Assembly (NCBI GenBank): GCA_937924405.1
Contig: CALDVW010000017.1
Span: 1-64,000, forward strand
Length of the DNA: 64,000 nucleotides
Reading direction: 5' to 3'
From: an uncultured Lysobacterales bacterium
GTDB taxonomy: Bacteria > Pseudomonadota > Gammaproteobacteria > Xanthomonadales > SZUA-36
Shown: piece by piece, positions 1-64,000 of the stretch
Layout: every line of letters begins with the position of its first letter
Numbering within the stretch: position 1 is the stretch's first letter
Program-made: the position numbers and the translations under genes
The notes under the pieces: model-generated
Database searches by the model: none
The model's input: only the letters and a program-made list of their open reading frames with translations
What the model was told of the DNA's origin: nothing

Positions 1-35
1 AGATCGATATCTTCGTTGATACTGAAGGGGGTCAC
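1..35 (-). CDS. Start of an unidentified leftward gene (partial)
   Basis: Only the first codons lie in the window. A GTG at 35-33 is preceded by a GAGG Shine-Dalgarno core about 8 nt upstream, and the frame stays open to the window edge (MTPFSINEDIDL). An ATG in the same frame at 59-57 would add eight residues but has no ribosome binding site. It lies downstream of the leucine dehydrogenase gene on the same strand and may be co-transcribed with it. Too little is visible to name a product. Confidence 0.35.
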   Translation of the reverse strand, partial: MTPFSINEDID

Positions 36-74
36 TTGGACGTCCTCATGTAAGGGCATCCATGCCCAAGTGGC

Positions 75-96
75 CCCGGCGTTTTAAACGCCAGGG
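75..96. terminator. Small hairpin after leucine dehydrogenase
   Basis: GGCGT and ACGCC pair around a TTTAA loop, extended by CCC/GGG with one bulged base. It lies about 50 nt beyond the stop of the leucine dehydrogenase gene and just before the next leftward start. No U tract follows, so termination is uncertain. Confidence 0.25.
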
Positions 97-142
97 CAAT
101 ATATGAATCGGAAACACTGGCACGCAAATCCCGATGACTCAA

Positions 143-1252
143 TCAGGAGCGATCCATGCCCTTGCGGCCCGGGAATCGGTGCGGACGATGGCCCATGAAC
201 GGCAGCTTGATCTTGCCGATGGACTGGATCCGCTCTTCAGCCATGCGGTCGGCAGCTTGCCAGGTGGTAATGCCATCGCGATCCGAGATCTTGAAGATCT
301 GGGTCACGTTGTAGTAAATCGTGCGCATCATGCGCTTGGCGCGCTCACGGTTGTAACCTTCGAACTCGATGGAAACATTCATCAGGCCACCGGCGTTCAC
401 CGCATAGTCAGGTGCGTAGAGGATACCGCGTTTTTCCAGTTCATTACCTGCCTCGTTGTTTGCCAACTGGTTGTTGGCCGGGCCGGCTACAATTTTGCAC
501 TTCAGCCGCGGCAGGGTTTCTTCGTTTATAACCGCGCCCAGTGCACAGGGCGCAAATACATCAACGTCCAGATCGTAGATTTCATCTGTGCCCACTGCTT
601 CCGCGCCCAGCTCCACTGCCTGTGCAACCGAGTCTTCCATGATATCGGTGATGAAAACCTTGGCGCCTTCACTGCGCAACTGTTTTACCAGGTGCAGGCC
701 GACGTGGCCGGCTCCCTGAATGGCGAAGCTGTAGTGGGACAGGTCTTCGTCCCCGAAGACTTTCTGCAAGGCCGCTTTCGCACCCTGAATGGAACCGTGG
801 GCCGTGTAAGGGGAGGGATCACCGGAGCCGCCATGTGCCTGGTGAACACCGACCACATTCTCGGTCTCCTGGAAGATGAACTCCATGTCGTTCACGTCGA
901 TGCCGACGTCTTCCGCCGTGATATAGCGGCCGGCCAGTGAGTCTATGAATCGTCCGAAGGCCCTGAACAGGGCCTCGGATTTGTCCTCGCGGGGGTCGCC
1001 GATAATTACCGCCTTACCTCCACCCAGGTTGAGCCCGGAAACCGCTGCCTTGTAGGTCATCCCGCGCGACAACCTAAGAACGTCGCGCAACGCTTCTTCC
1101 TCGCTAGCATAAGGCCACATACGGGTGCCGCCCAGGGCGGGTCCCAGGGTTGTGTTATGGATGCCGATAATGGCCTTCAGGCCAACGTCTTTGTTATGAC
1201 AGAATACGATTTGTTCGTGTTCGCTCTCATGTATTGTGTCAAAGAGTTCCAT
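143..1252 (-). CDS. ldh: Leucine dehydrogenase (Glu/Leu/Phe/Val dehydrogenase family)
   Basis: NAD-dependent oxidative deamination of leucine, valine and isoleucine to branched 2-oxo acids, in the cytoplasm. The 369-residue protein has the usual family length. The two catalytic-region lysines sit at 68 and 80 (GMTYKAA, GGGKAVI), the positions known from Bacillus leucine dehydrogenase, followed by TAEDVG near 115 and a Rossmann GAGHVG motif near 177. The ATG at 1252 has a strong AGGAGG ribosome binding site. The M16 protease gene ends 102 nt upstream on the same strand, so co-transcription is possible. With IcmF nearby, a role in branched-chain amino acid breakdown is likely. The exact preference for leucine over valine is inferred. 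Confidence 0.92.
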   Translation of the reverse strand: MELFDTIHESEHEQIVFCHNKDVGLKAIIGIHNTTLGPALGGTRMWPYASEEEALRDVLRLSRGMTYKAAVSGLNLGGGKAVIIGDPREDKSEALFRAFGRFIDSLAGRYITAEDVGIDVNDMEFIFQETENVVGVHQAHGGSGDPSPYTAHGSIQGAKAALQKVFGDEDLSHYSFAIQGAGHVGLHLVKQLRSEGAKVFITDIMEDSVAQAVELGAEAVGTDEIYDLDVDVFAPCALGAVINEETLPRLKCKIVAGPANNQLANNEAGNELEKRGILYAPDYAVNAGGLMNVSIEFEGYNRERAKRMMRTIYYNVTQIFKISDRDGITTWQAADRMAEERIQSIGKIKLPFMGHRPHRFPGRKGMDRS

Positions 1253-1354
1253 GGTGTTACCTCCTGCGTAAACCCGTTAATAATTATGCATTTATTTTAA
1301 CTGATAGCAGGTATTTCAACGGTCCAATCGGAGGTTTTGTTGATGTGGATTAAG

Positions 1355-4267
1355 TCACCGCTGGCCGACCTCGAGGCCGTCTTCATCCAGCGTCCTGATC
1401 GTTGTGTCCAGGGCTTCCAGTTGTGGCCGGATGGCAGCGCTATCGCCCACTACCACGATGGCCATATTTTCGGGATCAATCAGGCGGTGCGCGAGCGCAT
1501 TGAGGGTTTCACGATCCGTTTCACGCAACAGGGATTTCTGCTGTTTGCGGAAGTCCAGAGGCAGATCGTGGCGAAGTATCTGCGACAGCAGTCCCAACTT
1601 GGCGCCCGGTGTTTCATACCTGCGCGCATCCCGCTGTCCGATTGCGTTTTGCAGGTACTGAAACTCATCCCCGGTCATGCCGTCCGCAGCATAATTCTGC
1701 AATTCCATGAATACTTCGGTAATGGCCGCTGCTGTAGATTCCTTGTTAATTTCCGAAGATATGCGAAAACTGCCCAGTTCCCGGCCGCCACTGAAGCCAC
1801 TCGAGATACCATAGGTATAGCCCTTGTCTTCCCTGAGGTTGAGATTGATACGGCTGTCGAAGTTACCACCCAGGTTGAAATTCATCAGGCTGGCCAGGTA
1901 GAAGTCGCCCAGAGCATCGTATTTCAATGAAGGATGGGCCATGCGCAGGGTGGACTGGGCAGCGCCTTCCTTGTTGACCAGGTATATCGTCCGGCCACTG
2001 ATCTGAGGCAGGTTTTCAATCGGTTCGCGGAGGAATTCCACAGTCCTGAGTTCACCCAGCGGCGCGAGCGGAATGAGTATTTCCTCTTTTGGCAGGCTGG
2101 TGCTGACCAGTACCCCTTGCAGGCGGCTCGGAATATGAGTTGCATAAAAGTCTTTTACATCCTGCAGGCTGATGGCAGCCAATGTTGATGGCAGACCCCG
2201 GGCAGGATAGGAAAGCGGATGTTCCGGCCCGGCCAGCACAGCACCCAATGCCCGTCCGGCCAAGGCGGGCCCGGATTTACGTGCTTGCATCAGTGATTCC
2301 ATGGTTCTTGTTTTAAGCCGGGTGAAATCTTCCTCACTGAACACCGGTTCCAGTATGCGTTCCATCATCAGCGTCATTCCGGCGTTGACATGTTTACTTA
2401 GCACATTCAGGGTCACGGTCGTATCGTATTGCCCGGAAGAAACACCCACCGACGCCCCAATGCGCTCCAAAGCCTCGCTGAATTGCGCAGCACTGCGCTG
2501 TTTCGTCGCCTCGCGCATCAGGGTTGCGGTCAGGCTTGCCAGGCCGGCCTTCCCGGGTGGTTCGTCCCGTTGGCCCGCGCCGAATTTTGCCTGGATAGTA
2601 ATGGTGGGAGTTTCAGTGTTGGGAACGGCCAGCAGGCGGACACCGTTGGCCAGTTTCGTGTCCCAGATCAGAGGGAGATCCACCAGCGGATTCACGCCGG
2701 GTTGTGGTTGCTCGCTGCGATCGAATGTGTCCCGCCAGGTTCGCATGGCGGGCTCGGCAACCGATTTTGGCGGCGATACGGTGGGCGGGGTAAATTTGGG
2801 CACCATCATCTCGGAGTGATCAAAATTCTGCTGCCGTGCGGCCAGATCCTGATTTCCATTTGGAACTACGCTCAGAATGACCGCCGGACTTTCTTCTATG
2901 TATTGCCTAAATGTGCGCACCACGTCCTGCTTTGTCACATTGGCATAGCGCTGAATGTCATCTGTAGCGAGCCTTGGATCGCCGCTGAGCACTTCGGATA
3001 CCGCCAGGTTGCTGACCTTGCCAGCCACGCTCTGCATGCCGAAGATCTGCCCGGACTCAAATCCGGCGATAAATTTCTGCAGGTCATCGTCATTGACGCC
3101 GCGTTCGGCAAACTCACGCAGTGTTTCGCGAATCGCTGTCTCCATTTCCGCCAGAGTTTCCCCGGACGCGGGATTCTGAATTACGATAAACATCATTTCG
3201 CAGGCCAGTTCACGGCAAGCGTGGCTGGCGTTTACGCTTACGGCCCGCCCGGTCTGTACCAGCCGCTGGTAGAGCAGGGAAGCTCTGCCCTGGCCGATAA
3301 TTTTGGCAGCGGCATCCAGCGGCGCCTCATCCGGGTGCCGGAAATACACAGTCGGGATGAGCACCGCGATGGCGGGCAGGTGAATATTGTCTTCCAGGGT
3401 GACATAGCGGTCCTGTTCAATCCGCCCGGGCATTTTTTCAAGTTTCTCCGCATCGGGGCCACTTGGAATTGGGCCAAAATACTTAACAACCCATTCCAGA
3501 GTCTGGTCCCGGTCGATATCGCCGCCGATGCTCAATATCGCGTTATTCGGGCCATACCAGCGCAGGAAAAAGCCCTTCAGATCGTTCAACGTGGCTGCGT
3601 CCAGGTCTTCGATCCATCCGATGACCGGCCAGGAGTAGGGATGTTCCGGCGGATAAAGGTTTTTCATCAGGGTTTCGGAGATACGGCCGTACGGCTGATT
3701 ATCTATCCGTTGGCCGCGTTCGTTCTTGACCGCGGCGCGCTGGATATCGAACTGCTCCTGGGTCACAGCCTGCAGCAGCAGCCCCATGCGATCGGCTTCC
3801 AGCCACAGGGCTGTTTCCAACTGATTGACCGGCAGGGTCTCATAATAAAAAGTGCGGTCCGAGGTAGTCGAGCCGTTCAGGGCGCCGCCGGCGTTTGATA
3901 TGGTTTTCGAGAAGTCTCCGCGATCGACGTTTTCAGAACCCTCGAACATCATGTGCTCGAAAAAATGGGCGAATCCCGATCGGCCCGGTACCTCGCGTGC
4001 TGAACCGACGTGGTAGTTCACATCGACATGAACCATCGGGTCGGAATGATCTTCGTGCAAAATTACCGTCAACCCGTTATCGAGAACAAATTTGCTGAAT
4101 GGGATGGAAAAATCCTTTTCTGATCCTGAGAATTCCTCCACCAGCGTTACTCCCGCCGGGAGGGAGTGTGCTTCGGAAATAATCGCTGTTTCAGGTTCAT
4201 TGCCGGGTGTGGATTGACCGCAAGCGGCAAGCAGTGACAAGAGTAATACGGGGAATGCTTTTTGCAT
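1355..4267 (-). CDS. M16 family zinc metalloprotease lipoprotein (two-domain, pitrilysin-like)
   Basis: The 970-residue protein starts with a lipoprotein signal (lipobox LLAAC, Cys16), so it is probably anchored in the envelope. The inverted zinc motif HxxEH is at 101-105 (HFFEH), with the third-ligand Glu region about 75 residues on (KNERGQR). The second M16 half (from about residue 560, AGLASLTATLMREAT) lacks HxxEH, as is usual for the inactive half of these pseudo-symmetric peptidases. An upstream in-frame ATG at 4423 would add 52 residues ahead of the signal peptide, so ATG 4267 is preferred. Substrates are unknown. It is divergent from icmF across a 465-bp gap. Confidence 0.88.
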   Translation of the reverse strand: MQKAFPVLLLSLLAACGQSTPGNEPETAIISEAHSLPAGVTLVEEFSGSEKDFSIPFSKFVLDNGLTVILHEDHSDPMVHVDVNYHVGSAREVPGRSGFAHFFEHMMFEGSENVDRGDFSKTISNAGGALNGSTTSDRTFYYETLPVNQLETALWLEADRMGLLLQAVTQEQFDIQRAAVKNERGQRIDNQPYGRISETLMKNLYPPEHPYSWPVIGWIEDLDAATLNDLKGFFLRWYGPNNAILSIGGDIDRDQTLEWVVKYFGPIPSGPDAEKLEKMPGRIEQDRYVTLEDNIHLPAIAVLIPTVYFRHPDEAPLDAAAKIIGQGRASLLYQRLVQTGRAVSVNASHACRELACEMMFIVIQNPASGETLAEMETAIRETLREFAERGVNDDDLQKFIAGFESGQIFGMQSVAGKVSNLAVSEVLSGDPRLATDDIQRYANVTKQDVVRTFRQYIEESPAVILSVVPNGNQDLAARQQNFDHSEMMVPKFTPPTVSPPKSVAEPAMRTWRDTFDRSEQPQPGVNPLVDLPLIWDTKLANGVRLLAVPNTETPTITIQAKFGAGQRDEPPGKAGLASLTATLMREATKQRSAAQFSEALERIGASVGVSSGQYDTTVTLNVLSKHVNAGMTLMMERILEPVFSEEDFTRLKTRTMESLMQARKSGPALAGRALGAVLAGPEHPLSYPARGLPSTLAAISLQDVKDFYATHIPSRLQGVLVSTSLPKEEILIPLAPLGELRTVEFLREPIENLPQISGRTIYLVNKEGAAQSTLRMAHPSLKYDALGDFYLASLMNFNLGGNFDSRINLNLREDKGYTYGISSGFSGGRELGSFRISSEINKESTAAAITEVFMELQNYAADGMTGDEFQYLQNAIGQRDARRYETPGAKLGLLSQILRHDLPLDFRKQQKSLLRETDRETLNALAHRLIDPENMAIVVVGDSAAIRPQLEALDTTIRTLDEDGLEVGQR

Positions 4268-4379
4268 GAAATTTGCCTGGGATCGGTTAATTGCTGAACA
4301 GTGGACAATGGTACGACCCTTATCCAGACAGATGAGTTCAATGAAAACAATCGAGGTGGAACAGAATAGGTTCAAGAGC

Positions 4380-4409
4380 GCGATGGGGAACTGACCCGTT
4401 CCCCATCGC
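4380..4409. repeat. Perfect 12-bp inverted repeat (hairpin)
   Basis: Arms GCGATGGGGAAC (4380-4391) and GTTCCCCATCGC (4398-4409) flank a 6-nt loop. A second hairpin follows at once: CCCGAC 4414-4419 and GTCGGG 4427-4432. There is no T tract, so it may be a REP-like element or a structured RNA rather than an intrinsic terminator. It lies upstream of both flanking genes, where a terminator is not expected. Confidence 0.6.
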
Positions 4410-4531
4410 TTGTCCCGACCCAAATTGTCGGGTGGCGAGATATTCGTGCCATCCCGTGCTTATCTGAAGAGCAATTCCTTATGCTCCCCCCCTTGCGTTC
4501 CTGTCCACCATACGCCCTTGTACAAAAAAAT

Positions 4532-4635
4532 GCAAATATGGCTAAAATCCTCCGAAATCCGCACAACCAAGCGATTTCGAAATTTTGCAAGATTGGCTAA
4601 TTTTGAGCCTTCAAAGGTAAAATAGCCAAAATTGC
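4532..4635. promoter_or_regulatory. Triplicated GCAA..TGGCTA motif upstream of icmF
   Basis: Copies lie at 4532-4548 (plus), 4587-4603 (plus) and 4619-4635 (inverted). Copies two and three form a near-perfect stem of about 17 bp around a short loop. Two direct copies and one inverted copy 100-200 bp ahead of the icmF start suggest binding sites for a regulator. The regulator is not identifiable from the sequence. Confidence 0.4.
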
Positions 4636-4732
4636 CGTTATTGAAATGTATTATTTCGGGCGATTGGTTGCGTCCAAACACCAAATTGCTTCACAAGGTA
4701 AAATATCCGGATGTCTGAACGGAAAATACAAA

Positions 4733-7700
4733 ATGAGTCGACCCGCTGACCAGATTCCACAATCGAAAACAGAAGTGACCACGCCGTTACGTTTCGTGAC
4801 CGCCGCGTCACTGTTTGATGGCCACGATGCTGCCATCAATATCATGCGCCGCCTGATCCAGGCCCAGGGCGCAGAGGTGATTCACCTGGGACACAACCGC
4901 AGCGTGCTTGACATCGTCCGGGCCGCCATCCAGGAAGATGCTGATGCCATCGCGATTTCGTCCTACCAGGGCGGTCACATCGAGTTCTTCAAATACATGG
5001 TTGACTTGCTGAAAGAGCGTGGCTCGGATCACATCAGGGTGTTCGGGGGAGGTGGCGGAACCATCAGACCTGACGAGATTCGCGAACTGGAAGCTTATGG
5101 CATCGAGCGAATTTATCACCCGGATGACGGGATGGGCATGGGTCTTGTGGAAATGATTGAGGACGTGGTTAAGCGCACCATGGAAAGCCGCGTGCCCACT
5201 GAATTTCCTGGCCAGACCGATGTGACTGATTCGAAATCGATAGCCAACGTGATCTCGGCTCTGGAAGACGAGGTCTTTGGTGAAGCTGAACTGAAATTGA
5301 AACGCCGCGAATGGGAGGGCCGCTCCAGACAGGCGCCGGTGATTGGAATTACAGGCACCGGCGGGGCGGGAAAATCATCGGTCACCGATGAACTGCTGAA
5401 CCGCTTCACCCAGTGTTTTCCGGAAATGAAAATTGCGGTGCTCGCCGTTGACCCGACCCGCAGGCGTACCGGTGGCGCCCTGCTCGGTGACCGCATCCGT
5501 ATGAATTCGCTGCGCCATGAAAATGTCTACATGCGCAGCATGGCGACGAGACGCCAACATTTGGCAACATCGGCCATTTTGCAGGATGGCATCGCATTTC
5601 TTAAGTCAGCCGGGTTTGACCTGATCATTGTTGAAACAGCAGGCATAGGCCAGTCAGATTCCGAGATCGTCGATATGGTTGACTTTCCTGTCTACGTGAT
5701 GACCAGCGACTTCGGCGCCCAGAGTCAGCTCGAAAAAATCGATATGCTGGATTTTGCCGACCTGGTGGTGTTGAACAAGTTTGACAAGCGGGCAGCTGAG
5801 GATGCCCTGCGTGATGTCAGGAAGCAGTGGATGCGCAACCACCTCGCCTTTCATGCAAGCAACGAAGAAATTCCCGTGTACCCCACCATAGCCAGCCAGT
5901 TCAACGACCCCGGCATCACCTGGATGTTTGTTAATTTGTGCCGCTTATTGAGGGAGAAACTGGACCTGCCGGCTGAGAACTGGTCGCCCGATACGGAAAC
6001 ATCGCTGCGGGAACCCAAAGCGACGGTGCTGATTCCCGGCCAGCGCACCCGCTACCTGGCCGAAATAGCCGAGGCTGGAAGGACAATCAACGGGGATATC
6101 GTGCGGCAGGCCGAGGCCGCCAGTAAAGCCCAGAACTACTATGAATCCCTCAAAATACTGGGGGATGAACATCTTCCCGAGCCCTTTTCGAGATATGTCT
6201 CATTCGCCTTGAGGGATACCGCTGATGGGGCGGGCCCCGGCCGTGAAGCAGACCGTTCCCTGCTCCTTCTCCGTCAACGCTACGACAGCGCAATTGGTGA
6301 ACTGAGTGAAGATGCCGTCCAGTTGCTGAAATCCTGGCCGGAAAAGAAGGCCGGGTTACGCACTGAAAATTATACCTATGAGGTACGTGGCCGAGAAATT
6401 ACCGGTTCCAACTTCAAGGAATCCCTGAGCCGCCTGATGATTCCCAAGATCGGCATGCCAAGAGACGCTGATTGGGGCGGGCTGCTTTCCTTCCTGATGC
6501 GCGAAAATCTGCCGGGACACTACCCTTACACGGCCGGAGTTTTCCCCTATCGGCGCGCCGGCGAAGACCCCATCCGGATGTTTGCAGGTGAAGGCACACC
6601 TGAACGCACCAATCACCGCTTCCATCTGCTCGCGCATGGCCAGCCGTCCGTTCGTCTTAGTACAGCATTTGATTCCGTCACGCTGTATGGGGAGGACCCG
6701 CATACCCGTCCGGATATTTACGGCAAGGTTGGCAACTCCGGTGTCTCCATCGCGACGCTGGATGATATGAAAAAGCTGTATTCCGGTTTCGATCTGTGTG
6801 CGGCCAACACTTCGGTGTCGATGACCATCAATGGCCCGGCGCCCATGATACTGGCTTTTTTCATGAATGCGGCCATTGACCAGCAGGTCGAGTTGTATCT
6901 GCATAAGCACGGCAAGTGGGAGGAAGCCAAAAGGAAAATCGAAGCGTATTTCGAGGGCCGGGAGCAGCCTCGTTACCATGGCGAATTACCGGCTGGAAAT
7001 AGCGGCCTCGGCCTGGCTTTACTGGGCATCACAGGCGACAAACTGATTGATGCGGAGGTCTACGAAAAGATCAAAGCCAGGACGCTGACCCTGGTGCGTG
7101 GCACGGTACAGGCGGATATTCTCAAGGAAGACCAGGCCCAGAATACCTGTATTTTTTCCACCGAGTTCGCCATGCGCATGATGGGCGATATTCAGCAGTA
7201 TTTCGTTGATCAGGGCGTGCGAAATTTTTACAGCGTGTCGATCTCCGGCTATCACATTGCGGAAGCCGGCGCGAATCCGATCAGCCAGCTCGCATTTACC
7301 CTCAGCAACGGTTTTACCATTGTCGAGTACTACCTGGCGCGCGGCATGGAAATTGACCAGTTTGCGCCGAACCTGAGTTTCTTTTTCTCCAATGGTATGG
7401 ATCCCGAATACACTGTGATCGGCCGGGTGGCGAGAAGAATCTGGGCTCGCGCGATGCGTGAGAGATACGGCGCCAACCAGCGCAGCCAGATGCTGAAGTA
7501 CCACATCCAGACCAGCGGCAGGAGTCTGCACGCCCAGGAAATCCAGTTCAACGACATCCGCACCACACTGCAAGCCCTGTATGCGCTGTTTGACAACTGC
7601 AATAGTCTGCACACTAACGCTTACGATGAAGCGATTACAACGCCGACTGAAGAGAGTGTGCGCAGAGCGGTGGCAATCCAGATGATCATCAACAGGGAAT

Positions 7701-8197
7701 TGGGCCTGAACTTCTGTGAAAACCCCTGGCAGGGCAGTTTCATCGTGGACGAATTGACTGAGTTGGTAGAGGAGGCCGTCTACCAGGAGTTTGAAAAGAT
7801 TTCAGAGCGCGGTGGCGTGCTGGGTGCGATGGACACCATGTATCAGCGCAGCAAAATACAGGAAGAAAGCCTGTATTACGAAAGCATAAAGCATGATGGG
7901 ACACTGCCGATCGTTGGGGTCAATACATTTCTGCCGCCGGACGGGCATGGTGAAGTCGGGGAAATCGAACTGATGCGATCAACTGATCATGAGAAGGATC
8001 AGCAGGTCGCTTCGGTGGAGGCGTTTCGTGATGCTCACCGCGCGGAAGCCAGCACGGAACTGCTTGAGTTGCAAAAAGTGGCTCGTGAGAGAAACAATAC
8101 TTTCGAAGCGCTGATGGATGCTGCCAAAACCTGTTCACTCGGTTCGATGTCGCATTCCCTGTACGACGTCGGTGGTGAATATCGGCGGAATATGTAA
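4733..8197 (+). CDS. icmF: Fused isobutyryl-CoA mutase IcmF (B12-binding / G-protein / mutase)
   Basis: Adenosylcobalamin-dependent interconversion of isobutyryl-CoA and n-butyryl-CoA, and of similar short acyl-CoAs, in the cytoplasm. The 1154 residues are ordered as in known IcmF. An N-terminal B12-binding domain carries DGHDA (His31) as the lower-ligand motif. A MeaB-like GTPase chaperone has Walker A GTGGAGKSS at 208-216. A large TIM-barrel mutase domain runs from about 560 (FAGEGTPERTNHRFH, then NTSVSMTINGPAP). ATG 4733 was chosen because upstream in-frame codons add unconserved sequence. The ribosome binding site is weak. Isobutyryl- versus isovaleryl/pivalyl-CoA preference cannot be told by eye. 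Leucine dehydrogenase nearby supports a link to branched-chain acyl-CoA metabolism. Confidence 0.93.
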   Translation: MSRPADQIPQSKTEVTTPLRFVTAASLFDGHDAAINIMRRLIQAQGAEVIHLGHNRSVLDIVRAAIQEDADAIAISSYQGGHIEFFKYMVDLLKERGSDHIRVFGGGGGTIRPDEIRELEAYGIERIYHPDDGMGMGLVEMIEDVVKRTMESRVPTEFPGQTDVTDSKSIANVISALEDEVFGEAELKLKRREWEGRSRQAPVIGITGTGGAGKSSVTDELLNRFTQCFPEMKIAVLAVDPTRRRTGGALLGDRIRMNSLRHENVYMRSMATRRQHLATSAILQDGIAFLKSAGFDLIIVETAGIGQSDSEIVDMVDFPVYVMTSDFGAQSQLEKIDMLDFADLVVLNKFDKRAAEDALRDVRKQWMRNHLAFHASNEEIPVYPTIASQFNDPGITWMFVNLCRLLREKLDLPAENWSPDTETSLREPKATVLIPGQRTRYLAEIAEAGRTINGDIVRQAEAASKAQNYYESLKILGDEHLPEPFSRYVSFALRDTADGAGPGREADRSLLLLRQRYDSAIGELSEDAVQLLKSWPEKKAGLRTENYTYEVRGREITGSNFKESLSRLMIPKIGMPRDADWGGLLSFLMRENLPGHYPYTAGVFPYRRAGEDPIRMFAGEGTPERTNHRFHLLAHGQPSVRLSTAFDSVTLYGEDPHTRPDIYGKVGNSGVSIATLDDMKKLYSGFDLCAANTSVSMTINGPAPMILAFFMNAAIDQQVELYLHKHGKWEEAKRKIEAYFEGREQPRYHGELPAGNSGLGLALLGITGDKLIDAEVYEKIKARTLTLVRGTVQADILKEDQAQNTCIFSTEFAMRMMGDIQQYFVDQGVRNFYSVSISGYHIAEAGANPISQLAFTLSNGFTIVEYYLARGMEIDQFAPNLSFFFSNGMDPEYTVIGRVARRIWARAMRERYGANQRSQMLKYHIQTSGRSLHAQEIQFNDIRTTLQALYALFDNCNSLHTNAYDEAITTPTEESVRRAVAIQMIINRELGLNFCENPWQGSFIVDELTELVEEAVYQEFEKISERGGVLGAMDTMYQRSKIQEESLYYESIKHDGTLPIVGVNTFLPPDGHGEVGEIELMRSTDHEKDQQVASVEAFRDAHRAEASTELLELQKVARERNNTFEALMDAAKTCSLGSMSHSLYDVGGEYRRNM

Positions 8198-8232
8198 CCT
8201 GTCGCAAGTTGTTCTTCGGGGCGGAGAGCCGT

Positions 8233-9492
8233 ATGGAGATACCTAAGTACAAAACCAACTGCGTCGAGCGGTTTCTGGAGTATGTGAAGATCGATACCCA
8301 GTCCCGTGAGGATTCCGCAACCTTTCCGAGCACACCCACCCAGCTCGAACTGTTGAAGCGGCTGAAGGATGAACTCATCGCGCTTGGTCTCGATGACGTT
8401 TGCATGGACAAACACGGCTACGTGTTCGCCACTGTGCCTTCGACCAGCGAGAAAAGCGAAGTTCCGGTAATCGGCTTCATTGCCCACGTCGACACATCAC
8501 CCGAAATGTGCGGGGCAGGGGTCAAGGCAATTGTTCACAGCAACTACAACGGTGAGGATCTGGTGCTTCCCGACGATCCGTCTTCGATAATTTCAGTGTC
8601 TGACAATCCACTGCTGCTGGAGCAGATCGGCAACGACATCATCACCGCGTCGGGGACGACCCTGCTGGGCGCGGACAACAAGGCGGGTGTGGCTGAAATC
8701 ATGGGGGCTGTCGAGTACCTGCTGGCTCATCCCGGGATCGCGCACGGGCCGTTGAGAATCGGCTTCACACCGGACGAGGAAGTCGGGAACGGGACGAAGT
8801 TTTTTGACGTGGAGCGGTTCGCAGCGCATTGCGCGTACACAATGGATGGCGAAACGCTGGGTGAAGTGCAGGTTGAGACTTTTTCAGCCGATGCGATCAC
8901 CCTGACTTTTCACGGGTTCAATACTCATCCCGGATTTGCAAAAGGCAAGATGGTCAATGCGATCAAGGTCGCGGCAGAATTCATCACTCGTTTACCCCGG
9001 GAGGTGTTGTCACCGGAAACCACCGAGGGTTATGAAGGCTTCGTTCACCCTTATGTTGTCGATGCGGGGGTAGAACAGACTTCGGTGAAATTGCTGGTCA
9101 GGGATTTCACCAGTTCAAAGCTGAGAGAAATGGAGCGACTGGTGGAACAGATCGCAGGGGAAGCCGTTACGGTGTATCCCGGTTCGAGCGTCGGGATAGA
9201 AGTCGAGGAATCCTACCGCAACATGAAAGAAGTGCTGGATAATCACCAGGACGTCGTCGAGAACGCGATAGAGGCAATTCGCCGTGCCGGGCTGAATCCC
9301 CGGATCGAGCCGATCCGGGGTGGGACGGATGGTTCCAGGCTCAGTTTTATGGGCCTGCCCACGCCGAACATCTTTGCCGGAGAGCATAACTTTCATTCAC
9401 GCTTCGAGTGGATATCAACCCACGATATGCACAAGGCGGTCGAGGTCATCATTGAGTTGTGCCGGGTCTGGGAGGAGCAGGCCCCAACCTGA
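8233..9492 (+). CDS. pepT: Peptidase T (tripeptide aminopeptidase)
   Basis: Cytoplasmic M20-family dizinc aminopeptidase that releases the N-terminal residue from tripeptides. In the 419-residue protein the metal and catalytic motifs are HVDTSPE (His85, Asp87), GADNKAG (Asp148), DEEVGNG (Glu182/183), YTMDGE and the C-terminal HNFHSRFE, all as in the family, with usual length. ATG 8233 has GGAG 6 nt upstream. An ATG at 8209 would add eight unsupported residues. It starts 35 nt after icmF and may share its transcript. Confidence 0.93.
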   Translation: MEIPKYKTNCVERFLEYVKIDTQSREDSATFPSTPTQLELLKRLKDELIALGLDDVCMDKHGYVFATVPSTSEKSEVPVIGFIAHVDTSPEMCGAGVKAIVHSNYNGEDLVLPDDPSSIISVSDNPLLLEQIGNDIITASGTTLLGADNKAGVAEIMGAVEYLLAHPGIAHGPLRIGFTPDEEVGNGTKFFDVERFAAHCAYTMDGETLGEVQVETFSADAITLTFHGFNTHPGFAKGKMVNAIKVAAEFITRLPREVLSPETTEGYEGFVHPYVVDAGVEQTSVKLLVRDFTSSKLREMERLVEQIAGEAVTVYPGSSVGIEVEESYRNMKEVLDNHQDVVENAIEAIRRAGLNPRIEPIRGGTDGSRLSFMGLPTPNIFAGEHNFHSRFEWISTHDMHKAVEVIIELCRVWEEQAPT

Positions 9493-9564
9493 GAATGACG
9501 GGCGCCGGTAGCGGTAAGATGCGGTAATAGCTGCATTTTGTCCGCCACCGGTTTACGATGTGCA

Positions 9565-10890
9565 ATGCAAAAATCGCAGGAACCAGCCGTGTCAGGATCG
9601 CCCTATCTGAAACCGGCCTACCGCTGGTATGTTCTCGCGCTTTTGACGCTGGTTTACACCTTCAACTTTATCGACCGCCAGGTGGTGGTCATCCTGCAAG
9701 AGCAAATCCGGCTTGAGCTGGGCCTGATGGACTGGCAGCTCGGCATGCTGTCTGGCTTTGCCTTCGCCATTTTTTACTCGGTGCTCGGGCTACCCATCGC
9801 ACATTTTTCGGAAAGGGCAGGGCGCAAGCGCGTGGTGGCCGTGGCCCTTGCCTTCTGGAGCGCCATGACCGCGCTCTCAGGCCTGGCCCAGAATTTTGTG
9901 CAGCTTCTGCTGATCCGGGTCGGGGTTGGGGTAGGAGAGGCAGGCGGCAGCCCGCCGTCACATTCCATGATTTCCGATATTTTTCCCCGCCGCCGCAGGG
10001 CGCTGGCGCTCTCGATATTCTCGATGGGGGTCTACTTTGGCTATCTTTTTGCCTACAGCCTTGGGGGCTGGGTAGCCGAGGATTTCGGTTGGAGGATGAC
10101 GTACGTCGTGGTGGGGCTGCCTGGAATCCTGCTCGCGCTGCTTGTGGCTTTCACCATCAAGGAGCCGCCGCGCGGCATTGGCGAGCAGTTGACGGCATCG
10201 ACCGGAATTACCCGGGACATCCAGCCGGCGGAGCCCAACCCCGCTTTTCGCGACACCCTGGTCTTGCTGTGGTCGAAAAAATCATTCAGGCATATTGCGC
10301 TCGCCTGCAGCCTGCATTCGGTAGCGGGTTACGGCGTCGGTAATTTCGTGCCATCTTTTCTCATCCGGGCCCATGGCATGGCCATAGGCGAGGTGGGCTG
10401 GCGGCTTGCATTGATCACCGGTGTTGGCGGTGCGCTTGGTGTGCTGCTGTCGGGCTTTTTGGCGGACCGGCTAGCCCGTCGCGGGGCGCACTGGTATTCC
10501 CTGATGCCCTCGATCGCTTTGATCCTGACACTTCCGCTGACACTGCTTGCATTTATGGCGGATAACACGGGCCGGATGTTCATGGCTTACGTTCCGTACG
10601 CAGTGCTCGGCGCCATGTGGCTTGGCCCATCCCTGGCTGCGACTCATTCCCTCGTGGGGCTGCGGCAACGGGCAGTCGCATCCGCCGTGCTGTTTTTCAT
10701 CCTTAACCTGATTGGATTGGGGACCGGCCCGTTGATCATCGGAGCACTGTCCGATTTGATGCGTCCCGATTTTGGCGATGCAGATGCTCTGCGTTATTCG
10801 ATTATCGGGGTTGCTCTCGTTGCGAAAACCTGGGCGGTCGCACATTACCTGCTGGCGGCCCGTACCCTGGATAAGGATGTCATCAGCTGA
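9565..10890 (+). CDS. MFS transporter, spinster-like family
   Basis: A 441-residue inner-membrane carrier with about 12 hydrophobic segments. The first TM block ends in FNFIDRQ, and the MFS loop 2-3 signature is seen as ERAGRKR. A second conserved stretch is GEAGGSPPSHSMISD. This pattern is typical of the spinster-type MFS proteins common in marine and soil proteobacteria, whose substrates are mostly unknown (organic acids, sugars, lipids). The start is ATG 9565; a TTG at 9538 in frame is less likely. It stands alone between pepT and a DUF2237 gene. Confidence 0.8.
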   Translation: MQKSQEPAVSGSPYLKPAYRWYVLALLTLVYTFNFIDRQVVVILQEQIRLELGLMDWQLGMLSGFAFAIFYSVLGLPIAHFSERAGRKRVVAVALAFWSAMTALSGLAQNFVQLLLIRVGVGVGEAGGSPPSHSMISDIFPRRRRALALSIFSMGVYFGYLFAYSLGGWVAEDFGWRMTYVVVGLPGILLALLVAFTIKEPPRGIGEQLTASTGITRDIQPAEPNPAFRDTLVLLWSKKSFRHIALACSLHSVAGYGVGNFVPSFLIRAHGMAIGEVGWRLALITGVGGALGVLLSGFLADRLARRGAHWYSLMPSIALILTLPLTLLAFMADNTGRMFMAYVPYAVLGAMWLGPSLAATHSLVGLRQRAVASAVLFFILNLIGLGTGPLIIGALSDLMRPDFGDADALRYSIIGVALVAKTWAVAHYLLAARTLDKDVIS

Positions 10891-10984
10891 TTATTCCGGC
10901 CAGTGCCTTAACCGGCGGTAAATGCCAGGGGAAGTTCTGTTCCCTGAATAGCCCCGACAGCTTCATCTGTTTTAGGATAGTAGT

Positions 10985-11356
10985 ATGGAAGCGAAACTCA
11001 ATGTGTTAGGTGAGCCACTGACGACGTGTTCTGAAGAGCCGTTAACGGGATTTTTTCGCGACGGCTGTTGTAACACCAGCCGCGAGGACGTGGGTCTCCA
11101 CGTTGTATGCACCCGCGTGACGTCCGAATTCCTGGAGTTTTCCCGTGACAGGGGCAATGACCTATCGACGCCGCACCCCGAATTCGGGTTCCCGGGTCTC
11201 AGGCCGGGTGATCAGTGGTGCCTTTGCGCGGCTCGCTGGCAAGAAGCGCTGGAGGCAGGAGCCGCTCCCCGTGTCGTATTGCAGGCAACGCATGCAGCGG
11301 CATTGCGCATCGTGAAATTAAGTGATTTGAAAAAGCATGCACTGGACCTGGTATGA
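10985..11356 (+). CDS. DUF2237 family protein
   Basis: A 123-residue soluble protein of the conserved DUF2237 family, function unknown. Recognisable family blocks are LGEPL..C at the N-terminus, TGFFRDGCCNT, EDVGLHVVC, RGNDLSTP, FPGLRPGDQWCLCAARW and QATHAAAL. The several conserved cysteines (CC near 28, CLC near 79) suggest metal or redox chemistry, but nothing is established here. ATG 10985 is preceded by AGGA about 8 nt upstream. Confidence 0.88.
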   Translation: MEAKLNVLGEPLTTCSEEPLTGFFRDGCCNTSREDVGLHVVCTRVTSEFLEFSRDRGNDLSTPHPEFGFPGLRPGDQWCLCAARWQEALEAGAAPRVVLQATHAAALRIVKLSDLKKHALDLV

Positions 11357-11413
11357 GAAGGGTAAATTTTTCAGCGCTTGCACCAATCGATCCAGACCTG
11401 TAAAAACGGCTGA

Positions 11414-12736
11414 ATGGACCCGGTAACCCTGGCATTCTTGTTCGGTGGTCTCAGCGCAGCTTCCCTGCCGCTGGGAGCTGCATTGGGCATTTGGCTCAAT
11501 CCGGGGCTGCGATTAACGGCGGCGGTTATGGCTTTTGGCGCAGGCGCCTTGCTCTGTGCCCTGGCGCTGGAACTGGTGGTGCCCGCCCTGGCGCATTTCC
11601 CCGACGATCCCGCGGAAGGATTCAAGTGGTTGGCACTGGGTTCGATGATGGGATGCCTGTTGTTTATCGGCCTGGATCACTCTTTGTCTGGCATGGGCGG
11701 ATATCTGCGTAAACATTCAACCATTTCCTCCAGGTTGAAGCGCAGGAAGAAGCAACATTACCGGCAAATCCTGGACAAACTCTCGGTTCTGGACCTGATG
11801 ATCAGCCTGCCTCCTGACGAGATCCGCCGGGTGGTCAGTGATATCGAAAAGCGATTTTTTGAAGCAGGAGAAATCATCTGCCATGAAGAGGACCCTTGCG
11901 CCGCACTGTTCCTGATCGAATATGGCAGTGTTCGCATCCAGCATCATGGTGAAGAAGAGGAGCAGGGTTCACTGCCCGTGTTGAAAGCCGGAGAGGCTTT
12001 TGGTGGGTTGGCGTTGGTTACCGGCCTGTCTCCAATCGCCCGGGCGATCGCCGTTGAAGACACGGTCGTATGGGAAATCCACAAAGATGACTTCAACGAG
12101 GTCGTTGCAGTTTCTCCCAAACTGCAGCAAAACCTGGAGCAGATTGCAGAAAAACACAAGGCAGGTGAATTGAATGATGGTATTGATCCGGACCAGTCCC
12201 GCAGCTGGTTGCAGGCCGCCAGTCAGAACCTGGAATCTGAACTGGGAAAGCCGACTGAAGCAGAGATCATGCATGCCGCGCACGCCGCGAAAAAAGGCGG
12301 CAGCAATGTTGCCTTAGCCATCTGGCTGGGCATTGCGCTGGATGGAATACCTGAGTCGCTGATCATCGGCTCGACGATGGAAGGTTCTGCGGTCAGCCTG
12401 GCGCTGATAGGCGGTCTGTTTATCGCCAACCTGCCTGAGAGCATGTCGAGCGCCGTTGTTATGAAAAAACACGGCAGCCCCGCCTGGCTCATTGTCGGTA
12501 TGTGGATGTCGTTGATGATTATGACGGCCGTCGGCGCAGCCTTTGGAAACATTTTCATCGCGGATGCACCGTTGCATCTGCGGGCGCTGCTGGAAGGGCT
12601 CGCCGCCGGCGCGATGCTGGCCATGATCGCCCAGACCATGCTGCCCGAGGCCTATGACCACGGCGGCTGGCTGACCGGACTGATGACGGTAATCGGATTC
12701 CTGACGGCAATCTGGATGGGCACGCTGGGCCACTAG
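11414..12736 (+). CDS. ZIP-like metal transporter interrupted by a cyclic-nucleotide-binding-like domain
   Basis: A 440-residue membrane protein in three parts. Residues 1-95 hold three TM helices resembling the start of ZIP transporters. Residues 113-245 form a Crp/cNMP-type domain (FFEAGEIICHEEDP, then LKAGEAFGGLALV). Residues 297-440 hold about five TM helices with ZIP-like motifs DGIPESL (310-316) and ANLPES (339-344). The classical ZIP TM4/TM5 metal histidines (HNxPEG, HExPHE) are replaced by Asp and Asn while Pro-Glu is kept. In the cNMP pocket the usual FGE is FGG (Gly198), although an Arg follows (Arg210). The ligand may therefore not be cAMP. A role in regulated divalent-metal transport is inferred. 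It is 140 bp upstream of the cDPG-synthetase-like gene on the same strand. Confidence 0.75.
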   Translation: MDPVTLAFLFGGLSAASLPLGAALGIWLNPGLRLTAAVMAFGAGALLCALALELVVPALAHFPDDPAEGFKWLALGSMMGCLLFIGLDHSLSGMGGYLRKHSTISSRLKRRKKQHYRQILDKLSVLDLMISLPPDEIRRVVSDIEKRFFEAGEIICHEEDPCAALFLIEYGSVRIQHHGEEEEQGSLPVLKAGEAFGGLALVTGLSPIARAIAVEDTVVWEIHKDDFNEVVAVSPKLQQNLEQIAEKHKAGELNDGIDPDQSRSWLQAASQNLESELGKPTEAEIMHAAHAAKKGGSNVALAIWLGIALDGIPESLIIGSTMEGSAVSLALIGGLFIANLPESMSSAVVMKKHGSPAWLIVGMWMSLMIMTAVGAAFGNIFIADAPLHLRALLEGLAAGAMLAMIAQTMLPEAYDHGGWLTGLMTVIGFLTAIWMGTLGH

Positions 12737-12876
12737 CGAAGCCGCTTGAAGTTGTGTTCCTCTTTTCCTCTTTTCATGGCATTAATCCTATCAGGATCAA
12801 GTCTCTGTGGGTTCTGGCAAGCGATAATTGACACTAAATCGAAACAGATCCAGATCAACCTACGGGGTAATCATTC

Positions 12877-14202
12877 ATGAAGAAGGAATTCAACTGTATT
12901 GTCATGGGCGCCGCCGGGCGAGACTTTCACGTTTATCTGTCGTTCCTGCGCGGTAACGAAATTTTCCGCGTTAAAGCATTCACAGCTACCCAGATCCCAT
13001 TCATTGACGAACGCGGATTTCCGCAGTCTCTGGCCGGCCCTGGCTATGATGAAGATATCCCGATATTCGATGAATCAGAACTGCCGGAACTGATTGACCG
13101 CTATGCTATCGACTTCGTATTTTTCGCCTACAGTGACGTACCGCATGCGGATATCATGCACAAGGCCAGTCTGGTGCAGGCAGCCGGAGCGAGTTTCGTG
13201 ATGATAGGCCCTGACCATACCCAGCTGCCATCGAAAAAGCCGGTGGTGAGCATCACGGCGACCCGCACCGGCGCCGGCAAGAGCCCGCTGACCCAGTGGC
13301 TGGCGCGCCTGCTGACCGATAAGGGCAAACGCGTTGCCGTCATCCGTCACCCCATGCCTTACGGCAACCTGGAGATGCAGCGGGTACAGCGCTTTGCATC
13401 CACCGAAGACCTGGTAAAGCATGAATGTACTATCGAGGAGCGCGAGGAATACGAGCCCTATGTAGACATGGGAATCCCGATATACGCCGGTGTTGATTAC
13501 CAGGCCATTCTGGAGGAATCCTCCAAAGAGGCGGACATCGTGCTGTGGGACGGGGGCAATAATGACTTCTCATTCATCAAGCCGGATCTGGATATTGTCG
13601 TGGTTGACTCGCTTCGTGCCGGGCATGAAATTGACTATTATCCCGGTGAAGTGAATTTCCGGCGCGCAGACGTGCTGGTGATTGGTAAAGTCGGCTCGGC
13701 TGAATCCGGCGCCGTGGATGGCATCCTCGAACGGGCACAGGCCCTTAACCCGGCTGCGTCTCTTTGTACCTCGGACCTGGAAATCGATGTGGATCAGCCG
13801 GGCCTCATCAAGGGACAGCGGGTTTTGGTCATCGAAGACGGCCCGACGGTGACACACGGCGGCATGTCTTTCGGCGCGGGAACCGTGGCGGCAGAACGCT
13901 ATGGTGCGATTGCAGTGGATCCCAGGCCGTATGTCGCAGGCACCATACGGGATACGTTCGAATCCTACCCGCACATGGAGCGGATCCTTCCGGCGATGGG
14001 ATATTCAGAAGCGCAAAGGGACTCGCTGGCTCAGACCATAAATGACTGCTGTGCAGCGCAGGATGTCGCCTGCGTGATCGACGCGAGCCCGGCCCGGCTG
14101 GACCTCATGCTGGACCTCGAAGTGCCGTTGGTAAGAGTTACTTATCGATTTGTCCAGAAGAGTGGTGAACCGTTGGAAAACCTGGTGATCGGTTTACTCT
14201 GA
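12877..14202 (+). CDS. Cyclic 2,3-diphosphoglycerate synthetase-like P-loop protein (COG2403 type)
   Basis: A 441-residue cytoplasmic protein. The N-terminus is Rossmann-like (IVMGAAGRDFHVY, 8-20), then AYSDVPH near 84-90. A P-loop ATRTGAGKSP at 128-137 opens a kinase/GTPase-like domain with LWDGGNNDFSF and VVVDSLRAGHE. This matches the family usually annotated as predicted GTPase or cyclic 2,3-diphosphoglycerate synthetase, which would close 2,3-diphosphoglycerate into the cyclic diphosphate using ATP. That activity is established only for methanogen enzymes. Here it is suggested mainly by 2-phosphoglycerate kinase and archaeal-type mutase genes 32 kb away. It could instead be a GTPase of unknown role. 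Confidence 0.7.
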   Translation: MKKEFNCIVMGAAGRDFHVYLSFLRGNEIFRVKAFTATQIPFIDERGFPQSLAGPGYDEDIPIFDESELPELIDRYAIDFVFFAYSDVPHADIMHKASLVQAAGASFVMIGPDHTQLPSKKPVVSITATRTGAGKSPLTQWLARLLTDKGKRVAVIRHPMPYGNLEMQRVQRFASTEDLVKHECTIEEREEYEPYVDMGIPIYAGVDYQAILEESSKEADIVLWDGGNNDFSFIKPDLDIVVVDSLRAGHEIDYYPGEVNFRRADVLVIGKVGSAESGAVDGILERAQALNPAASLCTSDLEIDVDQPGLIKGQRVLVIEDGPTVTHGGMSFGAGTVAAERYGAIAVDPRPYVAGTIRDTFESYPHMERILPAMGYSEAQRDSLAQTINDCCAAQDVACVIDASPARLDLMLDLEVPLVRVTYRFVQKSGEPLENLVIGLL

Positions 14203-14238
14203 TCGGGCCAGGACATGGTTGGTGAATTTTAAGAAAAC

Positions 14239-15609
14239 CTAGGCCAGAACCAGGTAGCTGTCGTACTCCAGTGGCGTCACCGCGCTGGAGAACTCCCCCT
14301 GTTCCGCGCGTTTTATTGCGGCCATGGCCTGCTGAAAATCCGCCCCCAGGCTGTCCCTGATGAAATCGGAGTTTTCAAAGGTTGCCAGCGCTGCCTCCCA
14401 CGTAGCCGGCAGAGTTGCTTCGGGTTTTCCCGGGCCCGCTGTGGTTGGCGGATCCGCCACCAGATTGTTTTCAAGGCCGAGAAGGATACCGGCGAGGATT
14501 GCGGCGAGCGAAAGATAAGGATTGGCATCTGCGCCCGCGATGCGGTGCTCGATCCGGCGGGCTGCTCCTTCTCCGTTGGGAATGCGCAGCGCAACGTAAC
14601 GGTTTTCGTAGCCCCATGTAGGCGCCAGCGGGCCATGCACACCCCGCTGCAAGCGGCGCCACGAATTGAGGTGGGGCGCAAATATCAGCATGCAATCGGC
14701 CATTACCCTGGTCAGACCGGCGATGGCATGACGCAACTCATCGCTGCCCTCATCAGTGCCGTCGTCGAACAGGTTGCCACCGTTGTGGTCGAGGATACTT
14801 ACATGGGTGTGAAAACCATTGCCATCCCGATCACCAAAAGGCTTGGCCATGAAACTGGCGATCAGACCGTGTTTTCGAGCGATACTCTTGATGACCTGCT
14901 TGAGAAGTTGGGCATTGTCCGCCGCCTGCAAAGGATCATCCACGTGGTGCAGGTTGAGCTCGAATTGTCCGGGGGCCAGTTCCTTGAGCAAACCGTCCAG
15001 CGGCACTGACATGGTTTCGCAGGTCTCGCGAATTTCATGCATCAGCGCCGCGGTTTCATGCATCACTTCGGTGCTGTACAGCTGCCCGCCTATGCGGCAG
15101 TTACCGTTGGCCCGAGTCGCAGGAATCCTCGGTTTACCGTCAACCTGCCTGCTTTCATCAAACAGGTAAAATTCCAGCTCCGGGGCGCATACTGGCGTAA
15201 GCCCCTTGGCGCGGAATTTCTCGACGACATTTTTCAGCACAACCCGGGGATCGAACTCCCAGGGTGTGCCGTCCTCAGTATTGAGTTGCAGGAATAGTTG
15301 CGCTGTAGGGCGCGCGATCCAAGGCAGGGGACGAATGGATTCCTCGATGGCCGAGCAGATGCCGTCACCATCTCCGGTTTTTTCACACAGCAATGGAACG
15401 TCACGGCCCCAGACATCGGGTGTCACTGAAGTCAATGGCATTTTTAACTTCCCTTCCAGCACTTTTTCTACGGCCGTCACTGGCAGCCATTTGCCGCGGT
15501 AGATGCCATTCAGGTCAGTGAGTATGACTTCAACTGTCTCAACGGCCGGATGGGCCTTCAGAAACCAGGCAACGGGCGACTCCCCGTTTGAGCTTTCCGG
15601 GTATTTCAT
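14239..15609 (-). CDS. Glutamine synthetase family protein (PuuA-like gamma-glutamyl-amine ligase)
   Basis: A 456-residue ATP-dependent ligase of the GlnA fold. Visible motifs are the beta-grasp DLNGIYRGKW, the catalytic core PELEFYLF, the metal/glutamate site GQFELN, GFHTHVSI, the ATP-site NGEGAARRIEHRIAGADANPY and a short C-terminus ending LEYDSYLVLA. Length and motifs fit gamma-glutamylputrescine synthetase-type enzymes better than housekeeping GlnA, but no other polyamine-degradation gene is adjacent, so the amine substrate is unknown. ATG 15609 has GAGGAG about 11 nt upstream. A short inverted repeat CAACG..CGTTG (15633-15645) lies just upstream and could be an operator. Confidence 0.85.
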   Translation of the reverse strand: MKYPESSNGESPVAWFLKAHPAVETVEVILTDLNGIYRGKWLPVTAVEKVLEGKLKMPLTSVTPDVWGRDVPLLCEKTGDGDGICSAIEESIRPLPWIARPTAQLFLQLNTEDGTPWEFDPRVVLKNVVEKFRAKGLTPVCAPELEFYLFDESRQVDGKPRIPATRANGNCRIGGQLYSTEVMHETAALMHEIRETCETMSVPLDGLLKELAPGQFELNLHHVDDPLQAADNAQLLKQVIKSIARKHGLIASFMAKPFGDRDGNGFHTHVSILDHNGGNLFDDGTDEGSDELRHAIAGLTRVMADCMLIFAPHLNSWRRLQRGVHGPLAPTWGYENRYVALRIPNGEGAARRIEHRIAGADANPYLSLAAILAGILLGLENNLVADPPTTAGPGKPEATLPATWEAALATFENSDFIRDSLGADFQQAMAAIKRAEQGEFSSAVTPLEYDSYLVLA

Positions 15610-15742
15610 GATCTTGCGAACTCCTCGGTATACAACGTTCCGTTGCAGCGATACTAATGATATTTCTCCGTGAATGCATGAGATTGTGATTTGAATGGTT
15701 CACTGCTAGTCTGCATGCCATATCTGAACAGGAATACCTGAC

Positions 15743-16813
15743 ATGCCGAAATACGCAAATATTACGGGATGGGGAAAATGTATGCCGCCAGCCGTCATGA
15801 CCAATGACGATATGGCGACCATCATGGATACCTCAGACGAATGGATCACCAGCCGCAGCGGGATCAGTGAGCGGCGCGTCTCCCATGTGCCAGCCAGCGA
15901 CCTGGCGTCCGTGGCCGGGCTACGGGCATTGGCTGCAGCGGGGCTCGTAGCGGAAGATGTCGACCTGTTGATTGTCGCTACCTGCACCCCGGATACCGTT
16001 ATTCCCAGCACGGCTGCACATGTTCAGAAAAAAATGGGGGCAGCCAATGCTGCGGTCTTCGACCTCAATGCCGGTTGCAGCGGATTCATATACAGCCTTT
16101 CAGTCGCGACCTCCATGATCCGGGCAGCCGGTTACAAAAAGGCACTTGTTATTGGATGCGAACGCATCACCTGGTTCCTCAACTGGTCGCTTCGGGACAG
16201 TGCTGTGCTCTTTGGTGATGGCGCCGGTGCCGTTGTTTTGGAGCCCAGCGAGAAGGAATCCGGCTTGCTCGCAAGCCACCTCGGTTGTGAAGGCGACGCA
16301 CTGGACGCGTTGATCGTTTCCAATTTTGGAACTGCCGGCGACCGCTTCGTCGAGAACTACGGTAATTTCGATGTTAACTTCGACGGCCGTGAAATTTTTA
16401 AACGGGCGGTCAGGGGCATGGCCAGGGAAATACGCAAAGTGCTGTCCGACCTGGAGTTCAGCAATGAAGATATTGACCTGATCATCCCCCACCAGGCCAA
16501 TGCAAGGATCATCGAGTCACTGGCGCACCACCTGTCGGTTCCGATGTCCCAGGTAGTCCTGAATATTCAGAATTACGGGAACACTTCTGCTGCAACGATT
16601 CCGGTCGCCCTGGTGGAAGCGCTGGATGAAGGGCGCATCAAGTCGGGAGACCGACTGTTGCTTGCGGCATTCGGTGCAGGCCTGACCCGCGGCGCGGGCC
16701 TGATTCGCTGGGGCGAACGTACAACACCACTGGCGCAGAGCGATGCTGAACTGCCGCCCTGTGATCAAACCGCCCTGGAAATCCTGAGTGACGCTATCAA
16801 GCATACTCAGTAG
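15743..16813 (+). CDS. 3-oxoacyl-ACP synthase III-like ketosynthase (FabH family)
   Basis: A 356-residue thiolase-fold condensing enzyme. The catalytic triad is complete: Cys112 (NAGCSGF), His250 (IPHQAN) and Asn280 (NYGNTSA). The glycine-rich FGDGAGAVV block and the terminal FGAGLTRGAGLIRW are also present. FabH joins acyl-CoA with malonyl-ACP. About 30 residues follow the normal FabH end and look like an extra tail. No other fatty-acid genes are adjacent, so it may be an accessory enzyme for a special acyl chain rather than the housekeeping FabH. A GST gene follows 66 bp downstream. Confidence 0.85.
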   Translation: MPKYANITGWGKCMPPAVMTNDDMATIMDTSDEWITSRSGISERRVSHVPASDLASVAGLRALAAAGLVAEDVDLLIVATCTPDTVIPSTAAHVQKKMGAANAAVFDLNAGCSGFIYSLSVATSMIRAAGYKKALVIGCERITWFLNWSLRDSAVLFGDGAGAVVLEPSEKESGLLASHLGCEGDALDALIVSNFGTAGDRFVENYGNFDVNFDGREIFKRAVRGMAREIRKVLSDLEFSNEDIDLIIPHQANARIIESLAHHLSVPMSQVVLNIQNYGNTSAATIPVALVEALDEGRIKSGDRLLLAAFGAGLTRGAGLIRWGERTTPLAQSDAELPPCDQTALEILSDAIKHTQ

Positions 16814-16879
16814 CAAATCCGTCATTCATTGCCCTCCGTCGCTGGCAAAAGCTACATAAACTTCGGGAGGAAAAGAACT

Positions 16880-17491
16880 GTGATTACCCTGTACTGGTGC
16901 CCCCAAACGCGAGCTGCGCGTATTCTCTGGCTGCTTGAAGAAATGGATCAGCCATTTGAAGTAAGAATGGTGGATATCCGCGATCCCGAATCGAAAAACA
17001 ACCCCGATTTTATCGCCGCCAGCCCCATGGGCAAGGTGCCGGCCATTCTGGATTCTGCTCCGGGTGGCGCCGTGCACATGGCGGATTCGGCTGCGATTGC
17101 GTTGTACCTGGCCGACCGCTATCCGTCCAGCGGGCTTGCGCCGGCTATCGACCAACCTTCACGTGGGCAGTACCTATATTGGATGATTTATTCGCCAGGC
17201 GTGATCGAGCCGGCCATGATGGAAAGATTCATGGGCATGGAGGTTTCCCGGGCGACCTCCGGCTGGGGTAACTTCGATACGATGATCGAAGTACTCGAAG
17301 ACCGTCTGAATACACGCGACTGGTTGATGGGCGAACAGTTTTCGGCAGCCGATGTGCTGGCCGGGTCGTCGGTCTATTTCATGAACCGGTTCGGAATTCT
17401 GCCCGACAGCCCCATCCTGTCGGGCTACCTCGAGCGTTGCCTGGCGAGGCCGGCCTACGCCAAAGCCCTGGCGCGCGACGCGGAGGCGTAA
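16880..17491 (+). CDS. Glutathione S-transferase family protein
   Basis: A 203-residue soluble protein. The N-terminal thioredoxin-like domain has WCPQTRAARILWLLEE, then the cis-Pro/GSH-binding stretch GKVPAIL and ADSAAIALYLADR. The C-terminal helical domain has FSAADVLAGSS, the usual N-capping/hydrophobic-staple region. The GTG at 16880 has a good GGGAGG site 9 nt upstream. A TTG at 16829 in the same frame is less likely. The substrate is unknown. Its stop codon lies inside a hairpin shared with the convergent ppdK gene. Confidence 0.87.
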   Translation: MITLYWCPQTRAARILWLLEEMDQPFEVRMVDIRDPESKNNPDFIAASPMGKVPAILDSAPGGAVHMADSAAIALYLADRYPSSGLAPAIDQPSRGQYLYWMIYSPGVIEPAMMERFMGMEVSRATSGWGNFDTMIEVLEDRLNTRDWLMGEQFSAADVLAGSSVYFMNRFGILPDSPILSGYLERCLARPAYAKALARDAEA

Positions 17492-17499
17492 ACCTCCGC
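17480..17499. terminator. Hairpin between convergent GST and ppdK genes
   Basis: GCGGAGG (17480-17486) and CCTCCGC (17493-17499) are perfect inverted arms around a 6-nt loop and overlap the GST stop codon. It sits exactly in the 13-bp gap between convergent genes, so a bidirectional terminator is likely, though there is no long T run on either side. Confidence 0.45.
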
Positions 17500-17504
17500 A
17501 GCCA

Positions 17505-20240
<2,736 letters not shown>

Positions 20241-20354
20241 TATTCGTCTCCGTAGACCGATTTTTCTGCTGCAAAGCATATCAAGATATGATGCCGGAAT
20301 TGGCAACATTCTATGACTCAGATCAAGACATTAGCGACTGGCGGCGACAGGCAC

Positions 20355-20360
20355 TATACT
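20355..20360 (+). promoter_or_regulatory. Candidate -10 box of the cytochrome operon
   Basis: TATACT lies about 40 nt ahead of the cytochrome c' start. The best -35 partner (TTAGCG at 20331-20336) is poor, so only the -10 is supported by sequence. Confidence 0.3.
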
Positions 20361-20402
20361 TCGCCATTGATTAATTATTTCTGCAAATTCAGAGGATGAG
20401 AA

Positions 20403-20852
20403 ATGCATCGTTTTATTAAGATTTTAATGGCCCTGCTGCTGTTGTTTCCCGTGTCCCAGGTTCTGGCTGCGGAGTCGCCGCAGGAAGCACGACACGAACT
20501 GATGGAGGGTGTTAGAGACGCGGCCAAGCCCGTCGGTGAAATGCTCAAGGGCGAGCGGGACTTCAACGCTGCCGTGGCCATGGAGAGTTTCCAGACCTGG
20601 GCAGAGGCGGCCGCCATTTTCGGCGACCTGTTTCCAGAAGGCAGTGAAACCGGGTTTGACACTGAAGCCAGGGCGACCATCTGGACTGACCGCGAGGGAT
20701 TCAATGCAATTTTACTGGCTTTCGGGGAAGCCGTGGATGCGGCCATTACAGCCAATCCGCAGGATCTTGAAGCGCTGAAAACAGCCGCCGGACCCGTGTT
20801 CAAGACCTGCAAAGAGTGCCATGAAGGGTACCGTGTAGAAAAAGACGACTGA
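20403..20852 (+). CDS. Cytochrome c'-type protein
   Basis: A 149-residue periplasmic protein. The signal peptide ends near LAA (21-23). The mature part is a four-helix-type sequence with a single C-terminal heme motif CKECH (136-140) followed by EGYR, the arrangement typical of class II cytochromes c'. Such proteins bind NO or CO or carry electrons. The role here is not defined. GAGG 7 nt upstream supports ATG 20403. The diheme cytochrome gene begins 23 nt downstream, so an operon is likely. Confidence 0.88.
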   Translation: MHRFIKILMALLLLFPVSQVLAAESPQEARHELMEGVRDAAKPVGEMLKGERDFNAAVAMESFQTWAEAAAIFGDLFPEGSETGFDTEARATIWTDREGFNAILLAFGEAVDAAITANPQDLEALKTAAGPVFKTCKECHEGYRVEKDD

Positions 20853-20875
20853 GCCTCGGGTAACTTACCGGCACC

Positions 20876-21766
20876 ATGAGAAGCGTGATTAAAAAATTCT
20901 TCTCGGTCATGCTGGTGCTGGTTCTTATCTTTTGGTTCGCGAGCCGGCCGCAACGGCTGGCTCATGATGACCTTCCCACCCATCAACCCGATCCTGCCAA
21001 TGGTGAAAGCCTGTTTTACGCCGGCGGTTGCGTTTCCTGTCATGGGGAAGGTTTGGGTGGCGGCCTGGAAATGGAATCGCCTTACGGTGTGTTCCGCGTT
21101 CCGAATATCTCTCCGGACAAAGAGACCGGAATCGGCAACTGGACTGCGCTTCAGTTCGTGAACGCAATGCAAAAAGGGATTTCGCCTGACGGCCGGCACT
21201 ATTACCCTGCGTTTCCTTACACGTCTTACGCGCGCATGACGATCGAAGACACGATTGATCTGAAGGCGTATATGGATTCACTGTCACCGGTCAACAATCG
21301 GACAGCGAATCACGAACTCTATTTTCCCTGGAATATCAGGCGGGGTATCGGCCTGTGGAAGCGGCGCTACCTCGATCCGTCTCCGATCCTCGATACGGGC
21401 GGCCTGGACGCCGTTATTGAAAGAGGCCGTTACCTGGCGGAAGGGCCGGGCCATTGTGCCGAGTGCCATACACCGCGGGATGAATTCGGCGGCCTGCAGG
21501 CGGCCCGCTGGCTCGCCGGCGGCGCGAACCCGGAAGGCGAGGGCACGATTCCCAATATTACTCCTCACTCTGATGGACTGGCCTCCTGGTCCGCCAAAGA
21601 TATTGCTTACTACCTGCGATCCGGATTCACGCCCGACTTCGACACCGTCGGAGGATCGATGGTGGAAGTGCAGGAAAACACGGCTCAACTGGCCGACGCT
21701 GATCTTGCGGCATTGGCGGCATACCTCAAAGCGATACCGGCAAGACCCAAGACTACCAAAGAATGA
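20876..21766 (+). CDS. Diheme cytochrome c
   Basis: A 296-residue protein with one N-terminal membrane segment (about 6-22) and two heme sites, CVSCH (52-56) and CAECH (194-198). Each is followed by a class I cytochrome domain with PNISPDKETGIG or PNITPHSDGL. These motifs resemble cytochrome subunits of quinoprotein or flavin dehydrogenases, so electron transfer from a periplasmic dehydrogenase is likely. No dehydrogenase is adjacent. The gene overlaps the next start by ATGA, so translation is probably coupled. Confidence 0.87.
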   Translation: MRSVIKKFFSVMLVLVLIFWFASRPQRLAHDDLPTHQPDPANGESLFYAGGCVSCHGEGLGGGLEMESPYGVFRVPNISPDKETGIGNWTALQFVNAMQKGISPDGRHYYPAFPYTSYARMTIEDTIDLKAYMDSLSPVNNRTANHELYFPWNIRRGIGLWKRRYLDPSPILDTGGLDAVIERGRYLAEGPGHCAECHTPRDEFGGLQAARWLAGGANPEGEGTIPNITPHSDGLASWSAKDIAYYLRSGFTPDFDTVGGSMVEVQENTAQLADADLAALAAYLKAIPARPKTTKE

Positions 21767-22935
21767 CCCTGACGCGCAGGCAAAAAACGCGCAGCCTGCT
21801 CGGGTTGATCGCCGCGATGGCGGTGGTCAACCTGGTGTACGGGATCGCCTTTCCCTTGCTGGCTCTGGTGCTCGATTCCCAGGGTGTCAGTAAAACCCTG
21901 ATTGGTCTGAGCACGATTGCCCAGGTGGCGGCGGTGATGCTGATTGCGCCATGGACACCGGATTTATTGCGGCGTTTAGCGCCTTCCCGCGTCATGCAGT
22001 CCGCCACCCTGGTGCTGGCACTCATGTTTCTGCTTCTGGGCCTGTTCCCCAATGTCTGGTACTGGTTTCCCCTGCGGTTTGTCATTGGCGCAACGACTGC
22101 CTTGCTCTGGATTGCCAGCGAGACCCTGATCAACGAACTGGCGGAGGAGCGCTGGCGCGGCCGCATTATCGGTCTCTATTCCTCGGTGGGGGCTGCCGGA
22201 TTTGCGCTGGGGCCGTTGCTTCTCATCCTGACCGGGTCGGAAGGTATGCGACCCTTTTACGCCACCTGCGTAATGATCCTGCTGGCCGGAGTTCCCCTGT
22301 TCGCTGTCTCCCACCAGAAGATGAGACGCCATGAGGAGCACCCCGGTGGGCTGTGGAAAATCTTTCTGCTGGCGCCCACCATCATGCTTGCCAATCTCGT
22401 GTATGCCGCAGCTGCTGAGTCCATGATGACTTTCTTTCCGCTGTTTGGCATGAACCTGGGCTTGAGCGAACGCGCCAGTCTCGGGCTGATGACTGTCATG
22501 GGAGTGGGGGCAATGGTCCTGGTTATGCCGATCAGTTGGTTGGCTGATCGGGTCAACCGGATGGGCCTGTTGACAGTCTGCCTCTGTCTGACAATGGCCG
22601 GGCTTCTGCTGATGCCGTGGCTGGTCACGATCCCGATCGCAGCAGAAATCTATGCGTTTATTTTCGGCGGCGTAGAGGGAATGATCTATGCGTTGGGCGT
22701 GATACTGGTGGGGGAAAGGTTCAAGGGCGCCATGCTGGCCTCTGCAACCACGATGTTCACGGTTTGCTGGGGTGCGGGAACGATATTAGGGCCATTGATG
22801 GTGGGAATCGGAATGGATCAATTCGGCACAAACAAAATGGCCCTGATTATTTGCCTGCTCTACATTTTCTACCTTCCATTGCCGATATGGAGTTATATTC
22901 GTTCGCGACATCAGGGCATCCCGGGACCGTCGTAG
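21763..22935 (+). CDS. MFS transporter
   Basis: A 390-residue inner-membrane protein with about 12 TM segments (first at about 12-35). Short charged loops include RRLAPSR and the central loop HQKMRRHEEHPG between two six-helix halves. The ATG overlaps the stop of the diheme cytochrome gene (ATGA). The substrate cannot be predicted. The sequence resembles drug- or metabolite-exporting MFS members without any diagnostic motif. It is the last gene of the cytochrome operon. Confidence 0.78.
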   Translation: MTLTRRQKTRSLLGLIAAMAVVNLVYGIAFPLLALVLDSQGVSKTLIGLSTIAQVAAVMLIAPWTPDLLRRLAPSRVMQSATLVLALMFLLLGLFPNVWYWFPLRFVIGATTALLWIASETLINELAEERWRGRIIGLYSSVGAAGFALGPLLLILTGSEGMRPFYATCVMILLAGVPLFAVSHQKMRRHEEHPGGLWKIFLLAPTIMLANLVYAAAAESMMTFFPLFGMNLGLSERASLGLMTVMGVGAMVLVMPISWLADRVNRMGLLTVCLCLTMAGLLLMPWLVTIPIAAEIYAFIFGGVEGMIYALGVILVGERFKGAMLASATTMFTVCWGAGTILGPLMVGIGMDQFGTNKMALIICLLYIFYLPLPIWSYIRSRHQGIPGPS

Positions 22936-22949
22936 GAGGGGGGCAGAAA

Positions 22950-23900
22950 TCAGCCCTTTGAATAGCGCTCGTTTTCATAGAGATTCTCTATAAAACCGGT
23001 TGATCTCGGGTAGGTTCTGTTCCAGTTTTCGATATCTTCGATCATGCCTGCCGGGCAGCGTTCGCGCTTGAATTTCACCGCCTCGGCCTTACCCCCGCCA
23101 TAGGCAGGCGGCATCAGCCAGAGTCCCATGATGGCAGCAAAGCTGATGTCAGCAAAACAAATTGTATTTCCGCCCAGGATGGAGATTCTGCCATCGGAAA
23201 GTTTTGCCTCTGTGTCCGCCAGCAGTGCTTCAATATGTTCAATCGCCTTCGCATGACGCTTTGGGGTAATCCTGAATGATTTCCGGATCAGTAAGCTCAA
23301 CAGTGGGAAAAAGAGTCTGAGGCACAGTCTTTGCCAGGCAGGAATTGCGCGGTTGTTACAACCCCAGGCATGAAGAGTGAGATCCCTGTCATTCAGGATG
23401 TAGTGATATACCCATACCTGAAGGTCGACTCCGCAGCGGTCAATCCGTTTTTCAAATTCCAGCCGTTCTGCCGTGGGTTCCAGGAACGACGCCTGTTTGC
23501 CCATCTCCACAGAATAACGCCCATAGAGGTAACGCAGAATTTCTGGGGAGTTGCCAATGGAAGAGCGGACCATGCCGGTGCGGAATTTGAGCACGGGGAC
23601 GCTTCGGCCCAAAAAAAATGCACCCAGGGTTCCGCCAACCGGCTTCTCAACATAGTCAACGCCCAGTCGGTCCATGCACCAGCGAACCTTTTCAACGAAA
23701 TGGCTGGCTGAAATGGTTTCCAGCTCCAAACCGGGAATCTGGGGCGGCGCAAGAATGGCGCTCAGAGAAATGGCCCAGCGCCATAGCAGCGCCAGTAATA
23801 CCAGGGCAATCGCACCAGCAGTGGAAATACCCAGCCAGGCCACAATGACTGGCAAGAGCAAAAGAAATAGCGAATGGAGTAAAAGTCGTTTTCCGGTCAT
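22950..23900 (-). CDS. Membrane-anchored glutathione S-transferase-like protein
   Basis: A 316-residue protein with two hydrophobic N-terminal segments (about 5-27 and 29-50). A GST-like domain follows: ASHFVEKVRWCMDRLGVDY resembles the GST N-terminal S/C-containing helix, then VPVLKF and NSPEILRYLY. A helical C-terminal half has the CFADISFAAIMG motif. GST N-capping and cis-Pro features are recognisable, so the fold call is reasonable, but a membrane-tethered form is unusual and the substrate is unknown. It is convergent with the MFS gene and divergent from the ATP/ADP-carrier-like gene. Confidence 0.72.
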   Translation of the reverse strand: MTGKRLLLHSLFLLLLPVIVAWLGISTAGAIALVLLALLWRWAISLSAILAPPQIPGLELETISASHFVEKVRWCMDRLGVDYVEKPVGGTLGAFFLGRSVPVLKFRTGMVRSSIGNSPEILRYLYGRYSVEMGKQASFLEPTAERLEFEKRIDRCGVDLQVWVYHYILNDRDLTLHAWGCNNRAIPAWQRLCLRLFFPLLSLLIRKSFRITPKRHAKAIEHIEALLADTEAKLSDGRISILGGNTICFADISFAAIMGLWLMPPAYGGGKAEAVKFKRERCPAGMIEDIENWNRTYPRSTGFIENLYENERYSKG

Positions 23901-24106
23901 GGTGATGGTTTGATGATGAATTCGATACCATACTAAACGGAATTATTCTAGCAAAGGAGTCATCCTTCCCACCTTGCCCGTGTGGCCCTTTTGCCACCGC
24001 GCATCAAAGCGCAATAATAGATTTTCACCGCCTGCCGGCAGGTTGCAGAGTTGCAGTCGGGGTTTTCATGTGGTCTTATCCTGCAAACCCGCGGGGATGG
24101 ACAGGC

Positions 24107-25447
24107 ATGGCCGACTGGCCGACACGATTGACTTCACTGGACCGTTTTTTCAACCGGTTTTCACACTTGCATGCGGGTGAAGGGCGCAGTGTTCTGGCCT
24201 TCTTCACCTATGCCTTGCTGATGATGGTGAGCTATTACATCCTCAAAACCATCCGCGAGCCACTCCTGCTGACTGGATCTTCAGCCGAGTTGAAAAGTTA
24301 CGCCTATGCAGTGACGGCCCTGTTGTTACTTTTTATCGTTCCGCTTTACAGTCTCGTTTTTCGCCACACCGGCAAGCAGCAATTGACGCGTTATATCACC
24401 GGCTTTTTTCTGCTTAATCTGTTTCTGTTCTACCTGGCTGGCCGCGCGGGCATGGATGTCGGATTTGCCTATTATGTATGGGTGGGCATTTTCAACGTGA
24501 TGATCACTGCGCAATTCTGGGCTTTCGCCGCCGACAGTTATAACGTCAAGAGTGGGAAACGTCTTTTCCCAATCATCATGGTGGGAGCCACGCTCGGGAG
24601 CCTGGTGGCTCCGCAATTGAGTGGCGCCTTTTTTCCATCGATTGGTCCGTGGACATTGTTGTTGTTGGCGATGGCGTTGCTGGCACTGACCATTCCCTGT
24701 GTCGGTTGGGCTCGTGCCGCGGTTCCACCCGGCTCACGCAGCCCTGCCGACCAACCCGGAGACAAAGAAGACGGGGGTTTTTTCGGGGGCATCTCGCTGG
24801 TTCTGACCGATCGTTACCTGTTCCTGCTGGCGTTATTGATTTTATTGCTGAATTGGGTCAACACCACCGGAGAATATATCCTGGCTGAACTGGTTGTGCG
24901 TTACGCTGATGCGGCGGTGCTGGCCAACCCGGGAGTGAAAAAAGCAGACTTTATTGCAGCTTTCTATGGAAACTTCTTTTTTATCGTCAACCTGTTGACC
25001 CTGCTGGCTCAGGTATTCCTGGTAGCCCGTGTCATCCGCTGGATCGGAGTACGGGGTGCGGTGCTGGTGCTGCCTCTGATCACCCTGATCGGATATGGCC
25101 TGGTGGCATTTATTCCTATCTTCAGCATGATCCGGCTGGTGAAAGTCTTTGAAAACTCAACCGACTATTCCTTGATGAACACCACTCGGCATGCCCTGTA
25201 CCTGCCACTGACTGCAGCGGAAAAGTACGAGGGAAAAACTACGATTGAAGCATTTTTCTGGCGATTCGGAGACCTGGCCCAGGCAGGTGCCATCTATGTT
25301 GGTCTTAACTGGTTCAGTTTCGATGTTCCACAGTTCGCCCTGGTCAATATGGTGCTGGCCCTGATCTGGCTCGTGGTCGCCTGGCAGGTTGCGAGGAATT
25401 ATGGATCCAAGCACCACGTGGTAGAAGACAACGCGTCGCCGCCGTAA
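24107..25447 (+). CDS. ATP/ADP translocase-like (NTP/NDP exchange family) membrane protein
   Basis: A 446-residue integral membrane protein with about 11-12 TM helices. TYALLMMVSYYILKTIREPL near the N-terminus and FAADSYNVKSGKRLFP-GATLGS in the middle resemble the Tlc/Npt carriers of rickettsiae and plastids and their shorter homologues in free-living bacteria. Nucleotide exchange is proven only for the parasite and plastid members. Here the substrate is unknown. ATG 24107 has GGGGA 9 nt upstream. ATG 24068 is an alternative adding 13 residues. The YfcC-like gene starts 10 nt downstream, suggesting an operon. Confidence 0.72.
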   Translation: MADWPTRLTSLDRFFNRFSHLHAGEGRSVLAFFTYALLMMVSYYILKTIREPLLLTGSSAELKSYAYAVTALLLLFIVPLYSLVFRHTGKQQLTRYITGFFLLNLFLFYLAGRAGMDVGFAYYVWVGIFNVMITAQFWAFAADSYNVKSGKRLFPIIMVGATLGSLVAPQLSGAFFPSIGPWTLLLLAMALLALTIPCVGWARAAVPPGSRSPADQPGDKEDGGFFGGISLVLTDRYLFLLALLILLLNWVNTTGEYILAELVVRYADAAVLANPGVKKADFIAAFYGNFFFIVNLLTLLAQVFLVARVIRWIGVRGAVLVLPLITLIGYGLVAFIPIFSMIRLVKVFENSTDYSLMNTTRHALYLPLTAAEKYEGKTTIEAFFWRFGDLAQAGAIYVGLNWFSFDVPQFALVNMVLALIWLVVAWQVARNYGSKHHVVEDNASPP

Positions 25448-25457
25448 AGGGTTGATT

Positions 25458-26837
25458 ATGATAAAAAAGCTAAAAGTTCCGCACACGCTTGTATTGCTCT
25501 ACGGCATGATCATGTTGGCTTACGTGCTGACCTTGCTGCTTCCAGCAGGGCAGTTCGAAACCATGATCAACGAGCACGGACATGAGATCGTCGTCCCCGG
25601 CACCTACGCGGTGATTCCGGAAACTGAGTCGTTACCGCTCACTTCATTATTTACCGTCATTCCCCGGGGGCTGGAGTCAGCCCAGGGTATCATCTTCTTT
25701 GTCTTCATAATCGGTGGCGCACTTGCGGTCATCCGGGCTACCGGAGCGCTGGATGCGGCCCTCGCGAAAATCCTGAATCGCTTTGGCGGCCAGCCCGCCC
25801 TGTTGGTGTTGATGGGGATGCTGGCTTTTGCAGTCGGGTCGTCCACCATCGGTATGGCGGAGGAATATATTCCACTGGTGGCGATTCTCATTACGCTCTG
25901 CGTCGGCATGAGGATGGATACCGTGGCTGCCGTCGGAATCATGGTGGTGGGCTACGGAGTCGGATATGGCACTGCCGTAATGAATCCGTTCACGGTGCTG
26001 GTAGCGCAGGAAGTAGCCGGGCTGACACCGGTTTCGGGGATGGGTTTCAGGCTGGCCATGTTCCTGCCATTTTTTGCAGTGGGCTATATTCACGTGATGC
26101 GTTATGCCCGAAAGGTAAGGGCTGACCCTGCGGCTTCACTGGTGGCGGATGTTCCCGAAGCGCAGCCTCCGGAGCCTCCGGCAACCGGTCCAATCACAAT
26201 GAGACAGCGCCTGGTACTGTTGGCCACCCTGCTGACGCTGATACTGGTGATCTGGGGGATCAAGCAACACCAGTGGTATTTTATCGAGTTGGGCGGCATC
26301 TTCTTTGCGCTGGCGTTGGCCGCTGGGTTAATTGCCGGCATGTCGCCGGACGAGATGGCCCGGAGTTTCATCGAGGGAGCCGGCGAACTGATTGCAACGG
26401 CACTGCTGATCGGTTTTGCCCGCGCCATCGAAATCACGCTGAGTGATGGACTGGTGCTGCACACGATCGTCAATGGCCTGTCGCAACCGCTGGTGGCGGT
26501 CGGCAGTGAATTGTCTGCCGTCGGTATGCTCTTTATCCAGAGCATTCTGAATTTCTTCATTCCTTCGGGCTCCGGCCAGGCCTACGTGACCATGCCGATC
26601 ATGGCCCCTATCTCGGACATCGTCGGGGTCAGCCGGCAGGTTGCAGTACTGGCCTACCAGATGGGTGACGGCTTCATGAATATGATCGTTCCTACCAATG
26701 CCGTTTTAATGGGTATTCTGGGTATTTGCGGCATCCCCTATGGCCGTTGGTTCCGTTTTATCTGGCCATTACTGCTGCAATTGCTGCTGCTTGGCAGTAT
26801 CACAATGGTGATAGCCGTGCTTATCGCTTATCAATAG
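25458..26837 (+). CDS. YfcC/DcuC-like anion permease
   Basis: A 459-residue inner-membrane carrier with about 12 TM segments. The N-terminal VLLYGMIMLAYVLT-LLPAGQFE, the repeated helices with GSSTIGMAEEYIPL, and FIPSGSGQAYVTMPIMAP followed by MGDGFMN-PTNAVLMG are typical of the YfcC/C4-dicarboxylate (DcuC/ArsB-superfamily) permeases. The substrate could be a dicarboxylate, amino acid or basic peptide. ATG 25458 follows AAGGG; an in-frame TTG at 25452 adds two residues. Its 3' end overlaps the convergent lipoprotein gene by 17 nt. Confidence 0.82.
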   Translation: MIKKLKVPHTLVLLYGMIMLAYVLTLLLPAGQFETMINEHGHEIVVPGTYAVIPETESLPLTSLFTVIPRGLESAQGIIFFVFIIGGALAVIRATGALDAALAKILNRFGGQPALLVLMGMLAFAVGSSTIGMAEEYIPLVAILITLCVGMRMDTVAAVGIMVVGYGVGYGTAVMNPFTVLVAQEVAGLTPVSGMGFRLAMFLPFFAVGYIHVMRYARKVRADPAASLVADVPEAQPPEPPATGPITMRQRLVLLATLLTLILVIWGIKQHQWYFIELGGIFFALALAAGLIAGMSPDEMARSFIEGAGELIATALLIGFARAIEITLSDGLVLHTIVNGLSQPLVAVGSELSAVGMLFIQSILNFFIPSGSGQAYVTMPIMAPISDIVGVSRQVAVLAYQMGDGFMNMIVPTNAVLMGILGICGIPYGRWFRFIWPLLLQLLLLGSITMVIAVLIAYQ

Positions 26838-27927
26838 CGAGGTCTTCTTCGATAAAGCGCAGTACGGCTTCAAACACAGCTTGCCGGGGATAGTGATTCT
26901 GGTTCACGAAGTGCCGGCCGATAAACGGATGTGATTCGGCAACCGGAACGGCGATAGCCCAGTGATCCGCGTTCAGATAACCCATCAACGTGCTGCCGGG
27001 GATGACCTGGTCATAAAAAATGACCTGGCTGTCATTCCTGGGGTCAACGGCGCCGAGTTTTTTCCAGGAGCTTTTCAGAATAGACGATATGTTTTCCGGC
27101 AGCGGGTATGTGACCAGTGAGTAGTAAGGGATGTTTTCCGGTAAGGGATTATTATTCAACCAGGTACGCCGTACCGCCGGGCGCAGGCTTTCCACCGCAT
27201 GGCCGTCACCCTCGGTACAGGTTGATTCGGGGATGTGTTTCAGTAATCCGAGGTCACTTTCCTTGGCCCCGTTCGCCAGAGGAGAGCCGCCGACGGCGCC
27301 GGCGACGCTGACCACGGCGCCGATATAGGGGTGAATTTCGGGGTAGGCCACGACCGCTTCCAGCAGGTCAGGGGCACCCTTGGAGTAACCGATCAGGACC
27401 AGTTGCCCCGCTTGCAGCTCGTCGGCATGATCGAGGACGGCATCGCGAATCTGTTTGGCGTTGGTTTTCGTGCCCGACATCCCGTCCACCGAAAAAATGT
27501 GGCTGCCGTATCCGAAATCACTCACGTGCTCAGCGAACTCGTTTTCGTAGTTCAGCCAGGTTTCAAAACACTCCCAGCCAATTCCTGGAACCATCGCAGC
27601 AATAAGGTTTTTCTCAGATGGGCCCAGGTGGACGGGCTCCCCGGTTGCTCCAAGTTCTTCGCCCACACGAGTCAGGGCTTCCTCGCAATCCCGGTAATGC
27701 GGCAGTTCCTCGCCATGGTCCTCCAGCACGGCACAGGTGATCTCGCGGAAGCGGCCGCGTTTGTCCGTGACCCCCGCTTTTTCAGCAGGCAGCATAACCA
27801 GAGGTGGTACGTCGGTGGTAAAAGGGACCAGCGATTTGCTGGTACAGGCCGCTGAAACCAGGGACAGCAATGCAAGAAACAGCAGAAGTTTCAGTTTGCC
27901 GCCCCAGGCTGAATCCTTTTTTTTCAT
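26821..27927 (-). CDS. Putative alpha/beta-hydrolase lipoprotein
   Basis: A 368-residue protein with a lipoprotein signal (lipobox SAAC, Cys28). A serine-hydrolase elbow GYSKG has Ser182, followed by VVSVAGAVGGSP. An HWAIAVP histidine candidate lies near 335. The core resembles lipase/hydrolase domains, but I cannot assign a substrate. ATG 27927 has GGGAG 8 nt upstream. A start at 27966 would add 13 residues before the signal. The start codon overlaps that of the divergent decarboxylase remnant (CATG). Its 3' end overlaps the permease gene. Confidence 0.7.
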   Translation of the reverse strand: MKKKDSAWGGKLKLLLFLALLSLVSAACTSKSLVPFTTDVPPLVMLPAEKAGVTDKRGRFREITCAVLEDHGEELPHYRDCEEALTRVGEELGATGEPVHLGPSEKNLIAAMVPGIGWECFETWLNYENEFAEHVSDFGYGSHIFSVDGMSGTKTNAKQIRDAVLDHADELQAGQLVLIGYSKGAPDLLEAVVAYPEIHPYIGAVVSVAGAVGGSPLANGAKESDLGLLKHIPESTCTEGDGHAVESLRPAVRRTWLNNNPLPENIPYYSLVTYPLPENISSILKSSWKKLGAVDPRNDSQVIFYDQVIPGSTLMGYLNADHWAIAVPVAESHPFIGRHFVNQNHYPRQAVFEAVLRFIEEDLAIDKR

Positions 27928-28377
27928 GGAAGAGACTCCCGTCCGGTTTTCCAGCGTAGAAGACATGCTACTCAGATGGCATCCACAGAAACCAGTTTAC
28001 TGCATTTATCCTCACGTTTGCCGGCGAACGGCGCAATCCTTTTTCAACGGATTTCATGGCCGGGTTCTCTATGCCGTCAAGGCTAACGATGAACCGTCAG
28101 TCCTGCGCCTGCTGCACCAGGGGGGTGTGAAGCGCTACGACTGTGCGTCTGTTCCTGAAATCGAATTGGTAAATTTACATTGCCCGGATTCAACCTGCTA
28201 TTTCATGGTTCCGGCATTATTGCGTGGCGCAGCGGCAAGGGCTCAACAGGCTTACGGTGGCCGCCATTGGAAGAATTTTTTAACACGGTCCGCGATTCAG
28301 CCCGCTGCCTGCCCATGCGGGCCGGCGGAGAAATCCTTGCCGGACGCGGTTCAATGGTCATTTCAGCGACCGCATGA
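27926..28377 (+). pseudogene. Remnant of a type III PLP-dependent (ornithine/diaminopimelate-like) decarboxylase
   Basis: The first 115 or so codons encode a good decarboxylase N-terminus: PVYCIYPHV, then VLYAVKANDEPSVLRLL with the PLP lysine, VKRYDCASVPEIELV, CYFMVPALLRGAA. Near 28265 similarity stops in this frame. A different frame continues with FFNTVRDSARCLPMRAGGEILAGRG, resembling the middle of the same family, where EPGRALVA is expected, and ends at a stop at 28375-28377. At least one frameshift or internal deletion and loss of the C-terminal half (including the active-site Cys and Asp) leave it inactive. It was probably once a decarboxylase for polyamine synthesis. Confidence 0.72.
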
Positions 28378-28391
28378 TTGAGATAGATTCA

Positions 28392-28415
28392 GAGCATGAG
28401 ATGCCCCCCATGCTC
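28392..28415. terminator. Hairpin between decarboxylase remnant and antiporter gene
   Basis: GAGCATG (28392-28398) and CATGCTC (28409-28415) form a 7-bp stem with a 10-nt loop in the gap between two convergent units. A run of C/G rather than T is present, so termination is plausible but unproven. Confidence 0.3.
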
Positions 28416-28429
28416 ACGGGAGGTCCGGG

Positions 28430-29365
28430 CTAGAACTGCGTCAGCTTGACAATGACATAGCCCGCATAGAATCCGAGGATGACCAGCCCCTGGGGCCTCA
28501 TGACGCCTCGCTTGGTAACGAAAAAGGCCAGCACCACCGTTGTCAGCACAAAGATGAACGGCATGTCAAAAAACAAGAGGTGTCGTTCAAACGCAACGCC
28601 TGCCATCAGTGCAGTGATGCCAATGGGCAGAAGGGTGTCCAGAATATTGCTGCCGATGATATTGCCAACCGACATGTGTGTTTTTTGCTTGAGGATGGCC
28701 GAAATGGAAATGGAGAGCTCAGGCAGGCTGGATCCCAAGCCAATGATCAGGACCGCAATCAGGGCTTCGCTGATATCGAAGGCATGGGCAATTTTCACCA
28801 CGGAGCTCACCGTGAGTTCGGAACTGAAGATAACAGCGATAAGGCCGACCATGAGCAACGCCCAGGAGCTGAATCCGCCACCCGCCATTGGCGAAGGCTC
28901 TTGCTCCGGAACGTTTTCCCCGTTCATCAGTGCCATTACGTAAACAATGTACAGCGAAATCAGGATCAAGCCTTCCACCCTGGACACGTGGCCATCCCAC
29001 GCCACCAGGAACAGCAGGATCGTGGCCCCGAGCAACATTGCTCCGTGCCGGAAAACAAACCGCCGGGGCAGGGTCAGATAAGTGATCACACCGCCAAGCC
29101 CCAGGACAAAACCGATTTGTGCGACGACGCTTCCGATCGACGTTCCGACAACCACCCCGGAGGCGTCATTACCCAACAGGCCTTTAAGGCCGGCATCCAC
29201 GGCAATGGCCAGTTCCGGCAGATCGCTGCCGATGGAAAGAATGACCAGGCCGACAAAAAACTCGGACAACTGGTGGCGCCTTGCAATGGCCAGTGCGCCG
29301 CCTATTGTCAGTTCTGTGCCGATCCAAAGGCCGGTAATACCGGCAACAAGTAGAAAAAAGTCCAT
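28430..29365 (-). CDS. Calcium/sodium antiporter-like protein (CaCA family)
   Basis: A 311-residue inner-membrane antiporter. Its two alpha-repeats, which form the ion site, are visible as SIGSDLPELAIA (about 44-55) with VVVGTSIGS, and as GLGSSLPELSIS with VGNIIGSNILD (about 210-245). About ten TM helices surround a short acidic loop (GENVPEQEPSP). The family exchanges Ca2+ or other cations for Na+, H+ or K+. The ion pair is not resolvable from the sequence. It is divergent from gabT. Confidence 0.87.
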   Translation of the reverse strand: MDFFLLVAGITGLWIGTELTIGGALAIARRHQLSEFFVGLVILSIGSDLPELAIAVDAGLKGLLGNDASGVVVGTSIGSVVAQIGFVLGLGGVITYLTLPRRFVFRHGAMLLGATILLFLVAWDGHVSRVEGLILISLYIVYVMALMNGENVPEQEPSPMAGGGFSSWALLMVGLIAVIFSSELTVSSVVKIAHAFDISEALIAVLIIGLGSSLPELSISISAILKQKTHMSVGNIIGSNILDTLLPIGITALMAGVAFERHLLFFDMPFIFVLTTVVLAFFVTKRGVMRPQGLVILGFYAGYVIVKLTQF

Positions 29366-29477
29366 GAATTAAGGTTCTTTACCCCGTTTGGCGTAATAGA
29401 CTACCAGCACATGGCTGAAGACACAGCCAAAATCATCGTTTAGACTGCCGACATCAGAGATCGCAGGAAGTTACAGT

Positions 29478-30761
29478 ATGAAAAATCTTGAATTACAGGA
29501 CCGTAAAGACCGGGTTTTTGCCCGGGGCATGGGCAACCTCCTGCCAATTTATGCGGCCCGTGCGCGTAATGCCGAAATTTGGGACGAAGAGGGTAATCGT
29601 TACCTCGATTTCGGTAGTGGGATCGCGGTGGTGAACACGGGTCACAGCCATCCAGAAATAGTTCAAGCTGTGAAGGATCAGCTGGATGCCTTCAGCCATA
29701 CCTGCGTGATGGTTACGCCGTATTCAACGGCCGTCGAGTTGGCCGAAAAACTGACTGAAATAACCCCGATCGAAGATGCACTCGCGATATTTGTATCTAC
29801 CGGTGCGGAGGCTGTTGAAAATGCAATCAAGATCGCCCGATCGGCAACCGGGCGGCCGGGCGTTATCGCGTTTAGCGGAGGCTTTCACGGCCGTACCAAC
29901 CTGTGCATGGGCCTGACCGGAAAAGTCGTCCCGTACAAGAAGGGTTTTGGCCCCTTTACTCCCGAGATTTATCATGCGCCGTTCCCGGCCGAGTATCTTG
30001 GCATCAGCCCGGAGGTATCCCTGGCCGCCCTGGATCGCTTGTTCAACAGCGTCATCCAGCCTGACCAGGTTGCCGCCATCATCATCGAGCCCGTACAGGG
30101 TGAAGGGGGTTTTTACCCGGTGCCAGACGGCTTTCTGAGCAAGTTGCGTGAATTATGTGATATGCATGGTATCTTACTGATATTAGATGAAATACAAACA
30201 GGTTTTGCGCGTACTGGCCGAATGTTTGCCACCGAATACTCGGGCGTGGAGGCGGACATAATCACCATGGCCAAGGGTATCGCCGGAGGCTTTCCGATCG
30301 CCGCCGTGGTTGGAAAAAAGGAAGTCATGAATGCTCCCGAGCCCGGCGGGCTGGGTGGAACCTATGCGGCCTCGCCACTGGGTTGTGCGGCCGGGCTTGC
30401 CGTACTCGATGTGATAGAGAAAGATTCGCTGTGCGAGCGGGCAGTGGAATTGGGAAATCGTCTGCAGGCCGGACTTCACCGCTTACAGGCAGACTACCCT
30501 GCATTGATCGGAGATGTCCGCGGGGTGGGAGCCATGGTCGCCATGGAACTGGTCAATGATGGCGATGTGAACCGGCCGAACCCGGAGTTGACCAAGGCGT
30601 TAACCACGAAGGCCGCAAATTCCGGGCTGATCCTGCTTTCATGTGGTGTGCGTGGCAACGTCATCCGGATACTGGTGCCCCTGACCATAAAATCCAAACA
30701 CCTGGAAGAGGGGCTGGAAATCCTGGAAAGGGTATTCGTGGAGTGCGCTGGAAAAACCTGA
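29478..30761 (+). CDS. gabT: 4-aminobutyrate aminotransferase
   Basis: PLP-dependent class III aminotransferase that transfers the GABA amino group to 2-oxoglutarate, giving succinate semialdehyde. The 427-residue protein has the usual length. It shows STGAEAVENAIKIAR (PLP phosphate site), FHGRT, IEPVQGEGG, LDEIQTGFARTG (Asp237) and the Schiff-base lysine Lys266 in MAKGIAGGFP, close to Lys268 of E. coli GabT. AGGA lies upstream of ATG 29478. No succinate-semialdehyde dehydrogenase gene is adjacent. Related substrates (5-aminovalerate, beta-alanine) are possible. Confidence 0.88.
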   Translation: MKNLELQDRKDRVFARGMGNLLPIYAARARNAEIWDEEGNRYLDFGSGIAVVNTGHSHPEIVQAVKDQLDAFSHTCVMVTPYSTAVELAEKLTEITPIEDALAIFVSTGAEAVENAIKIARSATGRPGVIAFSGGFHGRTNLCMGLTGKVVPYKKGFGPFTPEIYHAPFPAEYLGISPEVSLAALDRLFNSVIQPDQVAAIIIEPVQGEGGFYPVPDGFLSKLRELCDMHGILLILDEIQTGFARTGRMFATEYSGVEADIITMAKGIAGGFPIAAVVGKKEVMNAPEPGGLGGTYAASPLGCAAGLAVLDVIEKDSLCERAVELGNRLQAGLHRLQADYPALIGDVRGVGAMVAMELVNDGDVNRPNPELTKALTTKAANSGLILLSCGVRGNVIRILVPLTIKSKHLEEGLEILERVFVECAGKT

Positions 30762-30797
30762 GCGAATGCATTCTGTCGAATTGAGAGCAAAATAGAA

Positions 30798-31883
30798 ATG
30801 TACATACTGTTAGCCCTGTTACTGATCGTTTTCATCCTCTGGATTCTCGGCGTCTGGTTCAGGAGTGGCGAGGACCTCTCGGTTTACGATCACCCGGTCG
30901 ACGCGGCGGGAATTGAGCAGTTTTCCCGGCCGACGGGACCCAGCCGGGAACACCGGTTTGCGGTTGCCGAAATCGAGGCAATAGCGCCACAGCTGTCTGG
31001 CAAGTCCCGCAAGGCGTTGCTGCAGTTCACGCGTGAATTCATGGAAAACGTCCCTGCGGGTAAGGAGTTCAGCTGCGAATTCCGCCCGGTGGATGTGGAT
31101 GGGGTTTCCGCAGAGTGGGTGCTGGCGCCCGGGGTGGACGCTTCGCGGCGGATGCTGTATATCCATGGCGGCGCTTTCATTGCAGGTAGCCCGAACAGCC
31201 ACCGCACCGTGACCAGCCGCTTTTCCGAAGTGGCCCGGGCCGCCGTTTTGGCCATCGACTACCGCCTGATGCCGGAAAATAAACGTATCGAGGGGATCAA
31301 CGACTGCAAAACCGCCTACCGCTGGATACTTGAAAATGGCCCCGACGAGCAAGGCACTGCTGAGGTCCTGTTCATGGGAGGCGATTCTGCCGGCGGCAAC
31401 CTGTCCCTGGTGATGGCTGCCTGGGCCAGGGATGAGAAGCTCAGGGCGCCGGATGCTGTTACGGTCCTGTCGCCGCTTACTGATTCCAGTTATTCAGGCC
31501 CCAGCATCAGGAATAATCTGCTCACGGACACCATGCTCGGGCCTCTGTTCGGTGGGCTACTCAGGATTCCCAAACCGATTCTGTCGTGGATCTTCCTTAT
31601 TGAAAACCGGATGAGGCCTTCGAACCCCGTCGTATCGCCGCTGTTTGGCAATCTGTCCAACCTTCCGCCTACGCTAATTCAGGTTAGTGAATCGGAAATG
31701 TTGCTGGACGACGCCCGTCGCTACGTCAACAAGGCCAGAGCCGCCGGGTCGCCGGTGCAATTGCAGAGTTGGCAGGGCCTGTTACACGTCTGGCAGATTT
31801 TTCACCCCGAAGTGCCTGAAGCCAGGGAGGCTTTCGACCGTATCGGCGAATTTCTGCAGTCAGTGGAGTCGGTATCGGGCTGA
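30798..31883 (+). CDS. Alpha/beta hydrolase of the hormone-sensitive-lipase (acetyl-esterase) family
   Basis: A 361-residue protein with an N-terminal membrane segment (2-20) that probably anchors the catalytic domain. The oxyanion-hole motif HGGAF is at 123-127 and the nucleophile motif GDSAGG at 195-200 (Ser197). A C-terminal VSESEMLLDDARRY supplies the Asp and a later GLLHVWQ the His. This fits the HSL-type carboxylesterases acting on short or medium acyl esters. The physiological ester is unknown. It follows gabT by 36 nt and might be co-transcribed. Confidence 0.87.
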   Translation: MYILLALLLIVFILWILGVWFRSGEDLSVYDHPVDAAGIEQFSRPTGPSREHRFAVAEIEAIAPQLSGKSRKALLQFTREFMENVPAGKEFSCEFRPVDVDGVSAEWVLAPGVDASRRMLYIHGGAFIAGSPNSHRTVTSRFSEVARAAVLAIDYRLMPENKRIEGINDCKTAYRWILENGPDEQGTAEVLFMGGDSAGGNLSLVMAAWARDEKLRAPDAVTVLSPLTDSSYSGPSIRNNLLTDTMLGPLFGGLLRIPKPILSWIFLIENRMRPSNPVVSPLFGNLSNLPPTLIQVSESEMLLDDARRYVNKARAAGSPVQLQSWQGLLHVWQIFHPEVPEAREAFDRIGEFLQSVESVSG

Positions 31884-31930
31884 AGCGCGGTTAGCCGGTC
31901 AATGCCACCGGGGCGGCTTCAGCTTTCAGA

Positions 31931-32734
31931 TTACCAGCGCTTGGCAGGTCGGTAAGGTTTGTCGGCACCCAATTCGCGTTTAACAGCGATCCCCTGGTTT
32001 TTTCCGGTAAGAATTCGCAATTGGTACATCGTTTCCCGGGCGAGAACCGAGCCTGCGCTGCCAGCCCAGCTTTTTCTGTAGAGTTTTTTCGTTGCGGCAA
32101 CCGTGTCCGGTGAACGATCCCCAAGCAGGGCAGCCATTTCTTGCGAGCGGCTCACAGGATCATCAGACAATGCGGTCGCAATGCCAAGATCCAGGGCGCG
32201 TTCCGCATCGAAAATTTCTGCTGTCATGGCCAGCCACATGGCATGGTCCCGGCTGGTCAGGTCTCGCAAGGCAAGCGTTCCGCCCATATCCGGAATCAGT
32301 CCCCATTTACCCTCCATCACGGACAAGGAGGCATCCGGATGGATGATTCGGAAGTCGGCGCCAAGGGCAATCTGAAGACCACCACCCCAACAGTGCCCGT
32401 GAATGGCCGCGATGACCGGCACCTGAAGTTCACGCCAACCGGTGCCGGCGACCTGAGCCAGGTTGCTGTGCCAGGGTAGCCATTTCCATAACAGCTTCCT
32501 CATGCCTGAGCGGTCTTTCATCAGGGACTTCACGTCGAGACCGGAGCAAAAATCGACTCCGGATCCAGACAGGATCACGGCACGAAGATCCCGGCTTTTT
32601 GCCAGCATTTTCTGAACTTCGGCAATTGCATGGAACATTTTGAGGTCGAGCGCGTTGCGTTTGTCGGGTCGGTTCAGCGTGACCAGGGCGACCCGGTTTT
32701 CAATCGTCAGGTCAATTCGGTTTCCGTTATTCAT
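31931..32734 (-). CDS. Enoyl-CoA hydratase/isomerase family (crotonase) protein
   Basis: A 267-residue crotonase-fold protein. The CoA/oxyanion-hole segments are seen as DFCSGLDVKSL and AAIHGHCWGGGLQIALGADFRI, followed by KWGLIPDMGG, where the first catalytic Glu position of true hydratases is not clearly kept. It could therefore be an isomerase or another crotonase-family enzyme. ATG 32734 was chosen because upstream residues are unconserved. It is divergent from glgA with only a short gap, so their promoters overlap. Confidence 0.84.
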   Translation of the reverse strand: MNNGNRIDLTIENRVALVTLNRPDKRNALDLKMFHAIAEVQKMLAKSRDLRAVILSGSGVDFCSGLDVKSLMKDRSGMRKLLWKWLPWHSNLAQVAGTGWRELQVPVIAAIHGHCWGGGLQIALGADFRIIHPDASLSVMEGKWGLIPDMGGTLALRDLTSRDHAMWLAMTAEIFDAERALDLGIATALSDDPVSRSQEMAALLGDRSPDTVAATKKLYRKSWAGSAGSVLARETMYQLRILTGKNQGIAVKRELGADKPYRPAKRW

Positions 32735-32805
32735 TTTTACTCGATTCCTTCCCCATAATGGCATTAAAATACCATCTTTTCCCATTCCGGAAACAAGGAA
32801 ATCCC

Positions 32806-34272
32806 GTGCCCAAAAATAGCAAACTCAAGATATTCCTTGCCTGTTCGGAATATACACCCCTGGCCAAGACCGGCGGTCTTGCCGACGTTTCTGCGGCGCT
32901 GTCTTTCTTTTTCGATTCCGAGGGGCACGACATCCGCGTGCTGATACCGTTTTATGCGTCCATCGATCTCGCCGGGCTGGAAATCGAAATTGTTCCCGGT
33001 TTGCAGGAGCTCACGATGACACTGGGGGACCGTGTCTTCAATTACTGGATTGTTCGCGCCCGCTCGGAAGGGCCGGGACCGGATATTTACCTGTTGCAGT
33101 GTCCCGAGCTGTATGGGGGTGACGAAATCTATTCGGGGCCGGATGAGCACCTCCGGTTTATCCTGCTTTCCAGGGCGGCGATAGAAATGTGTCAGCAACA
33201 GGCGTTTGCACCGGACATCTTTCATTGTCACGACTGGCATACGGCCCTGGTTCCCGTATATCTCAAGACCCTGTATTCGTGGGACCGGATGTTCAGCGCA
33301 ACGAAATCCGTGTTGACGCTTCACAACATCGGGTACCAGGGAGTGTTTGGTGCCAGTGTTCTTGACGATATGGGGCTGTCCGATTCCGGCGGCGAGCTGG
33401 ACCAGGAGGACTTGTCGCATGACCGGATCAACTTTCTGAAGACGGGTGTGATCCATGCTGATCTGCTGACCACTGTTAGCCCGACCTATGCGCGGGAAAT
33501 TCTCGACCCGGAGTACGGAATGGGGCTGGAGTCGTACCTGAGCCAGCGGGTCGAATCCGTGGTCGGCATCCTCAATGGTGTGGATTACGCTGAATGGAAT
33601 CCCGAAAGTGATCCGCTGATCCCGTTTACCTTCTCCTCCAGGGAGTTGTCCGAAAAAGAGAAGAACAAGCAGGCCCTGATGGAAGAAATGGGGCTTGAAT
33701 ACGTATTTGACCGGCCGCTTGCAGGTGTCGTAACCCGGCTTACCTACCAGAAAGGTATTGATCTGATGCAGCACGTGCTGCCTGATCTGTTGGCAGCCCG
33801 GGATTTGGCCGTGGTTGTCCTGGGCAGCGGTGAGGAAGAATACGAACAATTCTTTCAGTGGCTACAATCGGAATTCCCCGGGCGGGTCGGTTTTTACCAG
33901 GGGTTCAACAACCAGCTCGCCCACCGAATTGAAGCAGGAAGCGACCTGTTCCTGATGCCGTCACGCTATGAACCCTGTGGGCTGAACCAGATGTACAGCC
34001 TGCGCTACGGTACCGTGCCGGTCGTGCGCGCGACCGGCGGCCTGGCCGATTCAGTACAGCACTTCGATCCTGGCAGTGGACTGGGCACAGGCGTGGTGTT
34101 CCATGATTATGACGCCAACGGACTGCGCTGGGCGCTGAACACGGCCCTGGATTTGTACTCAAACAAGAACGCCTGGTGCCGGATGGTATCCAACGGAATG
34201 GCGAAAGACTACTCCTGGAACGAGCAGGGAAAGATCTACATAGAACGTTTTAAGCGCCTGATTGACTCCTGA
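32806..34272 (+). CDS. glgA: Glycogen synthase (ADP-glucose)
   Basis: GT5 glycosyltransferase that elongates glycogen from ADP-glucose. The 488-residue protein has the KTGGLADV nucleotide-sugar motif (Lys21) at the N-terminus, HNIGYQG, a catalytic RLTYQKGID and the C-terminal E-x7-E type segment SRYEPCGLNQMYSLRYG. The GTG at 32806 has AAGGA 6 nt upstream and gives the family N-terminus. An in-frame ATG at 32758 is less likely. It faces glgC (convergent), with about 180 bp between them that contains no gene. Confidence 0.93.
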   Translation: MPKNSKLKIFLACSEYTPLAKTGGLADVSAALSFFFDSEGHDIRVLIPFYASIDLAGLEIEIVPGLQELTMTLGDRVFNYWIVRARSEGPGPDIYLLQCPELYGGDEIYSGPDEHLRFILLSRAAIEMCQQQAFAPDIFHCHDWHTALVPVYLKTLYSWDRMFSATKSVLTLHNIGYQGVFGASVLDDMGLSDSGGELDQEDLSHDRINFLKTGVIHADLLTTVSPTYAREILDPEYGMGLESYLSQRVESVVGILNGVDYAEWNPESDPLIPFTFSSRELSEKEKNKQALMEEMGLEYVFDRPLAGVVTRLTYQKGIDLMQHVLPDLLAARDLAVVVLGSGEEEYEQFFQWLQSEFPGRVGFYQGFNNQLAHRIEAGSDLFLMPSRYEPCGLNQMYSLRYGTVPVVRATGGLADSVQHFDPGSGLGTGVVFHDYDANGLRWALNTALDLYSNKNAWCRMVSNGMAKDYSWNEQGKIYIERFKRLIDS

Positions 34273-34452
34273 TCGCCAGGCAAGCTCCAGCATCGGCGAT
34301 ATGTCCTGGTAATTCAGGATCATCGCCCCGGTTGGTCACTTTATTGGGCTCATCCCGCCGGTCGAAGCCTTCACACCAGCATCAGGGTCTGTCGCAGTTC
34401 GATGCAACACCTAACGCTTTATTTGAAAGTGGAGAATGTTGCCAGGGCAAGC

Positions 34453-35700
34453 TCAACTCAGCATGTGGGGGCAAACCAGTACGACGCCTTCTGCAGTCAC
34501 TTTGAAGCGCGCCGCATCCGCGGCATGGTCCTCACCGATAACGGTGTTGTCCGGAATCACGCAACGTTTATCAATGATGGCTCTCGTGATACGGCAGTTC
34601 CTGCCGATTTTGCTCTGCGGCAAGACAACGGCCTGGATTACCTCGCTGCCCTCGTCAACGGTAACGCTGGAAAACAACAGTGATTGCCTTACATAGGCAC
34701 CAGAGACTATACAGCCGCCGGAGACCATCGAGTTTGTCGCCATCCCCACCCGGCCCGAGTCATCCAGCACGAATTTGGCGGGCGGGAGTTGCTCCTGGTA
34801 AGTCCAGATCGGCCATTCGGAATCGTACAGGTTGAGTTCCGGGTGGACAAAAACCAGTTCCAGATTCGCCCGGAAATAGGCATCCACCGTTCCCACATCA
34901 CGCCAATAGCTCTGGGCGCGCGTCTTGACGTCATGAAACGGATAGGCGAACACACGAAATTTATCGATGCTGTCCGGGATGATATTCTTGCCAAAGTCAT
35001 GCTCGGAGTCCGGATTGGCAGCATCCGCCTCCAGTATGTCGATCAGGAAGTCGCTGTTGAATACGTAGATTCCCATGGATGCCATCGCCGCTTCCGGATT
35101 TCCCGGAACGGGTTGCGGATTGACCGGCTTTTCGTGGAAATGCCTAACCCGGTTTTCTCCATCGATCGTCATGACACCAAATCCCGTGGCTTCATGCAGC
35201 GGCACCTGTATCACACCAACCGTAATGTCGGCCTTATTCTCAGTATGAGAAGCGATCATTGGACCATAGTCCATTTTGTAAATATGATCTCCCGCCAGAA
35301 TCAGGACGTGTTCAGGGCCGTGCTCGCGAATCTCGTTGATGTTCTGATAAATCGAGTCGGCTGTGCCCTTGTACCAGTGCTCTCCCATCTGTTGCTGGGC
35401 AGGAATGATCTGAATGAATTCGCCGAATTCACCGCGCAGATAGCCCCAACCCCGGTGGATGTGTTGAATCAGTGAATGTGCTTTGTATTGGGTGAGGATG
35501 AAGATCTGCCGGATTCCCGAATTGACACAGTTGGATAACGGGAAATCAATGATCCTGAACTTGCCACCGAAGGGGGTAGCCGGCTTGGCGCGTATCGCCG
35601 TCAGATCTTCCAGTCTCGAGCCTCTGCCACCGGCCATGATCATGGCCATTGTGCTGCGTGTCAGGCGACTGACGAATCGGCCGGATTTCTTAGGATTCAT
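34453..35700 (-). CDS. glgC: Glucose-1-phosphate adenylyltransferase
   Basis: Makes ADP-glucose from glucose-1-phosphate and ATP, the committed step of bacterial glycogen synthesis. The 415 residues show the nucleotide-binding GGRGSRL (24-30), the [19 protein letters not shown] block, GTADSIYQN, the glucose-1-P site (FHEKP) and a C-terminal left-handed beta-helix ([21 protein letters not shown]). Allosteric control by glycolytic intermediates is known for the family. It is divergent from glgB and shares its upstream region. Confidence 0.95.
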
Positions 35701-35760
35701 GGACGTGCTCCCGCGTTGACTGTGCTACATTCATGATACGTTGTTATTTGTGACATTCCA

Positions 35761-37964
<2,204 letters not shown>

Positions 37965-37977
<13 letters not shown>

Positions 37978-40406
37978 ACATGAAGCGCAGGTTTTGAGTG
38001 CCAGATTTCCCGGTCGTAGGACCGAATGGTCCGGTCGGATGAAAACCAGCCCACATTGGCCGTGTTGAGTGCGGCCGAGCGAAACCAGCGTTGCCTGTCA
38101 CGGTAGGCGGCGCCAACGTCTCGTTGCCTGGCGAGGTAGTCGCTGAAATCTGCCGCCAGCATGAAAAAGTCATTGTGATAGAGCTCATCGAGCAAGGGCT
38201 TGAAGCGCTCCTTGTCGCCATTGGAGAACACCCCTTCGGCAATGTCGAGTAACGCTGCTTCCAGCCGGGGATTTTCCTCGATGATGTGCATTGGTTGATA
38301 GTCCTGTTGGCGGCGGGCCGTAACCTGCTCCGCAGTCAGTCCGAAAATGAAGATGTTTTCCTCGCCAACGTGTTGCATGATCTCGATATTCGCTCCATCC
38401 AGCGTGCCGATGGTCAGTGCGCCATTGAGGGCGAGCTTCATGTTTCCCGTGCCGGAGGCCTCCATGCCTGCCGTTGATATCTGTTCTGAGAGATCCGCGC
38501 CCGGAATGATGATTTCCGCCCGGGTCACGTTGTAGTTCGGGACGTACACCACCTTCAGCCGGTCTCCAATGACGGGGTCATTGTTTACTTTTTCGGCTAT
38601 ATCATTGATCAGTTTAATGATGAGCTTGGCCGTGTAGTAACTCGGCGCGGCTTTGCCACTGAATATTTTCACGACCGGCAACCAGTCGGCATCTGGGTTG
38701 GCCAGTATGGCCTGGTAACGGGCTACGATTTGCAGCGCGTTCAGCAATTGCCGCTTGTATTCATGAATGCGTTTGATCTGAACATCAAACAGGGCATCAG
38801 GATCCACCGAGATTCCCGAGTGTTGCCGGATTTCTTCGCCCAGGATTTCCTTGTTTTTTCTCTTCGCCCTGGCAAATGCCTCGAGAAACGCACTATCGTC
38901 GACGTGCTGATTGAGGTTTTGTAACTGGTCGAGATCAGCTACCCATCCATCTCCGATCGCGGCGGTGATCAAGCCCGATAATTCCGGATTGCAGTTATAC
39001 AACCAGCGGCGCGGTGTGACCCCGTTGGTCATATTGACGATTCGGTCAGGAAAAACTTTGTGCAGATCGCTAAACACTGTCTGGGCCATCAGATCAGTAT
39101 GCAGTTCTGAAACGCCATTGACCTTATGGCTGCCAATAAAGGCCAGGTTGCCCATCCTTACCGAGCCACCGTTGCCATCGTGGTAATCCAGCGCACAGAC
39201 ATTTTCGGGTTTCACGTCTACGCCGCTGCCGTTGATTTCCTTGATGAAAAAACGGTCGATCCGGTCGATAATCTGGAGGTGCCGGGGCAGAACCTTTTTG
39301 AACAGGTCGATCGGCCAGCGTTCCAGCGCCTCGGGCAACAATGTGTGGTTGGTGTAAGAAATGCATTCGCGCGTGATGCGGAATGCCTCCTTCATTTTCA
39401 AACCATGCTCGTCCACCAGCAAGCGCATCAATTCCGGAACCGCAATGGCCGGATGAGTGTCATTCAACTGGATCGCTGCATGATCGGGTAGGGCGTGCAG
39501 ATTGGCGTGGGTGCTCAGGTATCGCCGCACCAGGTCCTGCAGTGAGGCCGAGGTGAAAAAATACTCCTGCTTCAGGCGCAGTTCCCGTCCCTGCGGCGTT
39601 GAATCATCCGGATACAGGACCCGCGACAGGGTTTCTGCCAACACCTCGTGCTGAGCGGCCTCGAGGTAGTTGCCCGCGTTAAATTGCGACAGGTCAAAAG
39701 TCTGTGCCGGCTTGGCTGACCAGAGACGAAGCGTATTGACGTGTGCGGCTTTCCAGCCCGGGATGGCAGTGTCGTTGCCGATTGCGATCACCTGCTCCAT
39801 CGGATGCCAGCAACGGCCATCAGGCGCATTCGGGTCGACGGTTCCGCCAAAGGGCACGGGGTAGCGCGATTCGGACCGATTGAGTTCCCAGGGGTTCCCG
39901 CCCTGGATCAGCCATTCTTCAGCCTCTTCGATTTGCCATCCTTCAGCAATGTGCTGGCGGAACAGGCCGTGCTCGTAGCGGATTCCATAGCCGTAGGCAG
40001 CGATTCCCAGTGTAGACATGGAGTCCATGAAACAGGCGGCCAGGCGGCCCAGGCCACCGTTACCCAGGGCTGCATCGGGTTCTTCCTCAAGGATTTCATC
40101 CAGGTCGATGCCCAGGTCGTCCAGGGCAGCCCGGCAGACATCCACCATGCCCAGATTCAGCATGGTGTCGGCCAGCAGGCGCCCGATCAGGAACTCCATG
40201 GACAGGTAATAAACCCGCTTAACATCCGACTCGTATACCCGCTTGGTAGTAGCCATCCACCGGTCCATCAGGCGTTGCCGTACCGCAAGGGTCAGAGCGA
40301 CGCACCAGTCTCTTGGTACCGCGTAATCAGTGTCCTTGCCGACGGAATAGACCAGGCGCTTGAGAATGCTTCTTTTCAGGTCCTCCTTTTCGAGAATGGC
40401 TACCAT
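37965..40406 (-). CDS. glgP: Glycogen/starch/alpha-glucan phosphorylase
   Basis: GT35 phosphorylase releasing glucose-1-phosphate from glycogen. The 813-residue protein has the N-terminal YYLSMEFLIGR, GNGGLGRLAACF, and the PLP-lysine motif EASGTGNMKLALNGAL, followed by TLDGANIEI. It is the last gene of a tight leftward operon: its ATG lies 3 nt after the CBS-protein stop, itself preceded by PII-like and two DUF1538 genes. This places glycogen breakdown under the same transcript as a putative nucleotide-sensing module. Confidence 0.95.
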
Positions 40407-40409
40407 GGA

Positions 40410-40820
40410 TCAGTCGTCCTGCAGCATCACGCCCTTGAGCACGATGTCGGTGTAGCTGACCAGCCCGATGATGGCCCCGTCCTCTATGACCGGGGCCCGG
40501 GACAGTCCGAATCGATCGAATAACTTGGTGCAATAGCGGACGTCCATTTCCGGATCGACCCCGATCACGGGTTTGGACATGATCTCGTACATATTGATCC
40601 GCTCCGGCGAAAGATCCGGTGCAAGCACCCGCTTGGCGATATCACGGAACATGACGACGCCGAACTCGTCATTCTCGTGGCGTTTGTCCACGATCAGTGT
40701 CCGGGTCTCTGGATATTTCATGTTATTGAGTGCTTCGGAGACACTGATCATGCCGTCTACGATATCGAGGTCGGCCTTCATGACTTCGCGTACCCGAACG
40801 ATGGGCTTTAATGGTCTCAT
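40410..40820 (-). CDS. CBS-pair domain protein
   Basis: A 136-residue soluble protein made almost only of two CBS motifs: VREVMKADLDIVDG-VSEALNNM-TLIVDKRHENDEFGVVMFRDIA, and YEIMSKPVIGVDPEMDVRYCTKLFDRFGLSRAPVIEDGAIIGLVSYTDI. CBS pairs usually bind adenine nucleotides and act as energy sensors. The start overlaps the end of the PII-like gene (ATGA), indicating translational coupling. Partners are probably the DUF1538 proteins or PII-like protein encoded upstream, or GlgP downstream. This is inferred from context only. Confidence 0.85.
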   Translation of the reverse strand: MRPLKPIVRVREVMKADLDIVDGMISVSEALNNMKYPETRTLIVDKRHENDEFGVVMFRDIAKRVLAPDLSPERINMYEIMSKPVIGVDPEMDVRYCTKLFDRFGLSRAPVIEDGAIIGLVSYTDIVLKGVMLQDD

Positions 40821-41167
40821 ATCCTGTCCTCCACGGTTTCCGTCAGCGCACTGATTTGGTGCCTGACACCGATAGCATCTTCAACGTCGACCTGGAATGC
40901 GATTCCGGTGCCGGAAGTCTCGTCGAATTTTCCGACTTCTGCAATCTTTTCCAGTACATGTCGGCTCAGGTGCTCTTCAACGAGCATCAGAATGACGTCA
41001 ACCTGGTTACCGACACTCAGGCCCAGAAATGTCTTGGTTGGGCTCAATCCTTCACCACGTGCCTGGTTCAATACCGTTGCGCCGGTAGCGCCTTCTTCCC
41101 TGGAGGCGGCGAGAATTTCGCTCGTGTGGTGGTCTTCTACCATGACAACGATTAATTTGAAATGCAT
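40817..41167 (-). CDS. PII-like signalling protein
   Basis: A 116-residue protein with the ferredoxin-like PII pattern: MHFKLIVVMVEDHHTSEIL, TGATVLNQARGEGL, a short T-loop region (SPTKTFLGLSVGNQ), then VDVILMLVEEHLSRHVLEKIAEVGKFDETSGTGIAFQVDVEDAIGV, which matches the PII B- and C-loop region. The tyrosine that GlnD uridylylates in classical GlnB/GlnK is absent and the T-loop is short, so it is not a nitrogen PII. PII-like proteins next to transporters usually bind adenine nucleotides and gate the transporter. It lies 12 nt after the second DUF1538 gene. Confidence 0.82.
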   Translation of the reverse strand: MHFKLIVVMVEDHHTSEILAASREEGATGATVLNQARGEGLSPTKTFLGLSVGNQVDVILMLVEEHLSRHVLEKIAEVGKFDETSGTGIAFQVDVEDAIGVRHQISALTETVEDRI

Positions 41168-41179
41168 CGAATTTCCTCT

Positions 41180-41983
41180 CTATTTAACTGAATTTTCGGA
41201 TGTTGAACTTTTTTTGCGACTGCTTTTTGCAAGCCATTCGCTGATTTGCGCATAAGCCATCACCGAGATCATGGGGAACAGGCTGGCGAAGGCTATCAGG
41301 CCGAATCCGTCGAGCAAAGGACTCCGTCCTGGTATGGTTTCCGCCAGTCCGAGGCCCAGAGCCGCGACCAGGGGAACAGTAACGGTTGACGTAGTTACCC
41401 CACCGGAATCATAGGCCAGGGGGATGATGGATCTGGGAGCCATTGCCGTCTGGATGATAACGACCACGTAACCAGTGATGATGTACCAGTGGAGTGGCGT
41501 TCCGGTCACGATCCTGAAGGTGCCCAGGGCCACGCCAACTGCCACGCCAACGGCAACAGCGAAGCGCAGGCCATTGACCGTTATGGTGCCACCGGAAACC
41601 TGGTTGGCCTTGATGGAAACGGCAATCAAAGCGGGCTCGGCGACGGTGGTTGCAAATCCAATCGCCGCAGCGAATACATAAACCCACAGGTAATCGGACC
41701 AGACAAAAGCGTCGATGGATCCAGCCCCTTCCCCGAGTATGAAAGACGGCAGGGTCAACTGTTGCGCCATAAGCCGTCCGAGTGGAAACAAGGCAAGTTC
41801 CAGGCCTTCGAGAAAGAGGGCGAGACCCAGCAAAACGAAGATGAGGCCCATGAAAACCCGGGCTGGGTTAAGGATCGGACGACGCAGGATCAATACCTGG
41901 AATCCGATCAGGATTGCTGCGATTGGCAGCACATCCCTCATCAGGCTGAGCGCGGTTCCTCCGAAGTGAAGAATTTCATCCAT
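41180..41983 (-). CDS. DUF1538 family membrane protein (second of a tandem pair)
   Basis: A 267-residue integral membrane protein, about 6-7 TM helices. Shared family blocks are GLALFLEGLELALFPLG, FATTVAEPALIA, then YDSGGVTTSTVTVPLVAALGLGLA and DGFGLIAFASLFPMI. It is a clear paralogue of the product of the next gene upstream (41994-42758) and shares these motifs nearly word for word. The function of DUF1538 is not known. The conserved TVAEPALIA and SGGVTTSTVTVP segments look like re-entrant or pore motifs of a transporter. ATG 41983 has GAGG 8 nt upstream and lies 11 nt after the preceding stop. Confidence 0.85.
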   Translation of the reverse strand: MDEILHFGGTALSLMRDVLPIAAILIGFQVLILRRPILNPARVFMGLIFVLLGLALFLEGLELALFPLGRLMAQQLTLPSFILGEGAGSIDAFVWSDYLWVYVFAAAIGFATTVAEPALIAVSIKANQVSGGTITVNGLRFAVAVGVAVGVALGTFRIVTGTPLHWYIITGYVVVIIQTAMAPRSIIPLAYDSGGVTTSTVTVPLVAALGLGLAETIPGRSPLLDGFGLIAFASLFPMISVMAYAQISEWLAKSSRKKSSTSENSVK

Positions 41984-41993
41984 CGCCGGGCCC

Positions 41994-42758
41994 TCAGAAA
42001 AACATGCCATAGGCCATGACGAAGATCATAGGCGTAAGTGAAGCGAAAGCGATCAGGCCGAATCCGTCGATCAGTGGATCACGCCCCCTGATACTGCTCG
42101 CCAGGCCGATACCCAGTGCGGCGACCAGGGGAACCGTGACCGTGGAAGTCGTGACTCCGCCCGAGTCGTACGCAATACCGATAATCTCCTTGGGCGCGAA
42201 GGCGGTCATGATCACCACACCGAGATAGCCACCGATAATCAGGTATTGAACCGGCCAGCCTTTCAAAATCCGGATCACGCCAATCAGAAGTGCGAAACCC
42301 ACAGCCAGCGCCACCACCAGTCGCAAACCGGTGGCGTAGCGGTTACGGGCTGATTCGATGTTTTCAATGACTCCGCCGCTGGCGGCAATCGTAGCAGCTT
42401 CGTCTGCAATCGCGATCAGCGCCGGTTCCGCCACTGTGGTCCCGAAACCAAGCGTGAATGCGAAAATCAGGAGCAACCACAGGTTTCCCTTTTTAACAAA
42501 GCTGTAGGCCATTTCCTCACCCAGTGGAAACAAGGCCAGTTGCAGGCCTTGCACGAACAGGCTCAGTCCGACCAGCACCATCAGACCACCGGCGAGGATC
42601 TGGCCGAGTTGAGGCACCGCCTGTTTGAGAACCACCAACTGGAAAAAAGCAATCACCAGAATAATGGGCAGAAGGTCCTGAAAGCTCTGACGCAGGGATT
42701 TGATAAATTGTAGTATCAGTGCTTTCAAAGGTTTTCGGGATTTCCTTGCCGAGATCAT
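41994..42758 (-). CDS. DUF1538 family membrane protein (first of a tandem pair)
   Basis: A 254-residue membrane protein paralogous to its downstream neighbour. It opens with a basic cytoplasmic stretch (ISARKSRKPLK), then LVGLSLFVQGLQLALFPLG, GFGTTVAEPALIAIADEA, YDSGGVTTSTVTVPLVAALGIGLAS and DGFGLIAFASLTPM. The two proteins could form a heterodimer, like the two halves of an inverted-repeat transporter. It is the first gene of the operon DUF1538-DUF1538-PII-like-CBS-glgP. It is divergent from the YbdL-like gene, and the shared 58-bp spacer must hold both promoters. Confidence 0.85.
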   Translation of the reverse strand: MISARKSRKPLKALILQFIKSLRQSFQDLLPIILVIAFFQLVVLKQAVPQLGQILAGGLMVLVGLSLFVQGLQLALFPLGEEMAYSFVKKGNLWLLLIFAFTLGFGTTVAEPALIAIADEAATIAASGGVIENIESARNRYATGLRLVVALAVGFALLIGVIRILKGWPVQYLIIGGYLGVVIMTAFAPKEIIGIAYDSGGVTTSTVTVPLVAALGIGLASSIRGRDPLIDGFGLIAFASLTPMIFVMAYGMFF

Positions 42759-42816
42759 TCAATCAGTACGTGCAGGATATGACAGCTTTTATATACTGAA
42801 AAGGGCTATAACAACA

Positions 42817-43980
42817 ATGTGGAAATCCAATTCCTTGATTCAGGCAAGCAAACTTCCCGCCAGTGGAACGACCATTTTTACCGTGATGTCGAAAATGGCC
42901 CGGGACCATGGGGCAATTAATCTGTCCCAGGGGTACCCTGATTTCGACGGCCCTGATGCGCTGATCGAAGCCGTAGGCTGGCACATGAACCACGGCCACA
43001 ACCAGTATGCGCCCCTGGCTGGAGTGCCGGAACTACTCGAATTGATCGCCACAAAAATCCTGGACCTTTACGGCTGCTCAGTCGAACCGACGAGTGAGAT
43101 CGTCGTGACACCAGGCGCCACGGAAGCCATATTTTGCGCGGTCACAGCATGCGTGCATCCCGGCGATGAAGTTATCGTTTTCGATCCGGCGTACGATACC
43201 TACGAGCCGTGCGTTACCCTGAATGGCGGGATCACGCACCACATTCCGCTTTCTTACCCGGATTTCAGAATCGACTGGACCCGGGTGCAGGATACGGTCA
43301 ATCCGCGCACCCGAATGATCATGCTGAACACGCCGCATAATCCAACGGGCTCAATATGGCGTGAAGAAGACATCACGGCCTTAAGCAGTGTGGTCGAAGG
43401 GACGGATATCATTCTCGTGTCGGACGAGGTTTACGAACACATTACCTTCGACGGCAGTGAACATCTCAGCCTGCTTCGCTATCCGAACCTCGCCAACCGG
43501 GCGTATTGTATTTCTTCTTTCGGTAAGACCTACCACGTGACCGGGTGGCGGATCGGTTATTGCATTGCGCCCCCGAAGTTGATGACCGAATTTCTGCGCA
43601 TTCACCAGTTCATCAATTTCGCCACGAATGGTCCTTTGCAGTACGCGATCGCCGATTTTCTACGCGACCACCCCCGGTACCACCTGGGTCTGAACGAATT
43701 TTATGAACAAAAACGCAACCTGTTTTGCGACTTGCTCGAACCCTCCAGTTTACGCCTGTCGCCGTCAGCGGGAACGTTTTTTCAATTGGCTGATTACAGC
43801 CTGATAAGCGATGAGCCTGATACCGAATTCACCTCCAGGCTGACCCGGGAACACGGCGTTGCCGCCATTCCGGTTTCCGTTTTTTACCAGGACCCGCCGG
43901 ATCAGCGGGTGATAAGATTTTGCTTCGCGAAGCAGGATGACACGCTGCGTGAAGCAGCGGGCAGGCTGCTAAAGCTTTGA
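42817..43980 (+). CDS. ybdL: Methionine/kynurenine-type aminotransferase (YbdL-like)
   Basis: Class I PLP aminotransferase, 387 residues, about the length of E. coli YbdL (methionine aminotransferase). It shows INLSQGYPDFDGP, NQYAPLAGVPELL, TPGATEAIF, NTPHNPTGS, VSDEVYEH and the PLP lysine Lys237 in SSFGKTYHVTGWRIGY. The final RFCFAKQDDTL also fits the YbdL/KAT group. Likely substrates are methionine, other 2-oxo acids or kynurenine, possibly in methionine salvage. ATG 42817 was chosen over an upstream in-frame ATG at 42700, which lies inside the DUF1538 gene. Confidence 0.87.
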   Translation: MWKSNSLIQASKLPASGTTIFTVMSKMARDHGAINLSQGYPDFDGPDALIEAVGWHMNHGHNQYAPLAGVPELLELIATKILDLYGCSVEPTSEIVVTPGATEAIFCAVTACVHPGDEVIVFDPAYDTYEPCVTLNGGITHHIPLSYPDFRIDWTRVQDTVNPRTRMIMLNTPHNPTGSIWREEDITALSSVVEGTDIILVSDEVYEHITFDGSEHLSLLRYPNLANRAYCISSFGKTYHVTGWRIGYCIAPPKLMTEFLRIHQFINFATNGPLQYAIADFLRDHPRYHLGLNEFYEQKRNLFCDLLEPSSLRLSPSAGTFFQLADYSLISDEPDTEFTSRLTREHGVAAIPVSVFYQDPPDQRVIRFCFAKQDDTLREAAGRLLKL

Positions 43981-43992
43981 GTCAATAAATAC

Positions 43993-44862
43993 CTACAGTC
44001 TGGTTGATGACTGGTTGAATTTTTCCAGCGGGCAGTACAGGTCTTCGTCTGCAAGTATTTCCTGCAAACCTCCGGCGAGGATAGCGGCCCATTTGCGGGC
44101 GCCGTCATCGTCCTGCACGAGGTCCTGCCGGACTTCGATTCCGACATGGGGCAGCCCGGCCGGTTCGGCATGGTAATCGATCGTGAAATCATGCGGATGG
44201 CTGCCTGAATAGGGCTCATTATCGCCAATACATACGTCGTCCATGCCCTCGAAGTGCCTGATCAGCGGCACGGGGATTCGCGGATCCTTGTCCCACATGA
44301 TGCCAATGTGCCAGGGCCTGACCACGCGGTCGAACACCGGCGTGCAGGTGTGGACTGAGATCATCGCCGGCACGATCCCGCGCGCCGCGAATCCATTGAT
44401 GCGGTCTGTAATCTTGTCATGGTAAGGCTTGAAGAACGACTGGACCCGGAGTGCTTTCTGCCGTTCGTCCAGGCCGATGTTTCCCGGAATCGCAATACCG
44501 TCACTGATCTCCGGAAATGCAGAAGCATCGCCCGGCTGGCGGTTTGGATCGACGATAAGGCGCGAAAATCCGGCCAGCACCGCCTGTGCATCCAACTCGT
44601 CAGCCAGAAACCGGGCCAGCTTGTCTGAACCGATGTCAAAGGCCACATGCCTTTCCAACACCCAATCCGCAAGGCCCAGCTGATTCAGGCGTGCAGGGAA
44701 AAACGGACTGGCGTGATCGGCGACCAGCAGCACAGGGGCCTGGCCGTGATCGTTATAGGTCATGAAGGGCGGCGGGTCTCCGGGCCCAATCAGCGGGTCG
44801 TGGCCGTCAATTTGAGGGTAATTGAGAAAGTGGGAATAACCCGCGATTTTTACCTTACTCAA
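43993..44862 (-). CDS. N-formylglutamate amidohydrolase-like protein
   Basis: A 289-residue protein of the FGase family: VLLVADHASPFFP near the N-terminus, DIGSDKLARFLADELDA, SRLIVDPNRQPGDAS, MISVHTCTPVF, PHDFTIDYHAEPAGLPHVGIEVRQDLV. These carry the family's conserved Asp, His and Arg residues. The TTG at 44862 has GGAG 8 nt upstream and lies just after the stop of the upstream PPK2 gene; longer readings would overlap that gene. No histidine-degradation genes are nearby, so the substrate may be another N-acyl amino acid. Confidence 0.78.
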   Translation of the reverse strand: MSKVKIAGYSHFLNYPQIDGHDPLIGPGDPPPFMTYNDHGQAPVLLVADHASPFFPARLNQLGLADWVLERHVAFDIGSDKLARFLADELDAQAVLAGFSRLIVDPNRQPGDASAFPEISDGIAIPGNIGLDERQKALRVQSFFKPYHDKITDRINGFAARGIVPAMISVHTCTPVFDRVVRPWHIGIMWDKDPRIPVPLIRHFEGMDDVCIGDNEPYSGSHPHDFTIDYHAEPAGLPHVGIEVRQDLVQDDDGARKWAAILAGGLQEILADEDLYCPLEKFNQSSTRL

Positions 44863-44881
44863 TGAGTATTCTCCGGCGTAT

Positions 44882-46405
44882 TCATTCGGCCAGGGCATTT
44901 TCCATGGCGTCGCAAACCGCCTTGAGCACCTTGATACGCCCGTAGGGTTTGTTTTCATTTTCCACCAGCACCCAGGGTGATTTCCTGACGGAAGTCTGCT
45001 GGATCATATCGTGGGCGGCCAGGGCGTACTCATCCCAGCGCTCACGATTGCGCCAGTCTTCGTCAGACAGTTTCCAGCGCTTGTGGGGTGTCTCTTCGCG
45101 TGCCTTGAAGCGTCGCAATTGCTCGGCCTTGCTGATATGCATCCAGAATTTGAGCAGGATAATGCCGTGCTCTATCAGCTGGTCCTCGAAATCATTAATC
45201 TCGCCAAACGCCCGGCGCCATTCGTCATCGCCGGCGAAGCGCTCGATTCGCTCAACCAGCACCCGGCCATACCAGCTGCGGTCATAAATGGTCATTTTGC
45301 CGGCCCGCGGGACACAGTTCCAGAATCGCCACAGGTAATGGTGGGCATTCTCGATATCGGTGGGTGCTGAAAACGGGTAAACCTTGTAAAACCGGGCATC
45401 CAGGGCGCCGGTGATCTGCCTGATGGCCCCACCTTTTCCACTGGCGTCGGGTCCTTCAAAAACCAGCGTCGTGGAAACTTTCCTGCGGGCTGCCAATTGC
45501 TGCAACCCGGCCAGGCGGGCCTGGTAAACGGCAAGTTCTTTACGATACTTCTTTTTATCCAGTTTGAGTGACAGGTCGAGCCCGTCCATGATGGTCTTGG
45601 TTTTTATGTCGTTGCCGGTTTCCTCTTCTGACTCGACCTCCCGGTCTGTAAACTGCTTGCGCATTTCACCAAGATATTTCTGCCGATATTGTTCGCTCAT
45701 CAGGTGACGCTCCAGCGTATGCTGGAATATTTCTCCTACCTTGAGGCTGCGGTAGTTGAGATCTTCCCCTTCGATGATTTCCCAGGGCGCGTGACCCGTG
45801 TTGGTATAGCTGATGATCCGTTCGGCCGCTTCGATAAATTTGTCGTACAGTTTCCAGTGCTCCCAGTCCTCGGGCAACATCCTCCAGCTTCTCAGGGGGT
45901 CATTCTCAAGTGATTCCAGTCTGGATTTCTGGACATCCCGGCTGATGTGCATCCAGAACTTCAGCACCAGGGCGCCATCGTCCGCCAAATCTTTTTCGAA
46001 ATTGTTGATGCGATCCAGTGAATGCATGAAGTCGACTTCATCGCTTTTGCCAAACACGAAGTCCAGCAATGGCCGGGAATAACGGCCGCTCATGTACAAG
46101 CCAATCTGACCTTTCGGTGGCAGATGGCGCCAGAATCGCCAGAATGTAGGCCTTTCATTCTCCTCATCGGAAGGTTCTGTGTAGGCATGGGTCACAATCC
46201 AGCGGGCGTCCATCCAGCGGTTGAAAAGATTGACGGACGTACCTTTGCCTGCACCCCGGACACCAGCAAAATCTACGATGACAGGGAAATTGCCTTCCTT
46301 GCGCAGGCGTTGTTGCAAAGCGAGCAGGTTCTCCCACAACGGGAGTTCCTTTTGCTTGTATTCGTGTTTGGAAACTTTTTGTCCCAATTCCGCAGTCTGG
46401 AACAT
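44882..46405 (-). CDS. pap: Two-domain PPK2 (polyphosphate:AMP phosphotransferase)
   Basis: The 507-residue protein has two tandem PPK2 kinase domains. Domain 1 (about 20-250) has a degenerate Walker A, GVRGAGKGT (48-56), in which the family Asp is replaced by Arg, and lacks the YDRSWYGR lid motif (it reads YMSGRYSRP). Domain 2 (about 275-505) keeps GPDASGKGG (318-326) and YDRSWYGRVLVER and is probably the catalytic one. Such class II PPK2s phosphorylate AMP to ADP with polyphosphate. It is divergent from 2-phosphoglycerate kinase, 181 bp away, and the FGase-like gene follows 19 nt downstream. Confidence 0.9.
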   Translation of the reverse strand: MFQTAELGQKVSKHEYKQKELPLWENLLALQQRLRKEGNFPVIVDFAGVRGAGKGTSVNLFNRWMDARWIVTHAYTEPSDEENERPTFWRFWRHLPPKGQIGLYMSGRYSRPLLDFVFGKSDEVDFMHSLDRINNFEKDLADDGALVLKFWMHISRDVQKSRLESLENDPLRSWRMLPEDWEHWKLYDKFIEAAERIISYTNTGHAPWEIIEGEDLNYRSLKVGEIFQHTLERHLMSEQYRQKYLGEMRKQFTDREVESEEETGNDIKTKTIMDGLDLSLKLDKKKYRKELAVYQARLAGLQQLAARRKVSTTLVFEGPDASGKGGAIRQITGALDARFYKVYPFSAPTDIENAHHYLWRFWNCVPRAGKMTIYDRSWYGRVLVERIERFAGDDEWRRAFGEINDFEDQLIEHGIILLKFWMHISKAEQLRRFKAREETPHKRWKLSDEDWRNRERWDEYALAAHDMIQQTSVRKSPWVLVENENKPYGRIKVLKAVCDAMENALAE

Positions 46406-46491
46406 GAATTACCTTCCCGAACTCTCTATTGCCGATCCAGTGGAAAACGATATCATACTCGGGATGCGTTGCAGCCGATTCGCCGCCAGGC

Positions 46492-46521
46492 TTGCGTGAT
46501 TGAGTACAAAGCACAGATAAT
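46492..46521 (+). promoter_or_regulatory. Candidate sigma-70 promoter of the 2-phosphoglycerate kinase gene
   Basis: TTGCGT (46492-46497) and GATAAT (46516-46521) are separated by 18 nt. The -10 matches five of six consensus bases, the -35 is weaker. Transcription would start about 60 nt ahead of the coding start and read through the palindrome at 46550-46572. Confidence 0.4.
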
Positions 46522-46549
46522 TCCGTGATCCAGGTCAAGAACGCAGCCC

Positions 46550-46572
46550 CTGCAGTGACCGGTTCACTGCAG
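46550..46572. promoter_or_regulatory. 23-bp palindrome upstream of the 2-phosphoglycerate kinase gene
   Basis: Perfect 9-bp arms CTGCAGTGA and TCACTGCAG flank CCGGT. It lies 14 nt before the start codon and downstream of a candidate promoter, so it may be an operator, or a 5'-UTR hairpin that controls translation. No similar sequence was noticed upstream of the cDPG-synthetase-like gene. Confidence 0.45.
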
Positions 46573-46586
46573 TCAGCGGAAGAAAA

Positions 46587-47840
46587 TTGAAAACATTCGT
46601 CATCAATGAACAGGAAAGTACGCGGATTCCGTTTCTGCGCGGAATCCTGATACGCAGTCTGCTGGATGCCGGCCTGGACTTCGATGAAGCACTCGATTTG
46701 GCCACCCGGGTGCGGGATGACCTGGATGACGTTACGGAAATTTCATCCGATCAAATCCGGCACAAGGTTCATCGACTACTGGAAGAAAGCGGCCACCTGG
46801 GGGCATTGGAACCTTACCGGCTGCCACTCGTCGCGCCGGCCAGGATCCAGGTTGCGAGCCTGAGTGGCACAGTCAGCTCGTTTTCCCGGGCCAAGCACGA
46901 ACGGTATCTCCAGGCCAGCGGGATGAAAGCTGAAAAAGCCGAACGAACGACCGTTCTGATTTACGATCATTTGCTGGCTGCTGGTATATCCTCGATCACG
47001 ACATGCCAGCTGGGCTTCCTGACCTGGTTATGCCTGAAGCAGGAAGTGTCCAAAAAAGCTGCAAAACGTTACCTGGTGTGGTCAGAGTATCAGCGCAGCG
47101 CCAGACCCCTGGCCTTGCTGATTTGCGGTACGGTTGGATCCGGAAAAAGTACTGTCGCAACCGAGATCGCCCACCTGCTCGAGATCGTACGAATTCAGTC
47201 AACGGATATGCTGCGTGAAGTTATGCGTATGATGATGCCGAGCCGGCTTCTTCCAGTTCTCCACAAGTCTTCCTTCAACGCCTGGGAAGCCCTGTCCCTC
47301 CAGGACATGGACGATCGCGACTGGGATCAACTCGTGGCAGATGGCTACCGCAGCCAGGCGGACCTGCTGGCAGTTCCCTGTGAAGCAGTGCTACAGCGTG
47401 CTGAAGAAGAAAGCGTTCCGATCATCCTGGAAGGTGTGCATGCCCATCCCAATCTCATGGAGCGAGGCCAGACGGACTCGGACGCCATCATGGTGCATGC
47501 AACGCTGGCCGTCCTGAAAACCAAGGAGCTCAAGTCCCGCCTGCGCGGACGCGGTGTCGAGGTACCTCTGCGGCGGGCCAAGCGTTACCTGAACAAGATC
47601 GATGCCGTGTGGAGTCTGCAGTCCTTCCTGTTATCTGAAGCCGACCGCTTCGATGTGCCCATCATCACCAATCACGACAAGGATAAAGCAGTTTTGCAGA
47701 TCATTTTGCAGGTTAACTTTGAGTTGTCCAGGCACTTCACCGGGTCGCCCCTGGATGTATTTGGATCGGTTGTCGGCACGGGAAATGATAGTTTTGAAAA
47801 AGAACCGTGGCAAAAGCTCGTTGCCGAATTCAGAGACTGA
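46587..47840 (+). CDS. 2-phosphoglycerate kinase (archaeal type) with duplicated ATP-cone region
   Basis: Would phosphorylate 2-phosphoglycerate to 2,3-diphosphoglycerate with ATP. Residues 10-70 form an ATP-cone-like domain (IPFLRGILIRSLLDAGLD). Residues about 98-170 (FSRAKHERYLQASGMK ... AAKRYLVWSEYQRS) look like a second, more divergent cone. The P-loop GTVGSGKST (181-189), STDMLREVMR, LPVLHKSSFNAWEAL and ILEGVHAHPNLM match archaeal 2-phosphoglycerate kinases, which at about 300 residues have a single cone. The start is TTG 46587, the only codon giving the cone N-terminus. The next gene is the archaeal-type mutase, 28 nt downstream, so an operon is nearly certain. Confidence 0.82.
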   Translation: MKTFVINEQESTRIPFLRGILIRSLLDAGLDFDEALDLATRVRDDLDDVTEISSDQIRHKVHRLLEESGHLGALEPYRLPLVAPARIQVASLSGTVSSFSRAKHERYLQASGMKAEKAERTTVLIYDHLLAAGISSITTCQLGFLTWLCLKQEVSKKAAKRYLVWSEYQRSARPLALLICGTVGSGKSTVATEIAHLLEIVRIQSTDMLREVMRMMMPSRLLPVLHKSSFNAWEALSLQDMDDRDWDQLVADGYRSQADLLAVPCEAVLQRAEEESVPIILEGVHAHPNLMERGQTDSDAIMVHATLAVLKTKELKSRLRGRGVEVPLRRAKRYLNKIDAVWSLQSFLLSEADRFDVPIITNHDKDKAVLQIILQVNFELSRHFTGSPLDVFGSVVGTGNDSFEKEPWQKLVAEFRD

Positions 47841-47868
47841 GAGCAATCTTTCCACCCAGGGATTTACA

Positions 47869-49107
47869 TTGTCTGATTTTTACCGAAAATGTGTAGTGTT
47901 GATTATCGATGGCCTCGGCGATTTGCCGGTTTCCGGGTTGGATGATCAGACGCCTCTCGAAGCGGCCCACACACCTGTTCTGAATCGCCTGGCGGCCTCG
48001 GGGCTGTACGGGCTGGTCGACCCGATCGGCCGTGGTGAAGTGCCAAATACCCATTCGGGTTGTGGCGTACTTCTGGGGGTATTGCCCGGTGAAACCAGCC
48101 GGATCAGGCGCGGTCCGATCGAAGCCTCCGGCGCTGGCCTTGCGCTGGAACCGGGTGATATTGCCGTGCGGGCGAATTTCGCAACCCTGGAAAACCATGT
48201 CGATGGCCTGTTGGTATCCGACAGACGGGCTGGCCGGATCACAAGCGGCACCGATCAGTTGGCGGCGGTGCTGACCGATGTCGACCTCGGAGAAGGCGTG
48301 ACCGCCAGCCTTCAGCCGACGGACCAGCATCGCGGCGTACTGGTGCTGTCCGGACCTGGCCTCGACCAGGCTGTCAGTGACACTGACCCGGGCGACCACG
48401 GCGATACGGCGCTTGTTCAGACCTGCCAGCCAAAGCGGGCAGGCGCTGAGAAAACCGCTGAAAAAATAAACCTGTTTGTCGCAGAAGCGCATCGCAGGCT
48501 GAACAAACACCCGCTCAACGAGGAAAGAGTCCGCAGTGGGAAGCTTCCCGCGAACGGGGTGCTGACGCGCGGAGCGGGAGAAATTTTCAGACTGGAACCC
48601 ATATTTCAGCCCAACGGCCTTAATGTGGCTGTCGTGGCCGGCTGCAATACGGTTCTTGGCTTGGCGCGAATCCTGGGATTCGAGGCAGTGACCGATCCGC
48701 GCTTTACCGCGTCTTTCGATACCGATCTCGATGCCAAAATGAGGGCAGTTTTAGCGGCACTGGATAGCAAGCAGCTAGTCTATCTTCACGTCAAGGCACC
48801 GGATTTGTTCGCCCATGACCTGAATCCTGTAGCCAAACGTGATTTTCTCGAGCGACTGGATAAGTCACTGCAAATACTCTACGACAGCGGGGCAATAATC
48901 GCGTTGGCAGCAGATCACACGACAGACAGTAACACCGGGGTTCATACCGCTGATCCGGTACCGGCACTGATTTACGACCCCAGGCAAGTGCCAGGCGAAG
49001 AACCCACGCCGGTTAATTTCGGTGAAGCAGCTTGCCGCAACGGCAGTATGCCGCGCCGCCAGAGCCACGATTTCCTGCTGCAATTGGTCCGCATGATGGA
49101 AAACTAA
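47869..49107 (+). CDS. Archaeal-type phosphoglycerate mutase-like protein (cofactor-independent, alkaline phosphatase superfamily)
   Basis: A 412-residue homologue of ApgM, which interconverts 3- and 2-phosphoglycerate. Metal and catalytic positions are recognisable: Asp14 (LIIDGLGD), TPLEAAHTPVLNRLAASG, a nucleophile candidate Ser63 (PNTHSGCGVLLG), KAPDLFAHD (Asp312, His316), AADHTTDS (Asp349, His350) and VHTADPVP (His359). The segment around Ser63 differs from the usual GSDTSH/AHLALLGYDP pattern, so this is a divergent member and might be a related phosphotransferase. The TTG at 47869 is preceded by AGGGA; no ATG fits. It overlaps the convergent cysteine-synthase-like gene by 4 nt. Confidence 0.75.
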   Translation: MSDFYRKCVVLIIDGLGDLPVSGLDDQTPLEAAHTPVLNRLAASGLYGLVDPIGRGEVPNTHSGCGVLLGVLPGETSRIRRGPIEASGAGLALEPGDIAVRANFATLENHVDGLLVSDRRAGRITSGTDQLAAVLTDVDLGEGVTASLQPTDQHRGVLVLSGPGLDQAVSDTDPGDHGDTALVQTCQPKRAGAEKTAEKINLFVAEAHRRLNKHPLNEERVRSGKLPANGVLTRGAGEIFRLEPIFQPNGLNVAVVAGCNTVLGLARILGFEAVTDPRFTASFDTDLDAKMRAVLAALDSKQLVYLHVKAPDLFAHDLNPVAKRDFLERLDKSLQILYDSGAIIALAADHTTDSNTGVHTADPVPALIYDPRQVPGEEPTPVNFGEAACRNGSMPRRQSHDFLLQLVRMMEN

Positions 49108-50111
49108 TCGTCTTCTGCATCCAGGTATTCGGCGTAAGCGCTGACATATTTTGTCGCGTCATCAGGTGAGATCACTACTGCAGTCCCGTTGGTGGATTCA
49201 CCGACTAATTGAGCCGCATGCAACATGGCGCCGGTGGTCGGCCCGACCATGATACCTTCTGTGCGGGCCAGGCGAATACCAGCCTTGAAAGCTTCGTGGT
49301 CCTCGACCGCAATGATGTCATCAATCAGCGAATAGTCCAAAATTTTGGGCTTGTGCTGTTCGGGCAGATCAGAAATTTTCTTGATGCCGGACAAGCTGTG
49401 ATTCCTCTGAGCGGGTTCAACGCCGATGATTTTAATTTCCGGATTTCGCTCCTTGAGATACTGGCCGACTCCGGAGATGGTTCCACAGGTGCCGAAAGCG
49501 GCAAAAAAATGATCAATCTTGCCTTCCGTCTGGTTCCATATTTCGGGTCCGGTGGTGTGATAGTGAGCAGCGACGTTAAGCTTGTTCTCATACTGGTTGG
49601 GGCTCACATAGCGACCGTTGTATGCCTCGCTTTCCACCAGGCTTTTCACCACGCCGCGGGCCCCTTCGGTTGGAAACAGGGGGCAGAGCTCATCTTCGAC
49701 TTCCAGTAATTCTGCACCGAGGAACCGCAGCAGTGCTTTTTTCTCTTCCGGTGTTCCTTCAGGCAGGGCCAGTTCGATGGATGTTCCCTGGGCGTTGGCC
49801 AGTGCGGCCAGTGCGATGCCGGTATTTCCGGCTGTCGGCTCGGTAAGTACCTGGTCCTTGTCTATCTTGGTTCCCCTCAGAAGGTAAAGCGCAGTCCGGT
49901 CCTTGATCGACCCAAAAGGATTATTTCTCTCGAGTTTTACATATATTTGAAAGTCTTCTGATGGCCTGGAGCGTTCGCTCAGGCGGATCATGGGGGTCGG
50001 ATTCTCCGGATCGGCAATCAAATCAGCCACGCTGTCGTAAACGCGGCGGGCGCGGCTATTTTCCGGATAGGTTTTGCGTTCCAGTGGATAAACGTTGGTA
50101 TGAAAATTCAT
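49104..50111 (-). CDS. PLP-dependent cysteine synthase-family protein
   Basis: A 335-residue beta-family PLP enzyme. The Schiff-base lysine is Lys70 in NNPFGSIKDRTA. The substrate loop reads EPTAGNTGIALAALA and the phosphate loop GTCGTISGVGQYL. It resembles CysK/CysM and the catalytic core of cystathionine beta-synthase, so it makes cysteine (or a relative) from an activated serine and a sulfur donor. Donor specificity is unresolved. ATG 50111 has AAGGAG 9 nt upstream. A cysteine-rich leader ORF and a hairpin lie just upstream on the same strand. SerC and SerA, which supply serine, are encoded 3 kb away. Confidence 0.86.
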   Translation of the reverse strand: MNFHTNVYPLERKTYPENSRARRVYDSVADLIADPENPTPMIRLSERSRPSEDFQIYVKLERNNPFGSIKDRTALYLLRGTKIDKDQVLTEPTAGNTGIALAALANAQGTSIELALPEGTPEEKKALLRFLGAELLEVEDELCPLFPTEGARGVVKSLVESEAYNGRYVSPNQYENKLNVAAHYHTTGPEIWNQTEGKIDHFFAAFGTCGTISGVGQYLKERNPEIKIIGVEPAQRNHSLSGIKKISDLPEQHKPKILDYSLIDDIIAVEDHEAFKAGIRLARTEGIMVGPTTGAMLHAAQLVGESTNGTAVVISPDDATKYVSAYAEYLDAEDD

Positions 50112-50139
50112 TGTGCATCTCTCCTTGGTAGTTAACAGA

Positions 50140-50170
50140 CCGGAGCGCACAGCAAAAGATTCCGCTCCGG
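50140..50170 (-). promoter_or_regulatory. Attenuator-like hairpin upstream of the cysteine-synthase-like gene
   Basis: Perfect 8-bp arms CCGGAGCG (50170-50163 on the minus strand) and CGCTCCGG (50147-50140) surround a 15-nt loop, ending about 15 nt before the Shine-Dalgarno. The core CGGAGC also occurs inside the upstream leader ORF (minus strand, within 50233-50224), so the same GCTCCG could pair with either, giving two mutually exclusive structures. No U tract follows, so control may act on Rho or on translation. Confidence 0.5.
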
Positions 50171-50208
50171 CCTGCCGTTGCGGTTTTTCCCTGTTTAATT
50201 GATGAAGT

Positions 50209-50298
50209 TCAGATGGTGGAACAGGCTCCGCACGGCTGGCTCTTACGCATACAAGCGCAACAGCAACAGGTGAACATGCGGTTTGGAAGGGTCTTCAT
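50209..50298 (-). CDS. Cysteine-rich leader peptide (candidate cysteine-responsive uORF)
   Basis: A 29-codon ORF, MKTLPNRMFTCCCCAC followed by MRKSQPCGACSTI, with seven cysteine codons, four of them consecutive. It ends about 100 nt upstream of the cysteine-synthase-like gene on the same strand. There is no Shine-Dalgarno, but a TTGACA -35 lies so that transcription would begin at or beside its ATG, suggesting leaderless translation. An internal ATG at 50277 is an alternative start. This fits polycysteine leader ORFs that attenuate sulfur-assimilation operons in mycobacteria. In this gammaproteobacterial setting it is inferred only from sequence. Confidence 0.6.
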   Translation of the reverse strand: MKTLPNRMFTCCCCACMRKSQPCGACSTI

Positions 50299-50305
50299 AC
50301 GGGAA

Positions 50306-50335
50306 AGGCTAGCCTGTATCAATTGCAGATGTCAA
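50306..50335 (-). promoter_or_regulatory. Candidate promoter for the cysteine leader and synthase gene
   Basis: A perfect -35 TTGACA (50335-50330) and a weak -10 TAGCCT (50311-50306) are spaced 18 nt apart on the minus strand. The predicted start falls within a base or two of the leader ATG at 50298. Confidence 0.4.
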
Positions 50336-50376
50336 CGGTTTGTGTATGCTCGACTCATTGAGAGCAGGCCAGCAAA

Positions 50377-51597
50377 GTGCATACAAATTCAATTCAGACC
50401 AATCATATTCTCGAGGGCGTCCGCTATGAAATCCGAGGTGAGCTGGCCCATCGCGCAATGGAGTTGGAACGCCAGGGCTACGAGATCATCTCGCTGAACA
50501 TCGGCAATCCGGGGCTGTTCGGCTACCGCACGCCTGAGACGATGCGCCTGGCGATGATCGAAAACCTGTCACAAAGCGAGGCCTATTGTCATCAAAAAGG
50601 CATCTTTCCGGCCCGGGAAGCGGTGGTCATGCAACAGCAGGACCGGGGCGTGATGGACATCACGGCCGAAGATGTATTCATGGGCAATGGCGTGAGCGAG
50701 TGTATCGACTTTACATTACGGGCATTGCTCAACAGTGGCGATGAATTGCTGGTGCCGAGCCCGGACTACCCGTTGTGGAGCGCAGCGGTCGCTCTGAATC
50801 ACGGCAAGCCGGTGTATTACAATTGCCTGCCGGAAACCGGCTTCCAGCCGGACCCTGACGAAATTCGCCGCCTGATTACGCCGCGCACCCGCGGAATCGT
50901 TTTGATCAACCCAAACAATCCCACCGGGTCAGTCTATGATCGCGATTTGCTGGAAGAGATAGCCCGGGTTGCGGAAGAGCAGCAGATCATCGTGTTCGCG
51001 GACGAGATTTACGACCAGATGCTGTATGGGGATGTGGAACACGTACCCATGGCAACGCTGGTGCATGACACCCTGTGCGCCACGTATAACGGGCTTTCAA
51101 AGATTTACCGTGCTTGCGGCTACCGGGTCGGCTGGGTCGCCTTCTCCGGTGAGCGGGAAAATGCCGCGGACTATTTACATGCAGTGGAGCTGCTCACCTC
51201 GCTGCGGTTGTGCGCCAATGTCCCAGGCCAGTGGGCAGTTCAGACTGCCCTGGGTGGTTACCAGAGCGTCCGCAAACTGACCGAGCCGGGAGGCCGTTTG
51301 TACCAGTCCCGTCAAGCCGTTATAGATGGCGTTAAAGCGAGTAAATACCTGGACTTACAGGTGCCTGACGGCGCCATGTATGCATTTCCCCGGGTCAGGG
51401 CCGATTTGTTCCCGGATTTTCACGATCAGCGCTTCGCACTGGAATTGCTGGAGAAAAAGCATGTATTGATCGCGCCGGGAGGCAGCTTCAACGTGCCTTA
51501 CAGGGACCACTTCCGGATCACGACCCTGCCAGATGAGCGCGAAATGGCGACGGTGTTCGAGCGAATGGAGGACGTGCTGGACTCCCTGGCAACCTGA
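50377..51597 (+). CDS. alaA: Alanine-type aminotransferase (AlaA-like)
   Basis: Class I PLP aminotransferase, 406 residues, closely following the E. coli AlaA (YfbQ) pattern: ISLNIGNPGLFGYRTPE, AYCHQKGIFPAREAV, MGNGVSECI, VPSPDYPLWSAAV, LINPNNPTGSVYD, FADEIYDQMLY, PLP lysine Lys242 in YNGLSKIYRACGYRVGW, and SLRLCANVPGQWAVQTALGGYQS. It probably exchanges alanine and 2-oxoglutarate or pyruvate. The start is GTG 50377 with a weak ribosome binding site. It is divergent from the cysteine-synthase-like unit and convergent with the TPR lipoprotein gene. Confidence 0.9.
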   Translation: MHTNSIQTNHILEGVRYEIRGELAHRAMELERQGYEIISLNIGNPGLFGYRTPETMRLAMIENLSQSEAYCHQKGIFPAREAVVMQQQDRGVMDITAEDVFMGNGVSECIDFTLRALLNSGDELLVPSPDYPLWSAAVALNHGKPVYYNCLPETGFQPDPDEIRRLITPRTRGIVLINPNNPTGSVYDRDLLEEIARVAEEQQIIVFADEIYDQMLYGDVEHVPMATLVHDTLCATYNGLSKIYRACGYRVGWVAFSGERENAADYLHAVELLTSLRLCANVPGQWAVQTALGGYQSVRKLTEPGGRLYQSRQAVIDGVKASKYLDLQVPDGAMYAFPRVRADLFPDFHDQRFALELLEKKHVLIAPGGSFNVPYRDHFRITTLPDEREMATVFERMEDVLDSLAT

Positions 51598-51627
51598 GTC
51601 TGTCAGGAATCCGGAAGTCCGGACTCA
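51595..51627. terminator. Inverted repeat between convergent alaA and TPR-lipoprotein genes
   Basis: TGAGTC (51595-51600) and GACTCA (51622-51627) enclose a TCCGGA-rich centre that can fold further. It spans the stop codons of both convergent genes. A bidirectional terminator is plausible, though there is no T tract. Confidence 0.3.
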
Positions 51628-52757
51628 TCGGCCAGAGTTATGGAGCCGGGATCAATTTCCGGCGGCGCGAGTTTTTTAGCCCGAGCGAGGCTTACCCGGG
51701 CTTTTTTCGTCTGACCTATCGAATTTTGGGATTGCGCCAGAGTCTGGTGAAACCGGTATTCTGACTTCTCGAGCCTGATAGCGCGATTCAGCAAAATAAC
51801 GGCATCGGAATAGCGCTCCTCGTCGTTGGCGATCTCCGCCAGGTAATGCAGGTAATACGGGTTATTGCGCCGTATTTTTTCGACCCGGGCAGCAAGCGCC
51901 TCGGCTGCTTCAATTTGGCCTTCTTCCTCAAGAATAAGATAGAGGTTATTGAGCGAGACCGAATGCTGGGGGTCAATTTCCAGGGCTGTCTGGTAAGCGG
52001 TCTTCGCTGCGTCGGTCTGATCGTTGCGGCGGTAGATTACCCCCAGGTTCGACCACACATAGGCGAGCTCCGTTCGGGTTTCCAACGCCGTTTTCAAGTA
52101 AGCATATGCCGTAGCCAGATCGTTATCGATCAGCGCGTCCACCCCCAGGTTGTTATAAAATTGCGCTTCCGCTTCCTGGTCACTCAACCGCCTGACTTCT
52201 TCATAGGGCTCGGTCTTTCTGCGGCTCACATCGATCACATAATCCACGCCGCGATCCTCGACGGCCGCGTTGATGTGCATGCTTACCAGGCTGGTGTCAT
52301 TAACATTGCTCCATTCCGCCGGAATGTTTACTTCCCGGTACCAGGCATCCAACCCGGCTTCCCGCGCCATCGCAATAAACATGTTTGAAAAGGTCAGGCA
52401 ATTCCCGGTTTTTTCCCTGAAAGCGTCCCGGGCAGTCAGCGTAACGAGGGGATCATACTCAAAGTCCAGCAGATAAGGATCCATCGCCGCGTAAGCGAGC
52501 GACCAAGCCCGCCCCCCATTCGTGGATTTGTTGTTGACGTGCGCTTCAATAAATTGCTTCATCTCCGGCGAAATTTCCAACACGTCGATGCGGCTGAATT
52601 GGTAATTCGGCAGATTTTTCAATTCCGGAATATTGCGGGAGGTCACCGAGGTGCTGGCACAAGCGGCCAACCATGAGGCAGCCAGCCACGCCGCGGCAAG
52701 GCGAAAGGCATTGCTTTGAGAATGTACTTTTGGCATCACCTTCATGTGAACGGCCAT
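51603..52757 (-). CDS. TPR-repeat lipoprotein with transglutaminase-like domain
   Basis: A 384-residue envelope lipoprotein (lipobox SWLAAC, Cys33). A transglutaminase-like cysteine-protease domain follows: GNCLTFSNMFIAMAREAGLDAWYREV (Cys), SMHINAAV (His), YVIDVS (Asp). It is followed by four or five tetratricopeptide repeats (AYAYLKTAL, VWSNLGVIYRRNDQTDAAKTAYQTALEIDP, YSDAVILLNRAIRLE). The fold pair suggests a scaffold or processing role at the outer membrane. The true function is unknown. ATG 52757 is used; ATG 52745 is equally possible and gives a shorter signal peptide. Confidence 0.78.
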   Translation of the reverse strand: MAVHMKVMPKVHSQSNAFRLAAAWLAASWLAACASTSVTSRNIPELKNLPNYQFSRIDVLEISPEMKQFIEAHVNNKSTNGGRAWSLAYAAMDPYLLDFEYDPLVTLTARDAFREKTGNCLTFSNMFIAMAREAGLDAWYREVNIPAEWSNVNDTSLVSMHINAAVEDRGVDYVIDVSRRKTEPYEEVRRLSDQEAEAQFYNNLGVDALIDNDLATAYAYLKTALETRTELAYVWSNLGVIYRRNDQTDAAKTAYQTALEIDPQHSVSLNNLYLILEEEGQIEAAEALAARVEKIRRNNPYYLHYLAEIANDEERYSDAVILLNRAIRLEKSEYRFHQTLAQSQNSIGQTKKARVSLARAKKLAPPEIDPGSITLADESGLPDS

Positions 52758-52901
52758 TCGAGCCACAGCCCTATTTTACATCATGCTTGAGGTCAATTTA
52801 CTTGTCTGTTCCTGTGGCTGTCCCCATCTGATTAGGCGACAATAGTACGGTCACAGAAAACTGATTTGGCGCCCCGACAGAACCCCCGCGGAGAACAAGA
52901 C

Positions 52902-54020
52902 ATGAAACCCGTTGAAAAACCGGGAAATCCCAATTTTTCTTCCGGGCCTTGCAGTAAACGGCCTGGTTATGACGTCAGTCGCCTTTCAATGGAAACCCTG
53001 GGCCGGTCGCATCGCTCGGCATTGGGGAAAAAGGTCTTGCAATTGGTCTGCACGGAGACTGCTGAGCTGTTGGGTTTGCCTGCCGATTACCGGGTTGGTG
53101 TAGTCCCCGCTTCGGACACCGGTGCTGTGGAAATGGCTCTGTGGTCGCTGCTGGGTGCGCGTCCGGTCGATGTGCTGGCGTGGGAGTCATTCGGGAGGGG
53201 CTGGCTGGTTGACATCACGCAGCACCTTCAACTGGAGAACGTCCGCACCATTTCCGCAGATTACGGTGAGTTGCCTGAGCTGGATCTGGTGGATCCGGAA
53301 CACGATATCGTGTTTACCTGGAACGGCACCACGTCCGGGGTTAAGGTTCCCGATGGCGACTGGATCAGTGATGACCGCTCCGGCCTGACCATCTGTGATG
53401 CGACGTCGGCCGTGTTCGCGATGGAGCTGCCCTGGGACAAGCTCGATGTGGTGACTTACAGCTGGCAAAAAGTATTGGGTGGGGAAGGGGCTCACGGCAT
53501 GTTGATTCTTAGCCCCAGAGCGGTCGAGAGACTTGAGAGCTATACCCCTGCCTGGCCACTGCCGAAGATTTTCCGCCTGACCAAGGGCGGCAAGCTGATC
53601 GAGGGTGTATTCCGGGGTGCAACCATCAACACACCTTCCATGCTATGCGTGGCGGATTACCTCGACTCTCTTATGTGGATCCGGCAAATCGGCGGCGTCG
53701 AAGCCGCCATCGAACGGTCCGGGCAAAACCTGGCGGTGATCGAGGCGTTTGTCGATTCTCACGACTGGATACATTTTCTTGCCCAGAATAAAGCCCTGCG
53801 TTCCAATACCAGTGTTTGCCTGACCGTGGATCTTGACGATGAGAAAGTGAAGGATATGACCAGCCTGCTTGACGCTGAAGGCGTAGCCCACGATATAGGC
53901 GCCTACCGTGATGCGCCTGCCGGATTGAGAATCTGGTGCGGGGCAACCGTTGAAACAAGAGACGTGGAAAAACTGATGCCCTGGCTGGAATGGGCCTATG
54001 CGCAGGTCAAAGGAGAATAG
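52902..54020 (+). CDS. serC: Phosphoserine aminotransferase
   Basis: Second step of serine synthesis: 3-phosphohydroxypyruvate + glutamate to phosphoserine. The 372-residue class V aminotransferase has [65 protein letters not shown] and the PLP lysine Lys190 in [15 protein letters not shown]. This is the form found in alphaproteobacteria and some others rather than the E. coli type. GGAG 8 nt upstream of ATG 52902 supports that start. serA begins directly after its stop codon. Confidence 0.92.
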
Positions 54021-55196
54021 ATGCAAATGTACAAGATTCGAACCTTCAACCAGATTTCAGACATCGGTCTGAGCCGCTTTCCGATGGAGCGCTATGAAGT
54101 GGGTCCGGATGTGACGAATCCGGACGCCTATGTTCTTCGCAGTTACAAACTGCATGGTGAATCGGTGCCGGAGAGTGTGCTGGCAGTGGCAAGAGCAGGC
54201 GCCGGGGTGAACAACATACCCATAGATGAGTACACCCACCGGGGAATTGTCGTATTCAACACGCCTGGCGCAAACGCGAATGCGGTGAAGGAGATAGTGA
54301 CCGCGGCGCTGTTGCTTGGGTCGCGACGAATCTTCGACGGCATGAACCGGGTGCAGGAACTCACCGATATTCCGGACCCGGAACAAATGGCGAAACAGCT
54401 CGAAAAAGAAAAAAAGAAATACGCCGGCAGTGAAATTGCCGGTAAAACACTCGGCGTTGTCGGGTTGGGGGCGATTGGCTCGATGGTCGCCAATGCCGCA
54501 CTGGAAATGGGCATGCACGTAGCCGGCTACGACCCTGCGTTATCGGTAGAGGCCGCCTGGCGCTTATCTAGCCGGGTGGAGAAAGTGGACAGCCTGGAAG
54601 CCTTACTGAAGGTTTCTGATTTCGTCACTCTTCATGTGCCCGCCATCGAGCAGACACGTCACATGATCAATTCTGCAGCCCTGTTGAGGTTCAAACCCGG
54701 CGCGAAGCTGCTCAATTTTGCCCGCGAGCAGGTTGTCGATTCAGATGCTGTCGTAACCGCTCTCGACGAAGGCAGGCTGGGTGGATACATCAGCGACTTT
54801 CCAACACCCGCTCTGCTGGGCCGTGAGGACACCCTGTTGTTTCCTCACCTGGGCGCCAGCACCGGCGAGGCAGAAGAAAATTGCTCGGTCATGGCGGCGG
54901 AACAGCTGATGGATTTCCTGGAGAACGGAAACATCATGAATTCAGTCAATTACCCCCAGACCCGAATGGCAAGGGATGGGGGATACCGGATCACCTTTAC
55001 CAATGAGAACGTTCCGCGTGTTCTCGGCACCGTGTTGTCGGTGCTGGCAGACCACGACTACAACGTCATCGATATGGTCAACAAGAGTCTCTACGACATG
55101 GCTTACAACATTATCGACGTGGAAAATAGACCAACCCGGGAGATGATTGATGCCATATCGAAGGCCGAAGGCGTTATGCACGTACGCGTGATCTAG
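54021..55196 (+). CDS. serA: D-3-phosphoglycerate dehydrogenase
   Basis: First step of serine synthesis, NAD-dependent oxidation of 3-phosphoglycerate. The 391 residues comprise the substrate domain (RAGAGVNNIPIDEYTHRGIVVFNTPGANANAVKE), the NAD domain with GLGAIG (148-153) and the catalytic region VDSDAVVTAL-DFPTP-LFPHLGASTGEAEEN, and a C-terminal ACT domain (about 317-391, DHDYNVIDMVNKS) that normally mediates serine feedback inhibition. Start codon and serC stop are adjacent, so the two are co-translated. ppc follows within 25 nt. Confidence 0.94.
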   Translation: MQMYKIRTFNQISDIGLSRFPMERYEVGPDVTNPDAYVLRSYKLHGESVPESVLAVARAGAGVNNIPIDEYTHRGIVVFNTPGANANAVKEIVTAALLLGSRRIFDGMNRVQELTDIPDPEQMAKQLEKEKKKYAGSEIAGKTLGVVGLGAIGSMVANAALEMGMHVAGYDPALSVEAAWRLSSRVEKVDSLEALLKVSDFVTLHVPAIEQTRHMINSAALLRFKPGAKLLNFAREQVVDSDAVVTALDEGRLGGYISDFPTPALLGREDTLLFPHLGASTGEAEENCSVMAAEQLMDFLENGNIMNSVNYPQTRMARDGGYRITFTNENVPRVLGTVLSVLADHDYNVIDMVNKSLYDMAYNIIDVENRPTREMIDAISKAEGVMHVRVI

Positions 55197-55208
55197 GCAT
55201 TTGGTATA

Positions 55209-57941
55209 TTGCCGGTCATCGTGACTGATATCCGGCAAATCGAATTACCCGAGAAAGACCGTCCCTTGAGGGCAGACGTCAGCCTGCTGGGTTCCCTGGT
55301 GGGCGAGGTTCTCATCGACCAGCATGGTCCGGGCTTGCTTGCCAACGTGGAGGCAATCCGCAAGGCAGCCATTCTGCAACGGGAGGGGGACGGCGGTGAC
55401 GGCCTGGAATCTGCCTTGTCGGAGTTGGAGGCGGAACAGATTCTTTTAATTATCCAGGCTTTCGCCAGCTACCTGCGTGCAGTCAACCTGGCTGAAAAAG
55501 TACACCGCATCCGCCGTCGTCGCGCTTATCAGCGGGCCGATGCCGAGCCACAGCGCGGGAGCCTGGAGGCCGTTCTGGGTGTTTTGAAAGAGCAAGGGGT
55601 TGATGCGGTTTCGCTGGTCGATGAAATCAACTCCCTCAGGATTCAACCGGTTTTCACGGCACATCCCACCGAAGCCACGCGCCGGACCATTCAGGAGAAG
55701 GAATACGACATCGTTCTCAGGCTGGTTGAACGCCTGAATCCCGAGTTGACCCCCGGCGAGGAAAAACTGGCTTTGCGCAGAATTCGCGCCGCAATCACTT
55801 CTTCCTGGCAGACTCGCCTGGTGCCCCATATGCGCCCAACGGTGGCGGACGAGCTGGACAATATTTTATTCTACCTGACCGACATCCTCTACCGCGTGAC
55901 CCCGGTATTTTACGAGGCCTTTCAGGCAGCCTGGGAAAAACATTACGGCGAGTGTCCGGCAGAGTTTCTGCGGGGCATCATCCTCCGCTTCGGTTCCTGG
56001 GTGGGTGGCGACATGGATGGCAATCCCAACGTTACCTCGGGAACCATTCTCGCAACGCTGGCCCGGCAAAGAGCGGTCATCATCAGGCGTTACCTTCCGG
56101 AAATACGCCGTCTGGGCAGGTACCTGAGCCAATCTGCTTCTGAAATCGGAATTTCGCAGTCTGTGCAGCAACGCCTCGATCTTTACAGCCGGGAGATGCC
56201 GGAATTGCAGCAAGACATTCCGGAGCGGCACCAGGACATGCCTTACCGGTGTCTTCTGAAACTGATAGCCGGCCGGCTCGAGGCCACATTGAATGAGGAC
56301 GCGTACGCCTACCTCGCAATAGACGATTACATCAGTGACATCGAGCTGATCAGGGACAGCCTGCAGGATAATAAAGGCGACCATGCGGGCCTGTTCGGTG
56401 TGGAGCGTTTACTGCGCCGGATTCACACGTTCGGATTTCACCTGGTGACGCTGGATGTCCGCCAGGATGCCCTGCTACACCGGCGGGTTATCGGTGAATT
56501 GCTGGGTTGCAGCGACTGGGAGTTACGCGACTCGAGGCACAGGGCTGGAATTCTTGCGCAGTTGATCAGCGACAACAGCCTCCCGGAAATTCCCGAATCC
56601 AGGGAGATCTCCAGCGAAGCTGCAGAGGCCCTGGCCGTGTTTCGCGCTATTTCGGCGGCCCGTGAAATGTATGGCTTCTCCGCCATCGGCCTGTTTATCA
56701 TCAGTATGACCCAGGGTGCGGACGACGTGCTGACCGCACTGGCCCTTGCGGGAATCGCCAATCCTGGAAGCGAAGGGCCATCGAAGCTCGATGTGGCGCC
56801 GCTGCTGGAAACGGTCGATGACCTGGAAGCTGGCCCGGAAATCATCGAAGACCTGCTGACTCATGCGATCTACCGAAAGCACCTTGAAGGCCTGAGTAAT
56901 CGCCAGGCGGTGATGGTCGGTTATTCAGATAGTAACAAGGACAGTGGCATTGTCGCATCACGCTGGGCCTTGTACGAATCACAACGCCGCCTGGTGGAAA
57001 CAGGTGATACCAGGGGGATCGACATCGTGTTTTTCCACGGCCGGGGTGGCACGGTCAGCCGGGGCGGTGGAAACCTGGTCAATGGAATTCTCGGTGCGCC
57101 GCCCGGAACTGTTAAAGGGTTTCTTCGCTTGACCGAGCAGGGTGAGGTCATCAACCAGAAATACGGAGTGCGATTCCTCGCATTGCGCAACCTGGAACTG
57201 GTTACCGGCGCCACATTGACTCACAGCATGGCGGGCGCCTCGCAGGGGCTGAGTGGGGAAGAGAGCGAAATCATCACATTCATGGCGGAAACTTCGCGCA
57301 AGACTTTCCGTTCGATGGTATATGAAAACCAGGACTTTCCGGCTTATTTCCGCAGCACCACGCCGATAGATGTCATTGAGCAATTGAATATTGGTTCACG
57401 GCCTGCATCGAGACGCTCCGGCGCGGGTATCGAAAATCTTCGGGCGATTCCCTGGGTTTTCTCCTGGGCGCAGATCCGGGTGGGCTTCCCCGGAGTCTAT
57501 GGATTCGGCACCGCATTGAACCAGGCAATAGAAGAATACGGCATGCAATCCATCCGTGACATGCTTGGACACCAGGTTTTCTTCCAGGCCATGATCAACG
57601 ACGTCGAAATGGTTTTGGCAAAATCCGATCTCGGGATAGGCCAGCGTTACGCCAGCCTGGCCGGCCGGGAGCAGCAGGTTTTTTTCGCTGCGATCCGCCG
57701 CGAATTCGAGCTGGCGACACGGCGAATCCTGGAGTTGAAGCAGTTGGACAAGCTGCTCGATGACCAGCGCGTGTTGCAACGCAATATCCGCTTGCGTAAC
57801 CCCTACGTGGACCCATTACACTTGCTTCAGGTCGACCTGCTGCAGCGCTGGCGTGAGGGTGGGCGCGAGAACGACGATTTACTGGAAGCTTTGAAAGCCA
57901 CCGTCAAGGGCATCGCGTTGGGTATTCAGAATACCGGTTAA
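55209..57941 (+). CDS. ppc: Phosphoenolpyruvate carboxylase
   Basis: Irreversible anaplerotic carboxylation of PEP to oxaloacetate. The 910 residues carry the catalytic His in FTAHPTEATRRT (about 152), WVGGDMDGNP, the second signature YSDSNKDSG, the glycine loop FHGRGGTVSRGGG and the C-terminal LRNPYVDPLHLLQVDLLQRW ending IALGIQNTG, as in E. coli Ppc (883). The start is uncertain: TTG 55209 or GTG 55221, neither with a good Shine-Dalgarno. The DUF2505 gene follows 17 nt downstream. Confidence 0.95.
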   Translation: MPVIVTDIRQIELPEKDRPLRADVSLLGSLVGEVLIDQHGPGLLANVEAIRKAAILQREGDGGDGLESALSELEAEQILLIIQAFASYLRAVNLAEKVHRIRRRRAYQRADAEPQRGSLEAVLGVLKEQGVDAVSLVDEINSLRIQPVFTAHPTEATRRTIQEKEYDIVLRLVERLNPELTPGEEKLALRRIRAAITSSWQTRLVPHMRPTVADELDNILFYLTDILYRVTPVFYEAFQAAWEKHYGECPAEFLRGIILRFGSWVGGDMDGNPNVTSGTILATLARQRAVIIRRYLPEIRRLGRYLSQSASEIGISQSVQQRLDLYSREMPELQQDIPERHQDMPYRCLLKLIAGRLEATLNEDAYAYLAIDDYISDIELIRDSLQDNKGDHAGLFGVERLLRRIHTFGFHLVTLDVRQDALLHRRVIGELLGCSDWELRDSRHRAGILAQLISDNSLPEIPESREISSEAAEALAVFRAISAAREMYGFSAIGLFIISMTQGADDVLTALALAGIANPGSEGPSKLDVAPLLETVDDLEAGPEIIEDLLTHAIYRKHLEGLSNRQAVMVGYSDSNKDSGIVASRWALYESQRRLVETGDTRGIDIVFFHGRGGTVSRGGGNLVNGILGAPPGTVKGFLRLTEQGEVINQKYGVRFLALRNLELVTGATLTHSMAGASQGLSGEESEIITFMAETSRKTFRSMVYENQDFPAYFRSTTPIDVIEQLNIGSRPASRRSGAGIENLRAIPWVFSWAQIRVGFPGVYGFGTALNQAIEEYGMQSIRDMLGHQVFFQAMINDVEMVLAKSDLGIGQRYASLAGREQQVFFAAIRREFELATRRILELKQLDKLLDDQRVLQRNIRLRNPYVDPLHLLQVDLLQRWREGGRENDDLLEALKATVKGIALGIQNTG

Positions 57942-57958
57942 GTAAGAGGCGGGAGTAT

Positions 57959-58459
57959 ATGAAAACAGTAAAAGTGGAACACAAATACAGCCATGGCCTG
58001 AGTGATGTCTATGCCGCATTCAGGGACCCGGAGTTTTACATCGCAAAATTCGAAGGTATCGGCGACCGCAATGTCCAGGTCATGGAGCATGGTGAAGACG
58101 ACGATGGATTCTGGATAGAAATCGACCGTGAAGTTCCGGCGGATGCTCCCGGTGTCCTGAAGAAGTTCATGGGTGAATGGAATCAAATGGGCCAAACCGA
58201 AAACTGGTCCGAAGACGATGACGGGTGCCACAACGAGCTGGAGTTGCATACACGGGGTGTGCCCCTCGATATCAGCGGCAAAATGTTCCTCACGGGTGAT
58301 GACAGTGGTTGTGTAAACCGCGTCACCATGTACCTGAAATCTAATGTTCCACTACTCGGTGGGCAATTGGAAAAATTCGGCGCGATAAGGACTCAGGAAG
58401 GGCTCGATGCCGAATACGATTTCATTCGCAATTACCTGGATTCCCGGGGTGGAACCTAA
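57959..58459 (+). CDS. DUF2505 family protein
   Basis: A 166-residue soluble protein of unknown function, recognised as DUF2505 / START-like (SRPBCC) by its pattern: VKVEHKYSHGLSDVYAAFRDPEFYIAKFEGIGDRNVQV, an acidic strand region EDDDGFWIEIDREVPADAP, LEKFGAIRTQEGLDAEYDFIRNYL at the end. It lies directly after ppc and could share its transcript. No catalytic residues stand out. Confidence 0.75.
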   Translation: MKTVKVEHKYSHGLSDVYAAFRDPEFYIAKFEGIGDRNVQVMEHGEDDDGFWIEIDREVPADAPGVLKKFMGEWNQMGQTENWSEDDDGCHNELELHTRGVPLDISGKMFLTGDDSGCVNRVTMYLKSNVPLLGGQLEKFGAIRTQEGLDAEYDFIRNYLDSRGGT

Positions 58460-58493
58460 CGATTGATTTAAATCACTGTTCATTGCAGCCTTT

Positions 58494-58527
58494 TTGACCG
58501 ATAATACTGACCGACCGTACGGTCAGT
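58494..58527 (+). promoter_or_regulatory. Promoter and TetR-type operator of the efflux operon
   Basis: A -35 TTGACC (58494-58499) and weak -10 TACGGT (58518-58523) are spaced 18 nt. The -10 lies in an inverted repeat with 8-bp arms ACTGACCG (58506-58513) and CGGTCAGT (58520-58527), which contains a second perfect 12-bp palindrome GACCGTACGGTC (58513-58524). The TetR gene starts 26 bp downstream, so autorepression is likely. Confidence 0.6.
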
Positions 58528-58552
58528 GTATTTTTTTAATCGGGGAATCAAC

Positions 58553-59209
58553 GTGCAAGCGAGTGAAATCAGTACTGCGGCTACCAGGCAATCTGCAGGC
58601 GAAATTGCGATTCTGAAGGCCGCTATCCGCCTTTTTTCAGAAAATGGGTTTGATGGTGTGTCCATGCGCAGCGTGGCCGAGATTGCAGGGGTCAGTAAGG
58701 CCAATATCTACCACCACTTCGCATCCAAGGAAGCGCTGTACCTGGCGATCATGCAGGAGAGCGCCCAAAAACTTTCAGTCCTGGTTGATAACCTGGAAGA
58801 GGGTGACGGTGATTTTGAACAGCGATTGCGCGTTTTTGCCCAGGGTCACCTGGATCACCTGTTCGGTAACGCCTCGACCCTGCGGTTGATTCTCAGGGAA
58901 GTTTTTTCCGGTGATGACGAAAAAGGTCGTGTTCTGGTCGAGCAGGTCGTCGGCGGGATTCTTCTCCGCCTGTTTGAAATATTTAAAGAGGGGCAGGAGG
59001 CGGGGGTGCTCAGAGCCGGATTGGACCCCGCCCTTTGCGCCATGCTCCTGCTTGGAGTGGACCTGTTTTACTTTCAATCCCATGGCATGTTGAAGCATAT
59101 TCCGCAGGCCGGGTTCGCACTTCAGCGGGAGCAATACAGCAGGGAAATGATGGATGTCATTCTGAACGGCATGCTGGTTCAGGATGTGGAAGCGGGGGTG
59201 CAGCAATGA
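58553..59209 (+). CDS. TetR/AcrR family transcriptional repressor
   Basis: A 218-residue regulator. The N-terminal helix-turn-helix is clear: LKAAIRLFSENGFDGVSMRSVAEIAGVSKANIYHHFASKEALY, typical TetR. The C-terminal ligand domain is hydrophobic. The GTG at 58553 has GGGGA 6 nt upstream. The stop codon overlaps the adaptor start (ATGA), so it is the first gene of the RND operon, which it probably represses through the palindrome upstream. The inducing ligand is unknown. Confidence 0.9.
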   Translation: MQASEISTAATRQSAGEIAILKAAIRLFSENGFDGVSMRSVAEIAGVSKANIYHHFASKEALYLAIMQESAQKLSVLVDNLEEGDGDFEQRLRVFAQGHLDHLFGNASTLRLILREVFSGDDEKGRVLVEQVVGGILLRLFEIFKEGQEAGVLRAGLDPALCAMLLLGVDLFYFQSHGMLKHIPQAGFALQREQYSREMMDVILNGMLVQDVEAGVQQ

Positions 59210-60333
59210 GGCTCACAAGGAAGCAAGTCTCCTTATCATTCGGATACGGCCGGTACCTGGTTGTCATCCTGTTCGCCGCGCTTCTTTCCGCTTGTGGAGG
59301 GGGTGATGCGCAAAGTGAAGATTTGGTTGGCGGCAAGCGCCCCGTGTTCGTGACAGTGGCGCAAGTCACAACTGAAGATGTCGAGGTTAAACTCTATTCA
59401 ATTGGCCGTCTGGTCAGTCAAAACACCCCGACGCTGGCCGCGGAGATCAATGCTCGTGTGATCGAATCCCTGGTTGATGCAGGCGAAACCGTGAGTAAGG
59501 GCCAGGAGCTGATCCTGCTCGATACGACCAACACCGAGCTGATCCGGCGCGAGGCCCTTGCTGACATCCAGCGGTTGAAAGTGAGCATCGCGAATGAAGA
59601 ACGAAGGGTGGCGCGCTACCGGGATCTGAAGACGAAAGACATGATGCCGCAGGAACGCCTGGACGATGCGGAAGCAAAACTGGCCGTCGACCGGGCTACT
59701 CTGACCGCGGCACTGGCACGCCTGGCGATAGCCGAAGATCGGCTGGCCAAGGCGCGGCTCACTTCCCCCGTAAATGGCGTGGTTGAAAAGCGCCATGTAT
59801 CGATTGGCGATTATGTGAAAAGTGGTGGCCCCCTGGTCACAGTGACGGATACTCACGCCTTACGCGCGGAGCTCCCTTTCCCGGAGACCGTTGGCTCGCA
59901 ACTGCTGATTGGCCAGCAACTATTTATTGAGAGTCCCGTGGCGCCCGGGCTCGTGGTGGAAGCCAAAGTGAGCCATATCAAGCCGCAGGTGGGTTCCATG
60001 AGCCGCGCACTCATGGTTATTGCGGATCTCGAAAACCCCGGAAAATGGCGTCCGGAAGCCACGGTGGAAGCCACGGCAGTCATCGAGCGACGCCCCGGAT
60101 CGGTTGTCGTCCCGGTCATGTCCGTGGTGAAAAGACCTGCGGGTGATGTGGTGTTCATTCTCACTAACACCGATGAACCACGGGTTCGCCAACAGCCGGT
60201 CAGGCTGGGGCAGCGGCAGAATGGATCGATTGAAATCCTCAGTGGTGTCGTAGTGGGCAGCACCGTGGTAGTCGAAGGCGCTCACTATCTCAGTGATGGT
60301 GCGCTGGTCACTGTACGGGAGAGCCAGCCGTGA
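59206..60333 (+). CDS. RND efflux periplasmic adaptor (membrane fusion protein)
   Basis: A 375-residue lipoprotein (lipobox LLSAC, Cys30) linking the inner-membrane pump to an outer-membrane channel. Visible parts are the beta-barrel/lipoyl halves (INARVIESLVDAGETVSKGQELILLD and SPVNGVVEKRHVSIGDYVKSG), a coiled-coil hairpin between them (ADIQRLKVSIANEERRVARYRDL ... DRATLTAALARLAIAEDRLAKARL) and a C-terminal membrane-proximal domain. Start and stop overlap neighbours (ATGA both sides). No outer-membrane factor gene is in the window. Confidence 0.9.
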   Translation: MRLTRKQVSLSFGYGRYLVVILFAALLSACGGGDAQSEDLVGGKRPVFVTVAQVTTEDVEVKLYSIGRLVSQNTPTLAAEINARVIESLVDAGETVSKGQELILLDTTNTELIRREALADIQRLKVSIANEERRVARYRDLKTKDMMPQERLDDAEAKLAVDRATLTAALARLAIAEDRLAKARLTSPVNGVVEKRHVSIGDYVKSGGPLVTVTDTHALRAELPFPETVGSQLLIGQQLFIESPVAPGLVVEAKVSHIKPQVGSMSRALMVIADLENPGKWRPEATVEATAVIERRPGSVVVPVMSVVKRPAGDVVFILTNTDEPRVRQQPVRLGQRQNGSIEILSGVVVGSTVVVEGAHYLSDGALVTVRESQP

Positions 60334-63300
60334 ACCAGCCGGATACAACAGGAAACCCCGTCTCTGTCATCCAGAGGGTGGGGAAGAGCCTGCCGGAATT
60401 GTCGATCCAAAGACATGTTTTCGCCTACATGTTATCCGGTGTGCTTTTGTTGTTCGGCGTCATCGCATTCGACCGGATCGGTGTCGATCGATTTCCCTTG
60501 ATCGATTTCCCGATGATTTCAATCAGGACCATCTTGCCCGGCGCGAGTCCCGAAATCATCGATTCCAGCGTTGCAAATATTATTGAGACATCGGTCAACA
60601 GTGTACCTGCGATTGAACATATCCAGTCCACTTCTGCACCGGGTATATCCGTGGTGGTTGTGCGTTTCGGATTGGAAAAGAATGTCGACATCGCATTCAA
60701 CGAAGTGCAGGCCAAGGTCAACCAGATCCTTCCCTCCCTGCCGGAGGAGGCGGACCCGCCCGTGGTCGCCAAGGTTGAATTTGGCGCATTACCTATTCTG
60801 TGGCTGGCATTGACCGGTGACCGGACACTGCAACAACTTAACCAATATTCCAGAAATATTATTAAGAAGCGCCTGGAAACTATTGATGGTGTGGGAGAAG
60901 TTAGATTAGGAGGTGAACGAAAACGTACCATTCGTGTCAATCTCGACCCTGACCGGATGGCCGCATTCGGCATCGCTGCAAACGATGTTATCGGTGCATT
61001 TGCAACCGAGCATGTGCGCATGCAGGGTGGATTCCTGGTCAGTGGCAGGCAGGAAAAACTGGTCAAACTCGACCTGGAATACCATGACCCGCGTGAGCTG
61101 GAGTCACTGATCGTAGCGTATCCGCAGGGCGCCCCAATTCGCCTGGGGGATATCGCTGACGTCGAGGACGGCCTGGCCGACCACCGGCAATTTGCTAGCT
61201 TCAATGGACAACCTACCGTTGGCATTGGCATCGTCAAAGTCCAGAACTCCAACTCGGTGGCCATCGTGAGCGAAGTCAAGAGAAGGCTGCGCGAGGAAAT
61301 ACTCCCGGATCTGCCGCCGGGAATGAAACTGGAAGTTGCCTTCAGTGACGCGGCCCTGATCGAAGATATTGTCGCTGCACTCGAAGAACACATCGTGCTG
61401 GGCACCTTGCTGACCGCGCTGGTCGTGTTCCTGTTCCTGAAAAGCCTGTCGGCGACCCTGATCATTGCGGCAGCCATTCCGGTTTCGTTGCTTGGCGCGG
61501 TCGCCGTGATGTATTTCTCGGGGTTCACGTTCAATACCATGACCCTGCTGGGTCTTTTGCTGCTGATCGGCATCGTGGTCGATGACGCGATTGTCGTTCT
61601 GGAGAATATTTACCGGCAACGGGAACTGGGCAATGAAGACCCGGTCGATGCAGCCATAAAGGGCAGCCGGCAGGTTGTTTTCGCGGTGCTGGCCGCAACC
61701 CTGACCCTGGTCGCCATCTTTGCCCCGGTGATTTTCATGAAAGGGATCATCGGCAGTTTCTTCCAGTCGTTTGCCGTGGTTGTTACCGTTGGCGTGCTGG
61801 TTTCACTGTTCGTCTCCGTCACCTTGACACCAGCCCTGTGTTCAAGGCACCTGGGTTTCTCGTCGGAGCACGGGCGGCTCTACCGAGCCATCGAGTCAAG
61901 GTTCCGGGCCATGGACCGTGCTTACCGTAATCTGATTACGGTAAGTCTGCGGCATCGCAGGATCGTCATCGGCGCCGCGGCCATCATCGTTCTTTTCAGT
62001 GGCTACATTTTTGTCCAGATAGACAAGGGCTTCATGCCGGAAGAGGACGAGGGGCGTTTTATTGTCGCAGTGAAGACGCCGCTGGGCTCGAGTATCGACT
62101 ATACCGAATCACGTATTCGCCTGATTGAGCAGGTGTTTGGTGACTACGAGGAAATCACCGGTTCGTTCGCCACCATTGGCCAGGATCAGGCCAGGCAGGT
62201 CAGCCAGGCGAATATCATCGTAAACATGGCCGACTGGGAGGACCGTGATATTACCCAATCCAACTTGATGGGGATATTGCGAGAGCGTTTCCGCGAAATT
62301 CCCGGAGTGGAAATATTCGTCACGGAGATGCCAATAGTCGGGGGGCAGCGTGGAGACCCACTCCAATTCGTTGTGCGGGGCCCGGATCTCAACCGGGTGG
62401 CCGAACTGTCGCAACAGTTGAAAAACCGCCTGGCTGAAATTGACGGAATGGGGCAATTGGATCTCACGTTACAACTGGACCTGCCGCAACTTGAAATGGT
62501 TCCTTCGCGGGAACGTATCCGTAGCCTGGGCCTCAGCACACGGGATGTTGCACTCGCTGTCAACGTTTTGTCCGGAGGGTACGACGTAGCCCGTTATAAC
62601 GATGACCCTGGTGATGGCGAGCGCTACGACGTTCGCCTCAAAGCCGGTGAGGGCAGTCTCCAGCAGGCGCCGGACCTGAGCAAGATTTACCTGCGGAATC
62701 CGGGCGGGGAGTTGGTGCGGCTGGACAACCTGATAGAAATAGAGCAAACCATGGGGCCGGCTGTAGTGTCCCGTTATGACCTGCAATATGCAGCCACTTT
62801 CCTGGGTACACCGGTTATGGCCGAAGCCGCAGCCATCGATACGGTGCGGGAAATCGCGGCCGAAATCCTTCCGGTTGGCTACCGTGTCCAAATGACCGGC
62901 CGTTCGGAAGAATTCGGCAGAACAGCCAACTACATGATGTTCGCCTTCGTCACTGCCATGATACTGGTTTACATGGTGCTGGCCAGTCAGTTCAACTCCT
63001 TTATTCAGCCGTTGATCATCATGGTCGCCCAGCCGCTGGCCATCATCGGGGGTGTTGGGGCCCTGTGGCTAACCGGCCACTCTCTGAACATCTATTCCAT
63101 GATCGGCCTGGTGCTGTTGGTAGGCCTGGTGGCAAAAAACTCCATCCTGCTGGTGGATCTGACCAACCAGATGCGCGAGCAGGGCATGGGTATCGACGAA
63201 GCACTGAAGGAGGCCTGCCCGATTCGGATGCGGCCGGTGCTGATGACCTCAGCGACCATTATCCTGGCCTTGTCACCCGCTGCACTGGGGCTGGGTGCCG

Positions 63301-63419
63301 GCTCCGATACGAACGGCCCGCTGGCCGTCGCCGTGATCGGTGGGTTGATCAGCTCCACGCTGTTGACCCTGCTGGTCGTTCCGTCAGTCTATTCGCTGGT
63401 GGAACACCGCTTGCGTTAA
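60330..63419 (+). CDS. RND multidrug efflux pump (AcrB/MdtB-like)
   Basis: A 1029-residue inner-membrane proton-driven exporter, normal length for HAE-1 RND pumps. TM4 has the proton-relay pair Asp418-Asp419 in GIVVDDAIVVLENIYR. The two periplasmic porter loops follow TM1 and TM7, and the second half repeats the pattern (MIGLVLLVGLVAKNSILLVDLTN). The likely cargo is amphiphilic toxic compounds. It is the last gene of the TetR-adaptor-pump operon. Confidence 0.93.
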   Translation: MNQPDTTGNPVSVIQRVGKSLPELSIQRHVFAYMLSGVLLLFGVIAFDRIGVDRFPLIDFPMISIRTILPGASPEIIDSSVANIIETSVNSVPAIEHIQSTSAPGISVVVVRFGLEKNVDIAFNEVQAKVNQILPSLPEEADPPVVAKVEFGALPILWLALTGDRTLQQLNQYSRNIIKKRLETIDGVGEVRLGGERKRTIRVNLDPDRMAAFGIAANDVIGAFATEHVRMQGGFLVSGRQEKLVKLDLEYHDPRELESLIVAYPQGAPIRLGDIADVEDGLADHRQFASFNGQPTVGIGIVKVQNSNSVAIVSEVKRRLREEILPDLPPGMKLEVAFSDAALIEDIVAALEEHIVLGTLLTALVVFLFLKSLSATLIIAAAIPVSLLGAVAVMYFSGFTFNTMTLLGLLLLIGIVVDDAIVVLENIYRQRELGNEDPVDAAIKGSRQVVFAVLAATLTLVAIFAPVIFMKGIIGSFFQSFAVVVTVGVLVSLFVSVTLTPALCSRHLGFSSEHGRLYRAIESRFRAMDRAYRNLITVSLRHRRIVIGAAAIIVLFSGYIFVQIDKGFMPEEDEGRFIVAVKTPLGSSIDYTESRIRLIEQVFGDYEEITGSFATIGQDQARQVSQANIIVNMADWEDRDITQSNLMGILRERFREIPGVEIFVTEMPIVGGQRGDPLQFVVRGPDLNRVAELSQQLKNRLAEIDGMGQLDLTLQLDLPQLEMVPSRERIRSLGLSTRDVALAVNVLSGGYDVARYNDDPGDGERYDVRLKAGEGSLQQAPDLSKIYLRNPGGELVRLDNLIEIEQTMGPAVVSRYDLQYAATFLGTPVMAEAAAIDTVREIAAEILPVGYRVQMTGRSEEFGRTANYMMFAFVTAMILVYMVLASQFNSFIQPLIIMVAQPLAIIGGVGALWLTGHSLNIYSMIGLVLLVGLVAKNSILLVDLTNQMREQGMGIDEALKEACPIRMRPVLMTSATIILALSPAALGLGAGSDTNGPLAVAVIGGLISSTLLTLLVVPSVYSLVEHRLR

Positions 63420-63437
63420 TCTCGGCTCCGGTTTTTT

Positions 63438-63469
63438 CCGCTATCGGTTGAAATCGCAACCGAAAGCGG
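63438..63469. terminator. Strong hairpin after the RND operon
   Basis: CCGCT.TCGGTTG (63438-63450) and CAACCGA.AGCGG (63457-63469) pair with one internal A-A mismatch around a 6-nt loop. It starts about 19 nt after the pump stop codon. A T6 run precedes rather than follows it, so it is not a classical intrinsic terminator for the plus strand, but position and strength favour transcript ending or 3'-end protection. Confidence 0.45.
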
Positions 63470-63653
63470 AGATAGTTCAGCGAAAGGTTGTCGGTGCCGT
63501 TACGGGTCGAACGATGAGCCTGGAAGAATGCCTTCTCAGCATGCACGCAAGTTAACCGGATGACTTCGGATTGACATTAAAGCGTATGGCGCTCGTAAGG
63601 AGGCTTTGATAAAGTGTCGCCCACTTACATCAAATCGTTTTAATTAGTGTGAA

Positions 63654-64000
63654 ATGAAATCCTTCCTCTGGTTGATCTTAGTGCCGTTTTTAACATTCAG
63701 TGCGTCTGGGCAGGCGTCTGAATTTTACGTGGTAGATATTGGCCCCAACCGGGAAGAGCCCTGGCAGGTGCTGAAATACGATGAAAATGGCCAAAACCCC
63801 GAGGTATTCATAGATACGGAACTGAGCAAACCACAGGATATTGTCTTCATGGAAGATGAAGGCACGGTCCTGGTTTCGAATCTCCGCAGCGGGCGAATTA
63901 CCCGGTATAACTCCGAAACAGGAACATACATCAATAATTTTGCATCCGGAATCGGACAACCCACCCGAATGAAAGTCGGCTCAGATAATCTGCTCTATGT
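63654..64000 (+). CDS. Secreted beta-propeller-like protein (partial)
   Basis: The gene runs past the window end. The first 115 codons encode a Sec signal peptide (about 1-22, cleavage after GQA) and then repeated short strand segments of NHL/six-bladed-propeller style: FYVVDIGPNR, VLKYDENGQ, PQDIVFMEDEGTVLVSNLRSGRITRYNSETG, PTRMKVGSDNLLY. No enzyme motif can be judged from this part. The role is unknown, and it is probably exported to the periplasm or beyond. Confidence 0.6.
   Translation, partial: MKSFLWLILVPFLTFSASGQASEFYVVDIGPNREEPWQVLKYDENGQNPEVFIDTELSKPQDIVFMEDEGTVLVSNLRSGRITRYNSETGTYINNFASGIGQPTRMKVGSDNLLY

Follow-up and report, generated by a model that had tools for sequence, protein, structure and literature searches.

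2,3-Bisphosphoglycerate (2,3-BPG) has known functions as the cofactor of mutases, as an effector in red cells, and as the precursor of an archaeal osmolyte. Lys-145 and Arg-146 in the P-loop of Methanothermus cyclic 2,3-diphosphoglycerate (cDPG) synthetase hold 2,3-DPG (PMC10690619), and synthetase annotations have served as the basis for inferring cDPG in genome studies of thermophilic archaea (e.g. PMC7511516 and PMC7819960). The families of 2-phosphoglycerate (2PG) kinase (2PGK; COG2074) and of the archaeal-type phosphoglycerate mutase (ApgM; COG3635) are common to Thermus, Deinococcus, and archaea (PMC1274311), and a 2010 survey recorded the archaeal-type mutase (iPGM) in 0 of 184 Gammaproteobacteria (PMC2964296). 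In plants, the rice 2PGK homolog LPA1 controls phytate and total P (PMC4844318). Our literature search yielded no paper linking 2PGK to bacterial phosphate genes.

Here, we analyzed a stretch of 64,000 nucleotides (hereafter, the window; positions 1 to 64,000 of contig CALDVW010000017.1, assembly GCA_937924405.1) from an uncultured Lysobacterales bacterium. A sequence-only reading of this DNA had proposed that a 2PGK-type gene, an archaeal-type mutase gene, and a gene for a P-loop protein, taken to be cDPG synthetase, provide a complete route from 3-phosphoglycerate (3PG) to cDPG in one neighborhood, beside polyphosphate and glycogen genes. We report that the kinase–mutase pair is linked to phosphate genes and probably does not share a pathway with the P-loop protein.

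Table 1. Positions of the features discussed in the text, numbered from the first letter of the window
Feature	Position	Strand	Remarks
2PGK-like protein	46587..47840	+	417 aa; TTG start behind ggaag; NF003259, E 5.6e-67
First ATP-cone-like domain of the kinase	46587..46826	+	Residues 1-80; additional relative to archaeal 2PGK
Second ATP-cone-like domain of the kinase	46848..47096	+	About residues 88-170; PF03477
Kinase P-loop GTVGSGKS	47127..47150	+	Residues 181-188; G181, G186, K187, and S188 invariant in alignment A2
Archaeal-type phosphoglycerate mutase (ApgM)	47869..49107	+	412 aa; TTG start behind aggga; TIGR00306, E 1.5e-93
Thr-61 of the mutase, column of the archaeal catalytic Ser	48049..48051	+	xTHxG replaces SDTSH; alignment to 3idd
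Polyphosphate:AMP phosphotransferase (PAP)	44882..46405	-	Two PPK2 domains; TIGR03708, 647.6 bits, above cut-off; divergent from the pair
Glycogen genes	32758-40406		In the window
P-loop protein	12877..14202	+	441 aa; "cDPG synthetase" of the sequence-only reading; carbamate-kinase-associated family
P-loop RTGAGKS	13264..13284	+	Residues 130-136; invariant in 47/47 relatives except the Ala position

Results

A 2PGK-like gene and an archaeal-type mutase gene form a conserved pair

In the family scan, the kinase matched NF003259 with 226 bits, under the equivalog cut-off of 343 bits, and in our kinase alignment (A2) it shared 27–29% identity with the 2PGKs of archaeal and actinobacterial origin. 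It has its P-loop and the motifs QSTDMLREVMR and EGVHxxP in common with the 2PGK of Thermococcus (L186), a protein that scores above this cut-off, and all the motifs of the archaeal members (P-loop, TDxxRExxR, and EGxHxxP) were present. The second ATP-cone-like domain matched PF03477 with 24.9 bits, slightly under the cut-off of 25.8, and this model matched 16 of the 18 members of the kinase family (best E 7.5e-14). A profile–profile comparison of the first domain with the second using hhalign gave a probability of 98.5 (E 2e-15), and the first domain was missing from the archaeal and actinobacterial rows of A2. These results show that two ATP-cone-like domains stand in tandem in the kinase, as against a single one in archaeal 2PGK. 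In other enzymes, ATP cones are sensors of ATP or dATP. Substrates vary among such kinases, as shown by mevalonate-3-phosphate 5-kinase, which is homologous to 2PGK; the motifs listed above suggest that the window kinase phosphorylates 2PG with ATP to give 2,3-BPG.

The mutase scored 314 bits against TIGR00306 (cut-off, 320), with profile positions 1–400 of 403 covered, and exceeded the cut-offs of PF10143 and PF01676. Its best solved relatives were 3idd, 3kd8, and 2zkt, with E values as low as 2e-62. Asp-14, Asp-312, His-316, Asp-349, His-350, and His-359 were invariant in the mutase alignment (A3), as was the DRRAGR motif, and the metal ligands are thus kept. Thr-61 was likewise invariant in A3, with Thr at the nucleophile column in all 21 sequences aligned, and the family scan additionally returned a match to the phosphonoformyl transferase PhpG. 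The retained residues are consistent with ApgM interconverting 3PG and 2PG. Since a separate 517-aa GpmI-like ORF was found in the same genome, ApgM is probably not required for glycolysis. The scores of the kinase and the mutase are clear yet under curated cut-offs, so that both are divergent members of their families.

The two genes are co-directional, with a purine-rich site ahead of each TTG start and 28 bp between the kinase stop and the mutase start, and their order is kept in at least 14 relatives showing 49–79% identity, in agreement with the operon that had been proposed. The steps from 3PG through 2PG to 2,3-BPG are also plausible from the conserved kinase motifs and the ApgM metal ligands and DRRAGR motif. 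The genes for 2PGK and ApgM adjoin not only in these relatives but also in several other families of Gammaproteobacteria; ApgM is absent from several 2PGK loci. Of 398 genomes searched for 2PGK elsewhere in the phylum, only the window's own matched at E 1e-40. A single-protein query found no viral relative, and a plasmid search gave one distant Deinococcus match. Separately, five genomes of the class survey (G192, G234, G302, G328, and G398) have two 2PGK-like genes each, of which one is more divergent (31–37% identity to the window kinase) and in several cases adjoins CorC/CNNM-like genes.

The pair is linked to phosphate genes and probably belongs to the phosphate and polyphosphate machinery

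The polyphosphate and glycogen genes named by the sequence-only reading are indeed present. The divergent PAP–2PGK layout recurred in most of the 14 or more relatives with the pair, and glycogen phosphorylase was encoded near it in several. The phosphate link proved much stronger than was visible to the sequence-only reading. Pst operons accompany the pair in relatives. In four loci of the same family as the window (L184, L222, L225, and L227), the genes ran in one direction in the order 2PGK–ApgM–PstS–PhoU–PstC–PstA–PstB, and a further same-family locus (L230) read 2PGK–ApgM–PstS–PhoU up to the point where the contig ends. Two other families showed the arrangements PstS–PhoU–PstCAB–2PGK–ApgM (L181) and 2PGK–PstS–PhoU–PstCAB (L161).

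Pst, PhoU, PiT, polyphosphate-kinase, or exopolyphosphatase genes, marker families picked after part of the kinase loci had been viewed, were present within about 8 kb in 17 of 22 gammaproteobacterial kinase loci, whereas none of the 14 control segments taken from these genomes had any (Fisher p 3e-6), with L222, L225, L227, and L230, fetched after the marker choice, forming a partial hold-out that is from the same family and hence not independent. The same markers were present in 1 of 80 loci of the P-loop protein family. The surroundings of 2PGK genes in other gammaproteobacterial families included Pst, PhoU, PiT, Na/Pi transporters, PhoR, Ppk1, PPK2, and Ppx, identities that were Pfam-confirmed for representative genes of these regions. 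A Pho box with 13 of 14 consensus bases was located upstream of the L161 kinase; none above chance was found upstream of the window pair. There was also no Pst operon beside the pair in the window, and pstC of this genome is on another contig (C43). Members of the window's genus lack pst genes next to the pair and have a cysteine-synthase-like gene after it, with the phosphotransferase retained. Together, these results show that the kinase–mutase pair is phosphate-linked, and it is probably part of the cell's phosphate and polyphosphate machinery.

The P-loop protein is a remote relative of cDPG synthetase in the company of carbamate kinase

The P-loop protein did not match the NCBIfam cDPG synthetase models, and its sole phmmer match in the PDB was a cDPG synthetase (E 0.008). 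A 47-sequence profile of its family matched cDPG synthetase with E 3e-12. The AlphaFold model of the protein (pLDDT 93.7) had Methanothermus cDPG synthetase (8oru) as its top full-length match (Z 22.2, residues 2–441; 369 aligned, rmsd 12.3, 15% identity), with LpxK as the next-best fold match (Z 19.2). By these matches, the protein is a true yet remote superfamily relative of cDPG synthetase that has the two-domain order with a C-terminal P-loop domain; the P-loop identity given by the sequence-only reading stood. Comparison of the active sites spoke against the same activity: in the profile alignment, Lys-145 and Arg-146 of the Methanothermus enzyme align with Thr-131 and Gly-132, which are invariant in 47/47 sequences. 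The nucleotide lysine of the P-loop is retained in the family. The 47 sequences had a mean column identity of 65%. We found no specific NCBIfam or Pfam model for this family, which we take to be COG2403, and a literature search under that presumed designation found no paper.

Members of the family, about 50% identical, occur widely among bacteria and archaea, in mesophiles and thermophiles alike. Carbamate kinase (ArcC) adjoined the P-loop gene in 12 of 80 named loci, and ornithine carbamoyltransferase (OTC) did so in others; of 9 further loci from Gammaproteobacteria, 5 likewise had carbamate kinase next to it, and in a Halieaceae record the two genes overlap by a few bases. ArcC or OTC adjoined the gene in many phyla, and 2PGK or ApgM was never beside it among the loci fetched. 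Named genomes carrying the P-loop gene numbered 50; ArcC was found in 41 of them and 2PGK in 5. In a survey of 369 Gammaproteobacteria (P-loop gene in 10, 2PGK in 20, and ArcC in 24), the P-loop gene was accompanied by ArcC in 9 of 10 genomes (Fisher p 4e-11) and by 2PGK in 2 of 10 (p 0.10). Among 41 relatives, the P-loop gene and 2PGK occurred together in 12, singly in 4 and 2, and were both absent from 23; the corresponding counts with ArcC (11/1/3/26) were better correlated, and the three exceptions were genomes less than 90% complete. The within-family correlation with 2PGK is best explained by shared descent.

In the window's genome, ArcC is on contig C104 between OTC-like and aspartate carbamoyltransferase-like ORFs (identified by eye). 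A search for a closer cDPG synthetase elsewhere in this genome returned the same P-loop protein only, weakly (9sxb fragments, E 0.008). Since the P-loop gene is 32 kb from the pair in the window and on another contig in relatives, the proposal that all three genes share one neighborhood carries little meaning. We judge the P-loop protein to be a different enzyme, going with carbamate kinase and ornithine carbamoyltransferase and standing outside the pathway of the pair.

Several other genes were recorded. A protein of about 685 aa (L039:3395-5449, with homologs in 8 other loci), for which there was no Pfam or NCBIfam match, accompanies the P-loop protein, ArcC, and OTC in several loci. A ZIP metal transporter with a cyclic-nucleotide-binding domain is encoded at 11414-12736 of the window, and in several relatives a homolog of it adjoins the P-loop gene. 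The window also encodes an IcmF-like protein (4646-8197) in which B12-binding, MeaB-like GTPase, and methylmalonyl-CoA-mutase-type parts are fused, and a protein with a TLC ATP/ADP transporter-like domain (PF03219, C-terminal part only; 24068-25447), which is unusual for a free-living bacterium.

Discussion

We assign a probability of roughly one half to the reading that the pair is a phosphate-linked, ATP-gated module leading from 3PG to 2,3-BPG, which stores or buffers phosphate and makes no cDPG. In this scheme, ApgM would interconvert 3PG and 2PG, and the kinase would convert 2PG and ATP to 2,3-BPG. The route would end there, with no cDPG produced because the 12.9-kb P-loop protein appears to be a different enzyme found in carbamate kinase and ornithine carbamoyltransferase company. 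ATP would switch the kinase through its tandem ATP cones, and 2,3-BPG may be a soluble phosphate reserve or an ATP/phosphate overflow valve that works beside polyphosphate. We hypothesize a storage, overflow, or signal role for the pair, in keeping with a need of cells to curb excess phosphate and ATP (PMC11389368). More tentatively, at somewhat less than even odds, some Gammaproteobacteria may have a phosphate-regulated, ATP-sensing route from 3PG to 2,3-BPG, with genes that lie in the pst operon or descend from it, and may use 2,3-BPG as a soluble phosphate reserve, an ATP-overflow product, or a phosphate signal alongside polyphosphate.

The main rival to the 2,3-BPG reading is that the kinase acts in phosphate homeostasis on a different small phosphorylated compound, such as an inositol phosphate, and that ApgM is a related phosphotransferase. 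Rice LPA1, a 2PGK homolog, is a suspected inositol monophosphate kinase (PMC4844318), and the sub-cut-off score of the window kinase, its 27–29% identity to archaeal and actinobacterial 2PGKs, the several kinase loci without ApgM, and an ApgM subfamily that has Thr at the nucleophile column and also matches PhpG all fit this alternative; however, the kinase is repeatedly paired with a phosphoglycerate mutase, a potential supplier of 2PG, and its core motifs are conserved with archaeal 2PGK. We consider another substrate a serious but rather unlikely explanation. It is improbable that the pair makes 2,3-BPG solely to supply a 2,3-BPG-dependent mutase or a histidine phosphatase with its cofactor, given that the genome has a GpmI-like cofactor-independent mutase and that phosphate genes are the consistent neighbors, even though a gpmA-like gene lies near L161 and a histidine-phosphatase gene adjoins the kinase in L176.

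The complete pathway from 3PG to cDPG, in which the 12.9-kb protein would be cDPG synthetase, was rejected and seems highly improbable to us, with the cyclizing step left unsupported. The top full-length fold match (Z 22.2), the profile match (E 3e-12), and the co-occurrence of the P-loop gene with 2PGK in the 41 relatives favor it, but these stand against the 15% identity and the invariant Thr/Gly in place of the substrate residues, the class-wide and named-genome counts in which ArcC (9/10 and 41/50) rather than 2PGK (2/10 and 5/50) goes with the P-loop gene, and unlinked neighborhoods in which that gene has ArcC or OTC beside it in many phyla and never 2PGK or ApgM. The case is also a caution that the name "cDPG synthetase" can be given to members of a protein family linked to carbamate kinase.

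If the phosphate-linked 2,3-BPG module is real, the presence of the kinase–mutase pair in a Pst operon would put 2,3-BPG into bacterial phosphate homeostasis and would offer a tractable model of the puzzling part that 2PGK homologs, such as rice LPA1, play in phosphorus storage.

With respect to known systems, cDPG synthetase (8ORK/8ORU and 9SXB) resembles the 12.9-kb protein in two-domain order and P-loop fold, whereas the family of the latter differs in its 15% identity, in Thr/Gly for Lys-145/Arg-146, in its carbamate kinase link, and in its wide spread among mesophilic and thermophilic bacteria and archaea. The occurrence of 2PGK and an archaeal-type mutase in bacteria has been known since 2005 from Thermus and Deinococcus, for which shared presence only was given, without a phosphate link (PMC1274311). 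Plant LPA1 is likewise a 2PGK homolog tied to total phosphorus storage, a parallel drawn from the literature alone, but is eukaryotic and has been proposed to be an inositol monophosphate kinase. The 2PGK of Methanothermus fervidus (COG2074, NF003259) has the same order of an ATP-cone domain followed by a P-loop kinase and the motifs (S/G)TD(M/T)xRE(V/I)MR and EG(V/I)HxxP in common with the window kinase, which differs from it in having a sub-cut-off score, no cDPG synthetase partner, a second N-terminal ATP-cone-like domain, and a Pst/polyphosphate context.
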